Shown piece after piece: positions 1-64,000 of a DNA stretch of 64,000 bases. Position 1 is the stretch's first letter; each line of letters opens with the position of its first letter. The DNA lies in assembly GCA_024655885.1 (NCBI GenBank), contig JANLFN010000001.1, positions 248,001-312,000 of the forward strand, written 5' to 3'. The notes under the pieces are model-generated. The model did not search any database and was not told the DNA's origin. It was given only the letters and a program-made list of their open reading frames with translations. Made by a program: the position numbers and the translations under genes. This DNA comes from Eubacteriales bacterium. Its GTDB lineage: Bacteria; Bacillota; Clostridia; Acetivibrionales; JANLFN01.

Positions 1-1569
1 CTCAGGGTCTATCCCCTTCCCGTCGTCCTCAATTTCAATGTATACATACTTGTTTTTGTTATACGCTCTCAATACAAGCCTCCCTGTCTCAGGCTTCCCT
101 TTTGCCAGGCGCTCCTCCGGGCTCTCAATACCGTGATCTGCGGCATTGCGTACCAAATGCACCAGGGGGTCGCTAACCTGTTCAACGATGGTTTTATCAA
201 TTTCGGTACTCTCACCCTCCATAACCAGGTCTATCTTTTTGCGGGTGCTCTGGGCGATATCTCTTACAATCCTGGGCATCTTTTGAAATATGGTCTTTAT
301 TTCCACCATCCTTATGGACATAATGGCGTTCTGAAGTTCATCGGAAATTCTGTTAACGTAATCTCCAACCCGTTTTACCTCCTTGGAAATTTCAGGCAGA
401 TCATACTCAACATTCAACTTTGTGGAAATATGCATAAATGAATTTTTAGCAATTAAGAGCTCTGAAATCATATTCATCATTTTGTCGATTTTTTCCTGGT
501 TCACTCGGATGCTTTGGGTCACGCTACTTTTCGGTTTTGCTTCATCTTTTCTGCCTGCTTCCTGCTTTACCGCTTCCTCAGGCTTTTGCACAACATTGCC
601 GGGCAGGGATTGAACCAGCGCCATATGTTCCGTAATCTTGTCAAGGACACCACTGTCAAGGGATTCATTGAATTCTTCCGAAGAAACGGAGTTTATAAAC
701 AGTCTTGAATAGTCCATTACCGTATAGCTCAGATCCACCAGGCTTTTTTCAAACTTGCAGCCCCTGTCTCTGATCAGGGCCAATAAGCTTTCAAAGGTAT
801 GGACAATCTCTGAAAATTTCTTCAAGCCCGAATAAGCAGGACTTTGAGGGGATAATGCCGCCAGATATATTCCCGTTCCGCCTTTAATGCTGTGAACAGC
901 CCTGAACACCTCATTGATTACTTCCCTGTCATCCCCATTCCGGTCAAGTTCTATCAGCAAGTGATTTTCTATCTGCTCAATATGTTCGGTGCATTCAAGC
1001 AGGAACTGCTCCTTCATTCCTTCGGCCAGGCCTCTCCTAAACTCCTCTGTCTGGAGCACATCCAGTTCAATTTCCTCCTGTGAGGCTTCTCCCGGGTTAC
1101 TGTCTTCAACCTCCTTCTCTTCACACTTTTCACGCGCCTGCTTCAGGCTGTCCAGAACCGGCTCTTCATTCTGCTCACTATCGAAGTCCAGGTATATGGC
1201 GCCGTTTTCCTCAGTAAAGTTCCCTTCCTTTAATTTATTAAACAGTTGGACTATATAGCCATTTAAAAAGTCCACAGACAAAAGCAGGCTGTCAATAAGC
1301 TCGGCATTTACCTTTACCTTTCTCTTCCTTATGGCATCCAGCGTAAACTCCACCTCATGGCTGAGTCTTGTTATACTTGACAGCCCTACAAATGAAGATC
1401 CCCCTTTAATGCTGTGAACTCTTCTAAAAATGTTATTTAATAATTCAGCATCTTCCGAGTGGACTTCAAGCTTCAAAATTTCTTTCTCCAGCCCTTCCAG
1501 GCATTCCATCCACTCATCGATAAACATTTTCACTACATCCATATCTTCTATATAAATCCTACTGCACAT
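1..1569 (-). CDS. cheA: CheA-type chemotaxis histidine kinase, C-terminus beyond the window edge; two N-terminal Hpt domains
   Basis: Open minus frame starting MCSRIYIEDMDVVKMFIDEW; two Hpt motifs (VHSIKGGSSFVGL and VHSIKGGTG); dimerisation helices and N-box-like VRNAADHGIESPEERLAKGKPETG near the window edge. Confidence 0.9.
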   Translation of the reverse strand, partial: MCSRIYIEDMDVVKMFIDEWMECLEGLEKEILKLEVHSEDAELLNNIFRRVHSIKGGSSFVGLSSITRLSHEVEFTLDAIRKRKVKVNAELIDSLLLSVDFLNGYIVQLFNKLKEGNFTEENGAIYLDFDSEQNEEPVLDSLKQAREKCEEKEVEDSNPGEASQEEIELDVLQTEEFRRGLAEGMKEQFLLECTEHIEQIENHLLIELDRNGDDREVINEVFRAVHSIKGGTGIYLAALSPQSPAYSGLKKFSEIVHTFESLLALIRDRGCKFEKSLVDLSYTVMDYSRLFINSVSSEEFNESLDSGVLDKITEHMALVQSLPGNVVQKPEEAVKQEAGRKDEAKPKSSVTQSIRVNQEKIDKMMNMISELLIAKNSFMHISTKLNVEYDLPEISKEVKRVGDYVNRISDELQNAIMSIRMVEIKTIFQKMPRIVRDIAQSTRKKIDLVMEGESTEIDKTIVEQVSDPLVHLVRNAADHGIESPEERLAKGKPETGRLVLRAYNKNKYVYIEIEDDGKGIDPE

Positions 1570-1587
1570 AATTTTCACTCCTTAGCC

Positions 1588-1980
1588 CTAAAGAAGCATT
1601 TTGATGGTTGCAACCAGTTTTCCGGGGTCGGTGGGTTTTACCATATGGATGCCGGAACCCAGTTCTGCTCCGGCGCAGCCGGGTTTATACTCTTCTTCGG
1701 TAGAGACTATGATAATGGGAATATGGATTCCCTGTTCTTGCACATTTCTTATTAATTCATAGCCATCCATTTTGGGCATATTTATATCCGTCACAAGCAG
1801 CTGGTAGTCTCCGGCAAGCAATTTTTCCAGTGCAACCGCGCCATTTTCCGCCGTTCCTACCTGATAGCCAAACATTTTTATAATATAGCTGTGAAAATTT
1901 CTGACCATTTCAGAGTCGTCAACAACCAAGATTTTCTTTTTGCCGTTCTGCTTCATTCCGGTTCCTCCCCCTCCCCTCAC
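1588..1980 (-). CDS. CheY-like single-domain response regulator (likely start at internal MKQNGKKKILVVDD)
   Basis: ILVVDDSEMVRNF, VTDINMPKMDGYE, IIIVSTEEE, HMVKPTDP receiver signature. Confidence 0.9.
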   Translation of the reverse strand: MRGGGGTGMKQNGKKKILVVDDSEMVRNFHSYIIKMFGYQVGTAENGAVALEKLLAGDYQLLVTDINMPKMDGYELIRNVQEQGIHIPIIIVSTEEEYKPGCAGAELGSGIHMVKPTDPGKLVATIKMLL

Positions 1981-2801
1981 TTTGGCCTGGAATATACGAT
2001 GGTATCCCCTATTCTTTGAACCCTGTAGGCCGATGATATTCTCCCCACAGATTCCGAGTGGCCGAGGAATATAAAACCACCGGGATTCAAGGATTTATAA
2101 AAGCTGGATAAGACGCTTCTTCTGGACTCATCATTGAAATATATCAGGCAATTCCGGCAGAATATGAAATCACATCCGTTGATGCTGCCCATTTCATTTT
2201 CATCCATAAGGTTAATCCGCTTGAATGTCACCGGTTTTCTTACATTCAGATTAATCAGGTACTTGTCATGGCGCCTTGTGAAATATTTCTCCAGATATTC
2301 AGGAGGCACGTCCTTCAGGGTTCTGCTCTCATAAAGCCCGATTTTTGCATATTGCAATACCTCTGTGTTGATGTCGGAAGCGAGTATTTGGATTTCCCAT
2401 TTTTCATAGTTTTCCAGCATTTCCTGAAGGATAATGGATAAGGTATAAGGCTCTTCACCGGTAGAGCAAGCCGCACACCATATTTTAATTTTTTTTCTGC
2501 TTTCATTTTCCCTTTCAAATATGGGAAGGACATCCTCCGCGAAGTTGCGCAGCTGTGGGAAATCACGGAAAAAATAGGTTTCATTTACCGTAAGGTCGTT
2601 GATCAACCGGTCAAATTCCGTCGAATCCTCTGCAAATTTCAACATAATGAAGTACTCGTTCAGGCTTTCCATTTCAAGCAGTTCGGCGCGCTTTTCAAGC
2701 CTCTTCTGCACATAATATTTTTTATTATATTCATAATAGATTCCCGTTTTTTTGTATATCAATTTTGTAAACTTATCAAACAGCTCATCTGTCAATACCA
2801 T
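1977..2801 (-). CDS. cheR: CheR-type protein-glutamate methyltransferase
   Basis: NETYFFRD, WCAACSTGEEPYTLSI, ASDINTEVL, CRNCLIYF, LGHSES motifs. Confidence 0.95.
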   Translation of the reverse strand: MVLTDELFDKFTKLIYKKTGIYYEYNKKYYVQKRLEKRAELLEMESLNEYFIMLKFAEDSTEFDRLINDLTVNETYFFRDFPQLRNFAEDVLPIFERENESRKKIKIWCAACSTGEEPYTLSIILQEMLENYEKWEIQILASDINTEVLQYAKIGLYESRTLKDVPPEYLEKYFTRRHDKYLINLNVRKPVTFKRINLMDENEMGSINGCDFIFCRNCLIYFNDESRRSVLSSFYKSLNPGGFIFLGHSESVGRISSAYRVQRIGDTIVYSRPK

Positions 2802-4657
2802 TTCATCACCTCTGTCCCAAGCAAAGCCTCTCTGGCCGCTTCTCTCACCTCATCGCTCCGGTCATCCAGCAAGCTTTTCAGGACATCATTTGCCCCGTTG
2901 GTATGAAACAGGCTCAAGGATTTTACGGCTGCTATTCTGGTTAAGGTGTCACTGCTGCCGGCAGCAGCAATGGCCATACGAAACGCGTTATCATTTTTGA
3001 ATTTGCATAAATTTAGAATGATTTCCATCCTGTTTACCACGTCCCATTCATCTTCATACAGCCTTTCCAGCAGGCGTAAGCTGCGATCATCTATTCTTTT
3101 ATACAATGCTTTAATAGCCCTTTTTCTCACCACCGGGGATGGATCGTTTATCATGGTATTCATAAAACTGTAAAACAGGCTCTCGGAAGAACATTCAACA
3201 ATGCCTATCAACCCTGCCCTGACATTCTCATCCATGCAGTCCATCCTGGAAGTTATGTGCCTCCATCCGATATCGGGATTGAATCTGAATAGGACTTCCA
3301 GGGCTTCTATACCCGCCTCGCCCGAATTACGCCTTACAATTTCTTCAAGCAGCTCCAGGTTTACTTTCCCAGGATGCAAAGTCAGCTTTTGAGCCACAAC
3401 CCTTCTGACTTTCTTGCTCTGATGCTCCAGTTTCGGCAAAAGGAAATTCATGTCCTGAGGCTCAATGGCCCATTTGCTTTTGACGGACGCCACCTCTGCT
3501 TCATCACTAAAATCCGTCAGTTTTTCAAGCAGCACCGCATTCCTGTATGAATCCATCTCAGCTATAATGGAAATGGCCAGTTCAGATATGTCCCGGTATT
3601 GGGAACGGCACAAATCCTCCACAATGCCGTTAAAGCCCCGGATCTGTTTTGCACGTATCAGCTTTAGCCCCAACATCACCAGCTCCGGTTCCTGGCATGC
3701 CAGGATTTCATTTAAAAATCCGGCAGGGAATCCGTCAAGTTTTTGTACCAGATCATGGAGGTTTTCTGTGAAGAACTCCTGTCCCTTATAAAAATCATAT
3801 ATTTCCTTGATATGGCAGAGAAAAAAACCCATCTGCAGCTGGACAAAGGCAGTCAATGAAACAAGCAACTGATCTGAATCTCTATAGTCCCAGTGCTCTT
3901 TGAAAACTCTCTCAAGCTCCAGAGCCACCTCCTCAGGAAGCCTGAGGATCTCATTATTGACAATAAGGCCGCACAGCCCAAAAACCAGATTTGAATCCTC
4001 GATGAGGAAATCCCTTGAGTATTTATACAGGATCAACTCAACATCAGGATATGAGCCTATGGTTCCAAGAGCCCTTACGTAGGTGTTCATTAAAATGTTC
4101 TTTTCCATGGCGGAAATATCCATGGACAGTATTTTTTCCCCAATGACCCCTGAAAGCTCTTTTACCTTCAGTTTTTCAAAGGTTCCTAAAAGAGCATTGA
4201 TAATCCAAAGGCTGTTTGTCTCTTCCAGGACATGCAAAAGCTTGCCCGTGGCCTCTTTATAGGACTGTTCTCCAATAACCTCCAGTGCGGCTTCCACAAC
4301 ATTCTGGTCCGGGTCCTCCAGTGCCGCCAGAGCAATTTCACAGCTATGCTTTCCCTTGATGTGCTTTAGGGCATCCATTGCAAACTTTCGAATGTTCCGA
4401 TCCCTGTCCCGCATTTTTTCTTTTAAAACCGGCAATGCCTTTTCCTCCAGGCAGATGAGCAATTCAATGGCCATATTCCGTATATAGGCGTCTTCTGAAT
4501 AGAGGAGGTGGGCCACAAGTTCCGCCGTGCGTTCGCACTTCATGCTCCCGATTTTTTGGGCAAGCTCCTCTTGCTTATATCTTTCCTTTTCCATCCGCAG
4601 GCTGTGGATGAGACCAGTGAGCTCCTGCTCGTTGAATCTGCTTTCACCGTTATTCAT
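2792..4657 (-). CDS. HEAT-repeat protein (621 aa)
   Basis: Repeating about 30-aa helical pairs, e.g. EDAYIRNMAIELLICLEEKALPVLKEKMRDRDRNIRKFAMDALKHIKG and DPSPVVRKRAIKALYKRIDDRSLRLLERL; overlaps cheR by 10 nt. Confidence 0.85.
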   Translation of the reverse strand: MNNGESRFNEQELTGLIHSLRMEKERYKQEELAQKIGSMKCERTAELVAHLLYSEDAYIRNMAIELLICLEEKALPVLKEKMRDRDRNIRKFAMDALKHIKGKHSCEIALAALEDPDQNVVEAALEVIGEQSYKEATGKLLHVLEETNSLWIINALLGTFEKLKVKELSGVIGEKILSMDISAMEKNILMNTYVRALGTIGSYPDVELILYKYSRDFLIEDSNLVFGLCGLIVNNEILRLPEEVALELERVFKEHWDYRDSDQLLVSLTAFVQLQMGFFLCHIKEIYDFYKGQEFFTENLHDLVQKLDGFPAGFLNEILACQEPELVMLGLKLIRAKQIRGFNGIVEDLCRSQYRDISELAISIIAEMDSYRNAVLLEKLTDFSDEAEVASVKSKWAIEPQDMNFLLPKLEHQSKKVRRVVAQKLTLHPGKVNLELLEEIVRRNSGEAGIEALEVLFRFNPDIGWRHITSRMDCMDENVRAGLIGIVECSSESLFYSFMNTMINDPSPVVRKRAIKALYKRIDDRSLRLLERLYEDEWDVVNRMEIILNLCKFKNDNAFRMAIAAAGSSDTLTRIAAVKSLSLFHTNGANDVLKSLLDDRSDEVREAAREALLGTEVMKWY

Positions 4658-6119
4658 AGTACACTTCCTTTACAACCCTGCTAAGCTTGTGGGAAAATTC
4701 TTCGGACTGGGACATGGCCAGAACTGCATCCAGCTCATTTCCATACACCTTGAACTCCTGAAGGGATCCTATGGAATCAAAAATATTCATGATTCTCCTT
4801 GTATAAGGGCCATCCACTATAACGGCCAGTTCAACATCCTGGGCTTCCAGCCGCCTCTTGATCCCGATCAACTCTTTTATCTCCTTTTCACGGATTATGG
4901 ACAATTCCCTGGTATCAATAAAGACCATTAAGGTGGACGGCTTGTCCATGAATTCAACAAAAGTTTTTAACCTATTGATAAAGCCGTCCTTTTCCGGTTT
5001 GAATGTGGTGAATAAATATTTGCCTCTTATGCGGGCATAGGCCCGTTCGGTTAGTTTCGCTATTTGTGTCCGAATATTGGAGCACTGCCTTTCATCCAGG
5101 CCGAAATTATCCTGGTGAATTTTGGTTATAAGCAAGTTAAGCTGATTAAAATCCTGTACAAATGCATCAATCCTTTTATGGTTTTCTATTCTGTCAAATG
5201 CCCTGTCAGCTTCACGCTGGAAGTCCTGTATGACGGCCAGCGCTTCCTTTGTGGTCTCATATGGGCTTGCCTTTAAAAACAGGGGGTATAGCTTCAACAA
5301 TGCTTTTAATATGATTACGTGCGAAATGCTGTGCGTATGATTAAAATAAACGTCGTTTTCCAGAAGCCTGCTCCGGGACAAATCCACCACATTGATTCTG
5401 TCTACGTAGTTTATGGCAAAGTATGTGTATAATTCCACCTCATCAATATCCGTATCAAGGATGATTTCGAGAGTTTTAACTCCGTCGGCAACGGAGCCCC
5501 CTGAAAAATATTCGTCCGGTACGCTGGAATACACAAGGGACCCGATGTCCCCAACACTTTTCAAAATCATCATGAATACAGGGGATACCATAGGGGCATC
5601 CTCCTCAATGAAGAAGGTTATGTAGTACCTATTTTTCCCTTTTGGTTTTTTATTTAAGAGGGAAGAAATGATTCCGGTGTCAGGCTGCTGGACAACCGCT
5701 TTTTTCTCATCCTTTTTATTCGCCCTGATAAAAGCCCCCACCATTTCATCAATTCTGGATGCGGCATCAACCAGACGGGACATGTCCTCCGGCGTGCCCG
5801 GGTCTCTCTTGTACCCGAGCATCTGCTTAACGGTATCCAGGGCCTGGAAGCAGAGGGATACTACGCTCTGGTCGAACTGTATGGCGTCCTTCCTTGCATA
5901 GTCCAGCATATCCTCCATCTTATGCATCAGATTTCCTATATCCTCAAATCCGGCCATGTGTGAAGATCCTTTAATGGTATGGGCTATTCTGAATAGTTCG
6001 TTTATATCGGCAGCAGAATATTCCATTTCAAGCCTTATGACGCACTCCTCCGCTCTTTGCATCAATTCTTCCGTTTCCTCCAAATAGGTTTCCAGCATTG
6101 TATCCATTAAAATCACCAC
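4650..6119 (-). CDS. Hpt-domain protein with long C-terminal region (possible STAS-like end)
   Basis: N-terminal Hpt: ELFRIAHTIKGSSHMAGFEDIGNLMHKMEDMLDYARK; no HATPase motifs; C-terminus TLMVFIDTRELSIIREKEIKELIGIKRRLEAQDVELAVIVDG...YGNELDAVLAM. Confidence 0.8.
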   Translation of the reverse strand: MVILMDTMLETYLEETEELMQRAEECVIRLEMEYSAADINELFRIAHTIKGSSHMAGFEDIGNLMHKMEDMLDYARKDAIQFDQSVVSLCFQALDTVKQMLGYKRDPGTPEDMSRLVDAASRIDEMVGAFIRANKKDEKKAVVQQPDTGIISSLLNKKPKGKNRYYITFFIEEDAPMVSPVFMMILKSVGDIGSLVYSSVPDEYFSGGSVADGVKTLEIILDTDIDEVELYTYFAINYVDRINVVDLSRSRLLENDVYFNHTHSISHVIILKALLKLYPLFLKASPYETTKEALAVIQDFQREADRAFDRIENHKRIDAFVQDFNQLNLLITKIHQDNFGLDERQCSNIRTQIAKLTERAYARIRGKYLFTTFKPEKDGFINRLKTFVEFMDKPSTLMVFIDTRELSIIREKEIKELIGIKRRLEAQDVELAVIVDGPYTRRIMNIFDSIGSLQEFKVYGNELDAVLAMSQSEEFSHKLSRVVKEVYYE

Positions 6120-6185
6120 CTGGCATCATATATAATGTACTCAAATTTTCACCGTGCCATGGACAAACGGCTATATTCAGGCGAA

Positions 6186-6596
6186 TCATTTGACTATTTG
6201 AACAATGGACTCTCTCCATCTTTCCAGCTTTTGTACCGAATACTCGACGACCTGTATCACATGTTCCACACTTTTAAAAGGCTTAAGTATATAATCGTTG
6301 GCACCAAGCTCAAGGGAGCTTAGGGTTTTATCCATTGTAGAGTATCCGGTCATCATAATCACCTGGGTAAGGGCATCATAGGCTTTTATTTCCCTCAGCA
6401 GGTCAATGCCATCCATTTCAGGCATGACAATATCCGTCAACACAATATGGTATTTGTCCTTTTTCACCTTTTCAAAGGCCTCTGCCGCGCTTTGCGCCGT
6501 ATCCACCGCATAGCCCTCCATCTTCAGATGGTTTTTCAGCGTACAGACAATACCTTCTTCATCATCCACTACCAAAATCTTATATTTTTCCTTCAT
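6186..6596 (-). CDS. Single-domain response regulator
   Basis: ILVVDDEEGIV, VLTDIVMPEMDGIDLL, MMTGYST, YILKPFK. Confidence 0.92.
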   Translation of the reverse strand: MKEKYKILVVDDEEGIVCTLKNHLKMEGYAVDTAQSAAEAFEKVKKDKYHIVLTDIVMPEMDGIDLLREIKAYDALTQVIMMTGYSTMDKTLSSLELGANDYILKPFKSVEHVIQVVEYSVQKLERWRESIVQIVK

Positions 6597-6633
6597 AACA
6601 ACCCTCCGCTGAAATGCTTCCGTCGCCTTTTCA

Positions 6634-7608
6634 TCACGCTTTATGATGTTCCGGCAAAGTAATCATAAACTCTGTTCCCTGATTTCCTTCACTTCGAACC
6701 TCTATATTCCCTCCATGGTCCTTGATGATTCCGTATACAATGGACAACCCAAGCCCCGTACCTCCAGAGGCCTGATTCGTTGTAAAAAAGGGGCTGAATA
6801 TTTTGTTCATATTCTTTTCCGCTATTCCGCAGCCATTATCCTTCACCGTGATTAGCAGCCTGTCATCACCAGCGCTCTTCACCCTTATCTCCACAAGCCC
6901 GTCTCCCTGAAATTTAGATGCTTTGACGGCTGTTATAGAATTTAAAAGCAGATTGACGAAAACTTGCTCCATCTGCTGCCGGGAGCCATGGATGAAAAAT
7001 CTTTCTTTTTCGGTTCTGTTCAAGTAATTTATCTTATTTTCGACAAATTCGTTTTTCACAAGCTTATAAGCTTCAGTAATGCATCCGTTCAGGTCAAAGA
7101 CTTCATAGGTTGCCTTTTCCTGTCTGGCAAAAATTTTCAAACCCCTGACGATATCAATGATTCTGTCCGTCCCCTTATACATGGACTCCAAAACCTTCTC
7201 AAAATCAGCGGTGTAAGCATTTATGCCTTCACTGTCCACAGAGCCGATTTTTTCTGCTATTCTCTTCCAGTATTTTTGCAAAAGCTCAATATTTGCCCTG
7301 ATATAGGTGGTAGGGTTGTTGATCTCGTGAGCCACACCTGCCACCAAAAGGCCCAAAGAAGCCAGTTTTTCAGCTTGGAGCAAAGCTTTCTCCTGCTCTA
7401 TGATTTTCTCTTTTTGCTCCTCATTCTTCTTTTGAAGGTTTTCAATCATCAATGCCATGACACCATGGTCTGTTTCAGCCAGCTCATGGACCAACCGTTC
7501 CAGTTCACCCTGCAGCCTCATGTTTTCCTTCATCAGATATTCAGCCAGCAAATACCACCAAACTATGAATTGATCTTGTTCCCATGTCAATAATTCAACA
7601 ACCCCCAA
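6634..7608 (-). CDS. Soluble histidine kinase, no transmembrane or recognised sensor domain
   Basis: H-box LVAGVAHEINNPTTYI; N/G boxes VFVNLLLNSITAV, KDNGCGI, GGTGLGLSIVYGI; coiled coil N-terminal to H-box. Confidence 0.9.
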   Translation of the reverse strand: MGVVELLTWEQDQFIVWWYLLAEYLMKENMRLQGELERLVHELAETDHGVMALMIENLQKKNEEQKEKIIEQEKALLQAEKLASLGLLVAGVAHEINNPTTYIRANIELLQKYWKRIAEKIGSVDSEGINAYTADFEKVLESMYKGTDRIIDIVRGLKIFARQEKATYEVFDLNGCITEAYKLVKNEFVENKINYLNRTEKERFFIHGSRQQMEQVFVNLLLNSITAVKASKFQGDGLVEIRVKSAGDDRLLITVKDNGCGIAEKNMNKIFSPFFTTNQASGGTGLGLSIVYGIIKDHGGNIEVRSEGNQGTEFMITLPEHHKA

Positions 7609-7653
7609 AATAAAAATGGAAAGATTCTTTATGGAATATCCGGTCAGGGCTGC

Positions 7654-8049
7654 CTACTTCCATTTTATAATGACAACCGTAGTCCCCTTCTCCAGCTCGG
7701 AAGAAATCTTAAAATAATCCATGAGCTTTTTAACGCCCGGTAGCCCAAGCCCCATACCCTTGTCTGTGGAAAAGCCTTCCTTCATGGCGTTTTCAATGCT
7801 TTCGATTCCAGGCCCTTTATCGATAAACGATATGGAGATGCCACGGCTTTTACCGCTTTCCACAGATTCAAAAATGACCCTTCCGCTCTTTGCATATTTG
7901 AATATATTTCTGGAAAGTTCACTCACAGCCGTAACAATGCGGGTCTGATCCACAAGTCCAAAGCCCATGTCCTTTGTAAGTTCTCTAGCTGTTTGCCTTG
8001 CAATCACTATATCCTTTTCATGGAATATCTCAACTACACCTAATATCAT
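7654..8049 (-). CDS. RsbT-like serine kinase (GHKL ATPase)
   Basis: EKDIVIARQTARELTKDMGFGLVDQTRIVTAVSELSRNIFKYA resembles RsbT; G boxes DKGPGI and GMGLGLPGVKKLMD. Confidence 0.88.
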   Translation of the reverse strand: MILGVVEIFHEKDIVIARQTARELTKDMGFGLVDQTRIVTAVSELSRNIFKYAKSGRVIFESVESGKSRGISISFIDKGPGIESIENAMKEGFSTDKGMGLGLPGVKKLMDYFKISSELEKGTTVVIIKWK

Positions 8050-8454
8050 TTAGTCCTCTCCAGACAATTCTGTTACCTCCAGCACTTTTGTGGCATTATA
8101 TTTTTCATATTTATTCAATATCTTCAGTCCGTTATCTACATCGATTGCCGTTTTTACATTCGGCATCTCAAAGCCTAATTCAATTAGCGTTATGGCTATA
8201 TTGGGCTTCATACCGACCAGTATTGCCTGAGCACCAAGCAAGCGCACCATTTTTGTGGTATCCGAAATAACCTTTCCAAGGAATACGTCTATCATATCCA
8301 GTGAAGAGATATCAATGATGACCCCATTGACTCTTGTTTTATATGTTTTATCTAAAATATCGTTCTGCAATTCCAATATGGCCGTATCCGTCAAATCATT
8401 CTGAATGCAGATAATCAGTGTATTTCTTATGACAAGTATAGGTACCTTTTTCAT
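8050..8454 (-). CDS. RsbS-like STAS protein
   Basis: PILVIRNTLIICIQNDL...GVIIDISSLDMIDVFLGKVISDTTKMVRLLGAQAILVGMKPNIAITLIELG; abuts the RsbT-like gene. Confidence 0.88.
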   Translation of the reverse strand: MKKVPILVIRNTLIICIQNDLTDTAILELQNDILDKTYKTRVNGVIIDISSLDMIDVFLGKVISDTTKMVRLLGAQAILVGMKPNIAITLIELGFEMPNVKTAIDVDNGLKILNKYEKYNATKVLEVTELSGED

Positions 8455-8483
8455 ATGACCACTCCAAGCCTTTATTTCATTAT

Positions 8484-9581
8484 TTATCTTTTATTTACAG
8501 CTTTAATTATTGCATCGGGTATTTTATAAGATGGCACTACCACTTCAGCCCCACCTCTTTCTATTGCTTCCCTCGGCATCCCGAAAACCACTGCTGTAGA
8601 CTCATCCTCAGCTATAGTCACGCCTCCGGCCTTTCTTATCTTTACCATGGCGTCCGCTCCGTCGTCTCCCATTCCTGTCATAAGAACTCCGATTACATTC
8701 TCACCCCCAAAAGCATCCAGCACCGATTCCATGGTCACATTAACCGCAGGCATAAAAACCGTTTTGGGGCTGCTGGTGAGCCTAATGATTCCCCCTTCTC
8801 CCCGCACCAGCATCTGGTATCCGCCCGGGGCAAGGTACCCTCTGCCGTTTTGCAGCACATCTCCGGCTTCCGCTTCCTTGACCGGAATCCGGCATGCGTC
8901 ATTCAACCTTTTGGCAAAGGAAGCGGTAAAAGAGGGGGGCATGTGTTGTATGATAATTACAGCCGCTCTGAGGTCCTGCGGGAGCATGGGCAGCACCTCC
9001 ATAAGAGTACCCGGACCGCCGGTGGAAATACCAATGACCACTACCTTCGTCAGCTCCCTGCCTGCCGGTAAAACCGTTTTTTCCGCCGGTGCCGTTTTCT
9101 TTGGCAATGAGGTGCTGCGGTATCTTGCTACCCTGTCTCTTATATTTTTTTTGTTTACACTTTTATAAGCCAGCTTCACTTTTTGAATGATTTCCCTTCC
9201 GACCGCATGCAGGTTGCAGGATACGGTCCCCGAAGGCTTTGTGACATAGTCAAAAGCTCCGAGCTCCAAGGCTTCAAATGTAGTCAGCGCCCCTTCGGCA
9301 GTAAGGGAGCTTACCATTAAAACAGGCGTTTCCGGATACTCGCCCAGTATATATTGCAGGGATGTCAAACCATCCATCACCGGCATGTTGATATCCATCG
9401 TAACCACATCCGGCTTCAGGTCACGTACCTTTTCAATAGCATCCTGTCCGTCCCTGGCAGTCCCAGCCACTTCAAGACTTGAGTCGGTCATGATGATTTC
9501 CTTCAGCGATTTTCGCATCAGGGCTGAATCATCTACAATCAATACTCTTATTCTGTGGGTCACAAACATCACCTGCCGCAA
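8484..9581 (-). CDS. cheB: CheB-type methylesterase with receiver domain
   Basis: Receiver MDINMPVMDGL plus CheB catalytic motifs VVIGISTGGPGTL, QHMPPSFT, MTGMGDDGA. Confidence 0.95.
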   Translation of the reverse strand: MRQVMFVTHRIRVLIVDDSALMRKSLKEIIMTDSSLEVAGTARDGQDAIEKVRDLKPDVVTMDINMPVMDGLTSLQYILGEYPETPVLMVSSLTAEGALTTFEALELGAFDYVTKPSGTVSCNLHAVGREIIQKVKLAYKSVNKKNIRDRVARYRSTSLPKKTAPAEKTVLPAGRELTKVVVIGISTGGPGTLMEVLPMLPQDLRAAVIIIQHMPPSFTASFAKRLNDACRIPVKEAEAGDVLQNGRGYLAPGGYQMLVRGEGGIIRLTSSPKTVFMPAVNVTMESVLDAFGGENVIGVLMTGMGDDGADAMVKIRKAGGVTIAEDESTAVVFGMPREAIERGGAEVVVPSYKIPDAIIKAVNKR

Positions 9582-9657
9582 TTATCGGATAAACAGGGCT
9601 ATACCCCAGAGCAGAGTTTTTGCATGGTTCCGGAGCAATATCCCTAAAATCGAAAAC

Positions 9658-11148
9658 CTAACTGAAACTCAATATCTTACTGATATCCAGAATCAAAATC
9701 ATTCTCTTGCCACCGTCTAGCTTGGCAACGCTCTCCACATAGTCACTGTCCACTCCACTGCTTAAAATGTCGGGAGGGGCCTCGATCAACGTTTTCTCGA
9801 ACCGGAGCACTTCTGAAACCGAATCTACCACAATTCCTGTTCTCTTTCGGTTGAAATCAACAATAATAATCCTTGTGGCATCCGTTACCTGCTTTTCAGG
9901 GAGTTTAAAAAGCCTTCTCAAATCCAGGGCCGGGATGACATTTCCTCTAAGGTTTACAATCCCCTCTATGTAATAGGGAGCCCTGGGTATTTTGGTAACC
10001 TCTGTCATCCTGTTGATTTCCTGCACATTGTCTATTTTAATGCCATACTCTTCCATATCAATTTTGAACGTCACCAACTGCTCTTCGTCAAGCATCTGAC
10101 TTGTAATGCTCTTCTCCTCTGCCTGCTGTTCATAGGTATCCGCGTTGCCTGTGATTGTGCTGATTTCATCAGCAGAAATCAGCTTTGAGGGCTCAAGCAT
10201 CAGAATCATTCTTTTGCCGCTATTGAGCTTTGCCACACCCCTAAGCTGCTCTCCGCTCTGTGTGGAGAATTTAGGCGGAGGCTGGATAATACTCGTGGGC
10301 ACCCTCAAGACCTCCGAGATCTTGTCCACCATGATTCCGGCAGTGAATTTTCCCATATCCACCACAAGTATTCTGGTGTGGTCATTGATCTCCTTATACT
10401 CCATTCCGAAATAAGTCCTTAAGTTGATGATAGGGAGCAAGTTGTTACGTATGGAAACTACCCCTTCAATGTAGGCTTCGCAGTTTGGAACCTTTACGAT
10501 CTGAGGCACCCTGATGATTTCTTTCACCTTCATGATGCCGATGGCATATTCCTCTTTGTCCAGAAGGAATGAAACCAATTGTTCCTCATCAATAGCTTCA
10601 ACGCTGGTGCTATTTTCCACGGCGCTGTTCTCCTGCATGCCTTCATGGTGTTCATTTAGCCGGTCTTTCTCAGTACTGCCGACGCTCAAAGCCTTTACAA
10701 CATCCAAAAGCATGACAAGCCTGTTTCCATTGTCCAGCTTCACAACCCCGTTCAAATAGTCGGAATCCACATTTTTGACAATCTGCGGCGGGTCCTCAAT
10801 ATCTGCGATATTGACCCTCATTACCTCCGACACCTTATCCACAACCACTCCGGTCGCCTTACCTTCAACGTCAATGACAAGGACCCTGCTGTTTTCATCC
10901 TTGGTTTTTCTTTCCAGATTAAACCGGGTTCTTCCATCAATAATAGGCAGGACGTTCCCCCTCAAGTTGCAGGCACCTTCCACATAGCTGGGAGCATTCG
11001 GCACCTTCGTGATATCAGGAACTCGGATGATTTCTTTGACATCCATGATATCAGCCCCAAACTCATCTTCTCCAAGCAGGAAGGTAACTAGCTGGCGCTC
11101 TGTAAGGCTGGTATTGTTTATACCAAAAGCCATAACTATTCCCTCCAT
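9658..11148 (-). CDS. Triple CheW-domain coupling protein
   Basis: Three successive CheW modules each beginning EQLV(T/S)F / RQLVTF and containing GxxxLRGNVxPxxxxR-like motifs. Confidence 0.93.
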   Translation of the reverse strand: MEGIVMAFGINNTSLTERQLVTFLLGEDEFGADIMDVKEIIRVPDITKVPNAPSYVEGACNLRGNVLPIIDGRTRFNLERKTKDENSRVLVIDVEGKATGVVVDKVSEVMRVNIADIEDPPQIVKNVDSDYLNGVVKLDNGNRLVMLLDVVKALSVGSTEKDRLNEHHEGMQENSAVENSTSVEAIDEEQLVSFLLDKEEYAIGIMKVKEIIRVPQIVKVPNCEAYIEGVVSIRNNLLPIINLRTYFGMEYKEINDHTRILVVDMGKFTAGIMVDKISEVLRVPTSIIQPPPKFSTQSGEQLRGVAKLNSGKRMILMLEPSKLISADEISTITGNADTYEQQAEEKSITSQMLDEEQLVTFKIDMEEYGIKIDNVQEINRMTEVTKIPRAPYYIEGIVNLRGNVIPALDLRRLFKLPEKQVTDATRIIIVDFNRKRTGIVVDSVSEVLRFEKTLIEAPPDILSSGVDSDYVESVAKLDGGKRMILILDISKILSFS

Positions 11149-11151
11149 TCT

Positions 11152-13116
11152 TTACATGTTTTGAAGCTCATCAGCCAATCCCGATATTTCTTCAATTGCC
11201 TCAGCCAGCTCCTGCATCCCTTTTGCCTGTTCGGCAGCCGCCGTTGCAGCCTGTTGTGCTCCGCTGCTGGCTTCCTGAGCCGCGGCGGCAATCTGCTCAA
11301 CGCCCTTTCTCGCCTGTTCCAGCGCCACTAAAGATTCATCCGAACCCTTCTGAATTTCCTTGGCGCCTGAAAGTATCTTTATCATGCTGTCCTCAATTAC
11401 ATTCAGGTTGTGTGTCGTCTTCTTTGCCTTTTCCACCTCTGCGAAGGAGGTCCTGCTGGAAAGGTCAATGTCGGCCGCGACCCTTTGAATCTGGTTCTGT
11501 ATGCCCCTTACAAGGTCTTTTATCTTATCTGTATTTTCTGCGGATTCATTGGCAAGTGCTCTTATATCCCCGGCAACAACAGAGAAGCCCCTTCCGAATT
11601 CCCCTGCTCTTGCCGCTTCTATGGAGCCGTTTACAGCCAGCATATTTGTCTGTATGGTGACATTCACAATGGCATCGACGATTTTGTCAATTCTCCTGGT
11701 GGTCTCCTCAAGGCTCTTGATATTCCTGGCGGCCACCACACTGGCTTCAGCCGAGGACGAAATGCCGGCAATCATGTTATCGACCGCAACTTTATTGGCC
11801 TCTAACAGATTCTGGAGTTCGGCGATCTTATCTGCGGAGAAGCTTGCCCTTTCACTCATCTGCTTTGCAGCTACGGCAAGCCTTTCCGCCAGAACCGCAG
11901 CTTTATTGGTAAGTTCAGCCTGAGCCTGGGCTCCCGAAGATATCTGCTGCATAGCTTTTAATATTTCGCCTGCCGTTGAGTTGGCCTCCTCCACATTGGC
12001 GGACAATTCTTCGGAAGCGGCCGCAAGGGACTCGGAAGATTTCTGTGCGTCGGTAGACATCTTCAGGTCTTCGGCCATCTGAGCTAAATCCGCCGCACTC
12101 GCATTCAACTCATTGAAAGCCTTGTTCTGCATCTGGATGGACTTCTCCACTTCCTCCGCGGCACTGCTCTGCTGCTCGGCAGCCGCCGCAATCTGTTCGG
12201 CGATGGCCAGGAACTCGCCCGCTCCTTTGTTTGCATCCACTGCATTTTGGGATACCTCTGCAACACCCTTTTGCACCAATACAATCTCTTCATTAATTTT
12301 TATGAGGTCCGCAGTAGTTTTCTTTGCTTTCTCAACCTCATCATTGGCAGCCTTACCCGCATTTTCAATATCTACCACCACCACCTTTACATTATTCTGT
12401 ATTTCATTTACCAGCTCCCGGATATTCCTGGCCGACTTTTCAGAGGTTTCCGCAAGGTTCCTGACTTCATCCGCCACAACCGCAAAGCCTTTTCCGTGTT
12501 CCCCCGCCCTGGCAGCTTCTATGGCCGCATTCAGCGCAAGCAGGTTTGTCTGGTCCGCAATCCGGACCACCGCCTGCACAATTTCCCCGATCTCATTGGA
12601 CTGCTTCTCAAGCTCTCCTACCAGCTTCACTGATTCGATATTGGTATCTGCCGATTCCTTAATACCCTTGATCATTAGCTCAATATCGTTTGAGGTGTTT
12701 TCTATGAGCTCCTTTGCAATGTCCACCCTTTCCAGAGACTCCTTCGCATTCTTGTCGGCCACAACCGAAGCCTTGTCTATCTGGTTGATGGCGGCCCTTG
12801 ATTCTTCTGCGGCAGAAGATGCCTCGTTTGCTCCCTTGGCTATCTGCTGCATGGTTGCGCCCAATTCTTCAGCGGCGCTGCTGGCTTCTTCTATTCCTGA
12901 AGCCAACTGTTCTGTAGCTACCGCAATCCTTTCGGCTAACTGCTGCTGCTTTGCCAGCGTCCTGGCTTTCACCTTGTCCTGTGCCTGCTTTCTGGCCAGC
13001 TCCCGCTTTTTCTCCATTTCATCCGTGGCAGGTACTGACGCATGTGCCGCTCCCTGCTCAGTTCTGTCGCTTAAAGGCTTTGCAAGCTTTTTTTCCATAA
13101 CATTCGACCTCCTCAA
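11152..13116 (-). CDS. Cytoplasmic methyl-accepting chemotaxis protein with two tandem signalling hairpins
   Basis: Two hairpin tips: [39 protein letters not shown] and [39 protein letters not shown]; no hydrophobic TM segments. Confidence 0.92.
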
Positions 13117-13302
13117 AATTCATACTGTTTTAGTTGAAATGAATCTATCTGATAAATGTACAGAATACAGACCTGGTTCCTTTCCATATTCTTCACATCA
13201 CCATCCTGATTTTTTGACGCTATTGCAGTCCTAACATTTTTTCAATCCCACTGTTGACGGTCCACGCACTATAAGCAGCGACTTTGAAGCCATATTTAAA
13301 AG

Positions 13303-13545
13303 CTACATACTCCCTGTCTTATACTCCGGAATAAAAATCATATAATACATATTCACCCCATCCCCGGCAGGCTCATTCCCTAAATAGCCATCCCGGTATA
13401 ATGTGAGAATTTTCTGGCGGAGATCTTCTATACCGCAGAGGATGTTGTTTTGAATTAAAAGCCTGTGAATTTCCGCCAGGGTATTAAACTCGGACTCACT
13501 GCTTTTTATGTACCTTAAGAGTTCTTCATCAGTCAATTGAAGCAT
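13303..13545 (-). CDS. Small uncharacterised protein (80 aa) in chemosensory cluster
   Basis: Intact ORF between cheY and MCP genes, same strand, purine-rich upstream sequence; predicted helical. Confidence 0.65.
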   Translation of the reverse strand: MLQLTDEELLRYIKSSESEFNTLAEIHRLLIQNNILCGIEDLRQKILTLYRDGYLGNEPAGDGVNMYYMIFIPEYKTGSM

Positions 13546-13595
13546 TCCCCTTACCCCCTTGAAAGATTAACCTCTCATGCCTGAGATTTAAATTT

Positions 13596-13955
13596 TTATT
13601 TTTTAAATTTGTTCAGATTCTTTATCACCACCTCTTCTTTGTACGGCTTCACAATAAAGCCTTTTGCTCCGTTCAGCACGGCCTTCTGCACATAGGATTC
13701 CTGACCCATGGCTGATACCATAATTACCGTTGGCATGTAATCCATTTTTTTAAGCTCCATCATACATTCAATACCGTCCATTTCAGGCATCGTTATGTCA
13801 AGGGTAACAATATCCGGCTTCACTTCCTGGATTTTCTTCAGTGCCGCCTTGCCGTTTTCGGCTTCCCCCACAACCTCAAAACCGTTCCTTTCAAGCAACT
13901 GCTTAAGCTGCTTTCTTATAAAAACAGCATCATCTACAATTAATACCGTTGTCAT
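13596..13955 (-). CDS. CheY-like response regulator, first gene of the second chemosensory cluster
   Basis: VLIVDDAVFIRKQL, VTLDITMPEMDGIE, MVSAMGQES, FIVKPYKEE. Confidence 0.93.
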   Translation of the reverse strand: MTTVLIVDDAVFIRKQLKQLLERNGFEVVGEAENGKAALKKIQEVKPDIVTLDITMPEMDGIECMMELKKMDYMPTVIMVSAMGQESYVQKAVLNGAKGFIVKPYKEEVVIKNLNKFKK

Positions 13956-14137
13956 ATAACCCCCCCTCCTGATTAGATGTAAAATCCCGTTAATACCTCA
14001 TATGCCTTAATCGACTTCCCATTAAGCTGTTAGGTAGGACCTCCATTAAACTGATGTTTTTCTTTTTTATAGGTTTCCTTTATCCCTTCTCATTTTATTG
14101 CATATGGTTTTATCAATTTCTAAATTATTGTAAAATA

Positions 14138-14165
14138 ATGTAACAATATAGTTATTTTGTTGCAT
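14138..14165 (+). repeat. Left 28-bp inverted repeat (dif-like 11-6-11 core site)
   Basis: ATGTAACAATATAGTTATTTTGTTGCAT; reverse complement matches 14969-14996 at 27/28. Confidence 0.9.
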
Positions 14166-14207
14166 TATTTGCAAGAGAAAACGGATGTAATTCACCAAAA
14201 TAAGAAG

Positions 14208-14213
14208 TATAAT
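14208..14213 (+). promoter_or_regulatory. Putative -10 box for the recombinase gene
   Basis: Perfect TATAAT; -35 region weak. Confidence 0.35.
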
Positions 14214-14298
14214 AGTAATGAAAGATAAACAGGTGTTATTCATTTATGTAACATTTTTTCAAATTATTATTAATTAATTACATAGGAAGGTGGTATTT

Positions 14299-14859
14299 AT
14301 GACTGTTGAACCTATCAGAAACAAGGTAAAGATTAAACAAATGTACCATTACTTAGCCGGAAAGGATTCAAGATATGGCTTGCTTTTCAAATTTGGGCTC
14401 AATACAGGTCTTAGAATAAGTGATATTCTGCCGGTTAAATTTAAAGATATCTGCAATGAATACGGCGAATTCCGGGATTATTTTATTTTAGCCGAGAAAA
14501 AGACAGGAAAGGAAAAAAAAATTAAGCTTAATAAAGCCTTACGCAAGGCTATTGAGGCCTATGCAAAGGATGAAAATTTAACACCCGACAGTTATCTGTT
14601 TTCAAGCAAAAAAGGCAAATATCTGGGCAGAATACAAGCCTACCGGGTCCTGAAAGAGGCCGCAGAAGTTATAGGAATTGAGAATTTTGGCACGCATAGC
14701 CTTCGTAAAACCTGGGGCTATTGGACCTATAAGGTATCCCGATATAATATAGGCCTAATTATGGATACTTTCAATCACAGTTCTCCAAATATAACCCTTA
14801 GGTATATTGGTGTTAACCAAGACCAAAAGGATGAGTTATATTCACTGGTACAATTTTAA
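14299..14859 (+). CDS. Small tyrosine recombinase (phage integrase family, catalytic domain only)
   Basis: NTGLRISDIL (Arg I), HSLRKTWGYW (HxxR), FNHSSPNITLRYIGV (His, Tyr nucleophile); SD AGGAAGG before ATG 14299; track also allows GTG at 14290. Confidence 0.93.
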   Translation: MTVEPIRNKVKIKQMYHYLAGKDSRYGLLFKFGLNTGLRISDILPVKFKDICNEYGEFRDYFILAEKKTGKEKKIKLNKALRKAIEAYAKDENLTPDSYLFSSKKGKYLGRIQAYRVLKEAAEVIGIENFGTHSLRKTWGYWTYKVSRYNIGLIMDTFNHSSPNITLRYIGVNQDQKDELYSLVQF

Positions 14860-14968
14860 TAAAAATACGGACCCTGAAAGATTTTTATTTCTATTGGAAA
14901 TATTTAATAATTTTTGTTTTTTTTTAAGATCATGAAGGAATTTCTCGTATAATGTCGAATAATTTTTT

Positions 14969-14996
14969 ATGCAACAAAATAACTATATTGTTGCAT
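14969..14996 (-). repeat. Right 28-bp inverted repeat (dif-like 11-6-11 core site)
   Basis: ATGCAACAAAA-TAACTA-TATTGTTGCAT; arms are inverted repeats of each other at 10/11. Confidence 0.9.
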
Positions 14997-15157
14997 ACTA
15001 TAAAGCGCGCAGTGTTGCATTTTATACATAGTATATCCGTTTTTTGGGATTGTATGAGAGACAGAATTAAATTGTGAATATTTTAAAAAGCTTTCGATAA
15101 AATCGCATCTATGAATACAAATTGTTTCTCATAAATACCCCGCTTTAATTTTCTGTG

Positions 15158-15184
15158 ATAAAAGCCCCTTAACGGAGCTTTTAT
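15158..15184. terminator. Probable bidirectional intrinsic terminator
   Basis: ATAAAAGCCCCTTAACGGAGCTTTTAT hairpin with A/T-rich flanks. Confidence 0.6.
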
Positions 15185-15200
15185 ATTTGTCCTCTACTTA

Positions 15201-15560
15201 TTAGTTATAGGTATAGGCAGTAGAAGTATCAATACCTATTGTATTTGTAGTTCTATCCCATGTCACATTAAAATTAAGAACTTTTGCAATATCCCGAGCT
15301 TGAAATAGTTACTACCACCAATATTATGTGCAGTAAGTTGAACCTCTTGCTTGCTTAGGTAAATTTTGAAAGTGATAATCGTTGCTTCCTTTGAGGTTGG
15401 ATTTTTCCATGCTTCAAGTTCTCCACCTGTGGGAGTATATGCCTTACTTGGTATCAGATTTATAGCGTTTTTAGTTTCATCCCAGCTTACTTCAAATTGC
15501 TTAGCTGTCCCGTTTATAGCCATGCCTATATCTCTCAATTTAAAATAGTTACTGCCATTG
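15201..15560 (-). pseudogene. Remnant of a stalk / copper-amine-oxidase-N-like repeat protein, 5'-truncated and frameshifted
   Basis: INGSNYFKLRDIGMAINGTAKQFEVSWDETKNAINLIPSKAYTP...GGSNYFKL then a 1-nt deletion restores (R)DIAKVLNFNVTWDRTTNTIGIDTSTAYTYN-stop in the next frame. Confidence 0.7.
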
Positions 15561-15772
15561 ATGCATAAGTACGAAATTATTATTTATTGGAGCGAAGAAG
15601 ACGAAGCATATATTGCCCCGAAGCGCCCGAATTGCCAGGCTGTGCTTCTGACGGCAAAACCTATCTTGAAGCGTTAAAAAACATAGAAACGGTTATCGAA
15701 GAATGGATAGAGACAGCAAAATTATTAGGTAGGCCAATTCCAAAGCCAAAAGGAAGGCTGATTTTTGCATAA
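15561..15772 (+). pseudogene. HicB-like antitoxin remnant with a frameshift
   Basis: Frame from 15561: MHKYEIIIYWSEEDEAYIA, then frame change into PELPGCASDGKTYLEALKNIETVIEEWIETAKLLGRPIPKPKGRLIFA (HicB pattern). Confidence 0.7.
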
Positions 15773-15810
15773 AAAGTACCAAAACCCTGTAAGGCTTGGT
15801 ACTTGTGCTT

Positions 15811-15897
15811 TGGTGCCGAAGGTCGGACTCGAACCGACATGGTATCGCTACCGCTGGATTTTGAGTCCAGTGCGTCTGCCAATTTCACCACTTCGGC
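15811..15897 (-). tRNA. tRNA-Leu (anticodon CAA), CCA encoded
   Basis: gccgaagtggtgaaattggcagacgcactggactCAAaatccagcggtagcgataccatgtcggttcgagtccgaccttcggcacca; full acceptor stem, long variable arm, T-loop GTTCGAGTC. Confidence 0.95.
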
Positions 15898-16065
15898 ATG
15901 TATTTCATGTTATGTGCATATCCATTCGGCTCTAGAATCCGATTATTTACCGAACGCTAGAATAGTATAACATCTCACCGGCTTTTTTTCAAGTATTTTT
16001 ATTAAATTTATTATAGCAAATATTACTCCGGCTGCTTAAAACTACAGGATTTTGGGCTTACCCCC

Positions 16066-16623
16066 CTAATTCCCCATTGTGTGATTTGCTATCATTTTTA
16101 TGATTGTCAGCATATCGGAATTCTTTTTAAGCTTAAACTCACCGACAGCGATTTCCCTCTCCAGCCCCATAGTCTCCAACTGCTTATTAAATTCGTCCTC
16201 ACTGCCGATCAAGCCGGCTTTAAACAACCTCTCCGCAACCATTTCAGACGTGTCCCCGGGATTGATCGTAATAGTGACCTCCTGTTCAGCATCTCCCTCT
16301 TGTAAAGCCGGCGCTTGATCGGCCGTCTGGCTATTAACTTCACCGCCGGTTTCATTATTCGGGCTTGCTTTTGCCTGATCTGCGGTGGTTTCACCAGCGG
16401 AAGCCTTATCACTGTCTTTTATCTTTCCGGTCCTGGAATTCTGTTCCTTAATGATATCACTGCTCTCAATCATCCCATATTCTTTAGCCTTTCGGATAAT
16501 TTGGCCCCTGTCAAGATTTGCATAGGGGTCAGTTCCTGCAATGTATATCATACTTAAGACCGACGTCAATATAACACCGATACCAATCCCTAATAATAAG
16601 CTCTTTACATGAAAATTCCTCAT
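16066..16623 (-). CDS. Membrane-anchored protein resembling the N-terminal part of YceG/MltG, no catalytic domain
   Basis: N-terminal TM; C-terminal EVTITINPGDTSEMVAERLFKAGLIGSEDEFNKQLETMGLEREIAVGEFKLKKNSDMLTIIKMI. Confidence 0.6.
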   Translation of the reverse strand: MRNFHVKSLLLGIGIGVILTSVLSMIYIAGTDPYANLDRGQIIRKAKEYGMIESSDIIKEQNSRTGKIKDSDKASAGETTADQAKASPNNETGGEVNSQTADQAPALQEGDAEQEVTITINPGDTSEMVAERLFKAGLIGSEDEFNKQLETMGLEREIAVGEFKLKKNSDMLTIIKMIANHTMGN

Positions 16624-16675
16624 ATTCGCTCCCTGTTGCCAAAAAAGCGCTCATACGCCTTTTTAAGTGACTTTT

Positions 16676-17320
16676 TTACCTGTTTATTCCCAGGATCAGC
16701 TGTACTTCACCTTTTCCCATATCCAGCTGTTTTGCTATGCTGGTATCTGAAAGTCCCTCATTCGCCAAGCGGATTACATCTTTATATTTGCTGTTGATGG
16801 GTATGATTTTTTCCGCCGCAATGATTTTTTTCTCAGCAGGTACAACCTTTACTTTTGCCCCTGTGTGCAGCCTATATCTTTTAACCCGTGCGGCGGCCTC
16901 CTCCCGGAGTTCCATGTTTTCAATGATGAGGTCGCTTTTTTTGCTCGGCAAGATTTCGGCACCGTCTCCACAAATATCCTCTGCGCTCTCAATGGCTGCC
17001 TTTTCAATAGGAACCGGCTGCCCAGTCTCGCTTTTGTCCGTCTTTGCTTTTACTTGCTCCACCTGCTGACTTATATTCTGCAGGCATAAACATAGCTCTT
17101 CTTTTTTTAAGTCAACCTGATTGACTATATAGTCGGAAAACTTATTCAATTCGTCAATCATTTGTTCGGAATCGGAAATAATGTTGATTAGCTCTTCCCT
17201 TTTTTCATCTACTTTTTTTACATAATCCAATGATTTCTTTTTGTCATAGATAATCCACACAAAAGTTGTCACAACTAAAGCCATGCCCAAAAGGATAATA
17301 CTCATATAAAACTGATTCAT
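16676..17320 (-). CDS. SwrB-like/DUF6115-type membrane coiled-coil protein
   Basis: N-terminal TM, coiled coil, C-terminal helix-turn-helix-like YKDVIRLANEGLSDTSIAKQLDMGKGEVQLILGINR; positioned downstream of sigD. Confidence 0.6.
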   Translation of the reverse strand: MNQFYMSIILLGMALVVTTFVWIIYDKKKSLDYVKKVDEKREELINIISDSEQMIDELNKFSDYIVNQVDLKKEELCLCLQNISQQVEQVKAKTDKSETGQPVPIEKAAIESAEDICGDGAEILPSKKSDLIIENMELREEAAARVKRYRLHTGAKVKVVPAEKKIIAAEKIIPINSKYKDVIRLANEGLSDTSIAKQLDMGKGEVQLILGINR

Positions 17321-17402
17321 TCAAACACCTCATTTTATCTTTCGTTGTAATCTTCTGCTCAAGTTGCGAAATATCAGAGTTAAAAGATTATAATGTAATG
17401 AT

Positions 17403-17717
17403 TCAAAGTCTAATATCAATTGTACCTGTTTTATTTTCCAATTTCAAATCCTTGTTTTTACTGTTATCATTTTTGTCTCTCTTCTTTTCTTCCTTTTTTC
17501 TTTCCTGCTGTTCCTTTTCCTGTTTATCTCGTATTCTGGCCTCCTGTAATTTTTCCCGGGTATGTACCTGTTTTGTGTCATTATCTGCTTTTTGCTCGAC
17601 TAAAGAAGATTGCTGCTGCTGTAACACCTGGTTTTTTTGCTGCTCATCATTCGACAGTTTAGACACCTCCATTATCTTTGGAAACATCACTTGAAAATCA
17701 ACAGGCTTTATGGACAC
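17403..17717 (-). CDS. Conserved-looking hypothetical protein, charged Lys/Gln/Glu-rich
   Basis: Intact 104-aa ORF in operon order; biased composition. Confidence 0.6.
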   Translation of the reverse strand: MSIKPVDFQVMFPKIMEVSKLSNDEQQKNQVLQQQQSSLVEQKADNDTKQVHTREKLQEARIRDKQEKEQQERKKEEKKRDKNDNSKNKDLKLENKTGTIDIRL

Positions 17718-17919
17718 AAAATCATCTCCTCTCGGGTTGAAGATATGCTCATTGGCCGCTCAGGGCTCAGGTTGGAGTATTATTTTTGAGCCACTCAAGG
17801 TTAAAATTTTTAGACCTTTACCTTACTCTGCCTCAAAGCTCTACGTTAGCCTCAACCTTGACCGGCTTCAAAGCCAACTTCATCTTTAACCTATGTCTTT
17901 TTTCAGCCTCTCATCATAG

Positions 17920-19548
17920 TCATCTGTCTAAAGCTCCTATTCTGATATCTGCTCCATCCCTATATAAAGTGCAATACTGCAGTGTTTCCTTAATGAATAT
18001 CATAGAAGTTCCTATAGTGACCTTGGTTCCCGGGTAAATACAATTGTATACCCTTACCTTTCCCCCGTCATCCTGTTGGAGCTTTGCCTCCAGCAGCGGT
18101 ATTTCGTTCCTGATTTCATTCAATTTATTGCTTAGGAATACTTTTGTCCTGACGATTTTAGCCAGCATTTCCTGTTTGTCAGGGGTCAATGCGCCGGCCG
18201 CTTCCATTTTTGTCAAGATGGCAACAGCCTGTTCCGCTTTTTTGATATCACCTTCCAGTTTCACAGCTTCGCCTTTCAGAGATTTGTAGCGTTCACGCAA
18301 AGTGGGATCCACTCCTACTTCAATGTCGGTAACGGTTGCCATATGAGATCCTATTACTTTTGCAGAAATTTCCTTTCCTACCTTGCACGTGCCGCCTACC
18401 AAAAGCCCTTTTTTCCCTCCCAGTTCAAGTCTGTTTCCGCATTTGACATTGCTGTGCATAATGGCTTCCGATTTGATGTCGTTTTTGGCTTCTACATTGC
18501 TGTGCTCTATATACCTTGCAACTATATCGCCACCACTCAAGAGGATGCCTTTTCCAAGCCCCTGCATGCCTCTTCTTAAAATTATATCTCCCTCGGCTTT
18601 AAGGACAGCTCCTTCAACAACGCCCCATACTTCAATATTCCCACCTGCTTCTACAGTGAATCCCGAAAGTACATTCCCCCTTATACTGACATTCCCCACA
18701 AAATATATGTTTCCGGTGCTGTTGTCCACATCCGCAGGAACTTCATAGTTGGCATACACATTCACTTTGCCGTCAATGTAAGTGACCTGGCCGTCTATAC
18801 TGGCTATCAATGCTTGTCCGTTTTCATCCGCCTCGACATTTTTCCCTCTGGGAAGCAAGGCTGGTTTGCCGTCTAGAGCAGGCACATCCATCCCGTTTAC
18901 ATTTCTACCGTTTGTTCCCTTGATAGGAGGAATCAATGTACAGAGTACCTGCCCCTTCTTAACACTTTCAATCAGGTTCAATTCCTTGAAATCCACTCTT
19001 CCATCTTCAAGTATTTTGGGTTTGTTCTCCTTACTTATGTTGAAGTGAAACTCAACTTTACCGTTTTGCCCGTTGACCGGCGGAGTTCCTTCCGCTACGC
19101 AAACCATTTCATTAAACACAGGGTATTTAGAAATAGTTTCCAATGTAGCCTTATTGATCCCGTATAGAACACCATTATTGTTCAATAAATTTAGGATTTC
19201 TTCGGCAGAAAGCATTTTACCGCCCTCAGGTTCCGTAAAGGTTATATAGGCTTTCATCTTATCGGGTGCTATTGCTATTGACGCAGAAGCATCAATTTTA
19301 ACTTCCTCTTGAGCTTCCGCAATCCGGACAGGATTTTTATCGGCTCTTGCCACTGCAAGCTCCACTATATCCTTATAAAAGTTTTTAACCATCTTGCAGG
19401 TTAATTTTTCAATAACCTCCTCCGTCCTCACCTTTCTGCCCTTCCCGATGGGAGGGTAAACGGTAAGGTACAGCCCATCCTGTCTGAAATCCAGATTGAA
19501 AAAACCGTCATTTACACCTTCAGAATTCCTGTGGGAGACTTTTAACAT
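17920..19548 (-). CDS. FapA/DUF342 family protein (ORF open to 19608; likely start MLKVSHRN)
   Basis: Glycine-rich beta-helix repeats: GNIYFVGNVSIRGNVLSGFTVEAGGNIEVWGVVEGAVLKAEGDIILRRGMQG. Confidence 0.85.
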   Translation of the reverse strand: MLKVSHRNSEGVNDGFFNLDFRQDGLYLTVYPPIGKGRKVRTEEVIEKLTCKMVKNFYKDIVELAVARADKNPVRIAEAQEEVKIDASASIAIAPDKMKAYITFTEPEGGKMLSAEEILNLLNNNGVLYGINKATLETISKYPVFNEMVCVAEGTPPVNGQNGKVEFHFNISKENKPKILEDGRVDFKELNLIESVKKGQVLCTLIPPIKGTNGRNVNGMDVPALDGKPALLPRGKNVEADENGQALIASIDGQVTYIDGKVNVYANYEVPADVDNSTGNIYFVGNVSIRGNVLSGFTVEAGGNIEVWGVVEGAVLKAEGDIILRRGMQGLGKGILLSGGDIVARYIEHSNVEAKNDIKSEAIMHSNVKCGNRLELGGKKGLLVGGTCKVGKEISAKVIGSHMATVTDIEVGVDPTLRERYKSLKGEAVKLEGDIKKAEQAVAILTKMEAAGALTPDKQEMLAKIVRTKVFLSNKLNEIRNEIPLLEAKLQQDDGGKVRVYNCIYPGTKVTIGTSMIFIKETLQYCTLYRDGADIRIGALDR

Positions 19549-19721
19549 TTTTTTCACCCCCTGCTTGAAATTTCCGCCTGTTTGTACAAGGCTTCCATTT
19601 CCATCCATATCTTATCTTCCGCAATAATCCTTTCACACCATTTATTTGGATATTGCAAAGCTATCTTTCTTAATTCCTATTTTGCACAATAATTCTTTGG
19701 TGCAACACATCTATCTATAAG

Positions 19722-20495
19722 TTACTGCTCATTTAATAAGGACTTATGCCTGCCTAATTTTCCGCGAAGCCTCAGGATTGACTTGGTGTGTAATTGTGAT
19801 ATCCTTGATTCCGAAACGTTCATTATAGCGCTGATTTCTTTAAGAGTAAGTTCTTCAAAGTAATAAAGGTTTATAACCATTTTTTCCTTTTCAGGAAGTT
19901 TATTGATCGCATCCGCTAGAATTTCTTTGAGTTCTACTATTTCAACATAATTTTCAGGTTTATCCTCTTTATTTAAGCTGGGCAGGTCTGTTCCCACCTC
20001 ATAGTTTTGTTCCAGGAATTCTTCGAGTGAAACCATTGAGGAAACGTTCACATCATTCAATAGCTTATAGAACTCTTCCAAAGAAATTCCCAGCTTGTCC
20101 GCCACTTCCTTGTCCGAGGCGGAATGTCCCAGTTCATTCTCAATTTCCCAGTATACCTTTTCCAGTTCTTTGCTTTTTTGCCGCAGCGATCTGGGAACCC
20201 AATCCATTTCCCTTATGCTGTCAATGATTGAGCCTTTTATGCGCAAAGAAGCGTAAGTCTCAAACTTAACCCCTTTATTAACGTCATACTTCTCAATTGC
20301 ATCGATCAGTCCAAACACCCCAAATCCGACCAAATCGTCATATTCAACGTTTGAACCGAAATAAATATTTAATCGGCCTGCAACATATTTTACGAGGTGT
20401 GAATACTCTATGATTAGCTTTTCTTTTACAGCAGGGTCTTTAGTGTCACTATACTGCTTCCATAATTCATGTTGTCTATTGTTAGCGGATGACAT
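19722..20495 (-). CDS. sigD: Flagellar/motility RNA polymerase sigma factor (SigD/FliA)
   Basis: YDDLVGFGVFGLIDAIEKYD, FETYASLRIKGSIIDSIREMDWVPRSLRQ, VINLYYFEELTLKEISAIMNVSESRISQLH. Confidence 0.95.
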   Translation of the reverse strand: MSSANNRQHELWKQYSDTKDPAVKEKLIIEYSHLVKYVAGRLNIYFGSNVEYDDLVGFGVFGLIDAIEKYDVNKGVKFETYASLRIKGSIIDSIREMDWVPRSLRQKSKELEKVYWEIENELGHSASDKEVADKLGISLEEFYKLLNDVNVSSMVSLEEFLEQNYEVGTDLPSLNKEDKPENYVEIVELKEILADAINKLPEKEKMVINLYYFEELTLKEISAIMNVSESRISQLHTKSILRLRGKLGRHKSLLNEQ

Positions 20496-20595
20496 CTAAC
20501 CCTCCCCCCCCCATTGCCGAAGTTTATCTTTTGATTGTTGTTAATAAATCATTTTAATACATTGTACTCATACACATATTTATCCCATTTATGCT

Positions 20596-20967
20596 TTATG
20601 TTTTTTTGGAAATTCTATCTAAAATTAAAGGTTGAAAATCATCAGTCTCTAAGCTATCACCTACTTTGTGATCTATAGTATTGCCTTCCCCTTCTCTCCC
20701 CACCTCAGCCATTCCCGGCCTTTCTCCGCTGTCTTCGTTTCCTGACGGCTGCTCTGCCAGGTCTTTTAGTTTTTTGAGGTTGATTTCTTCGATTATGCCT
20801 TCAAGTGTATTCCTCACAAGGATTCCCAGAATAAAAAACACAACCAAGCCCTCTGCCATTCTTATGTATACCGTTTGCCTGGGAACACCGTCTCGATAAC
20901 TGATAATTCCAATGATCAATGCCATCAAAGCCCCAAAAATAAACGGCAGTTTTTGGATATATTCCAT
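20596..20967 (-). CDS. Small membrane protein of the flagellar operon, unknown function
   Basis: Two hydrophobic helices, operon position between cheD and sigD. Confidence 0.6.
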   Translation of the reverse strand: MEYIQKLPFIFGALMALIIGIISYRDGVPRQTVYIRMAEGLVVFFILGILVRNTLEGIIEEINLKKLKDLAEQPSGNEDSGERPGMAEVGREGEGNTIDHKVGDSLETDDFQPLILDRISKKT

Positions 20968-21037
20968 ATGTTTTCCCCTCTGAAAAAATTATACATAGCA
21001 TTGCTGTGCTTTTCTGTTTTCATTAAAAAATACAATA

Positions 21038-21523
21038 TTATATTTGTGTTATACCATGCCCAATGGTTTTTATCAAGAACCTCCCGTCGTCCGAATAAAG
21101 TTCAACTGTACGTCCATAATTTCCTCCGGTATCTTCAGACAATAGAGGTATTTTCAATTCAGCCAGTACGTCCTTTGTTGCCAACACATTCCTGGCCCCA
21201 ATTCTTATAACGTCGGAAGATTGGTTAAATGCAAACATCTGGGCACCGCCGGCGATTTTCGCCGTAATTTTTTCCCGGTGCGCCCCCAGTTTAATCATGT
21301 CTTCTACCAGCTTGACAATAGCAGTATCCGCAAACTTTGCAATGTTTGAATTGTTTCTGGCCTGCAAACTGGAAGGCAACATTATATGAGCTAATCCTGC
21401 AATTTTCGTATAACGATCGTATAAAGCAATACCCACACAAGACCCCAGCCCCAAAGTTGTTATCACGCATGGATGGCAAGAAGCCTGCAAATCCGCCATG
21501 CCTACTTTAATAAGTCTATCCAT
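21038..21523 (-). CDS. cheD: CheD chemoreceptor glutamine deamidase
   Basis: TTLGLGSCVGIALYD, GLAHIMLPSS, KIAGGAQMF. Confidence 0.95.
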   Translation of the reverse strand: MDRLIKVGMADLQASCHPCVITTLGLGSCVGIALYDRYTKIAGLAHIMLPSSLQARNNSNIAKFADTAIVKLVEDMIKLGAHREKITAKIAGGAQMFAFNQSSDVIRIGARNVLATKDVLAELKIPLLSEDTGGNYGRTVELYSDDGRFLIKTIGHGITQI

Positions 21524-22152
21524 TAGCTAATTACTCCTAATGCTCTTAATAATACCTCATAGGATTCCATATCCGGAACTAGGAAAAAATCACCGACAAC
21601 TCTCGAATTCCCTTCCAAAAACTCGGTTTCTATGTACAATACCGTATCTCCAATTTTTCCAAATTCAATGGCGGGTACGCTCAGGATAGCTCCGGCCATA
21701 TCAATGGCTATATCAGGAACTGACGGCATTATTTTTAGGTTTGTAAGCGCAGACATGGACGTCAGATATGAACTGGCAAGAATGTTTCCTATTTCCTTCA
21801 GAGCAGAAATTTCTATCTCTGAAAATTCGGCGGATTCTGAGGCATTGGAAGCGAAATCTCCCATAAGCATGTCCACTAAGGCATGGGCCGCATTGATATC
21901 AAGCATAAACATTATATTCCCGGTCAAATCACCGTTAACCCTCAGCAAAATGCCTACCACCAATTGGTCTGCCCCGCCCAGTATATCGTTTACATACTTG
22001 AACTCAAGGATTTTTACCTTTGGCACATCCATATTAACTTTTTTATTCAACATTTTTGCCAGGGCGGTGGCGGCATTACCCGCACCTATGTTGCCGATTT
22101 CCCTGAGTACATCTAGCTGCATATTGTTTAAATCATCAATATGAATTGTCAT
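21523..22152 (-). CDS. cheC: CheC CheY-phosphatase
   Basis: LREIGNIGAGNAATALAKML and LKEIGNILASSYLTSMSALT. Confidence 0.94.
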   Translation of the reverse strand: MTIHIDDLNNMQLDVLREIGNIGAGNAATALAKMLNKKVNMDVPKVKILEFKYVNDILGGADQLVVGILLRVNGDLTGNIMFMLDINAAHALVDMLMGDFASNASESAEFSEIEISALKEIGNILASSYLTSMSALTNLKIMPSVPDIAIDMAGAILSVPAIEFGKIGDTVLYIETEFLEGNSRVVGDFFLVPDMESYEVLLRALGVIS

Positions 22153-22196
22153 AAATATACCCCTCTTCCGGTTATTGGCTGTCGGTTGCCTGATAC

Positions 22197-22643
22197 CTAT
22201 TCTCCTATCTTGATAAGCTTTTCAAGATTCAAAAGTGTAATAATTCTGCCATCCGCTTTCCCAACCCCATGAATGTAGTCCATAGAAATGTCACTGCTGA
22301 AATTGTTGACGCCTTCTATCGAATCCTCCTGCAGCTGTACAACCTCCACGACAGCATCCACAATCATTCCCACCACGATGTCATCTATTTTTATAATGAT
22401 GATTCTGGTTTCATCGGTTTCTTCAATGCCAGCCATTTTGAACCTGGTCCTTAGATCCATAATGGGTATTATCTCACCCCTTAGGTTTATGACTCCTTTT
22501 ATGTAGTTTACAGTTTTAGGGACTCTTGCTATGGTCATCATTTTTTCAATGGTGGTAACTTTTTGAATATCCAGGCCGTATTCTTCTTTCCCAAGTTTAA
22601 ATACCACAAACTGCTTTGCATCGGAGCTTGCTATTCCATCCAT
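22197..22643 (-). CDS. cheW: CheW coupling protein
   Basis: FKLGKEEYGLDIQKVTTIEKMM, VINLRGEIIPIMDLRTRF. Confidence 0.95.
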   Translation of the reverse strand: MDGIASSDAKQFVVFKLGKEEYGLDIQKVTTIEKMMTIARVPKTVNYIKGVINLRGEIIPIMDLRTRFKMAGIEETDETRIIIIKIDDIVVGMIVDAVVEVVQLQEDSIEGVNNFSSDISMDYIHGVGKADGRIITLLNLEKLIKIGE

Positions 22644-22738
22644 ATATATTAACTCCCTCCCGTACTATTTACTGGATTTCTCTCTATTGGAACATCCTGT
22701 TCCATCCCTGTGTTTTTCCCTATACCAATCCCGGTCCT

Positions 22739-24811
22739 TTATGCCAGGGAATTTACATCCAAAATCAAGGCAACATTACCGTCTCCTAAAATTGTGGCTC
22801 CCGCAATGCACTTAATGCCTACCAGAAGCTTGCCAAGGGATTTGATTACAATCTCCTGCTGGCCGATCAGTGAGTCTACCAGAAAACCTGATAATTTATC
22901 GCCTTTTTTCACAATTACGGCTGTTAGCTGCTTCTGCACTTTTTCTTCCTCTTGCGGTACTGCCAGCACCTTGTCAAGTCGTACAATAGGGACCACCATG
23001 TTTCTTAACAGGATTACCTCCTGTTTTTGCACCATCTTTATATCCTCCGGCACAATATTGATAATCTCTTTAATCGCATTTAAAGGAATGGCGTATTTTT
23101 CCTTATTGATCAAGACAAGCAGAGCTTGTATAATTGCAAGCGTCAGAGGCAGCCGGATAATAAATTTGCTTCCCTTACCTGGTTCAGTTTCGACCTCTAC
23201 CATTCCTCCTAAAGCTTCAATCTTCGTTTTTACTACATCAAGGCCTACACCTCTGCCCGAGATATCGGTTATTTTATCGGCTGTACTGAAGCTGGGCCTG
23301 AAAATAAAGTCAATGATATCTTTTTGGGAAAGGGTTCCCGCCATGTCTTGACTTACCAACCCCCTCTCTATCGCCTTGTGCTTTATTTGTTCAAGATTGA
23401 GGCCCTGTCCGTCGTCCTCAACTTCAATAATTACGTTGTTTCCTGCCTGGTATGCTCTCAAGGATATATTTCCCGCTTCCGGTTTTCCAGCGCGCTTTCT
23501 CTTTTCGGAAGATTCTATCCCGTGATCTGCGGAATTCCTCAATAGATGGATCAGCGGATCGCCGATTTCGTCAATGACAGTCCTATCAAGTTCCGTTTCC
23601 TCGCCGGACATAGTAAGTATGATTTCCTTCCCCAGTTCCTTGGATATATCCCTTATCATTCTTGGAAACCTGTTGAACACGGTTTCAATGGGTACCATTC
23701 TGACCTTCATTACCGCATCGTGCATGTTAGTCGTAATTCTTTCCAGGTATTCAACCGCTTCATTATATCGCTGGGACCTTTCCACACCCTCCAATTCTTC
23801 CAGGCGGGTCTTTATTATGATCAATTCGCTTACCAGGTTCATCAGCATGTCCAGCCTGTCAATATCCACCCTCACAGTTTTTCCTGTTTTAGGCTTAGAA
23901 ACCGTGCCGGGTTTTATGTCTTTGGAATCCTTTTTACCCTCATCCGCATCCTCATTATTTGTAACTTGTCCCATCGGTTTAATGAGAGTGTTATCGGTTT
24001 TGCTGCGGGTTTCACCGGAAATTGTGTCTGACTCCAACGGATTTATAATTACTTCATCAATTTCTGCTATGGAGTTTAGTTCTTTGGCAAACAACTCCTT
24101 GCTTTCCTTTGATATGACTATAACCGTAAACCTAAAGTCAAACTTTTCATCTTCTATGTCCTCCACCTTGGGTTCCGATTTAATAATTTCACCGTACTTT
24201 TCAAGGGCCTGGAATATAATAAATGCCCTGGCTGCTTTCAGCAGACAGCCTTTATTAAGTACAACCGTTATCGTATAGACATTCATCCTCATTTCAAGAG
24301 CTTTGTTAATTACATTCTGCTCGTATTGATTTATTACAACATCTTTCGCCGGTTCTGCCAGCAAAGCCGAAGATGCCGCCGCCGTTTCTTCAGACGCATT
24401 CTTCAACTGGAACTCAAGCTCGGTGGAATTATTGCCCTTTAAGTTTTTAAGCACCTGCAGGATGTCATCATATTGTTCATCCCCCTCGCTGCCGCTGTTG
24501 ACAATGTTGTCCAGGTAACTCTCCAGGGCGTCCAGACACTTGAAAAGCACGTCCACAAGATTGGAGTTTGCCTTTATCTCGTCATTTCTTAATGCCTGCA
24601 GCACATCTTCCATATCATGGGTAAACCTGGCCATTTTATTGAATCCCATGGTCCCCGCCATTCCTTTTAAAGTATGTGCAACCCTGAATATCTCATTAAT
24701 CATTGCCGTATCGTTCGGATTCTGCTCCAACTGCAGCAGCGATTGATTTAAGGCTTGCAAATGCTCTTTTGATTCCTCAATAAAAATTTCAATGTATTGA
24801 CTCATATCCAT
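22739..24811 (-). CDS. cheA: CheA histidine kinase of the flagellar operon (ORF open to 24925; likely start MDMSQYIEIF)
   Basis: Hpt VAHTLKGMAGTMGF, P2 domain, LLRNSADHGIESSEKRKRAGK, ISGRGVGLDVVKT, C-terminal CheW-like domain; overlaps cheB stop. Confidence 0.95.
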   Translation of the reverse strand: MDMSQYIEIFIEESKEHLQALNQSLLQLEQNPNDTAMINEIFRVAHTLKGMAGTMGFNKMARFTHDMEDVLQALRNDEIKANSNLVDVLFKCLDALESYLDNIVNSGSEGDEQYDDILQVLKNLKGNNSTELEFQLKNASEETAAASSALLAEPAKDVVINQYEQNVINKALEMRMNVYTITVVLNKGCLLKAARAFIIFQALEKYGEIIKSEPKVEDIEDEKFDFRFTVIVISKESKELFAKELNSIAEIDEVIINPLESDTISGETRSKTDNTLIKPMGQVTNNEDADEGKKDSKDIKPGTVSKPKTGKTVRVDIDRLDMLMNLVSELIIIKTRLEELEGVERSQRYNEAVEYLERITTNMHDAVMKVRMVPIETVFNRFPRMIRDISKELGKEIILTMSGEETELDRTVIDEIGDPLIHLLRNSADHGIESSEKRKRAGKPEAGNISLRAYQAGNNVIIEVEDDGQGLNLEQIKHKAIERGLVSQDMAGTLSQKDIIDFIFRPSFSTADKITDISGRGVGLDVVKTKIEALGGMVEVETEPGKGSKFIIRLPLTLAIIQALLVLINKEKYAIPLNAIKEIINIVPEDIKMVQKQEVILLRNMVVPIVRLDKVLAVPQEEEKVQKQLTAVIVKKGDKLSGFLVDSLIGQQEIVIKSLGKLLVGIKCIAGATILGDGNVALILDVNSLA

Positions 24812-25881
24812 TATAAATGCACCCCCATAAATTTCATAATCTCTCCGGCTATTTCTTTGAGCGGTACTACAGCGTCCACTACTCCAGTTTGAACCGCTGC
24901 CCTTGGCATTCCGTAAACAACGCATGATTTTTCGTCCTGGGCAATGATATGCCCATTGTTTATTCTTTTTATTTTAACAATTCCCTCACTTCCATCTCCA
25001 CCCATTCCTGTCATTATTACTCCTATGATATTTTTCAAACCTGTATCCGAAAGGGAATTCATCATCACATCTACAGAGGGTCTATGCCCTCCTACAGACG
25101 GACCTTGATTGAGTTTGAGCTTAAGGTTGGTACCCTTATGTCTCTCTACAAGCAAATGGTAATTCCCAGGTGCTATGTAAACATATCCGGGCTTCACGTT
25201 CTCCCCATCCTCCGCTTCCTTCACCACTACCTCACTCAATGAGTTCAGCCTGTCCCCTAGAGATTTCGTAAACCCCGGCGGCATATGCTGAACCACTAGA
25301 AATGCTGCCGGAACATCTCCCGGTATCAGCGGTATTACATCCTGCAAAGCCTTAGGACCACCTGTTGAAGTGCCTATCGCAACTATATATTTGAGGCTTT
25401 CGCTCTTTGCAATCTGGCTTTTGGGCCTTATTTTCGGTTTTTCAAAAACGTATTTCTTAGGCTTTGCGGCGTTTTTTGCAACTTTAACTTTTTCTATTAA
25501 TTCCCGCTTTTTTGCTTGATCAGACATACCAAATATATTTGTGGGTTTTGTTATAAAATCAACGGCTCCATACCCCAGAGCCTGGATTGTCGCTTCTTCG
25601 CCGTCTTTTGTGAGGCTGCTCAACATAATTACGGGTGTATAGGAAGTATCCAGAAGCTTTTTCAGGCATGTGAGCCCGTCCATCACCGGCATTTCAACAT
25701 CCAGAGTCACCACATCGGGCTTTAAAACCTTTACTTTCTCAAGCGCTTCCGCGCCGTTTTTGGCCGTATCCACCACTTCTATAGTATTATCGGCCCTTAA
25801 TATATCCGAGATAACCTTTCTCATAAACGCGGAATCATCAACCACCAGTACCCTTGTTATTTCCTCAGGCATATTCACCAT
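24811..25881 (-). CDS. cheB: CheB methylesterase of the flagellar operon
   Basis: LDVEMPVMDGLTCL, VAIGTSTGGPKALQ, QHMPPGFTKSL, MTGMGGDGSEG. Confidence 0.96.
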   Translation of the reverse strand: MVNMPEEITRVLVVDDSAFMRKVISDILRADNTIEVVDTAKNGAEALEKVKVLKPDVVTLDVEMPVMDGLTCLKKLLDTSYTPVIMLSSLTKDGEEATIQALGYGAVDFITKPTNIFGMSDQAKKRELIEKVKVAKNAAKPKKYVFEKPKIRPKSQIAKSESLKYIVAIGTSTGGPKALQDVIPLIPGDVPAAFLVVQHMPPGFTKSLGDRLNSLSEVVVKEAEDGENVKPGYVYIAPGNYHLLVERHKGTNLKLKLNQGPSVGGHRPSVDVMMNSLSDTGLKNIIGVIMTGMGGDGSEGIVKIKRINNGHIIAQDEKSCVVYGMPRAAVQTGVVDAVVPLKEIAGEIMKFMGVHL

Positions 25882-25885
25882 CTGC

Positions 25886-26581
25886 TTAAATCAGCCCTTT
25901 TTTTCGTAATTTTCTCTGTTCCTCAAAAATATGCTTTATCACTGATTCCCGATCCTTTTGATCAATTTTCCTGAAGGCCACGCCCACTTCATACTTGCAA
26001 TTCCCCTTATCTTCCCGCCTTACCACTCTTATGACCTTTCCAAAAAACTTGATTGTTTCATCACTTCCCAATGTCAACTGGCACTCCAGAATCTTATCCA
26101 GTTCAATCTTATCTTTCGATACAATACACAAACCGCCGCCGCTCAAATCCTTTGTAACCGCATTTATAAAAGGTTCATCCCCGTTTTGCTCAGAATGATA
26201 GGAAGATACAATCCGGTACTGAACCGGTATGGACCATTCAAATCTGAAGAACTGTCGCCTTTGAATCTTTTCGAACTCACTTACAGCCTCAATTTTCAGC
26301 AGGGCGATATTATCCTTCTGGTCCCTGTCCAATACCCTGGCTTTAAACGTCATCAGGTCCCCCTTGGTCAGAAAACAGATGTCCATTACCGTACCGATTC
26401 TAACAGGATAGATGTTCCCCTCATGAATCGGTGCGGCAATAAAGGCCGTGCTCTCACCTTCAGCCCACTCAAATTCGCTGATGAGAGGCGGTCTTATCTT
26501 TTCTCCCAGGCTGTCGTACAGCTCCAGTTCCATCTTGGTTCCAATAGCTAAATCAGCAAGCTTCATAATAACCCCATTCAT
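25886..26581 (-). CDS. PilZ-domain flagellar brake protein (YcgR/YpfA-like)
   Basis: RRQFFRFEWSIPVQYR and DLSGGGLCIVS (RxxxR...DxSxxG PilZ signature). Confidence 0.9.
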   Translation of the reverse strand: MNGVIMKLADLAIGTKMELELYDSLGEKIRPPLISEFEWAEGESTAFIAAPIHEGNIYPVRIGTVMDICFLTKGDLMTFKARVLDRDQKDNIALLKIEAVSEFEKIQRRQFFRFEWSIPVQYRIVSSYHSEQNGDEPFINAVTKDLSGGGLCIVSKDKIELDKILECQLTLGSDETIKFFGKVIRVVRREDKGNCKYEVGVAFRKIDQKDRESVIKHIFEEQRKLRKKGLI

Positions 26582-26610
26582 TCAAATATTTATCTCTTAT
26601 AGTTTCAGCA

Positions 26611-27528
26611 CTACATAGTAATAGAATTAAAAAATCTTTTAACAAAGTTCCTAATACCTGTATCCTCCGACTGCAACCGGTTTCCCTTTGAATCCACCAG
26701 TTTTCTCGATATATCCATAATATGCTTTGAAGCCTGGCTTTTAGGGAAGCTCAATGAAAACGGCTGCTGAAGCTTAACCGCTCTGGGAACGGCTTCATCC
26801 TGCAGGATATACCCCAGGGGATTGAGCTTTAAGGCCAAAAACTTCTCAGCAACCACACACAGCTTGTTTAAAATATCATTCGCCTCATTTGCGTTTTCAG
26901 CCCTGTTGATAACAACCTTAATGACCTTATCCTTATCCCTCTTGGACACCATTTTAATTAAAACATATGCATCTGTAATGGAAGTAGGCTCCGGTGTCGT
27001 CACAAGTAAAATCTCATCTGCCGCCATGACAAAGCTCATAACATTTTCAGAAAGTCCTGCGCCCGTGTCAATCAGAATAATATCCGCCAGCTTGTCCAGC
27101 AGTCCGATGTTTTCGATAAACCTTTCCCTATGGGTGCTTTCCAGCTTGACCAAATCCTCCACTCCGGACCCGCCCGATATGAATTTAATATTTCTTGGAC
27201 CATCGGCCAACACTTCAAACAGGCTTTTCCTGTTGTAAATTACGTCAACCAGGGTGAATTTCGGCGTGATTCCAAATAACACGTCTACATTTGCCAGTCC
27301 AAAATCCGCATCCAGTATTATAACTCTCTTTCCCAGTTCACTTAAAGCAATAGCCAGATTGATGGTCACATTTGTTTTTCCGACGCCGCCCTTACCGCTT
27401 GTTACGGCAATAACCCTTGCGGATTTGTTCTGTGCACTCTCTGAATTAAGCATATTTATCTGGCTTGCGGCTTGATGCAGTTTCAACCCGTCTATTATTT
27501 GTCTTAACCTTTCCGCCTGATCTTTCAT
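26611..27528 (-). CDS. flhG: FlhG (MinD-like ATPase)
   Basis: AVTSGKGGVGKTNVTINLAIALSELGKRVIILDADFGLANVDVLFG. Confidence 0.95.
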   Translation of the reverse strand: MKDQAERLRQIIDGLKLHQAASQINMLNSESAQNKSARVIAVTSGKGGVGKTNVTINLAIALSELGKRVIILDADFGLANVDVLFGITPKFTLVDVIYNRKSLFEVLADGPRNIKFISGGSGVEDLVKLESTHRERFIENIGLLDKLADIILIDTGAGLSENVMSFVMAADEILLVTTPEPTSITDAYVLIKMVSKRDKDKVIKVVINRAENANEANDILNKLCVVAEKFLALKLNPLGYILQDEAVPRAVKLQQPFSLSFPKSQASKHIMDISRKLVDSKGNRLQSEDTGIRNFVKRFFNSITM

Positions 27529-27529
27529 T

Positions 27530-28711
27530 TTATAAAATGCTCCCTAACATTTTTTTTGCCAGTTTGTCCACATTTGCTATCTCTATGTCGTCGGGTACAC
27601 TTTGGCCTGTTGTTATATAACACAAGTCTTTCCCTGTATGGAATTTTGCATTTAAAATCACCCCTGTTACAGGAGTTTCATCCAGCTTTGTAAATATCAG
27701 CTTATATTCCTGCAAAAAACTGTAGTCCTTTAAGATCTCCCTGCAATTCCGCACACTGGTGGTTACACTCAATACCAGGTAAACCACATCCGCTTCCGCC
27801 GCAAGCAGTAAAGACTTTAATTCCTCAAACTGTGCTCTATTTTTACTGCTCCTGCCTGCCGTATCGATAAAGATCATATCTTTATCCGAAAAGGAGCGGA
27901 TGGCATCCTTTATTTCATCGGGAGAATAGATGACCGAGACCGGCATTCCCAATATTTCGGCATAAGTTTTCAGTTGCTCTACGGCGGCTATCCTGTAAGT
28001 GTCTGCCGTTATCAACCCCACATTTTTTCCGTAGTTTAAAGCATAATTTGCAGCAATTTTAGCCAGGGTCGTTGTCTTTCCAACTCCTGTAGGACCTAAA
28101 AAAATTGCAACGGTCGGTTTCCCGTCCTCCCTCAGTTTAATGGTTTCAGGCTTTCCCAGCATACCGGAAATCAGATTCCCCATATAAGACGCCACATCAT
28201 TAACACCTGCACTCTCTCCAAGCTTTTCCCATGTCTGGTCCACAATGCTTTTTGCTATAGTCTTCTCTACTTCACACTTAATAAGGTTGTCGTAAAAGAG
28301 CTGGTATACCTTCGGATAGGTTTGTCTTATCCCATCTGCCGGCATGCCTTCTGTTTGAAAAGGAGCCTGCATCTTATTATATATTTTTTGAAGAAGGGAC
28401 TCCATATTTCTCACTTTGTTTTCCAGTTCAGAGAGTTTCTCACCTTTTACATCAGGGCCGCTTTTGACGGAAGTTTCCCTTTCAGTAGCCTGAACAGGCC
28501 TTTCGGGCTTAACCGTATTTTTTGCCCTTGAAACGGCGTAATCGTCATCAATGGCTGCCAGAACCTCAACCATAGGCTTGGAAAATAATTTCAGCAGCCC
28601 TTTTTGTCTTACTTTCCTTGTATTTAAAATAACCGCATCATTGCCAAGGTCCATTTTTACCTTCAGAATGGCTTCCTGCGCATTTTTCCCTATATATCTC
28701 CTGATTTTCAT
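27530..28711 (-). CDS. flhF: FlhF SRP-type GTPase
   Basis: FLGPTGVGKTTTLAKIAANYAL, GLITADTYRIAAVEQLKTYAEIL, FIDTAGRS. Confidence 0.95.
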   Translation of the reverse strand: MKIRRYIGKNAQEAILKVKMDLGNDAVILNTRKVRQKGLLKLFSKPMVEVLAAIDDDYAVSRAKNTVKPERPVQATERETSVKSGPDVKGEKLSELENKVRNMESLLQKIYNKMQAPFQTEGMPADGIRQTYPKVYQLFYDNLIKCEVEKTIAKSIVDQTWEKLGESAGVNDVASYMGNLISGMLGKPETIKLREDGKPTVAIFLGPTGVGKTTTLAKIAANYALNYGKNVGLITADTYRIAAVEQLKTYAEILGMPVSVIYSPDEIKDAIRSFSDKDMIFIDTAGRSSKNRAQFEELKSLLLAAEADVVYLVLSVTTSVRNCREILKDYSFLQEYKLIFTKLDETPVTGVILNAKFHTGKDLCYITTGQSVPDDIEIANVDKLAKKMLGSIL

Positions 28712-28712
28712 T

Positions 28713-30737
28713 TCACATACTCACCATCCCTACCGACTGAACCTCTATGCCGGGGTCAATCTCATTATAAGATAGTACTACAAGTCCTGGCGCCGCTTGT
28801 TCTGAAAGCCTTTTAAAATATAGCCTTACAACCGGTGATGCAAGCACAATGGGCTGCTGCCCTCTCTGGGTCAGTTTTTGTATCTGCTTCGAAAGGTTGT
28901 TCAATATGGAATTGGTAATGCTCGGCTCAAGGGCCAGAAACGCCCCGTGTTCGGTTCTTTGCACCGAATCCATAATTACCTGCTCCAGCTTAGGGTCCAA
29001 TGTGATAACGTTGGATTTCCTGTCATTTATAAATTTTTGTGAAATCGCTCTTCCCAGAGCCTGCCGCACATATTCCGTCAGCATATCCGGATCATGAGTG
29101 ACCACGGCATAATCCGCCAGTGTTTCCAGTATAGTTACCATATCCCTGATGGATACACCCTCCCTTAAAAGATTGGAAATAACTTTTTGTATTTCTCCTA
29201 CCGTCATAAGCTTCGGCACTAGTTCTTCCACAACCGCAGGGTAGTTCTGCTTTACATTGTCAATCAATGTTTGCACTTCTTGCCTTCCTGTCAGTTCATG
29301 GGCATATCTTTTGATAATTTCAGTCAAGTGAGTAGCAATAATGGACGGCGGATCCACAACCGTATATCCCAGCATCTCCGCCCTGTCTCTCTGACTCTCG
29401 TTCACCCACATGGCCGGCAGGCCGAAAGCAGGTTCGGTTGTTTTTATTCCATCCAGTTCTTCTTCCACTATTCCAGGGCTCATAGCCAGGAATTGATCCA
29501 GAAGCAACTCACCCCTTGCTACCTCTGTCCCTTTTATTTTTATGACATATTCGTTAGGGTTTAATTGGATATTATCCCTAAGCCTTATTACGGGAACGAT
29601 CATTCCCAGCTCCAAGGCAAGCTGCCTTCGGATCATGACCACCCGATCCAGGAGGTCTCCCCCCTGGTTGACATCGGCCAGGGGTATAATTCCATAGCCG
29701 AATTCCAGTTCTATAGGATCAACCTGTAACAAGGCTACCACATTCTCCGGCTTGCGGATTTCCTCCACCTCGTTCTCCTGTATCTGCACCTCTTCCTGTT
29801 TTTGCACAACCTTTTCCTGCTTTATCAGCATATAGCCCAAAAAAGCCAAAATCGCCGCAAGGAACAGGAAGGGACCCGTCGGCAGAAACAGCGACATCAG
29901 CACGCACATTCCGGCCGCTATGAACAACACCTTCGGGTTGTTGAAAATCTGCCTCAGCATGTCGTTGCTGAGGTTGGAATCTGACGCCGCCCTGGTAACA
30001 ATGATACCCGTTGCGGTAGAGATCAGCAAGGCAGGTATCTGGCTTACCAGGCCGTCGCCTATAGTCATTATGGTATAGTTTGTAAGGGCTTCGGTTATAT
30101 CTTCGCCTCTCATGACAATTCCGATGATCAAGCCGCCGATAATGTTGATAATGGTTATTATTATACCCGCAATAGCATCTCCTTTAACAAATTTACTGGC
30201 ACCGTCCATTGCTCCGTAAAAATCGGCTTCCCGCTGTATGTTACGCCGTCTTTCCTTCGCCTCCGATTCACTGATCAGCCCCGCATTCAGATCGGCATCG
30301 ATAGCCATCTGCTTGCCGGGCATAGCGTCCAGGGTAAACCTTGCCGCCACCTCGGCCACCCTCTCCGATCCTCTGGTGATGACCAGAAACTGGACAATCA
30401 TAATAATCAGGAATATAATAAATCCCACAACCACATTCCCCTGTGCCACAAAGCTCCCAAAGCCGTTTATTACTCCACCTGCTTCACCGTTCAACAGGAT
30501 CAGCTTGGCGGCGGTAATATTCAATGAAAGCCTGTACAGGGTAGTTACCAGAAGCAGGGACGGAAAAATCGATAATTCCAGTGCTCCTTTGGTATAAATG
30601 GTATTCAGCAGTATTACCACGGCTACCGATATATTGATGGCAAGAAGGACATCAAGCACAATACTGGGAATGGGCAGTATAATGATGAGAACAATGGCTA
30701 CAATAAGCACACCAACTGCAATATCTCCTATTTTCAT
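28713..30737 (-). CDS. flhA: FlhA flagellar export protein
   Basis: TRGSERVAEVAARFTLDAMPGKQMAIDADLNAGLISE. Confidence 0.97.
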   Translation of the reverse strand: MKIGDIAVGVLIVAIVLIIILPIPSIVLDVLLAINISVAVVILLNTIYTKGALELSIFPSLLLVTTLYRLSLNITAAKLILLNGEAGGVINGFGSFVAQGNVVVGFIIFLIIMIVQFLVITRGSERVAEVAARFTLDAMPGKQMAIDADLNAGLISESEAKERRRNIQREADFYGAMDGASKFVKGDAIAGIIITIINIIGGLIIGIVMRGEDITEALTNYTIMTIGDGLVSQIPALLISTATGIIVTRAASDSNLSNDMLRQIFNNPKVLFIAAGMCVLMSLFLPTGPFLFLAAILAFLGYMLIKQEKVVQKQEEVQIQENEVEEIRKPENVVALLQVDPIELEFGYGIIPLADVNQGGDLLDRVVMIRRQLALELGMIVPVIRLRDNIQLNPNEYVIKIKGTEVARGELLLDQFLAMSPGIVEEELDGIKTTEPAFGLPAMWVNESQRDRAEMLGYTVVDPPSIIATHLTEIIKRYAHELTGRQEVQTLIDNVKQNYPAVVEELVPKLMTVGEIQKVISNLLREGVSIRDMVTILETLADYAVVTHDPDMLTEYVRQALGRAISQKFINDRKSNVITLDPKLEQVIMDSVQRTEHGAFLALEPSITNSILNNLSKQIQKLTQRGQQPIVLASPVVRLYFKRLSEQAAPGLVVLSYNEIDPGIEVQSVGMVSM

Positions 30738-30838
30738 AATATTGTATTTGACCTCCTTTCTTTAATAAGTTGAGAGTGGAAAGTTGATACATTAAACTTC
30801 ATCTATTAACTTTCCACTGTCAGCTTTCACTTTTCCGC

Positions 30839-32005
30839 CTACCCTGCTCTGCCTTTGCCTTTAAGGCTGTATACGAATGCAAGCACCTCTGCTACTGCTT
30901 GGTAAAGGTCGGGAGGTATGGACTGCCCGATTTCAACCGTTTCGTATAGACTTCTGGCCAGCGGTTTGTTTTCCACAATCTCAACGCCATTTTCCCTTGC
31001 GATTTCCTTTATCCTTAAGGCAATAAAATCCTGTCCTTTAGCAAGCACAACCGGCGCATCGGCTGCTTTTCCGTCATATTTCACTGCTACTGCGAAATGC
31101 GTAGGGTTTGTTATTACTACATCCGCTTTAGGGACATCCTGGAGCATCCGCCGCATGGAAATCTGTCTCTGCTTCTGCTTGATTTTGGACTTTATCTCGG
31201 GGTTGCCTTCCGTTTGTTTATACTCTTCCTTGATCTCCTGTTTGGTCATTTTCAAGCTCTTTTCATACTCAAACCATTGGTATCCGTAATCAAGAACTCC
31301 AAGGATCAACAGCGCCACACAGATTCTTATTGCCACATTGATGGTTGTTATCCCTATGTACGCGGCTATGTTTACCAAATCCATGCTCATCAAATTCAGA
31401 ATGTTTACCGCTTCATTTTTTAAATAGGAATATGCAATTAACCCTACAATAGCTATTTTTATTGTTGATTTCAGCAGTTCTACCGCCGCGCGCATGGAAA
31501 AAATTCTTTTCATCCCGTTCAATGGGTTGATCCTGTCGAGTTTGAGGCCCAGAGTTTCTACAGTAAACAGGAAGCCCACCTGTGCATACTCTGCAGCTAA
31601 TCCCATGATCAGCGCAATTGCAAAAATCGGCCCAATAGTTTTCACAAGCACGCCCATAATGTCTCCGAATAATGAGACAAGCCTGCTGACCGTATACATG
31701 TCATCCACTGTGCTGTAATCAGAGAAAATTCTTTTTGTAAATGCAGTAATCTCTTTGTATGCATTCCCTCCAAATATTCTCACTGCGATAAAGATAAATA
31801 CCAGAACAAGGGCTGCTGTAACCTCTCTGCTTTGCAGCACCTGTCCTTTTTTCCTTGCATCCTTTCTTTTCTTCGGCGTAGCCTTTTCGGTTTTGTCGTC
31901 ACCTGCAAACAGCTGCAGGTTTATCCTTCGGGATTTAAAAGCAGCCCATGGCTTAAGTAGAAAAAAATTTACAGTCACAAGCAGTTTTTGGAAGTACCCT
32001 GTCAT
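30839..32005 (-). CDS. flhB: FlhB flagellar export switch protein
   Basis: KTEKATPKKRKDARKKGQVLQSRE; autocleavage motif VVITNPTHFAVAVKYD. Confidence 0.97.
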   Translation of the reverse strand: MTGYFQKLLVTVNFFLLKPWAAFKSRRINLQLFAGDDKTEKATPKKRKDARKKGQVLQSREVTAALVLVFIFIAVRIFGGNAYKEITAFTKRIFSDYSTVDDMYTVSRLVSLFGDIMGVLVKTIGPIFAIALIMGLAAEYAQVGFLFTVETLGLKLDRINPLNGMKRIFSMRAAVELLKSTIKIAIVGLIAYSYLKNEAVNILNLMSMDLVNIAAYIGITTINVAIRICVALLILGVLDYGYQWFEYEKSLKMTKQEIKEEYKQTEGNPEIKSKIKQKQRQISMRRMLQDVPKADVVITNPTHFAVAVKYDGKAADAPVVLAKGQDFIALRIKEIARENGVEIVENKPLARSLYETVEIGQSIPPDLYQAVAEVLAFVYSLKGKGRAG

Positions 32006-32793
32006 TTCACCATTCCCATATCTTTCATAAAATTAGCCATCTCGGTGTTCATTTCGTTCATAAGCACACCTGTCAGTGATAAAAACACCGGTATGGTTAT
32101 CAGCATAATTGCCAGCCCGAATACGATTTTGGCAGGCATTCCCACAATAAACACATTCAGCTGGGGTATGGTCCTGGAAATCACTCCTAAAGCTACATCC
32201 GTTATCAATGTTGTCGCAACAATGGGAGCACATATTTTAAAACCTATGGTGAATGTGTCTGCAAAAACTCTTAAAATATCATTCAATAGATTATTATTGA
32301 ATACCGCTCCTCCCAGAGGAATAAATTTATAGCTCTCGAATAACGCCCGGATCAATGCGTGATGACCGTTTCCCATCAGAAAAACCATCATGCTCAAAAT
32401 AAAATAAAAGTTTGAGGTTATGGGCACCTGGATATTGCTCATGGGGTCTACCACATTAACCACACCGAACCCGATTTGCATGTCTATAATCTGTCCTGCC
32501 AGGTATACCGCAGTAAAAACCAGATACGCCACATAGCCTAAAACAATGCCTGTCAAAAACTCCTTAGCCACCAGCAAAGCATATCCGTAAATGCTGTTGC
32601 CGTACTCAATCTCCTTGGCCGGGATGGTGTTCATTAATATCAGTGCGAGTAAAAATGAAAATCCTACCTTGAAGTAAACGGGTATATTCCTCCGGCCGAA
32701 AATGGGTGTCACCACAAACAAACCGGTCATTCGGACAAATATCAGTAAAAAAGCCTCTATACTGTTAAACACCACGCCAAGCGGTATTTCCAA
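32002..32793 (-). CDS. fliR: FliR flagellar export protein
   Basis: Multi-TM; FVRMTGLFVVTPIFGRRNIPVYFKVGF. Confidence 0.93.
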   Translation of the reverse strand: MEIPLGVVFNSIEAFLLIFVRMTGLFVVTPIFGRRNIPVYFKVGFSFLLALILMNTIPAKEIEYGNSIYGYALLVAKEFLTGIVLGYVAYLVFTAVYLAGQIIDMQIGFGVVNVVDPMSNIQVPITSNFYFILSMMVFLMGNGHHALIRALFESYKFIPLGGAVFNNNLLNDILRVFADTFTIGFKICAPIVATTLITDVALGVISRTIPQLNVFIVGMPAKIVFGLAIMLITIPVFLSLTGVLMNEMNTEMANFMKDMGMVK

Positions 32794-32864
32794 GCAATCT
32801 CCCCCATTATTTAACAGCTTATGTGAGTGTTAGCCTTAATCTCAGCCCTTTTCCGGCCTATCAC

Positions 32865-33134
32865 CTATTTTATATACTGGTTCATATTCAAGAACAGGTT
32901 TTGCGTATATTCAACCATTACTCTCAGCATCCATACACCAAATACCGCTATACTTCCTATGACGGCCAAAATCTTGGGTATGAACGTCAGCGTCTGCTCT
33001 TGAATCTGTGTGGTCGCCTGGAATATGCTGACAGCCAATCCCACGATAAGGCTTAATCCCAGCATGGGAGCCGATACGTAAAGCGCTACTTTTAGAGCAT
33101 TCCGCGCCAGATCAATTACAGTTCCCTGATCCAT
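32865..33134 (-). CDS. fliQ: FliQ flagellar export protein
   Basis: 89 aa, two TM; LIVGLAVSIFQATTQIQEQTLTFIPKI. Confidence 0.95.
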   Translation of the reverse strand: MDQGTVIDLARNALKVALYVSAPMLGLSLIVGLAVSIFQATTQIQEQTLTFIPKILAVIGSIAVFGVWMLRVMVEYTQNLFLNMNQYIK

Positions 33135-33184
33135 CCTTCCATATACCTCTCTTCCCTATGCCATACTTCTTCCTCATGTCTCAA

Positions 33185-33952
33185 TTATTTTATAAAACCT
33201 CTTACGATGGATTGCGTTACCAGGTTCCAGCCGTCAACCATGATAAAAAGCAGTATTTTAAAGGGCAGTGATATCATCACCGGCGGCAGCATCATCATAC
33301 CCATGGACATCAATGTACTGGAAACCACCATATCGATGATTAAAAACGGTAAAAATATTAAAAAGCCGATTTGAAAAGCGGTTTTCAACTCGCTGATCAA
33401 AAACGCCGGTATAACCACAGTGAGGGACAGCTTCTCCTTGTCCACAGGAAGTTTTTGTCCCGACAGCGAGACAAACAGTGCCAAGTCCTTATCCCTTGTA
33501 TATTTATACATAAAATCCTTGATGACATGGGAGGATTTCTCAAATGCCACCTCCTGCGTTATCTCTCCCTTAACAAAAGGTTGAAACGCCTGCTCATTGA
33601 TTTGAGTCCCCACCGGCGCCATAATAAATAAGGTCAAAAACAAAGCCAGCCCGATCAAAACTTGATTTGGCGGCATTTGTTGAGTCCCCAGTGCATTTCT
33701 CAGGAAAGAAAGAATAATGATTATTCTGGTAAAGGAGGTCATCATAATCAGTATGGACGGGGCAATGGATAAGACGGTCAGCAGCAGCAAGATTTGAATA
33801 CTTGCAGCAACATCCTGCGGGTTTTTTGCAGGCTCCACATTAACTCCTATTTTGGGGATGGGAAATGCAGGCTCCGCGTAAGCACAGGAAGTAACCATTA
33901 GAGCAATTGCAACTATTATTAAAATCTCAAGGCATATCTTGCTACTTTTCAT
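33185..33952 (-). CDS. fliP: FliP flagellar export protein (ORF open to 34003)
   Basis: TSFTRIIIILSFLRNALGTQQMPPNQVLIGLALFLTLFIM; STLMSMGMMMLPPVMISLPFKILLFIMVDGWNL. Confidence 0.96.
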   Translation of the reverse strand: MKSSKICLEILIIVAIALMVTSCAYAEPAFPIPKIGVNVEPAKNPQDVAASIQILLLLTVLSIAPSILIMMTSFTRIIIILSFLRNALGTQQMPPNQVLIGLALFLTLFIMAPVGTQINEQAFQPFVKGEITQEVAFEKSSHVIKDFMYKYTRDKDLALFVSLSGQKLPVDKEKLSLTVVIPAFLISELKTAFQIGFLIFLPFLIIDMVVSSTLMSMGMMMLPPVMISLPFKILLFIMVDGWNLVTQSIVRGFIK

Positions 33953-34448
33953 TCGTATCTTCGACCCCATTTCCAACTGGATTTTTCTTATCTGTACCGT
34001 CAAGTTTGGAGGTAATAGCCCTGAGTCTATTTAAATTTTCCTTGACTGCACTTTTTCCGGACTGTCCGTCATACTCTTTTTTCCCTATATTTAAATCCGC
34101 CTTCTCATTTTTTTTTGCATTAAAGTTTTTCAAATACTTCTCAAAAAAATCCTTAAAAACAAAAACATTATTTTGCTGCAAGGATTCATTTTCTTCATAT
34201 TCATTCAATTTTACAGTAGTCAAATACTGAATACTCTTACCGGCAGAAGCGATTAATACAAACTCATCACCTGCCTTTAGCAGGAGGATTTGCTTATCCA
34301 AACCGATATTGACCGATTCTATAATACTTATGTACTGTCCTTTCATTGCCTTTTTTGTTTTATTTCCAATATATTTGGTAGTGATTACCACTAAAAATAA
34401 AATCGATCCGAGTATGGTAAATACCCATAACACCTGAAAAATGGACAT
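33942..34448 (-). CDS. fliO: FliO-like flagellar biosynthesis protein
   Basis: N-terminal TM, IESVNIGLDKQILLLKAGDEFVLIASAGKSI, located before fliP. Confidence 0.8.
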   Translation of the reverse strand: MSIFQVLWVFTILGSILFLVVITTKYIGNKTKKAMKGQYISIIESVNIGLDKQILLLKAGDEFVLIASAGKSIQYLTTVKLNEYEENESLQQNNVFVFKDFFEKYLKNFNAKKNEKADLNIGKKEYDGQSGKSAVKENLNRLRAITSKLDGTDKKNPVGNGVEDTNEK

Positions 34449-34469
34449 TATAAGACCCCGATTCTCAGA

Positions 34470-34832
34470 TTATCCAAGCACTTTCTTGACTGCTTCCACA
34501 ACCCTTTCTGCCTGGAAGGGTTTTACAATAAAATCCTTTGCTCCTGCCTGTATAGATTCTATAACCATTGCCTGTTGGCCCATGGCCGAGCACATAATGA
34601 TCTTGGAGTCACTGTTTATTTTTTTAATTTCCTTTACTGCCTGTATACCGTCTACTTCAGGCATAGTAATATCCATAATGACCAGATCGGGAATCAATTC
34701 CTTATACTTCTCTACTGCCCTGGCTCCGTTCTCAGCTTCACCGGCAACTTCATATCCGTTTTTACTTAAAATATCCTTAATCATCATCCTCATAAAAGCT
34801 GCATCATCAACTATAAGAATTTTTTTCCCCAT
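34470..34832 (-). CDS. cheY: CheY of the flagellar operon
   Basis: ILIVDDAAFMRMMIKDIL, VIMDITMPEVDGIQ, CSAMGQQ, FIVKPFQ. Confidence 0.95.
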   Translation of the reverse strand: MGKKILIVDDAAFMRMMIKDILSKNGYEVAGEAENGARAVEKYKELIPDLVIMDITMPEVDGIQAVKEIKKINSDSKIIMCSAMGQQAMVIESIQAGAKDFIVKPFQAERVVEAVKKVLG

Positions 34833-34889
34833 TCTATTCCTCTCCTTACCAAAGTAATAAATAAGCAGTTAATAATCAAAAACTACAAT

Positions 34890-36095
34890 TTACAGCCTTT
34901 TTGACGGGTGTATGATGTCAGTGATTCTAACACCAAAACTTTCATCAATTACTACAACTTCCCCTTTGGCAATGATTTTACCGTTAACCAGAATATCCAC
35001 CGGTTCGCCGGCCAGTTTGTCAAGCTCTATGATGGACCCAGGGCCAAACTCCAATACATCCTTTATAAGCTTGTTTGTCCTTCCCAGTTCCACAGTAACC
35101 TGTAAAGGAACATCCATGATCATGCCGATATTTTTTCTTTCAATTTCTACCCTGCTATCGTCAAAAGACTGGAATTGAGCCGGTTGGACATTCACATTCG
35201 GACTGTTCGCGTGCATTTCCTGCGGCAAATACCCCTGCGGTGTATTCCCCATGGCGTTATAATTTTGCTGGGGCTGTTGAAATCCTCCATAGGACTGTTC
35301 CTGATAATGCCTCCCCTGTGCTTGTGGCTGCATAGGCGGCGGCACAAACTGCTGTCCGGCAGGCTGAGATGAAGCCGTCCCAGATGCTCCGGCAGGCGGC
35401 GTTTGCACCTGATTGGCCGTTTCCATATTCAACAAATTTTCAACAAGGTTTTTAGCAAAGGATATGGGCAGAAGCTGCATGATCTCACTGTCAATCAAAT
35501 CGCCTACAACCATTTTAAAAGCTATCTTCACGATTTTCTGCGAACTGTCAAAATCGCTATAGGGCTGCTTCGCGTCAAATTGCATCAGAAATGCCTTGGG
35601 CGGAGATATATCTATTCTCTTATTAAACATGGAAGACATGGAGGTTGCGGAAGAACCCACCATTTGATTCATGGCCTCGCTGATGGCGCTGAGGTGTAAA
35701 TCCGTCAATTCCCCTTCCGCCACTTTTCCCTCACCGCCCATCATCAGGTCGGTAATAATCTTTACATCCCTTTCCTTCATTAACAGCAGATTGCTTCCCA
35801 TCAGCCCGTGTGTATATTCAACCCTAACGGCTACAAGGGGCAAAACATATTCCTTTGCCATTTCCTCCCAGGATGTTATTGTCACTGCGGGAGTAGTAAT
35901 TAAAACCTTTTGTCCTAATAGTGTAAATAATGTAGTGGCAGACGTCCCCATGCTTATATTGCCTATTTCGCCTAAAGCATCAACTTCCTGCGAAGTAAGC
36001 TCTAAATGAGGTGCTGGAGTGCTGGCACTCAAGTTGTCAAAACCGGTCCCATTCAACAAAGCATCTATTTCAGCCTGGGATAACATATCACCCAT
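34890..36095 (-). CDS. fliY: FliY (FliN/CheC fusion) switch phosphatase
   Basis: DALGEIGNISMGTSATTLFTLL plus C-terminal FliN domain VPLQVTVELGRTNKLIKDVLEFGPGSIIELDKLAGEPVDILVN. Confidence 0.95.
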   Translation of the reverse strand: MGDMLSQAEIDALLNGTGFDNLSASTPAPHLELTSQEVDALGEIGNISMGTSATTLFTLLGQKVLITTPAVTITSWEEMAKEYVLPLVAVRVEYTHGLMGSNLLLMKERDVKIITDLMMGGEGKVAEGELTDLHLSAISEAMNQMVGSSATSMSSMFNKRIDISPPKAFLMQFDAKQPYSDFDSSQKIVKIAFKMVVGDLIDSEIMQLLPISFAKNLVENLLNMETANQVQTPPAGASGTASSQPAGQQFVPPPMQPQAQGRHYQEQSYGGFQQPQQNYNAMGNTPQGYLPQEMHANSPNVNVQPAQFQSFDDSRVEIERKNIGMIMDVPLQVTVELGRTNKLIKDVLEFGPGSIIELDKLAGEPVDILVNGKIIAKGEVVVIDESFGVRITDIIHPSKRL

Positions 36096-37083
36096 ATTCT
36101 TCTTCCTCCTTTCGAACAACGTCGGTAATCTTAACGGAAACTTTATTTTTCTTTACTCCAGGCTTTCCGTAGAACTTCAGCAAATCTCCTACAAGAATCT
36201 CAAGGTCGCCGCTTACGTGTGAGTCAAGTGAAATTACATCCCCTGGAAGTAAATCCACCAAGTCGCTTACCGTTATGGTTGTCCTTCCCAGTATAGCCTT
36301 GACAGGTACTCTGGTGTTTTGAATTTTCCTTTCAATGGACTCTTTGGATTCCTTTGTCCTCTCTATCTCAGCAGTTGAAAACCAAAACCTTGTGCTTAAC
36401 TTTGAAGCAATAGGTTCAACAACCATATGAGGGATGCATATGTTTATCATCCCTTCCACCTCTCCCACCTTTGCACTTAAAGTTACAAGCGCAACAATTT
36501 CATTTGGAGAGATAATCTGGGCAAATTGCGCATTGGTCTCTATTTTTTCCAATCTTGGCCTAATGGCGATCACATTTTCCCAAGGTTCGCGCATCAAGTT
36601 CAAAATTTGTATTACAATCCTCTCAATAATCGCCAATTCTACTTCGGTAAAGCCTCTAATTCTTTCAATGGAAGTGCCCTTTCCGCCCAAAATCCGGTCT
36701 ATAAGCGCATAAGCTATATTAGGGGCGATTTCCAGTATTATGGACCCGGTTAAGGGTGAAAAATCTACTACCGCCAGGATTACCGGATTGGATATGGAGT
36801 TGTTGAATTCATGATAAGACAAAGGTTCTACCGAAATAACTTCCACTTGAACCAGGGTGCGCAAATAACCTGAAAGGAAGTTTGTAACCAACCGGGCATA
36901 ATTTTCATGAATGATGTGCAAGGTTTTCAGATGATCCTTAGCAAACTTGCTAGGCCTGCGGAAGTCATGGTTTCTTATCTTCCTTTCCTGAGTGGTGGTC
37001 TGCATTTGCTGGACGTCTATCTCACCGGTATTCAGTGCTTTAAGGAGGTCATCTATTTCGCTCTGTGACAGAATATCTCCCAT
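36088..37083 (-). CDS. fliM: FliM flagellar switch protein
   Basis: MGDILSQSEIDDLLKAL; DFRRPSKFAKDHLKTLHIIHENYARL. Confidence 0.97.
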   Translation of the reverse strand: MGDILSQSEIDDLLKALNTGEIDVQQMQTTTQERKIRNHDFRRPSKFAKDHLKTLHIIHENYARLVTNFLSGYLRTLVQVEVISVEPLSYHEFNNSISNPVILAVVDFSPLTGSIILEIAPNIAYALIDRILGGKGTSIERIRGFTEVELAIIERIVIQILNLMREPWENVIAIRPRLEKIETNAQFAQIISPNEIVALVTLSAKVGEVEGMINICIPHMVVEPIASKLSTRFWFSTAEIERTKESKESIERKIQNTRVPVKAILGRTTITVSDLVDLLPGDVISLDSHVSGDLEILVGDLLKFYGKPGVKKNKVSVKITDVVRKEEEEYG

Positions 37084-37102
37084 TTACGGCCACCTCCCTC
37101 TA

Positions 37103-37609
37103 TCATTGGTAAAACCAGTCGTCAAAATTAATGGTGTAAATTATATCCCTTTTCTCCTTTTCCGAAGCGGTCAACAGCTCATTCATTCTTTTGGCCAGAT
37201 CCGTTTTAGCCTTTTCCTTTGTTTCGGGCTTTTTAACTTCCTCCAGGGTCAGGCTTTGAAAATATGTACCTACAATTTCCTTTAACTGCCCGTCATAAGT
37301 TTCAATCTTTTTTGCCACATCTTTGATGCCTTTTACTTTTTTATAATAGACAAGCTGGACATTGACCCGTATAACGGCGATTTTGCTCTCATCCTCGTTT
37401 TTTAAATTGAAATATTCCTTACTTTCGTACAGCTTATATACACCTAGATTCTCATCGCTAGGCCTGACAGTTGTTTCTTTCGCTGAAACTTCGGTTACAG
37501 CATTCGGTGAACCCGCAACAAAGAAAAGATAACCTGCTAATACAGCAAGGGCTAAAGTTAGAACTGCAACGATAATCAAAAGAATAAAAAAACTTCCTTT
37601 TCCCCCCAA
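37103..37609 (-). CDS. fliL: FliL-like basal body protein
   Basis: N-terminal TM; DGQLKEIVGTYFQSLTLEEVKKPETKEKAKTDLAKRMNELL; operon position. Confidence 0.85.
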   Translation of the reverse strand: MGGKGSFFILLIIVAVLTLALAVLAGYLFFVAGSPNAVTEVSAKETTVRPSDENLGVYKLYESKEYFNLKNEDESKIAVIRVNVQLVYYKKVKGIKDVAKKIETYDGQLKEIVGTYFQSLTLEEVKKPETKEKAKTDLAKRMNELLTASEKEKRDIIYTINFDDWFYQ

Positions 37610-37682
37610 AATCTTATGCCCCCCTTATCTTTAGAGTAACTGTTAGCATTTAAAATCATATTAAATAAAATTAAAGAGCATT

Positions 37683-37880
37683 TTATGTAATTTTACCGGC
37701 TAAATTGATTTTACCTTTATATTGTATCACTCTTTCGACTATTTCTTCAATCGTTTCAGCCACCACCAGCTTTTTTCCGTTTATTGTCGATATTACGGTG
37801 TCAGGTGTGGATTCCACTGTTTCAATGAGTTCACAGTTCAATACAAATTCTGACCCATTCAACCTCGTTAGTTTTATCAT
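37683..37880 (-). CDS. flbD: FlbD/YlzI flagellar protein
   Basis: MIKLTRLNGSEFVLNCELIETVESTPDTVISTINGKKLVV. Confidence 0.95.
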   Translation of the reverse strand: MIKLTRLNGSEFVLNCELIETVESTPDTVISTINGKKLVVAETIEEIVERVIQYKGKINLAGKIT

Positions 37881-37985
37881 AATATTTTTACCTCAAAAAC
37901 ACAATAGAAATTTTCACTTTTCGTTAAATTTTGTATTTTTTTGTATTTATCTGTATTTCCGTAAATAAGTATAACATGCCATAAG

Positions 37986-38210
37986 TGCATTATACGCTGA
38001 GGTAGTATAAGCCGCGGAGTAATATCCGCTGAGGACGTCGGGCTGTGTAAGAAGGCCAGGTTGAGGACACTTCGTGTCTAGCTGAGATTTAAGATTTAAA
38101 CACTCAGCCACATGCTAAGCATCCTCAGCCAAGCATGAATACCCTCAGCGTGCCCACACTGCACAGCCCTTCTTCCTCAGCCGTATAATGGGCAGCCGCG
38201 CATTATACGT
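37986..38210. repeat. Structured intergenic element with dyads between flbD and flgE
   Basis: CATTATACGCTGAGG near left end versus CCTCAGCCGTATAATG near right end; perfect 9-bp stem CGTATAATG-N10-CATTATACG at 38182-38209; repeated CCTCAGC/GCTGAGG. Confidence 0.7.
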
Positions 38211-38221
38211 TGGCATCCGCT

Positions 38222-39556
38222 TTATCTCTTCAGATTGACCAGTTCCTGCAGCATTTCGTCGGAAGTTGTTATGATCCTGCTGTTTGCCTGGAATCCTCTC
38301 TGGGTTATGATCATATCGGTAAACTCTTTGGAAAGGTCCACATTGGACATTTCCAGGGTTCCCGGATTCAGGGTACCCACGCCTTCAGAGCCCGCTTTCA
38401 GTCCTTTTTTAAAATCCCCCGAATTCGTCGTGGGGATATACAGGTTATCTCCCACCTTCTGCAAGCCCGCCGGATTTTCAAAACTCGCCAGGGCTATCAT
38501 GCCAAGGGGCTGCTGCTGTCCGTTGCTGTATATACCCGTGATCATACCGTCCGAACCGATATTGAATGTCACCAGATTTCCCGTAGGGTAACCGTCTACA
38601 TTTGTAGGCTTTGCAGAGCTGTCCGCCGCATACATGGTCAGCTTGCTGAAATCAAGATTCACCGTAAAGGGACCTGCGCTGGCTCCTGAGCCCACAGGGG
38701 TAAAGGTGACGTTGAAACTGGCCCCGGACCCGCCGCTGCTGATCATGATCTGCCCGTTATTATCAAACGTGATGGTTCCGCTTGCTACCGACAGGCCCAG
38801 TCCCGAAGCGGAACCGCTACCTATCTGCCATGTCCATGTGCTGCTTGAGCCTTCGACCACATCTGTTTTCCAGAAATTAATATTGATTTTGTAGTCGTTG
38901 CCGATGGAGTCATAAACCGTCACGGGAATAGTGAATTCCACATTGCTGGAGTCGGGCGCCGTAATTACCTTCTTTGAAGCATCCAGGTTGCCGGCGAACA
39001 CGGCGGAAGTCGTGGCTTTGGCAGCAATCATGCGCTTATTCTTGTTGTAGGCATCCGAGTACAGGTTGACAGGTTCAATGGGCTGTTCGGTATCAAAAGT
39101 GTAAGAACCGTCCGGATTCCTGGTATACTGCTGCCATCCGTATACGTTCAGTCCGCCTCCGGTCACAAGGTTTCCCAGCTTGTCAATGCCAAAATTGCCG
39201 GCTCTCGTGAACCTATACGTATCGCCCTCTCCGCCTTTCACTATAAAGAAACCTTCACCTTCAATGGACAAGTCTGTGGGGTTGTCGGTCCTTTGAACGC
39301 TTCCTCTCGTTGTAATGGTATCTACAGCGCCAATCCCTATGCCCAGACCTACCTGCATGGGGTTGGAGCCTCCCCTGCCGGTGGCGGCGTCAGGGGCCGT
39401 AGCCCCCTTTAGCGTCTCGCTGAAAACTTCCTGGAAAGTAACTCTCCCCGATTTAAAACCAACGGTATTTACGTTTGCCACGTTATTACCGATGACATCC
39501 ATCCGGGTCTGGTGGGCCCTTAAACCTGAAACCCCCGAAAACATCGACCTCATCAT
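38222..39556 (-). CDS. flgE: Flagellar hook protein FlgE
   Basis: MMRSMFSGVSGLRAHQTRMDVIGNNVANVNTVGFKS; C-terminal TDMIITQRGFQANSRIITTSDEMLQELVNLKR. Confidence 0.97.
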   Translation of the reverse strand: MMRSMFSGVSGLRAHQTRMDVIGNNVANVNTVGFKSGRVTFQEVFSETLKGATAPDAATGRGGSNPMQVGLGIGIGAVDTITTRGSVQRTDNPTDLSIEGEGFFIVKGGEGDTYRFTRAGNFGIDKLGNLVTGGGLNVYGWQQYTRNPDGSYTFDTEQPIEPVNLYSDAYNKNKRMIAAKATTSAVFAGNLDASKKVITAPDSSNVEFTIPVTVYDSIGNDYKININFWKTDVVEGSSSTWTWQIGSGSASGLGLSVASGTITFDNNGQIMISSGGSGASFNVTFTPVGSGASAGPFTVNLDFSKLTMYAADSSAKPTNVDGYPTGNLVTFNIGSDGMITGIYSNGQQQPLGMIALASFENPAGLQKVGDNLYIPTTNSGDFKKGLKAGSEGVGTLNPGTLEMSNVDLSKEFTDMIITQRGFQANSRIITTSDEMLQELVNLKR

Positions 39557-39676
39557 AGGTCATAACCTCCTTCAGTTTGCTATTCCTTCAGTCATTCCGG
39601 AATAGGTAGCCTCCCGAAAGGGTCCGGCTACAGCTTAAATTCAACAATTAAAAATTGTACTTTTTTACATACGCTT

Positions 39677-40066
39677 TTAAGCGATCACAGCACCGTCAAT
39701 ATTTGTAAAAACATTGTCTTTTAATTCATCCCTGTTGACAGCGGTTATGACGGTTTTATTTTTTACATTGACCACAAATGCCATATTTTCCATGAGCACC
39801 AGTGAATCCTTAACCCCTTTGGCCTCAGCCTTTTTCACAGCCTGGCTTATTTTATCCTTTTGATTTTCAGTAAGGTGGATATTTCTGCTCTGAAGCCTCA
39901 GTTCGGCATGCTTGGAAAACTTTAGTCCGGAGTTCTGCTCTATCTTTTCCTGCAGAATGGAATCAAAACCGCCTTGAGATTTCACCTGTCCGGGCCTTAT
40001 AGGATTCTCTGCTTTGCTGCCGGTCACACTGCCCACACTATTCAGATACCTGCTGTCAATTACCAT
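39677..40066 (-). CDS. Flagellar operon protein (TIGR02530-like, flg_new)
   Basis: LKFSKHAELRLQSRNIHLTENQKDKISQAVKKAEAKGVKDSLVLMENMAFVVNVKNKTVITAV. Confidence 0.85.
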   Translation of the reverse strand: MVIDSRYLNSVGSVTGSKAENPIRPGQVKSQGGFDSILQEKIEQNSGLKFSKHAELRLQSRNIHLTENQKDKISQAVKKAEAKGVKDSLVLMENMAFVVNVKNKTVITAVNRDELKDNVFTNIDGAVIA

Positions 40067-40154
40067 ATCCTCACCACCTGATGCCGGAATTTGCTATTTG
40101 CCCGGGGTTCTGCCCCTGCATTCCGGCTTTACTCCATTTTTTTAGTTTAACCTG

Positions 40155-41000
40155 TCACTGGGGCTTTATATTGCTTATGCTTTCTACCGGTACATTCAAC
40201 TGGTCCAGCGTCGCTGTGATTTTTCCATCCTCTATCTTGTAATCTTTCAGTACTGCCGTTACAGGAACCTTCTGGTTGTTTTTCCTGTCCACAATCACCA
40301 CCGAAACTTCATTATCGGTGCTGCCGCTGTTCGGGTCATGGGCAGACAGGTAATTTTTAATGTAGTCAGGGTCTGTAGAATGAATATTTGAAACGATATC
40401 CGATATTTCGACTTTAACCCCGTCCATAACGGCATAGTCCTCATAAAGACCTTTCTGCATGGCTTTTACCGTTCCACTCACCCCCACCAGCTCTGATGTG
40501 GAAGGGTCATATACGCTGCCTTGAACCAAGTAGCCGATTAAGTTGGTATAATTCGAAATGTTGGAGGAAGAAGTCCTCAACCCTTCAGTCACATCCGTGA
40601 TCTTCTCCACCGGCACATCTTTTCCGTTTACCACCACATAGGTCTTGCCCTCAGAAACTTTTACACTGGATACATCCCCTTCCACCGTGCTGGTTTCTTT
40701 CGTTTTTTCATCAACGATACTGGCAGTCACATGCTTTCCGATAAGTGCAAAGGCCTGGGATTGAACGAGGGTGGTGCTCACGTTCTGCATCTGTTCAAGT
40801 GAGCTGAATTGGGCCATCTGGCCGATAAACTCCTTATCGTCCGTGGGGTTTAAAGGATCCTGGTATCTTAGCTGTGTAACCAAAAGGTTCAAAAAATCAT
40901 CCTTCCCAAGCTCTCCTGTTTTCCTTTCATTTGTTTTTTGAGAAGTGCTGTCAATGATATCCTCTATGGTTTTCTGGTTGCTTACACTATTTACAGCCAT
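40155..41000 (-). CDS. flgD: FlgD hook capping protein
   Basis: LGKDDFLNLLVTQLRYQDPLNPTDDKEFIGQMAQFSSLEQMQN. Confidence 0.96.
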   Translation of the reverse strand: MAVNSVSNQKTIEDIIDSTSQKTNERKTGELGKDDFLNLLVTQLRYQDPLNPTDDKEFIGQMAQFSSLEQMQNVSTTLVQSQAFALIGKHVTASIVDEKTKETSTVEGDVSSVKVSEGKTYVVVNGKDVPVEKITDVTEGLRTSSSNISNYTNLIGYLVQGSVYDPSTSELVGVSGTVKAMQKGLYEDYAVMDGVKVEISDIVSNIHSTDPDYIKNYLSAHDPNSGSTDNEVSVVIVDRKNNQKVPVTAVLKDYKIEDGKITATLDQLNVPVESISNIKPQ

Positions 41001-41032
41001 TTATACACCTCCTATCCTAAAAATAAGCCGAA

Positions 41033-42688
41033 CTACGCCGTCAGATTTATTTTATTATCGTTCCAGCTGTATGGATTTACTTTTTCTCCTATATCTGACG
41101 CTTCCTTCAAACTGTAAATTCCAGCCGCAGCCGACCCCACCCGGAGTATCCTGCGATTTCCCGGTTCATCAACATCCCTGTTCTGGTTAAACTGCCTGCC
41201 CGAATCCTGCCCTACCGAAACGCTGAAGCCCTGTACCGACAGTCCTTGCTTTTCAAGAGTATCTTTTAAAAGCTGCATATTGGCTTCCAGGATTTCTTTT
41301 ACCTGCTGGCTTTCGGCAACAAACTTCGCCATGACTATTCCGTGTTCGGTGACGACTTTTAACGACAGTTTTCCCAGATAATCGGGTTTCAAATCCATGA
41401 CCATTTCCGCTTTTTCCCTGCCGATTACAACCTTGGCTTTGTCAATAACCTGAGAAAGAATATCGTCCTTCGTCAGCTGCGGAATTTTCTGCAATTTAGA
41501 CGGTTCATATACCGCATCGTCATTTTGCACCGGACTGCTTAAAGCATTACCGGCTTGCAGGCTTGTGCGGTCCTCCGCCAGCTCCTTTGAAGTCTGCACC
41601 CTCTGAGGGCTCGAAGGCTTTATCTCACCCGGGGGGTTGTCCTGGGAATCTTCGCTCCCGCTGTCCCTCTCTCGAGAAGTATCCTTATGGGGCTGCACAT
41701 TCTCTTGGCCTTTGCCATCTACGGCTTTCACGGCATTTAGGGCATCAGAGGGTTCCTGTACCGCAGTATTTCCCTGGATTTTGTCTTTCCCGGCATCGCT
41801 TGAAAGGTTTTGAGCGTTCGTAGGGAGTTCATACCGTTTTAATTCCTTGGCAGCCTTATCCAAAATCTTCTCTAAAAGCTCCTGCCTGTTTTGAAGGGCT
41901 TCATCCTCCAGTTCTCCAAGCCTTTCATTCAGCTGGGACAACAGTTCCTGAAGGCTGACGGGTGCTTCACCGGTTTTTATGATCTTTACATCCACATTTT
42001 CAACTTTCACCCAGTCCTTCTCACCCTCCAGCTGTTCTTTCACGGTCCTGCCCGTCTGGTCCTCCTGTTTAATAATGCCTGTTTGGGCGAAATGAAGATT
42101 CACCTGGGTTTTTACCTGGTTAAGAATGTCATTTAGCACATTTTTCTTTCCCTCGCTCAGCCCCATGGCCGCTGCCAGCCTGTCCGCCACTTCGGACAGC
42201 TTTGAGCTGTCTTCAAGATCCTCGGCTTTTATATTCAAACTTTTCAGAACTTTTTCAAGGTCCCCCGAATTCATGCATAAAACGCCGGCTAACGCGTCCA
42301 GGAAAGCTTCTGCTTTCACCCTGCCGTCATTATGGTTTGCTTTCCCTTTTTCCCCCGAGGTTTCCTCCGGCGAATTGTCGGTTTTTGTTGCACCAGCAGT
42401 ATCTGTATCGGCCTTTGCGGTTTTATTTTCCTTAGAATTGTTCCTTTCTGCTTCCCTATAGCTTTTAACCGGGTTTTTCCCGGCATTGTCCTGAACGCAA
42501 GCCTCTTTCGCCCCACTATTCAAACCATTCGTATCAGCCGCACTGTCCCGCTGCTTTGCCACAGTTTCATTGAAGACATCCTTGAACTGCGTAGAAGAAA
42601 CCCCGCCATAGCCCGAATCCTTTTTCAGTTTAAAGGCTACAGGCGAAACCTTCGATGTAAGCTCCACCATGCTGTTCTGCATTATCAT
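41033..42688 (-). CDS. fliK: FliK hook-length control protein
   Basis: C-terminal MVMDLKPDYLGKLSLKVVTEHGIVMAKFVAESQQVKEILEANMQLLKDTLEKQGL. Confidence 0.92.
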   Translation of the reverse strand: MIMQNSMVELTSKVSPVAFKLKKDSGYGGVSSTQFKDVFNETVAKQRDSAADTNGLNSGAKEACVQDNAGKNPVKSYREAERNNSKENKTAKADTDTAGATKTDNSPEETSGEKGKANHNDGRVKAEAFLDALAGVLCMNSGDLEKVLKSLNIKAEDLEDSSKLSEVADRLAAAMGLSEGKKNVLNDILNQVKTQVNLHFAQTGIIKQEDQTGRTVKEQLEGEKDWVKVENVDVKIIKTGEAPVSLQELLSQLNERLGELEDEALQNRQELLEKILDKAAKELKRYELPTNAQNLSSDAGKDKIQGNTAVQEPSDALNAVKAVDGKGQENVQPHKDTSRERDSGSEDSQDNPPGEIKPSSPQRVQTSKELAEDRTSLQAGNALSSPVQNDDAVYEPSKLQKIPQLTKDDILSQVIDKAKVVIGREKAEMVMDLKPDYLGKLSLKVVTEHGIVMAKFVAESQQVKEILEANMQLLKDTLEKQGLSVQGFSVSVGQDSGRQFNQNRDVDEPGNRRILRVGSAAAGIYSLKEASDIGEKVNPYSWNDNKINLTA

Positions 42689-42742
42689 TTTCTCACCTCC
42701 TTCATTCGTAAAATTTTTATATAAGCCCGAAAGGGTTTATAC

Positions 42743-43615
42743 CTATTGTGTTGCCGCTGCAGTCGCGGCATTATTACCGGTTGTAACGAATTGATTGTGA
42801 AGCTTTTCCGTAACCTGGGAGGCAAATGCCGGAGTCATAGCGGCCAGCACCTGGGCTGTGGCATTCTTGTTCATATTCTTCAAAATATTAACCACCTGAT
42901 CTATTTTTGAAGTCCCCATGGCCTCAAATATAGCCGCCGCTGCCGACGCATCCATGGATTCATACATCTGGGCAAACTTCTTTTCTTCATCACTGGCCTT
43001 TTGCTCCTGCATGATCTGCGTATAGACCTCCTTGGCGGTTTCCTGGTCCACTTTTTCAAAATAATCCTTAAATCCGGCCTTGTCGCCCTTTGCTATCATT
43101 TCATTCAACTTCTTTTGATCCTCTGCCAATGTCTTTTTTTCCAGATTCAATTGATCCCGTTGTGTCTGCATTTCATTTGCCAGTTTTTCATTCTCCGCTT
43201 TTAACTGGTCCCGTTCTGCCATGGCGTTTTTAAGCTCGGCTATTTGTTTATTTGCCTCTTCAAGCTGCCTGGTTAAATCGCTTTTCACTTTCCGCAGCTC
43301 CTGGTATTTGCTTTTTATTTCATCCTCCGTCAAATATTTTGGGTCTTCCGGGTCAGGCACTGCCGGAAGCGCCAGTTTAAGTACGGGTATAGCCTGTATA
43401 TTTTTGCGGTATCTTTCACCCAAACCGTTTACATTGTTATGAATAATGACGTAAAAGGCCCCCCCGAAAACTCCCAGCATTATGACCAGTGAAACCAGAA
43501 AAGCCAGCAGACCCATCAGCAGCCCGTGCCTTTTTCCTTTTTCATCTGCTTTCTCCTGCGGCTTGGAAACTTTTTCGCTTGTTTCTTCCTTTTTCAACTC
43601 TTTTTTCTTAGCCAT
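42743..43615 (-). CDS. MotE/YlxF-like flagellar protein with MgtE-N-like region
   Basis: N-terminal TM, coiled coil, MYESMDASAAAAIFEAMGTSKIDQVVNILKNMNKNATAQVLAAMTPAFASQVTEKL. Confidence 0.85.
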   Translation of the reverse strand: MAKKKELKKEETSEKVSKPQEKADEKGKRHGLLMGLLAFLVSLVIMLGVFGGAFYVIIHNNVNGLGERYRKNIQAIPVLKLALPAVPDPEDPKYLTEDEIKSKYQELRKVKSDLTRQLEEANKQIAELKNAMAERDQLKAENEKLANEMQTQRDQLNLEKKTLAEDQKKLNEMIAKGDKAGFKDYFEKVDQETAKEVYTQIMQEQKASDEEKKFAQMYESMDASAAAAIFEAMGTSKIDQVVNILKNMNKNATAQVLAAMTPAFASQVTEKLHNQFVTTGNNAATAAATQ

Positions 43616-44069
43616 TTCTATCCCCTGCTAAACTGTTCATATACTTAAAACTGATAACTTCATCGTTAACTCTCTGCTCTTCTTTAAGACATTCTTGCAT
43701 AAATTGCGAGTATTTCCGCTCTTTCAGCTTTTCCAGCATTTCCTTTTCCTGCATGATTTTAATCAACCGCTCTCTAATGTTATCGACAATCTTCTGGGTG
43801 ATATTAACATTATCTTTCTGCTTTTCAGCTTTCTCTTTCAAACAAGAAATAAACACATTATATTCCCTGAGTTTTTCCACCTTGATTCCATGGGCGGATT
43901 CGGAATTAATCCTGTGAATGCAGTTGCCCATTTCATCCTCAATGCATTTAAGCAAGGATTTTTCCTTTTCCAGATTTTTTATTGCTTTTCCCAGTTCGTT
44001 TTTTAAGCCGTCTTCCATCTGGGTTTTAACATTGAGAAGAGGCTGCAGCTTAAATTCAAATTTAGCCAT
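43608..44069 (-). CDS. fliJ: FliJ export chaperone
   Basis: FEFKLQPLLNVKTQMEDGLKNELGKA, coiled coil, between fliI and motE-like. Confidence 0.88.
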   Translation of the reverse strand: MAKFEFKLQPLLNVKTQMEDGLKNELGKAIKNLEKEKSLLKCIEDEMGNCIHRINSESAHGIKVEKLREYNVFISCLKEKAEKQKDNVNITQKIVDNIRERLIKIMQEKEMLEKLKERKYSQFMQECLKEEQRVNDEVISFKYMNSLAGDRNG

Positions 44070-44141
44070 CCGGTTACCTCATTTTCTTTTTTCAGGAAAT
44101 GTAAAACAATTTTATTCACACCCGCTCTTCAGCCCCGGCCC

Positions 44142-45473
44142 TCATTTCAGCACCCGGTTTAATATCTCCAGCATCTCCTCAAAGGTATAGCTCTCATAGA
44201 CACCCTGCTTTATGAAGTCATTGATGTTTTCTATGACGTCAATGGCGTAATCGATTTTATCGCTGCTCCCTTTCACATAAGCTCCGATATTGATCAAATC
44301 TTCCGCATCCTTGTATACTGCCATGACGTCTTTTATTTCATCGGCTAGCCTTTTGTGTTCGGGCGAAACTACGTCGGGCATAACCCTGCTGATGCTGGCA
44401 AGAATATCTATGGCAGGAAACATGTTTCTATTGGCTAAGGACCTGGAAAGGACAATATGTCCGTCCAGTATGCCCCTGGCCGTATCGGTTACGGGCTCCG
44501 TCAAATCGTCACCGTCTACAAGCACCGTATAAAGTCCTGTAATTGAACCCTTTTCCGAATTTCCGGACCGCTCCAGCAGTTTGGGCATTACCGAGTAAAC
44601 CGACGGGGTATAGCCCTTTGAAACGGGAGGCTCTCCTATGGCCAGTCCTATTTCCCTTTGCGCCATGGCAAACCGCGTTAAGGAATCCATCAGCAGCAGC
44701 ACATCCTTTCCCTTGTCCCGGAAATATTCGGCCACCGCTGTTGCAAGCTGTGCTCCCTTAAGCCTTACCAGGGCCGGTTGATCGGACGTGGCGACCACTA
44801 CGACGGACCGGCTTAATCCTTCCTCTCTCAAATCCTTTTCAATAAACTCTCTGACTTCTCTTCCACGCTCACCTATCAATGCGATTACATTTATATCCGC
44901 TTTTGTATTTCTGGCTATCATGCCTATCAGCGTGCTCTTGCCCACACCGCTTCCCGCAAAAATACCGACCCTCTGGCCTTTCCCAATGGTTAAAAGCCCG
45001 TCAATCGCCTTTACGCCCAGGCACAGCGGCTCATTGATCCTGTTTCTTGACAAGGGGTGAGGCGGCTGGTTATTTACGGGATAATAGCCCTCTATCTCTA
45101 TTTCCCCCTTGCCGTCATATGGATTTCCCATTCCGTCAATAACCCTTCCAACAAGTCCCTTTCCCACGGCAACTTTCAAATGGCTTCCCGCCGCTGTAAC
45201 CGAGCTTCCGGGACCTATCCCGCTCATTTCCCCCAGCGGCATCAGCAGTACTGTATTATCCCGGAAGCCCACCACTTCCGCTTGAATCGTTTCTCTGCCC
45301 CTTGTGGTGTGCAGCAGGCACAACTCCCCTATATTTACTTCAGGCCCGCTGGATTCTATGGTCAGTCCTACCACCTTGGTAACCTTGCCCTTATATTCTA
45401 TAAAATCGGATTGCTTCAGTAAGCTCCTATACTTGTGAAAATCAATGCTTAACATGTGAATTTTCTCTCTCAT
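44142..45473 (-). CDS. fliI: FliI flagellar export ATPase
   Basis: GIFAGSGVGKSTLIGMIARNTKADINVIALIGERGREVREFIE; VLLLMDSLTRFAMAQREIGLAIGEPP. Confidence 0.97.
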   Translation of the reverse strand: MREKIHMLSIDFHKYRSLLKQSDFIEYKGKVTKVVGLTIESSGPEVNIGELCLLHTTRGRETIQAEVVGFRDNTVLLMPLGEMSGIGPGSSVTAAGSHLKVAVGKGLVGRVIDGMGNPYDGKGEIEIEGYYPVNNQPPHPLSRNRINEPLCLGVKAIDGLLTIGKGQRVGIFAGSGVGKSTLIGMIARNTKADINVIALIGERGREVREFIEKDLREEGLSRSVVVVATSDQPALVRLKGAQLATAVAEYFRDKGKDVLLLMDSLTRFAMAQREIGLAIGEPPVSKGYTPSVYSVMPKLLERSGNSEKGSITGLYTVLVDGDDLTEPVTDTARGILDGHIVLSRSLANRNMFPAIDILASISRVMPDVVSPEHKRLADEIKDVMAVYKDAEDLINIGAYVKGSSDKIDYAIDVIENINDFIKQGVYESYTFEEMLEILNRVLK

Positions 45474-45485
45474 TCCCTTATGAAT

Positions 45486-45518
45486 AAAACCAGGTTTAGC
45501 CGAAACAAACTTGGTTTT
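45486..45518 (-). terminator. Possible hairpin/attenuator between fliH and fliI
   Basis: AAAACCAGGTTT-N9-AAACTTGGTTTT inverted arms (one mismatch), T-run on minus-strand 3' side. Confidence 0.45.
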
Positions 45519-45569
45519 ATAAAAAATTAAAGTTTTCCACTTTCAGCTCTCAATTTTTAACTCTCGCTC

Positions 45570-46337
45570 TCAACGCTTTCCCACAGTCTGTCTAAACGCT
45601 TCCTCGATGCGCTTCATCTTGGTCTGCACCCCTGCATCTATGCATCCGTAAAGTGTTTCAACAATACATGCGCCTGTTTTCAGGGATGAATCCTTTTTAA
45701 TTTCCAGGGTTCCCACTCCTTCTACCATGGATAGAAGCCTGTTTCTATGCTTTTCAACAAATTCGTAATCCTCAGGGGATACCTTCAAAATTATGTTCTC
45801 TCTGTTTGTACACTTTTCAAATGCGTGTTTGATGACATATAAAAGATTCTCCTTGTTAATGCCCACCTCATCCCCTATGACTTTTTTGGCAATGTCCAGG
45901 ATGGTTTCCACTATATCAGCCTCCATGCTTTCCATAACTTCCCTGTATTCAGCCTTGGCATGTTCCTTGGTCCGTTCGGCTTCCTGGAGCAAATCCTCAT
46001 ATTGTTTTTTCGCTTCACCATAGCCCTCTTCAAACCCTTTCTTCCAGGCTTCCTCCTCCATTGACCGCACCCTGTCGGCAGCCTTTGTTTCGGCGTCTGC
46101 AACAAGGCGCTGGGCCTCCAGCCGGGCCTCCTCGATTATATACCGGGCTTCCTCCCTGGCTTTCTCCAGTATGTCTTCAGGTTCCTCCTTGGATAAAGGT
46201 TCCCGGTCTATCTCTTCATTTTCTTCAAAATCCACAACCTTTTTAATTGCATCGAAATTAAGGGGGGTTTTAACCTGAAACGGTGTACCTAAATTAACTT
46301 GATAATTTTTAAAAATTCTATTAGACAATGACTTCAT
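45570..46337 (-). CDS. fliH: FliH export protein (ORF open to 46379; likely start MKSLSNRIFKNYQ)
   Basis: EEAWKKGFEEGYGEAKKQYEDLLQEAERTKEHAKAEYREVMESMEADIVETILDIAKKVIGDEV. Confidence 0.92.
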   Translation of the reverse strand: MKSLSNRIFKNYQVNLGTPFQVKTPLNFDAIKKVVDFEENEEIDREPLSKEEPEDILEKAREEARYIIEEARLEAQRLVADAETKAADRVRSMEEEAWKKGFEEGYGEAKKQYEDLLQEAERTKEHAKAEYREVMESMEADIVETILDIAKKVIGDEVGINKENLLYVIKHAFEKCTNRENIILKVSPEDYEFVEKHRNRLLSMVEGVGTLEIKKDSSLKTGACIVETLYGCIDAGVQTKMKRIEEAFRQTVGKR

Positions 46338-47343
46338 CCCCTCCGCCACGGGAAATGACGATTTCACCCGCATCTTCAAGCTTACGGATTACATTGACGA
46401 TTTTCTGCTGTGCTTCTTCAACATCTTTCAACCGGACAGGGCCCATAAATTCTATATCCTCTTTTATCATTTCTACAAGACGCTTGGACATATTGGAGAA
46501 TATAACTTTCTGCACTTCTTCGGTGGAACCCTTTAGCGCTATTGCCAGCTGGTTGTTGTCCACCTCTCTGAGGAACCGTTGGATAGAACGGTTGTCCAGA
46601 GTAAGTATATCCTCAAAGACAAACATCCGCTTCTTTATTTCTTCCGCCAGGTCCGTATCTTCAATTTCAAGAGTTTCCATAATATATTTTTCGGTACCCC
46701 GGTCTACAGAGTTAAGGATGTCAACAATAGCCTGGATACCGCCGGCCGCCGTATAATCCTCCGTAACCAGTGACGACAGTTTCTTTTCCAGCACTCTTTC
46801 AACTTCCTTGATCACCTCCGGCGACGTCCTGTCCATTGTTGCAATTCTTCTTGCCACATCCGCCTGTTTGTCCTGGGGCAGTGCGGAAAGCACAACGGAC
46901 GACTGCTGGGGCTTTAAGTATGCCAGTATCAGGGCTATTGTTTGCGGGTGTTCATTTTGTATGAAGTTTAAAAGCTGTGCAGGATCTGCTTTCCTGACGA
47001 AATCGAAGGGCCTTACCTGCAGGGATACGGTGAGCTTATTGATTATATCCAAAGCCTTCTGGGTGCCCAGGGCTTTTTCCAGGATCTCCTTGGCATAGTT
47101 GATACCGCCCTCGGCTATATATTCCTGTGCAAGGCAAATCTGGTAGAATTCCTCCAGTACTCTCTCCTTCTCCTCCGGGGTTACGGTCCTGATATTGGCA
47201 ATCTCCAGAGTTAACTGCTCAATTTCTTCTTCCTTCAGATGCTTGAATATCTCCGCCGAACGTTCAGGTCCGAGAGTAATCAGGAGCATTGCGGCTTTTT
47301 CCTTGCCCGTCAATTCGGTTTTTGTTGAAGTGCTTCGCGCCAC
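46321..47343 (-). CDS. fliG: FliG motor switch protein
   Basis: TGKEKAAMLLITLGPERSAEIFKHL; NEHPQTIALILAYL; MFVFEDILTLDNRSIQRFLREVD. Confidence 0.97.
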   Translation of the reverse strand: MARSTSTKTELTGKEKAAMLLITLGPERSAEIFKHLKEEEIEQLTLEIANIRTVTPEEKERVLEEFYQICLAQEYIAEGGINYAKEILEKALGTQKALDIINKLTVSLQVRPFDFVRKADPAQLLNFIQNEHPQTIALILAYLKPQQSSVVLSALPQDKQADVARRIATMDRTSPEVIKEVERVLEKKLSSLVTEDYTAAGGIQAIVDILNSVDRGTEKYIMETLEIEDTDLAEEIKKRMFVFEDILTLDNRSIQRFLREVDNNQLAIALKGSTEEVQKVIFSNMSKRLVEMIKEDIEFMGPVRLKDVEEAQQKIVNVIRKLEDAGEIVISRGGGDEVIV

Positions 47344-47371
47344 ACCAATCTACCTCCACTTTCCACTCATT

Positions 47372-48967
47372 TCAGTCCCATTCGTCTGACAGCCAATTTC
47401 TTAAAAGCTGAGCAACAGCTTCCGGTTTTTGCCTGACAAATTTGTCAATCTGCTTCTTAACCTCGGATTTCTCTTCCAAATCGATTTCAGGCAGTTCTTC
47501 CTCTTTCTCAGGAACAATAAATCTCGGGCCGGCCTCTTCCACCGCCGCCACTTCCTGTACAGGAATTTGTTCCGTCACAGCCGCAGGTTTTCTTCTTGGA
47601 AGCATCGCCAGCATAAGTCCGACAATAAGCAACAGTATCAGGGCAAAAAAGCCGTAATCGTTGATAAGATTTTTAATCCTGTCCGAAAGGGGTATGTTTA
47701 CCGCCTCGGCAGGGGCCAGCTTGTATTTGTTGACAGCAATATTGGCAACCGGAATTCCTGTGGCTTTGCTGACATCTTCCTTAAACTGGTCTAAAAACGC
47801 CTGTGAAAGCTTAGCTTCATCTGTGACCCTTTTCCCATAGCAGAGTGTAACCGTCATTGTGGATTTGTCGGGCACCAGATCACCCAAGGCCTTTTCGGCT
47901 TCGGTAGTGGACCTGGTATAATCATAATTTTCCGTAACATCCGTCTTTTTATAGGTAGAATTTCCTTGAGTCACTGTAGGATAGGAGGGCGTTCCCGTAG
48001 TCCCCGGGTTTGAATTGATTCCCGGTTGACCATTCATTTGGCCGTTTTGTAAATCCTCGGTAATTTTTCTGCTGCTAATAAGCGCTCCTCCGTCTTGATA
48101 GCCTTCCGGCCTGGCAACTCCCTGGGTAACGGATTTTAATTTGTTAAAGTCCAATACAGGATTTGCAACCACCCGGATACTGTCAAAGTTATCAAACTGG
48201 CCATTGAACATATCGTACACATTCTTCTCCAGCTCTTTTTTCTTTTGTATGCGCAGTTTTTCCTGGGTATTGGCGGCAGTCACCCCATCGTCCTCAGAAT
48301 CACTGTTCAAGACGTTTAAATTATTGTCAACTACTGTGACATCTTTGGGATTCAGGTTTTCCACACTCCTGGAAACCACCATGACAATACCTTTTACCTG
48401 TTCCTGGGTAAGTTCTCCTTTCGGTGTTATTCTAACGTATGCCGTGGGTCTCTTGTCGTTATTGGCGTCCCCAATAAACATAGACTGCTCGGGCAGCGCC
48501 AGGTCAACGTCGGCATCCGCCACATTATCAAACATCTTGAGCTTTGCAATAAGAGTGGTCTTCTTGTAATTCTCCCACAGCTTTTTCTTGTCGCTTTCGG
48601 TGGTATTGATTTGTATCATTTTAAAAGCATCTTCGAAACTCATCCCGGATTTGGGATATCCGTTTTGGAAAAGCAAGACTTGCGCTTTGTTGTTGTCCTT
48701 TGCATTGATATATATGCTGCTTCCGTTATCACGCAAAGAATACTTGATCTTTTGATTGTCCAAGATTTTTGCCATTTCGCCGATATCCTTAGGGTCCGCA
48801 TTGCGGATCAAAGGGACATAATTAGGCCTGGTTAACAAAATAATTCCCGCTGCTATGGCCACAACCAGAATGGCTGATATTATGTAAATCCGTGTCTTCT
48901 GTGATTTATCCAAATTTCCCCAAAATTCAAGAAGCTTCCGTTGAAGCCTTGAAATTACTTCAGGCAT
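47372..48967 (-). CDS. fliF: FliF MS-ring protein
   Basis: Two TMs; YINAKDNNKAQVLLFQNGYPKSGMSFEDAF; DADVDLALPEQSMF; C-terminal RNWLSDEWD. Confidence 0.96.
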   Translation of the reverse strand: MPEVISRLQRKLLEFWGNLDKSQKTRIYIISAILVVAIAAGIILLTRPNYVPLIRNADPKDIGEMAKILDNQKIKYSLRDNGSSIYINAKDNNKAQVLLFQNGYPKSGMSFEDAFKMIQINTTESDKKKLWENYKKTTLIAKLKMFDNVADADVDLALPEQSMFIGDANNDKRPTAYVRITPKGELTQEQVKGIVMVVSRSVENLNPKDVTVVDNNLNVLNSDSEDDGVTAANTQEKLRIQKKKELEKNVYDMFNGQFDNFDSIRVVANPVLDFNKLKSVTQGVARPEGYQDGGALISSRKITEDLQNGQMNGQPGINSNPGTTGTPSYPTVTQGNSTYKKTDVTENYDYTRSTTEAEKALGDLVPDKSTMTVTLCYGKRVTDEAKLSQAFLDQFKEDVSKATGIPVANIAVNKYKLAPAEAVNIPLSDRIKNLINDYGFFALILLLIVGLMLAMLPRRKPAAVTEQIPVQEVAAVEEAGPRFIVPEKEEELPEIDLEEKSEVKKQIDKFVRQKPEAVAQLLRNWLSDEWD

Positions 48968-49033
48968 TTATAGAATCACCACCTCTGTTGTATGGCTTCA
49001 TCATTAGTGTATATTTTGAACATTAGCTTTATA

Positions 49034-49348
49034 TTAGATCTGCATCCTCATGATTTCTGTATAGGCATCGAGTATTTTATTTCTGATTTGCATTGTAAAC
49101 TGAAGAGCAATATCGGCTTTCTCAGATGCAATCATGACATCATGGATATTATCCGTCTTTCCCGCCGCGAAATCGTCGTTTATCTGTTGGGACTGCAACA
49201 GCAAGTCATTGGTCCTATTAATGGCATCATTTAAAAATTCCGCAAAACTCTTGGCCTCTTTTTCATTTCCCCCCGTATCTTCGATGGCCGAAGCTGCCGC
49301 GGATACCGGGTTCAAATTGCTGATACCGCTTATCCCGCTGGTCGTCAT
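49034..49348 (-). CDS. fliE: FliE basal body protein
   Basis: SFAEFLNDAINRTNDLLLQSQQINDDFAAGKTDNIHDVMIASEKADIALQFTMQIRNKILDAYTEIMRMQI. Confidence 0.95.
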   Translation of the reverse strand: MTTSGISGISNLNPVSAAASAIEDTGGNEKEAKSFAEFLNDAINRTNDLLLQSQQINDDFAAGKTDNIHDVMIASEKADIALQFTMQIRNKILDAYTEIMRMQI

Positions 49349-49538
49349 ATTTTTCCCCCCTTATTTCCCAAAGGACAGGCAACCGGGATTCAAGCTTTGG
49401 ATAAACCTCTGCCCGTAGAATTTTATGAATCCTCCACAAGATTTTTACCCTTTTGTCCCACCCTTTAATCATAGAACGAATTTTTTATGGAATTGTTTAT
49501 TTTATGTAATCTTATATTTTCCCGGCCTTAACCTGTTC

Positions 49539-49982
49539 CTAACGGCCTATGTCAAGGGCTTTCATTGCCATGCCTTTTGTGGTGTTTATGGATGTAACAT
49601 TCGCTTCGTAGGCCCTGGTGGCGGAAATCATGTCCACCATCTCCGTAATGATATCCACATTGGGCATCTCCACATAGCCGTCCTTGTCGGCATCGGGGTG
49701 TCCCGGATCATAAACCTTTTTAAATGGTGTAGGATCTTCCGTAATTTTTACAACCCTTACCCCGCTCCCCACAAGCTTTTCCCCGTCGGCTTCAGCTAAA
49801 TAATCAGAAAAAGGGGCTGTTGCAGACCTTTCCTCAAAAACAACCGTTTTTCTTCTGTACGGCGTTCCCTTTTCCGTCCTTGTGGTATTAGCATTTGCAA
49901 TATTCTGGGATAAGATATCCATCCGCAGCCTTTGGGCTGTTAAACCGGAGGCGCTGATATCAAGTGAAGTGAAGTAACCCAT
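49539..49982 (-). CDS. flgC: FlgC rod protein
   Basis: MGYFTSLDISASGLTAQRLRMDILSQNIANANTTRTEKGTPYRRK; C-terminal MISATRAYEANVTSINTTKGMAMKALDIGR. Confidence 0.97.
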   Translation of the reverse strand: MGYFTSLDISASGLTAQRLRMDILSQNIANANTTRTEKGTPYRRKTVVFEERSATAPFSDYLAEADGEKLVGSGVRVVKITEDPTPFKKVYDPGHPDADKDGYVEMPNVDIITEMVDMISATRAYEANVTSINTTKGMAMKALDIGR

Positions 49983-49985
49983 TTA

Positions 49986-50393
49986 TCATCTTCTCCCTTC
50001 ATAAATAGCTGATTTTATCTTTTTGAACTCCGCGTCCAAACCTTGAATCAGGGTATTGTACTGGATGGTATTTTTGGCCATAGAGGCCATTTCACTGTCT
50101 ATATCCACGCTATTCCCGTCAAGGCGCATGCTCAGGGATTGATTGTCCTCAGAAACTTTCAGTTCAATGCTGTCCACATCCCTTTCACCGATAGGTATGT
50201 GTCTTTTGTCCGTCCTAATCCCTTTTAACCCGCTTTCAGCCTCACTCAGATACTCCTCGAAGGCGACCGATTTTCTTTTATATCCGGGTGTGTCTACATT
50301 GGCAATATTCTGCGAAATTGCTTCATTTCTTAGCCATGTGGCATCAAGTGCTTTTTCCAACAGCTTTGTCTGGTTAAACAACCTGTCTATCAC
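49986..50393 (-). CDS. flgB: FlgB rod protein
   Basis: LRNEAISQNIANVDTPGYKRKSVAFEEYL. Confidence 0.96.
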   Translation of the reverse strand: MIDRLFNQTKLLEKALDATWLRNEAISQNIANVDTPGYKRKSVAFEEYLSEAESGLKGIRTDKRHIPIGERDVDSIELKVSEDNQSLSMRLDGNSVDIDSEMASMAKNTIQYNTLIQGLDAEFKKIKSAIYEGRR

Positions 50394-50662
50394 AATATGA
50401 AACCTCCTTGGAAATATTGTTTTTGCGCCTTAATCCGGATCACTCGCTTCAATTCCCAGCCCTTTCATCCTTTATGTCAACTACATCTCCATTTTTTACC
50501 GGTATTTTATTTTCACATACTATTTATTTCGACATATGGCAAAAAATATTTATGCAATTTTACCATTTTTTGTGTATAACAATACGGCAACCCAAAAACT
50601 GACATACATTTGAATACATATTAGCATATTTTCTCAAATAATACAACAATATAACGTATTAT

Positions 50663-50692
50663 AAATAAAAAATAACCACCATATGGTGGCGT
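50663..50692 (-). terminator. Intrinsic terminator downstream of trmFO
   Basis: CCACCATATGGTGG perfect palindrome followed on minus strand by TTATTTTTTATTT. Confidence 0.75.
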
Positions 50693-50735
50693 GTAACAGA
50701 ATTCGCTTCTGGAAAAGGTTTTTTATGAAAGAGAT

Positions 50736-52049
50736 TTACACATTTATTTCTTCTGCTATTCTCCCTATTGTTTCAAGGGCCAACCGGGCAATCTCATAAT
50801 TTTTCTTCCTTTTGTCTTTAATTTTTATTCCCGGGTTTTCCATCAGCCCGAAATTTATATTCATGGGCTGAAAATTTTTTACATGAGGATTGGAAATGTA
50901 ATTACTCAGTGCGCCGATAGCGGTATTTGGAGGAAAGCACACCTCTTTTCTCCCAAGAATGCACATGGCCGCATTAATCCCGGCCACCATGCCGGATGAG
51001 GTTGACTCCATATAGCCCTCCACTCCCGTAATTTGTCCTGCAAAAAATAAACCCGGCTTGTTTCTCACCCTGTATGTGGGCTCAAGCAATTGAGGCGAAT
51101 TGATAAACGTGTTCCTGTGCATGACGCCAAACCTGACAAATTCAGCCTTTTCAAGTCCAGGGATGAGCCTGAATACCCGTCTTTGCTCGTCCCATTTCAG
51201 TCTTGTCTGGAAGCCTACGATATTATATAAGGTTTTTTCACCATTGTCCTGCCGCAATTGCACCACCGCGTAGGGCTCTTTTCCTGTGGCGGGGTCAATT
51301 AAACCGACAGGCTTTAAAGGGCCGAACCGGAGAGTATCTTTTCCCCTTTTGGCAATACTTTCCACAGGCATACACCCCTCGAACAGAACCTCCCTGTCAA
51401 AATCCTTTACATCCGCCAGCGGTGCTTTGACCAGTTCGTCCCAAAACTGCTCGTACTGTTCCTTATTCATAGGGCAGTTGATATAGTCCTCCCCGCCTTT
51501 GCCATACCGGGAAGCTTTGAAAGCTTTTTCCATGTTGATTGAATCGTACGTTATTATAGGCGCAGCCGCGTCAAAAAAATACAGGTACTCCCCACTGATA
51601 TTCCGTCGGATATGTTCAAAAAGACTATCCGACGTCAGTGGCCCCGTGGCCACGATTGTAATGCCGTCATCCGTAATTTCAGCAACTTCCTTGCGGATCA
51701 CAGTTATATTTTCTCTGCCGGATATCAATTCAGTTACCATGCGTGAAAATTTTTCACGGTCAACAGCCAGTGCACCTCCTGCAGGAATTCTTGTTGCATC
51801 GGCACATTTCATGATAATTGAATTCAGCCGGCGCATTTCTTCTTTTAAAAGGCCCACAGCATTCTCCAGTCGGTCCGAACGAAGTGAATTGCTGCAAACA
51901 AGCTCAGCAAAACTATTCAAGTGGTGCGCTGGTGAAAATACCAGCGGCTTCATTTCATAAAGATTGACTTTTATTCCCCTGGTCGCAATTTGCCAGGCCG
52001 CTTCGCAGCCTGCAAGTCCGGCCCCTATTACATTGACATGTCCTGACAT
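50736..52049 (-). CDS. trmFO: TrmFO methylenetetrahydrofolate-tRNA methyltransferase
   Basis: [62 protein letters not shown]. Confidence 0.97.
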
Positions 52050-52094
52050 ACATACCTCATTCTATAAATCGGAATAAATCTGAGCCTAAATCTC

Positions 52095-54173
52095 CTATTG
52101 TCTCCTGGAATACTGGCAGCTGTCATTGCTGCACTTCAGCAGTGCCTTTTCCCCGGAAAGCTTTCTTACCAGGAAGTTGCCGCAGTTAGGACAGCTTTCT
52201 TTGGTAGGTTTATCCCAGGTCATGAAACTGCACGTGGGGTTGTTTTCACACCCAAGGTACTTCCTACCCTTTTTTGTCTTTTTAATCAACACCTTCCCCC
52301 CGCACTTAGGACAATGGACACCGGCTTCTTCCAATATAGGCCTCGCATTTCTGCACTCGGGAAAGCCCGGACAGGCAAGAAATTTCCCAAAACGACCGTT
52401 TTTTATAACCATGTTTCTGCCGCACTTCTCACATTTGATATCCGTCACCTCATCAGGGACTTCCACATGGCCTATTTTGGAGTCCGCTTCCTGGAGCACA
52501 TCCATAAACGGCCCGTAAAAATCTTTCATGACCTCCACCCATTTTTTATCGCCTTCCTCTATGCCATCCAGTTTATCCTCCAACTGCGCAGTAAATTTAA
52601 CATCCACAATATCTTTAAAATAATTTTTCATTATATCGGTAACGATCTTACCCAATTCGGTGGGAATTAAAAATTTCTTTTCCTTCTCCACATACCCTCT
52701 GGCAAGTATAGTTGTAATGGTGGGGGCATAGGTACTGGGCCTCCCGATTCCTTTTTCCTCAAGAGCTTTAACCAGTGTGGCTTCGGTATACCTCGGGGGG
52801 GGCTGAGTAAAATGCTGTTTGGAATCCAGCTTTTTCAGTCCCAGCACTTCACCCTCCATCAGTACAGGAATGTTTTCATTTCCATCCTCTGTTTCCTCAT
52901 CCCTGCCTTCAATGTATACCACAATAAATCCGGGAAATTTGATCTTGGAGCCGTTTGCCTTGAACAGGTATTTGGAAACGCCAATATCCACGGCGACCGT
53001 GTCATAAACTGCAGATGCCATCTGACTTGCAACAAACCTATCCCACACCAGCTTATACAGCTTAAACTGCTCATTGCTTAGGGATTCCCTTATAGACTCG
53101 GGCTCCAGTGTTATATGGGTAGGCCTGATGGCTTCGTGGGCATCCTGGGAGGCGCTCTTATTCTTATAAACCCTCACTTCTTCGGGAACATATTTTTCAC
53201 CGTACTTGTTTTTTATAAAAGCCCTGGCTTCCTGCTGTGCTTCCGAAGAAATTCTGGTCGAATCGGTACGGATATAGGTAATCAAGCCCAACGGGCCTTG
53301 CCCTTTGACTTCAATGCCTTCATACAACTGCTGGGCCACCATCATGGTCTTCTTTGTGGTAAAGCCCAGTTTTCTTGACGCTTCCTGCTGTAAAGTGCTT
53401 GTAATAAAAGGAGGAGCCGGAGATTTTCTTTTTTCACCTGTCTTTACTTTTTTAACGGTGTAGGTATCTTTTTCAATTTCCTTCAATATTGTTTGGACCT
53501 GTTCTTCATTCTTTAGGTCGATTTTTTCTGTAGCCGTGCCGTAGAATTTTGCGTCAAAAGAAGCTTTTGTTTTCTTCTGTACAAGTTTTGCCTCAATGGT
53601 CCAATATTCTTCAGGCACAAACTTCTCAATCTCTTCCTCCCTGTCGCAAATCAGCCTGGCTGCCACCGATTGCACCCTCCCCGCACTCAGGCCTTTTCTT
53701 ACTTTTTTCCACAATATGGGACTTATTTTATAGCCTACAATTCGATCCAGAATTCTCCTTGCCTGTTGCGCGTCCACCAGGTCCCGGTCAATTTCCCTGG
53801 GGGATTTTATTGCATTTTTTACAGCATTCTTAGTTATTTCATTGAAAGTTATCCTGCATTTTTCATTTTCACCGATATTCAGCAAATTGGCAAGATGCCA
53901 CGAAATTGCCTCTCCTTCACGGTCAGGGTCTGTAGCAAGGTATACCTTGTCGGCGCTCTTTGCCTTCTTTTTCAGCTTGCTGATCAAATCGCCTTTCCCA
54001 CGGATGGTAATGTACTTCGGCTCAAAATTATTTTCAATGTCCACGCCCATTTGGCTTTTAGGCAAATCCCTTACATGCCCCATGGATGCAACAATTGTAT
54101 ATCCCTTGCCCAAAAATTTCCCTATGGTCTTTGCCTTTGCAGGTGATTCAACTATTACTAAATTTTCCGCCAT
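52095..54173 (-). CDS. topA: DNA topoisomerase I
   Basis: VIVESPAKAKTIGKFLG, SMGHVRDLP, TDPDREGEAISWHL, LITYIRTDSTRIS, Cys4 zinc ribbons at C-terminus. Confidence 0.98.
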   Translation of the reverse strand: MAENLVIVESPAKAKTIGKFLGKGYTIVASMGHVRDLPKSQMGVDIENNFEPKYITIRGKGDLISKLKKKAKSADKVYLATDPDREGEAISWHLANLLNIGENEKCRITFNEITKNAVKNAIKSPREIDRDLVDAQQARRILDRIVGYKISPILWKKVRKGLSAGRVQSVAARLICDREEEIEKFVPEEYWTIEAKLVQKKTKASFDAKFYGTATEKIDLKNEEQVQTILKEIEKDTYTVKKVKTGEKRKSPAPPFITSTLQQEASRKLGFTTKKTMMVAQQLYEGIEVKGQGPLGLITYIRTDSTRISSEAQQEARAFIKNKYGEKYVPEEVRVYKNKSASQDAHEAIRPTHITLEPESIRESLSNEQFKLYKLVWDRFVASQMASAVYDTVAVDIGVSKYLFKANGSKIKFPGFIVVYIEGRDEETEDGNENIPVLMEGEVLGLKKLDSKQHFTQPPPRYTEATLVKALEEKGIGRPSTYAPTITTILARGYVEKEKKFLIPTELGKIVTDIMKNYFKDIVDVKFTAQLEDKLDGIEEGDKKWVEVMKDFYGPFMDVLQEADSKIGHVEVPDEVTDIKCEKCGRNMVIKNGRFGKFLACPGFPECRNARPILEEAGVHCPKCGGKVLIKKTKKGRKYLGCENNPTCSFMTWDKPTKESCPNCGNFLVRKLSGEKALLKCSNDSCQYSRRQ

Positions 54174-54347
54174 TTTATTCCTCCATAAATTATTGTCTGC
54201 TGGCTGTCAGCTTGTTTTTGAAGCCATGGTCTTTTATCTCTCCTCTATGGACCAGCAACTAACCACGATCAAAACTGAAACACCCTTTTGCTGCTTATCA
54301 CTTGATTATATATATTAGCAATATTTTTTAATAAAATCTATATTTTT

Positions 54348-55493
54348 TTACACTTTTATCTTATACACCTTCCCCGGCATCTGTTCAACCACACCTTTCA
54401 GCTCCAGCATAACAAGCGCCGAATTTACAAGCTGTATGCCCAAACCGCTCTGCTTTGACAGCACATCAATATGCAAGGGCTCGTTTCGCAAATGCTCTAC
54501 CAGCCTCCTTTCATTCTCATCCAACCCCTTGAAAATATTTTCTTCTTTCTTTTCTTTAATGCCTTGGCAATTAGTATTATATGTCCTTTGATAAAAAATA
54601 AATTCCTCAAGAATATCTTCCGCGCAGGTTACAATTTTCGCGCCGTCCTTAATCAGCTTGTTTGTTCCCCTGCTGACGGGACTGGTAATATTGCCCGGTA
54701 CCGCAAACACCTCTCTTCCCTGCTCAAGGGCAAAATTAGCCGTAATCAAGGAGCCGCTTTTCTCGTTTGCCTCTATTATGACAGTCCCCATTGAAAGCCC
54801 GCTTATAATTCTATTTCTTGCCGGAAAGTTTTGAGGTAGGGGAGGAACTCCGGGTAAGTACTCGGATATGACCGCACCTGTTTGGGCAATTCTTTCCATG
54901 AGCTCTTTATTTTCGGCAGGGTATGCCTTGTCAAGACCGCAGCCTAATACGGCAATGGTTCTGCCTCCCGCCTTCAGAGCCCCCTTTTGCGCACTGGCGT
55001 CTATGCCCCTGGCCATGCCGCTGACAATTGTAATGCCATAACCCGCCAAGTCATAGCTTAGCCTTTCCGCCATAGTCAGCCCGTATAAAGACGCATTCCT
55101 TGACCCCACCACTGCCACCGCTTTTTCATCTTTTAGAAGACTTCCCCGGACATATAAGGCCACAGGAGGGTCATATATATTTTTAAGACACTCAGGGTAT
55201 ATCTCCTCCTGTATATTTATTACTTTGATTCCGTATTTGTTAATATTCTCTATGTGCCTGCTTACATCCTCCCTGAGGTTTTTATCCAACAGACGGCATA
55301 CAGAGCCGCCATTCAAAAATGAAATTTTCCTGAGCTCTTCTTCAGAAGCATCCCACAGGCCTGCCGGGTCTTTGAAATACTCCAGCAGCCGGTTCTTTTT
55401 CCTCGAGCCCATACCGGGTATAGAGCTCAGCCACACCCAATAAAACATACTGTCAAACATTTTATACCCCACTTTACAATGATTCAACCGCAC
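54348..55493 (-). CDS. dprA: DprA DNA-processing protein
   Basis: AVVGSRNASLYGLTMAERLSYDLAGYGITIVSGMARGIDASAQKGAL; SGSLITANFALEQGREVFAVPGN. Confidence 0.97.
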   Translation of the reverse strand: MRLNHCKVGYKMFDSMFYWVWLSSIPGMGSRKKNRLLEYFKDPAGLWDASEEELRKISFLNGGSVCRLLDKNLREDVSRHIENINKYGIKVINIQEEIYPECLKNIYDPPVALYVRGSLLKDEKAVAVVGSRNASLYGLTMAERLSYDLAGYGITIVSGMARGIDASAQKGALKAGGRTIAVLGCGLDKAYPAENKELMERIAQTGAVISEYLPGVPPLPQNFPARNRIISGLSMGTVIIEANEKSGSLITANFALEQGREVFAVPGNITSPVSRGTNKLIKDGAKIVTCAEDILEEFIFYQRTYNTNCQGIKEKKEENIFKGLDENERRLVEHLRNEPLHIDVLSKQSGLGIQLVNSALVMLELKGVVEQMPGKVYKIKV

Positions 55494-57040
55494 CAGAATT
55501 TGCGGTCCAGGCTTCTGTACTGAATGGCCTCCGCCAGATGGGAAGTTTTAATCTCTTCGCTTTCTTCCATGTCGGCAATGGTTCTCGCCACCTTTAATAT
55601 CCTGCTGTGGGCTCTTGCACTGAGGCCCAATTTTTCAAAGGAGTTTTTCAAAAGTTCCCTTCCTTTTTCATCCAGCCTGCAGTATTTGTTTATCATGGAT
55701 GGCGTGAGCTGGGAATTGGAATAAATTTCCATACCCTTATACCTCTCCAATTGAATCCTCCTCGCCTTATTCACCCTTTCCCTGATCACTGCGGAGTTTT
55801 CTTCCTCTTTGGTACTTTCAAGCTCCTTGTATTTCACCGATGCCACCTCGATATGGATGTCTATCCTGTCCAGCAGGGGACCGCTGAGTCTTCCCAGATA
55901 CGCCTGTACCTGTTTGGGAGTGCAGCTGCACTGTCTTGCGGGGTCCAATAGATTCCCACATTTACACGGATTGGCCGCACATATGAGAGTGGCCTTTGCG
56001 GGATAACTCAGGCTGGCGTTAACTCTTGAAATAGTGACCATTCCGTCTTCAAGCGGCTGTCTCAGCACTTCCAGCGCATCTTTCGCAAACTCCGGAAGCT
56101 CGTCCAGGAAAAGTACCCCGTAATGAGCAAGGCTTATTTCACCGGGCTTGGGATACCTGCCTCCTCCCACCAGGCTCACGTTGCTTACGGTATGATGGGG
56201 TGAACGGAAAGGCCTGCTGGTAATCAGCGAGGTTTTAGGAGGAAGCAGCCCTGCAATACTGTGGATTTTTGTCACCTCAAGAGCCTCCTCGAAAGTCATG
56301 GTGGGCAGTATGGTGGGAAGCCTCTTTGCAAGCATGGTTTTTCCAGAACCCGGGGACCCGATCATGAGACAGTTATGTGCTCCCGAGGCCGCCACCTCCA
56401 GGGCGCGCTTTACGTTTTCCTGGCCTTTTACATCGGCAAAATCCAGTTCATGCGATATACTGTTCTTAAATATGCCATCGATATCTATCCTATGGGTTTC
56501 GATCTGTTTTTTTCCGTTAAGGTGTTCCACTATTTCGGACATATTCCTTACAGGCAGTACATTCAGCCCCTTGACCACCGCCGCTTCGTCCGCATTGGCT
56601 TCCGGCAGTACAAAGTACTCCACCTCTGACTGCAGGGCGCATACCGCCATCGACAGTATCCCGTTGACAGGCTTTACTTCCCCGTCCAGCGACAGCTCTC
56701 CCACAAACATGTATTTTCCCAGTTGTTCCGTACTTATCTGCTGTGTTGCTGCCAAAATTCCCAATGCTATGGGAAGGTCCAGGGCAGATCCTTCTTTTTT
56801 CATGTTCGCAGGTGCCAGATTTACGGTTATCCTCCTTACGGGAAAATCCAGGCCCGTGTTGTGAATGGACGCCCTCACCCGCTCCTTTGACTCCTTTACA
56901 GCCACATCACCCAATCCTACAATTTCAAATGCCGGAATCCCGCTGCTTATATCCGTTTCCACCTCGATCACATAACCGTCGATTCCCATTAAACCGCAGC
57001 TTTTTACCTTGGACAACATATGCAAACCCCTTTTTAACAA
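55484..57040 (-). CDS. comM: ComM/YifB family Mg-chelatase-like ATPase (track start MLKRGLHMLSK; likely start MLSKVKSC)
   Basis: CLMIGSPGSGKTMLAKRLPTILP; RPFRSPHHTVSNVSLVGGG; LLFLDELPEF. Confidence 0.96.
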   Translation of the reverse strand: MLKRGLHMLSKVKSCGLMGIDGYVIEVETDISSGIPAFEIVGLGDVAVKESKERVRASIHNTGLDFPVRRITVNLAPANMKKEGSALDLPIALGILAATQQISTEQLGKYMFVGELSLDGEVKPVNGILSMAVCALQSEVEYFVLPEANADEAAVVKGLNVLPVRNMSEIVEHLNGKKQIETHRIDIDGIFKNSISHELDFADVKGQENVKRALEVAASGAHNCLMIGSPGSGKTMLAKRLPTILPTMTFEEALEVTKIHSIAGLLPPKTSLITSRPFRSPHHTVSNVSLVGGGRYPKPGEISLAHYGVLFLDELPEFAKDALEVLRQPLEDGMVTISRVNASLSYPAKATLICAANPCKCGNLLDPARQCSCTPKQVQAYLGRLSGPLLDRIDIHIEVASVKYKELESTKEEENSAVIRERVNKARRIQLERYKGMEIYSNSQLTPSMINKYCRLDEKGRELLKNSFEKLGLSARAHSRILKVARTIADMEESEEIKTSHLAEAIQYRSLDRKFWCG

Positions 57041-57265
57041 ATTATGTTATTTATTACAACATAATACTACAATAATTTTGTAAAAATGTATACATTTTTT
57101 TTAAATTTTGTATGACTTTAGGTTATCAAAGATTTCACATATAGGTTGACACTCCCACGCCTTTCCAGAATTCATGCAAGTCGGCTGTCGTCATTTTTAT
57201 AAGTTTGTAACCATTCCGGCCTCCAGATCGTAATATATAGCATAAGTTATTGAGGTGGTATACAT

Positions 57266-57358
57266 ATGGGCTTTGATAAAGGAGACATACATGGCGATAG
57301 CTCGCTAATTTTATTTTTCATTATTGTATTCCTTATTTTGTTTGGTAAATTATGGTAA
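57266..57358 (+). CDS. Tiny membrane peptide (30 aa), YjcZ/TIGR01732-like sporulation peptide candidate
   Basis: MGFDKGDIHGDSSLILFFIIVFLILFGKLW; upstream GAGGTGG ribosome-binding site; hydrophobic C-terminal helix; not in ORF track (short). Confidence 0.55.
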   Translation: MGFDKGDIHGDSSLILFFIIVFLILFGKLW

Positions 57359-57730
57359 TTCAGATGCGACGATTACAAGACTCAAGAACCTCTGTAGGCT
57401 ATCGCAAGATAGCCCCCCTTCCCTTACCGTTGCATATACCTGCTGGTAAGTGATTAAGCCGGGAATACCCGGCCTTCTTAACGCTGCCCATTTTCATACG
57501 TATTGTAAGTAGATACTCCAATTCCTGATATCCTCCAGCCATTTCTTCTTGTATTTTTTCTTTTGATATTCCTGCTTCTGCTAAACTAACCGGCCTTTGA
57601 CTACCTTCAAGTTTCACATTCAGAAAAATTCAGTAAAATTTTCTTTTTTGTGAAACATAGTTTTTTTAATTTTTTGTGCTAAAACTAAAATGTTCACATA
57701 ATGTGAAAGGGATTACTTTGGAGTGAACAC

Positions 57731-58027
57731 ATGAAGAAGGTTATAATTTTACTGACGATATTGTCATCTTATATTTTCCAAACTGCCTGCGGAAATAAAG
57801 AAGCTGCACTTAAACAGGCGGACGAAAATCAACCTGCCAAAGAAGCTATTATTAATGATGACAAATCTGTTGAGCAGTCCAATGAACAGCATTCTGAGAG
57901 TGTGTCAGGGAATACAACTACCGTGCTGGCGCCATATCCCATTCGTAAGTGGATGAAGCAAACAGGTCAGGGCATCCAATATAAATCAATCCAAAAATTT
58001 TTTTATCATTTCCAGGCTGCTGTTTAA
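57731..58027 (+). CDS. Short putative lipoprotein, possibly truncated
   Basis: Signal peptide and lipobox-like MKKVIILLTILSSYIFQTACGNKE; 3' end overlaps convergent Maf gene by about 40 nt. Confidence 0.5.
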   Translation: MKKVIILLTILSSYIFQTACGNKEAALKQADENQPAKEAIINDDKSVEQSNEQHSESVSGNTTTVLAPYPIRKWMKQTGQGIQYKSIQKFFYHFQAAV

Positions 58028-59836
58028 TAGCTCTGCCTGCTTACGCACCGCATCCATATAAAAATCCTTTACATCTTCGTATGTGTTCCTGTTTTGGGTA
58101 GCTCTCTCAATCTCCGCTTTTATCAGAAAAAAATCAACGGTAAGCAGGTTGATCAGCAGCGTTTTATAGACAGTGGTATTTAAAACTTGGGATGAAAGCC
58201 CATTCAAGCGTGCAACCATTTTGTCAAATCCACGCTTGTCCTTGGCCGGGTGGTACACCCCCCTCCTTAAAAGGTCCGCAATATTCAGCTGCTTTCTGGA
58301 ATTCTCTTCAAGCTCTTTTATTTCAGATTTCAACATCTTTTTATATTCATCCAGCTTGTATAAAATCTCTTTATCAAAACGGCTGTTTTCGTATATGCTC
58401 TTTATTCTTCCGGTAACGTCACAAGGCTTAAAGTTATATTTTTTTATCACCTCAGCCAGCGGTTCATTCCTGGCATGCTTTATGTTCAATCCTCCTTCGG
58501 TGGCATTGATTATTTCCACATTGTCCTTTACCCTGGAGAAATAGCCCTCAAACCAATACCCCATCACCTCAAAACTTCTGCGGGTATAAACATCCCTTCC
58601 ATAGATATCTTTTCTTAAGATATAGCCCTGTTTTTCAAAGTCCTCTGCGTTTCCAACGACCGAATTGGCGTTTTCGCCGGCATAGAGGCTTCCTCCCGTA
58701 TAAGCGAGGTCTTGTCCCAATAATATGATGGGGTTGCAGCCCATTTTATACAACAGGTCAAAACACGTGTTGGAAACAGAAGGTCCGCTCAAAAAGCTTT
58801 CCGATTGAATTCCGGCAAATTTCACAAATTCTGAGAAATACATGTCCGATGAATAATTCATCAGGAACTTTCGCCCGTCATAGTAATTCACAGAACCTGT
58901 CGCAACCTGGTTTGAATATATAAAAGCGATATCTCTGCTTATAACCTTTTTATGTATTTCAGCCTCTCCTTCCGCGGCATCTATTCCTACCATGAAATGA
59001 GGTGTGACCCCGTATTTTTCAAGAATATTGACGGCCGTACCGGCAGCCATAATGACGCATTTGTCCTTTAGCCCGTTCAAGCAATGCACATTTTTTGCAA
59101 GGGATGGCCCGGCGGATACAAGGATTCCCGGAATGCCCCTAAAACTGCCCTTAAGGCCGTCAGCGTTGGCAGCCTCGCCCATTTTTTCCGCATTTTTAAC
59201 GTTGTTGTATACCCAAAGTCTTCCGAAATGCCTGCGGGTGGCAATATCAACCGAAAAGCTTTCCACCTTTTTGATAAGCTTTTCCCGCAGCTCGTCCCAA
59301 ACCTCTGTGAACATCTCTGCATAGACCTCAAAGGGCTGGCATTGTATTCCGCCCTCTCTTGCATCCCAGAATATGGGATTCAACATCCTCAATATGGCAT
59401 CTGTGTCTTCATCCACAAAAATTTGGGACTTTTCAATAATCAGTGCAAGATTCCGCACTTTAAGCACATTATAGAACAGTTCGACATTCGGTTCTATCAC
59501 AATGACCCTTTTATCTCTAAAAGTGGTCAGCAAAACTTCCAGGTGAAAGCCAAATCCCATTCCGAAGACAATTTCCACCTTGTTTGAAGGGTGGATATAT
59601 TTATCTATCCAGGCATAGGCCTGGGCAATGGGATTTTCATGGTCACAGATCAAATACTGCGACCGGTTGCATTCAACAAGCATATTCACTACAAGGTCGT
59701 CGCACCGCGCAACAAGGATACGCTCAACCTGGTTATTCCTTCGGGAATACCTGCCTTCACGATAGCTTACAATCTTCTGATAGACCTGCGGCTGATACCT
59801 TTCCAATAATTTGAGGTTACTTTCCAAAACATCCAT
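57986..59836 (-). CDS. Motility accessory factor (Maf-1/DUF115-like)
   Basis: FRGIPGILVSAGPSLAKNVHCLNGLKDKCVIMAAGTAVNILEKYGVTPHFMVGIDA; NPIILLGQDLAYTGGSLYA. Confidence 0.9.
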   Translation of the reverse strand: MDVLESNLKLLERYQPQVYQKIVSYREGRYSRRNNQVERILVARCDDLVVNMLVECNRSQYLICDHENPIAQAYAWIDKYIHPSNKVEIVFGMGFGFHLEVLLTTFRDKRVIVIEPNVELFYNVLKVRNLALIIEKSQIFVDEDTDAILRMLNPIFWDAREGGIQCQPFEVYAEMFTEVWDELREKLIKKVESFSVDIATRRHFGRLWVYNNVKNAEKMGEAANADGLKGSFRGIPGILVSAGPSLAKNVHCLNGLKDKCVIMAAGTAVNILEKYGVTPHFMVGIDAAEGEAEIHKKVISRDIAFIYSNQVATGSVNYYDGRKFLMNYSSDMYFSEFVKFAGIQSESFLSGPSVSNTCFDLLYKMGCNPIILLGQDLAYTGGSLYAGENANSVVGNAEDFEKQGYILRKDIYGRDVYTRRSFEVMGYWFEGYFSRVKDNVEIINATEGGLNIKHARNEPLAEVIKKYNFKPCDVTGRIKSIYENSRFDKEILYKLDEYKKMLKSEIKELEENSRKQLNIADLLRRGVYHPAKDKRGFDKMVARLNGLSSQVLNTTVYKTLLINLLTVDFFLIKAEIERATQNRNTYEDVKDFYMDAVRKQAELLNSSLEMIKKFLD

Positions 59837-59873
59837 AATCTATTCCATTCAGTTGAGAGATATTTTTCTATTT

Positions 59874-60329
59874 CTATTTTTCTTTTAAAAGCTTTCGCAG
59901 TTCATCCATGAAGGTGTTGATATCCTTGAACTGCCTGTACACCGATGCAAATCTGACATAGGCGACCTCATCCAAATTTTTAAGTCTGGCCATTACCATT
60001 TCCCCGATAGACTGGGAAGTTATTTCCCTTTGAAGTGTGTTATAAATCTGGCTTTCTATTTCCTCCACCAGCTTTTCAAGGTCGTCGATGGAAACGGGCC
60101 TTTTCTCACAGGCCCTCAGCAACCCGTTCAACAGTTTTTCCCTGTCAAAAGGCTGCCGGGTCTTATCCTTTTTAATGACGATTAAAGGTAAGCTTTCTAT
60201 CTTTTCATAGGTGGTGAACCTTTTTAAGCACTTTAAACACTCTCGGCGTCTTCGTATAGCAGAGCCTTCGTCGGTAGGCCGGGAGTCTATCACCCTATCT
60301 TCCACAAAACCGCAATACGGGCATTTCAT
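59874..60329 (-). CDS. nrdR: NrdR transcriptional repressor
   Basis: [45 protein letters not shown] plus ATP-cone. Confidence 0.98.
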
Positions 60330-60391
60330 AAACGGTCCTCCAATCAGTCTCGGGCACCGTACAGCCTTGTCTTTTGTACGGTATGGCTACT

Positions 60392-60482
60392 ACTCCGCGC
60401 GGAAATAAAACGGCATAGGCTGCGGAGTATGAAACGCGCCACTGCGGTCAAAGAAGCAACCAAGGAGGAATATATGACCGCA
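60392..60482. repeat. Hairpin-rich intergenic segment between nrdR and ymxH-like gene
   Basis: TACTCCGC...GCGGAGTA and TGCGGTCA (60443-60450)...TGACCGCA (60475-60482) dyads. Confidence 0.6.
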
Positions 60483-60546
60483 CGCATTATAATTTCTCAA
60501 AGTCTTATATCGGAATATAGCGTTGCCTCTTTAATAGGAAAAGATC

Positions 60547-60831
60547 CTACTCAAAGTATTTCCTTATTAATCTTTCATCCATGTCCACAAGGATAATGTC
60601 TTCACCGATCTTTTTAATTCTGTCCCAGGGAATAACCACTTCACTGTCCTTCCCTATAATACCGAAAAATTTTCCGCCCCCCGGGATAATAATGGACTCA
60701 ATCCTTCCGTCCTCCAGGTTTATTTCTATATCGCTTACAAATCCAAGCCTTCTTCCATCCGATATATTTATTACCTCTTTTTGTTTAAAATCCGCCGACC
60801 GGTTCACAGTTTTTCCTCCCTCAAAGGGCAA
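60547..60831 (-). CDS. YlmC/YmxH family PRC-barrel sporulation protein
   Basis: DFKQKEVINISDGRRLGFVSDIEINLEDGRIESIIIPG; located downstream of sigG. Confidence 0.92.
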   Translation of the reverse strand: MPFEGGKTVNRSADFKQKEVINISDGRRLGFVSDIEINLEDGRIESIIIPGGGKFFGIIGKDSEVVIPWDRIKKIGEDIILVDMDERLIRKYFE

Positions 60832-61002
60832 CCCATGGCTTTTATGTCAGATTATTAAGGAAAAGATACATACAATATTTTATTATTAAATACCGTTTAT
60901 TTCAATATATTCTCTTCCCCGGTAAGCTTCGCCTTAAGGCTTGCCCTGACTTTTCCCAACCCATTGCCTTTTATAAATATATGCCCCTTCATATTTTCAT
61001 AT

Positions 61003-61024
61003 GAAAAAAACACCTTTCGGTGTC
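61003..61024 (-). terminator. Intrinsic terminator downstream of sigG
   Basis: ACACCgaaaGGTGT stem-loop followed by TTTTTTT on minus strand. Confidence 0.85.
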
Positions 61025-61144
61025 GGCATGCAATTTTCTAACCTATAGGCGTCACACTTTAGGAGTGTGCTGTCTTTTTTCCGTTATGCCAATGGGATAA
61101 GGCACGTGTCACAGCGGAAGTTAAAATGGATTTTGCGCTTTTGC

Positions 61145-61918
61145 TCAGATGAATTTCTTCATATGCATCAGTGCCGTCTTTTCAAGTCTTGATACCTGGG
61201 CCTGGGAGATTCCTATCTCTTCCGCTACCTCCATTTGAGTTCTCCCCTCAAAAAACCTCAGGTTCAATATCAACTTTTCCCGGTCGTTCAGCTTTCGCAT
61301 CGCTTCCTTAAGGGCTATTCCCTCCAGCCAGTTGTCATCGTGATTTTTTTCATCGCTCACCTGGTCCATAACGAAAATGGCGTCTCCTCCGTCATGATAA
61401 ACCGATTCAAACAGGGATATGGGATCTTGAATGGCATCCAGTGCAAACACAATATCTTCCTTGGGTATTTTCAGCTCCTGTGCTATTTCGGATATGGTTG
61501 GTTCCTTTGAATTCTTGTTGGTCAATTTTTCTTTGGCCTGCAGCGCTTTATACGCTATGTCCCTTAATGACCGGCTTACCCGGATGGAATTGTTATCTCT
61601 CAAATACCTTCTTATTTCACCGATGATCATCGGAACCGCATAGGTGGAAAACTTCACATTTTGTCCAACATCAAAATTGTCGATGGCTTTTATCAGTCCT
61701 ATACAGCCCACCTGAAAAAGGTCATCCACGTACTCTCCCCGGTTGTTAAACCTTTGAATGACACTTAAGACAAGTCTGAGATTGCCTTTAATAAACTCCT
61801 CTCTTGCAGAGGTATCCCCTTTATGCATCCTTTCAAAGAGTTCCTTTTTTTGTTCGTTTGTTAGTACAGGTAGTTTAGATGTGTTAACGCCGCAAATTTC
61901 AACCTTATTGATCAGCAT
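61145..61918 (-). CDS. sigG: Sporulation forespore sigma factor SigG
   Basis: NKVEICGVNTSKLPVLTNEQKKELFERMHKGDTSAREEFIKGNLRLVLSVIQRFNNRGEYVDDLFQVGCIGL. Confidence 0.97.
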   Translation of the reverse strand: MLINKVEICGVNTSKLPVLTNEQKKELFERMHKGDTSAREEFIKGNLRLVLSVIQRFNNRGEYVDDLFQVGCIGLIKAIDNFDVGQNVKFSTYAVPMIIGEIRRYLRDNNSIRVSRSLRDIAYKALQAKEKLTNKNSKEPTISEIAQELKIPKEDIVFALDAIQDPISLFESVYHDGGDAIFVMDQVSDEKNHDDNWLEGIALKEAMRKLNDREKLILNLRFFEGRTQMEVAEEIGISQAQVSRLEKTALMHMKKFI

Positions 61919-62066
61919 AGAAAAAACCTCCCGGCAATCAAAATTACGTCAATATCATTATTACCATGGAAGTTCTTTTTATACTGTTAAACAAAGCAAA
62001 AAATTTTTCACAAACACCTTGACAGAACGGTTATTTAACCTCTAAAAGCAGTTTGACGTTCACGGG

Positions 62067-62798
62067 TTATATCATCCTGTTGATTTCCTTTTTCAACCTG
62101 CTGATAATTCTTTTTTCCAGACGCGATATATAAGACTGTGAAATTCCAAGCATATCGGCTACTTCCTTCTGAGTTTTTTCTATCCCGTTGGACAATCCGA
62201 ACCTGAGCTCCATGATTTTTTTCTCCCGGACAGAGAGTTTTTTCATTGCCATGCTTAAAAGCTCTTTGTCCACTTCATCCTCAATGCTGCGGTGTATAAG
62301 GTCGTTGTCGGTCCCCAGTATATCGGACAAGAGCAGTTCATTTCCCTCCCAATCGATATTCAAGGGTTCGTCGATAGAAATCTCCGTTTTCACTCTGTTA
62401 TTTCTTCTCAGGTACATAAGTATTTCATTTTCAATGCAGCGGGAAGCATAAGTCGCAAGTTTTATGTTTTTTGCCGGATTAAATGTATTAATGGCCTTTA
62501 TAAGGCCGATGGTCCCTATAGAGATCAAATCTTCCACACCTACTCCGGTATTCTCAAATTTACGGGCTATATAGACGACCAGTCTCAGATTTCTCTCGAT
62601 CAGGATTGACTTTACTCCATAGTCACTTTCCTCCAGCTTGTTTAAAAGATAGTTTTCCTCATCATTGCTCAAAGGCGGGGGTAGTGCTTCGCTGCCGCCG
62701 ATATAATGGACAAACAGGCTGCTGTGTAGGTTAAATCTTCTGAGAAGATTAATATATTTTATCCGAAGTAGTAGCTTCAATTTTTTGAATGCTTGCAA
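62067..62798 (-). CDS. sigE: Sporulation mother-cell pro-sigma factor SigE
   Basis: Pro-region ending [50 protein letters not shown]. Confidence 0.98.
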
Positions 62799-62854
62799 TT
62801 TTCAAATCCCCTTTCGAAAAATTCCGTAAATAATTTTGTGGCAACTGGAACTGC

Positions 62855-63778
62855 TTATCCAACCAACTCCGGTCCCAATAGCGCTTTATACCTTTCATTC
62901 TTGGAAAGTGCCCTGTTGTAAATTCCGACGATTACATCGCTTACCCCCTTCTTTTCCCGGTTTTCTCCGATCTCAATATAATCAGGCTTAAAACCTATCA
63001 GCATACCATTTTCTTTTCCCAGGGAAGTATAGGGAATCAATCTGAATCTCGAAAGCCACCTGGAGTTGGAAATAACATCCGTTACACTGACCAGGTCGTT
63101 GTCCTTTGACTGGTCGAAAATATTCTGGATCTCCTGAGGCAGTACCTCCCTGATTGCGTTGAATTCTACGATTACAACGGGCATATCCGTCAAAGGGTCA
63201 TGCAGAGAATTGCCCGTATCAACCAATGCAGATAAATCTATTTTTTTGTTTTCAACTATGATTTTTAGCGGTATCAGGAGTTTTTCCCTGATAAACCTGT
63301 ATTGAATCACATCCCAAAAAGCTCTTATGATAATTGCGACAGTAACGATGGATAAAAAAAGCAAAATCCATTTGGACTGCCAGTACACATAGATGATCCC
63401 GTTTTTTATAAAGCCTCCGCTTTGGAAGAAGTAGAGGAATGTCAGTGCGGCCCCTGCAAAAATAAATGTGGAAATATAAAAAATAGCCAGGGTCTTTAAA
63501 AAAGCTTTTATTTTCTCGGGTGAAAATACTACCGCAACAATTGCAATGGATAGGACTACTTTGGCAATTGTTGAGTAATATACCTTCATGCCGGGAAATA
63601 CTACCAGCACAACAACATAGGCTGCTCCAATGAGGGCCCCAAGGAACAAACGCAAATTAGATGTTTTTGTTTTAGAAAACTTTGCCGTTACCAAGAGAAT
63701 CAAATAGTTCATTACTATGTTTTCTAAAAAAAGAACATCAAGGTATATATCCACAGGTATTACCCCTCTAACAGACAA
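62855..63778 (-). CDS. spoIIGA: SpoIIGA pro-sigma-E processing aspartic protease
   Basis: VYLDVLFLENIVMNYLILLVTAKFSK; catalytic ALVDTGNSLHDPLTDMPVVIVE. Confidence 0.97.
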   Translation of the reverse strand: MSVRGVIPVDIYLDVLFLENIVMNYLILLVTAKFSKTKTSNLRLFLGALIGAAYVVVLVVFPGMKVYYSTIAKVVLSIAIVAVVFSPEKIKAFLKTLAIFYISTFIFAGAALTFLYFFQSGGFIKNGIIYVYWQSKWILLFLSIVTVAIIIRAFWDVIQYRFIREKLLIPLKIIVENKKIDLSALVDTGNSLHDPLTDMPVVIVEFNAIREVLPQEIQNIFDQSKDNDLVSVTDVISNSRWLSRFRLIPYTSLGKENGMLIGFKPDYIEIGENREKKGVSDVIVGIYNRALSKNERYKALLGPELVG

Positions 63779-63904
63779 TCCCCTATTTTTACTTATATTC
63801 AGGTGCTTGTATCTTTATGATTATTATATAACCCGTATTAGTAATAATTTGTCAAAAGGGAATGTTGAAAAAGAAAAATCGTATGACAAAAATACCTAAT
63901 AAAA

Positions 63905-63956
63905 CGCACTAATTTCCTCCCGTTGTTGAATATTTAACGCAAAGGAATTAGTGCAT
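63905..63956. terminator. Probable intrinsic terminator of the gene to the right of the window
   Basis: GCACTAATTTCCT ... AAAGGAATTAGTGC long dyad with flanking A/T runs. Confidence 0.6.
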
Positions 63957-64000
63957 TTTGCATAGGTCCTGAACATGCATCATTTTGACCTGTTTCTCCT

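Follow-up and report, generated by a model that had tools for sequence, protein, structure and literature searches.

Organization of the locus

Within the window, i.e., the whole 64,000-nucleotide stretch that was analysed, two inverted 28-bp sites delimit a cassette of 859 bp whose sole gene encodes a tyrosine recombinase (Table 1). On the outer side of the upstream site (siteU), and divergent from the recombinase gene, lies a gene for a CheY-type response regulator that is presumed to be the target of the cassette and starts 182 bp from the site. The genes that follow it may be co-transcribed with cheY; among their products, the methyl-accepting chemotaxis protein (MCP) was recognized by Pfam, and the CheW and CheB types were assigned from their translations. 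Beyond the downstream site (siteD), a short ORF (15263-15560) with two diverged 18-bp repeats lying 240 bp apart (at 15300 and 15540) gave no Pfam match and is perhaps a decayed repeat protein, and a HicB-type antitoxin-like remnant (15566-15772), frameshifted and with no adjoining HicA, was judged by eye.

Table 1. Features of the cassette and its surroundings (positions in the window)
Feature	Position	Strand	Details
Genes after cheY	8484..13545	-	80-aa ORF, methyl-accepting chemotaxis protein, CheW-type, CheB-type
cheY-type response regulator, presumed target	13596..13955	-	119 aa; Response_reg E=1.7e-31
Region between siteU and cheY	13956..14137	-	Proposed cheY 5' leader in the ON state
siteU, upstream recombination site	14138..14165		11-6-11; crossover hexamer TAGTTA at 14149-14154
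Candidate operator palindrome	14246..14283		38 bp, over the recombinase promoter; ATGTAACA..N..TTACAT
Tyrosine recombinase	14299..14859	+	186 aa; start ATG 14299, stop 14857-14859; inside the segment predicted to invert
Outward sigmaH-type promoter, predicted	14934..14962	+	-35 GAAGGAATT (14934-14942), 11-bp spacer, -10 GTCGAATAA (14954-14962)
siteD, downstream recombination site	14969..14996		Inverted relative to siteU; crossover hexamer TAACTA at 14980-14985

A recombinase reduced to its catalytic domain

The first-pass annotation had described the only gene between the sites as a recombinase made of a catalytic domain alone, which the ORF list and a domain search both bear out. The protein carries a Phage_integrase domain (Pfam PF00589, E=1e-21), its AlphaFold2 model consists of the catalytic domain and nothing else (pLDDT 92.5), and the solved structures closest to this fold are XerH, XerA, and lambda Int. 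The R, HxxR, H, and Y motifs that had been noted correspond to R39, H133, R136, H160, and Y169, none of which varies across 53 homologues; by these residues and by its fold, the protein is a tyrosine recombinase. It nevertheless scores far under the equivalog cut-offs of XerD (42.3 vs 329.6 bits) and XerC (33.8 vs 335.15), as well as under those of the FimB/FimE-type subfamilies (PRK09871, 32.7 vs 222; PRK09870, 17.5 vs 221), and the N-terminal core-binding domain of XerC/XerD is absent from its 186 aa. The original label of "Xer/dif-type" is thus appropriate for the geometry of the sites and not for the protein. A dif-like chromosome-resolution site served by a single-subunit Xer system would agree with the 11-6-11 geometry and the Xer-like catalytic fold, but the low scores and the missing domain, together with several copies per genome, inverted site pairs, a variable centre, and a patchy distribution, leave this explanation with a negligible probability, and it was discarded on the grounds of score, domain composition, and number of copies. 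Weak matches of the region to a SET domain, in the recombinase search, and to a microRNA, in Rfam, are due to chance or are a consequence of the palindromic sites.

Recombination sites with a pair-matched crossover hexamer

SiteU and siteD are 28-mers, each matching the reverse complement of the other at 27 of 28 positions, as first noticed; in 30 Markov-shuffled 2-kb sequences of equal composition, the best inverted match over 28 nt ranged from 20 to 24 and never attained 27. Their proposed division into two 11-bp arms and a 6-bp centre is upheld by the alignment of 51 non-redundant site pairs from this and related cassettes, in which the segment that is identical within pairs covers exactly positions 12-17. 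These positions (T-NNNN-A) are the same within the pair in 50 of the 51 pairs, position 12 being always T and position 17 being A in all but one site copy. Between loci, positional identity of the hexamer is only 55%, with 33 distinct hexamers represented. The 11-bp arms, where strand exchange needs no homology, differ within pairs far more often than the hexamer does. A hexamer that is matched within a pair and free between loci would be expected if the 6-bp overlap has to match for the two sites of a locus to recombine; judging from sequence comparison, this combination is a hallmark of sites under constraint to remain recombination partners.

The four cassettes found in the genome under study (3.44 Mb, 65 contigs), detected at 76-100% protein identity of the recombinase, have four different hexamers (TAGTTA, TAGCAA, TGCTCA, and TGTCTA), and hexamers also differ in two other genomes with two cassettes each (L022/L056 and L052/L076). 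Cassettes that coexist in one genome should therefore not cross-react, each switch recombining only with itself. Across the 3.44 Mb, the strict site pattern occurs only at cassettes, with no occurrence in the control.

Predicted promoters, candidate operator, and leader

The predicted sigmaH-type promoter just inside siteD exits the cassette through this site, away from cheY in the assembled orientation. Two promoter forms are found at this place across cassettes, either TTGACA-N17-TATAAT-like or RnAGGAwww-N11-RnnGAAT. Among 50 loci, 30% have an outward sigmaA score of at least 9 (vs 1.2% of shuffles) and 34% an outward sigmaH score of at least 14 (vs 2.3%), and roughly one third of the cassettes are without a strong match to either; the inward strand at siteD and the left end of the cassette score at the background of the shuffles for both sigma factors. 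In the whole genome under study, the strict sigmaH pattern has five occurrences, namely at three cassettes, at spoVG, and at an ftsA-like gene (the latter two named from their translations), and its reversed control has none. Promoters assigned to SigH in C. difficile share this form, e.g., AGGATTATGAGAGTTCGTGTAGAATA (PMC7438776, Table 3), and it is by this resemblance that the cassette promoter is predicted to be of the sigmaH type. Between the recombinase stop codon and the promoter, 8 of 50 cassettes have an intrinsic terminator, where 0.2 would be expected. Of note, the right ends of six loci (L014, L017, L022, L024, L030, and L056) show a third promoter-like form, in which TTGTTGC precedes by about 25 bp a TATAAT sitting only 2-3 bp from siteD.

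Transcription of the recombinase gene itself appears, in good cases, to start from a promoter of about the form TTGAAT-N17-TATAAT, lying beneath a second palindrome that has the same arms as the sites. In the clearest loci this palindrome spans around 38-40 bp, lengths peaking at 38-39; the candidate operator of the window, 10 bp longer than a recombination site, is imperfect, and such an operator is clear in about a third of relatives. Arm pairs scoring at least 13/16 are present in 18 of 48 leaders, vs 7% of shuffles. The location of the palindrome over the promoter suggests that the recombinase represses its own gene.

Positional conservation was additionally observed 14-36 bp inside siteU in the 48 leaders (about 14179-14202 in the window), as a block of AAA plus a G/C-rich position preceding TTT on the leftward strand. 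This signal forms no RNA hairpin, a search for a bipartite motif at this edge rose only slightly above shuffles, and outward sigmaA and sigmaH promoters are not enriched there relative to shuffles; it could be a further promoter or a binding site.

An Rfam search of the region between siteU and cheY gave no match, and hence no riboswitch in the leader of this cassette. Nine independent loci (L013, L031, L033, L036, L042, L047, L050, L054, and L066; L115, a duplicate of L036, was left out) do have a c-di-GMP-I aptamer in Rfam, always between siteU and the target and on the target strand, some of them beginning 24-41 bp from siteU. More generally, in several loci the ribosome-binding site of the target or the riboswitch starts within about 10-40 bp of siteU, too close for a promoter to fit between them; the cassette itself must then contain it.

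Presumed target genes and orientation of the cassettes

When the flanking genes were clustered, the neighbour on the outer side of siteU proved in almost every case to be transcribed divergently from the recombinase and to come from a small set of families. By blastx, a target stands beside siteU in this divergent arrangement in 54 of 61 loci, or 55 with L040, where more sequence was read; the 54 comprise HD-GYP (13), MCP (11), CheY (10), CheW (6), FapA (5), GGDEF/EAL (5), and CheA (4) genes, assignments that Pfam confirmed on representatives. The right flank, beyond siteD, served as a control and shows no such enrichment. As the blastx reference set consisted of the flanks themselves, with the locus in question excluded, the list of families is not independent, while the left-right asymmetry is.

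In three loci (L017, L049, and L105), the target is found instead on the outer side of siteD and is transcribed away from the cassette, which is therefore reversed there. Both orientations are thus met among relatives, which the first-pass annotation had suggested looking for; that annotation had mentioned neither the adjoining target gene nor the outward promoter, the riboswitches, or the wider family. Its central inference, that recombination between the sites would invert the recombinase gene itself, gains support from these reversed cassettes, from the matched hexamers, and from the recurrence of the arrangement in 61 loci. The three reversed cassettes are all in different species, both orientations being found across species and none within one strain, so that an independent insertion in reverse could also have produced them. 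Assemblies strongly favour one orientation (about 55:3), and close syntenic pairs agree in theirs, so that flipping may be rare.

The orientation bias, its conservation in close relatives, and the related palindrome over the recombinase promoter would also suit a promoter cassette that formerly inverted, or was inserted either way, and that is now static, with its sites acting mainly as operators of the recombinase. A role as operators would however not require the four inner bases to be matched within a pair yet different between loci. In addition, the catalytic residues are invariant, the recombinase gene is intact in most loci, and sequencing reads reveal inversions at such places in other clostridia (PMC5903667). 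We consider a fossil of this kind very unlikely, and favour a switch that would still be able to invert.

Distribution and mode of spread

A scan of GTDB genomes yielded 79 loci, a number that grew when relatives and the class were searched as well. The distribution is patchy, with a homologue at E<=1e-40 in 10 of 60 relatives and 19 of 389 genomes of the class. Paired inverted sites surround the recombinase gene in 61 loci across Clostridia, which form a clade of at least 60% identity; nearly all loci at this identity have one site about 165 bp upstream of the gene and another, inverted, about 55-300 bp downstream. More than 50 homologues at 50% identity or less, mostly phage or plasmid recombinases of the phrog_216 family, have no such paired sites. 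In the recombinase tree, the four copies of the genome under study fall into different clades, save the sisters L003 and L004, which adjoin cheA and an MCP gene; in another genome (G045), a cassette adjoins cheW-cheA.

Four copies in one genome and in different clades, a patchy occurrence, and recombinases that are related yet adjoin different targets are also what a minimal transposable or integrative element would produce, the 28-bp inverted sites being then its ends and not those of an inversion switch. Against this, each end is a full palindromic site, the two hexamers are identical, and the sites are inverted and not direct, so that recombination would invert the segment instead of excising it; the kind of neighbour is moreover constant, and an outward promoter is present. 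Homology between L003 and L004 also extends about 65 bp beyond siteD, i.e., past the supposed boundary of the spreading unit. Lastly, Ruminiclostridium genomes without the cassette are also without the adjacent cheY-cheA operon, and a search of these relatives for an empty site with the target in place found none, the target operon being missing too. Because the homology runs past siteD and the cassette and the operon are absent together, the cassette seems not to be a transposon bounded by its sites, and it seems rather to travel together with its locus. Nor do relatives display the pattern expected if the repeats were debris of insertion-target duplication, an outcome considered from the start. 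A transposable element appears very unlikely, and the inversion switch is again the preferred reading.

The first 70 bp beyond siteD are conserved between related cassettes in several groups (L001/L007, L003/L004, L020/L025/L028, and L031/L036). These stretches contain TATAAT-like or TTGGTAAA-like sequences reading into the cassette, and could represent an old promoter of the target, a part of the spreading unit, or a further promoter or binding site.

A few unusual loci deserve mention. At L016 (1918-4691, C. ultunense DSM 10521), far-apart sites had raised the idea of cargo genes, which was dropped as they enclose repeated recombinase copies split by N runs, an assembly problem; the assembler may have been reacting to mixed orientations. 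Three sites at L040 come from a tandem repeat of cassette and MCP gene whose units meet at single N bases, which may reflect an assembly artefact. At L168 (4228-13923, Clostridium sp. Marseille-P2415), three identical cassettes alternate with near-identical MCP genes, again joined at single N bases, as a tandem array or an assembly artefact.

Comparison with known invertible elements

One of the closest known parallels is the Salmonella H segment, in which inversion by Hin between the inverted sites hixL and hixR redirects an outward promoter at the edge, that of fljBA, toward or away from a motility-related target. The cassettes resemble it in that the segment to be inverted holds the recombinase gene, the inverted sites are of comparable length, an outward promoter stands at the edge, and the target is related to motility. 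In contrast, Hin is a serine recombinase acting on sites with a 2-bp centre, while the cassettes have a tyrosine recombinase and a 6-bp centre, and are spread over Clostridia before many signalling genes. Both the size of the Hin segment and the presence of hin within it are documented (PMC5903667).

Also close are the RecV switches of C. difficile (flg, cwpV, pdcB/pdcC, and cmr), where a tyrosine recombinase flips elements placed ahead of flagellar and c-di-GMP genes; at cmr, a promoter that can be inverted occurs together with a c-di-GMP riboswitch (PMC8844915, PMC5903667, PMC9286219). The type of enzyme, the targets, and the pairing of inversion with a riboswitch are thus shared. However, RecV works in trans on several elements of 154-230 bp, whereas each cassette brings along an enzyme and a hexamer of its own. 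At cmr the riboswitch is upstream of the switch; in the loci of this family that have one, it falls between the switch and the gene.

Inversion signatures in read pairs from Clostridia, located mostly near signalling and chemotaxis genes, have been reported and termed undescribed; those named are from Anaerotignum propionicum (MCP), Desulfitobacterium dehalogenans (HD-type phosphodiesterase), and C. thermocellum DSM 1313 (two signatures), and neither an enzyme nor a site consensus, promoter, or family is given for them in the text (PMC5903667). Since they have the same kinds of neighbours in the same bacterial class, these signatures very likely belong in part to the cassette family. An 844-bp fimbrial segment of Providencia stuartii likewise encloses its recombinase (PMC5903667) and matches the cassettes in size; it differs in its 14-bp repeats, its fimbrial target, and its proteobacterial host. 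In terms of protein family, the cassette recombinase belongs to phrog_216 (E=8e-59, 40-50% identity), like the orphan recombinases of Bacillota plasmids and phages, all of which, among those examined, are devoid of paired inverted sites.

With inverted sites of matched crossover and a predicted outward promoter at one end, the cassettes, which are real and widespread, most probably operate as invertible-promoter switches built on a tyrosine recombinase. A search of a literature made up largely of non-subscription journals found no description of such a cassette module.

A proposed self-inverting switch

Taken together, these data make it highly probable that the cassette is an autonomous, self-inverting promoter switch for a chemotaxis gene. 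The recombinase would bind both 28-bp sites, with one monomer per 11-bp arm, cleave 6 bp apart at T-NNNN-A, and exchange strands between the inverted sites, and in so doing turn around the 0.8-kb segment in which its own gene lies. The assembled state would correspond to OFF, with the outward promoter inside siteD aimed away from the chemotaxis gene, and inversion would aim it into the gene beyond siteU (ON). The ON transcript would then start at the cassette edge, cross the site and the leader, including the c-di-GMP-I riboswitch in some relatives, and enter the target. At 14138-14996, both the inversion of the cassette and the ensuing change in cheY expression are predictions made from the sequence. 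As the promoter there is of the predicted sigmaH type, the ON state would place cheY, and perhaps the MCP, CheW, and CheB genes after it, under transition-phase control.

On a broader scale, we regard it as reasonably likely that one-gene tyrosine-recombinase cassettes constitute a Clostridia-wide, plug-in phase-variation module. Each with a private hexamer and placed before chemotaxis, c-di-GMP, or flagellar genes, they would add to a single transcript the layers of inversion (chance), sigmaH or sigmaA (growth phase), and in some cases a riboswitch (c-di-GMP), with several independent switches per cell. The cassettes would in this way link inversion to a sigma factor of the sporulation transition. 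Their pair-matched, copy-specific hexamers represent a natural set of possibly orthogonal sites for one small enzyme, which could be a useful tool. If true, this scheme would account for the undescribed inversion signatures next to chemotaxis and HD-phosphodiesterase genes of clostridia. Motility and c-di-GMP signalling would then be subject to phase variation as a general, modular feature of Clostridia from soil and gut and of thermophilic ones, not as a peculiarity confined to C. difficile.
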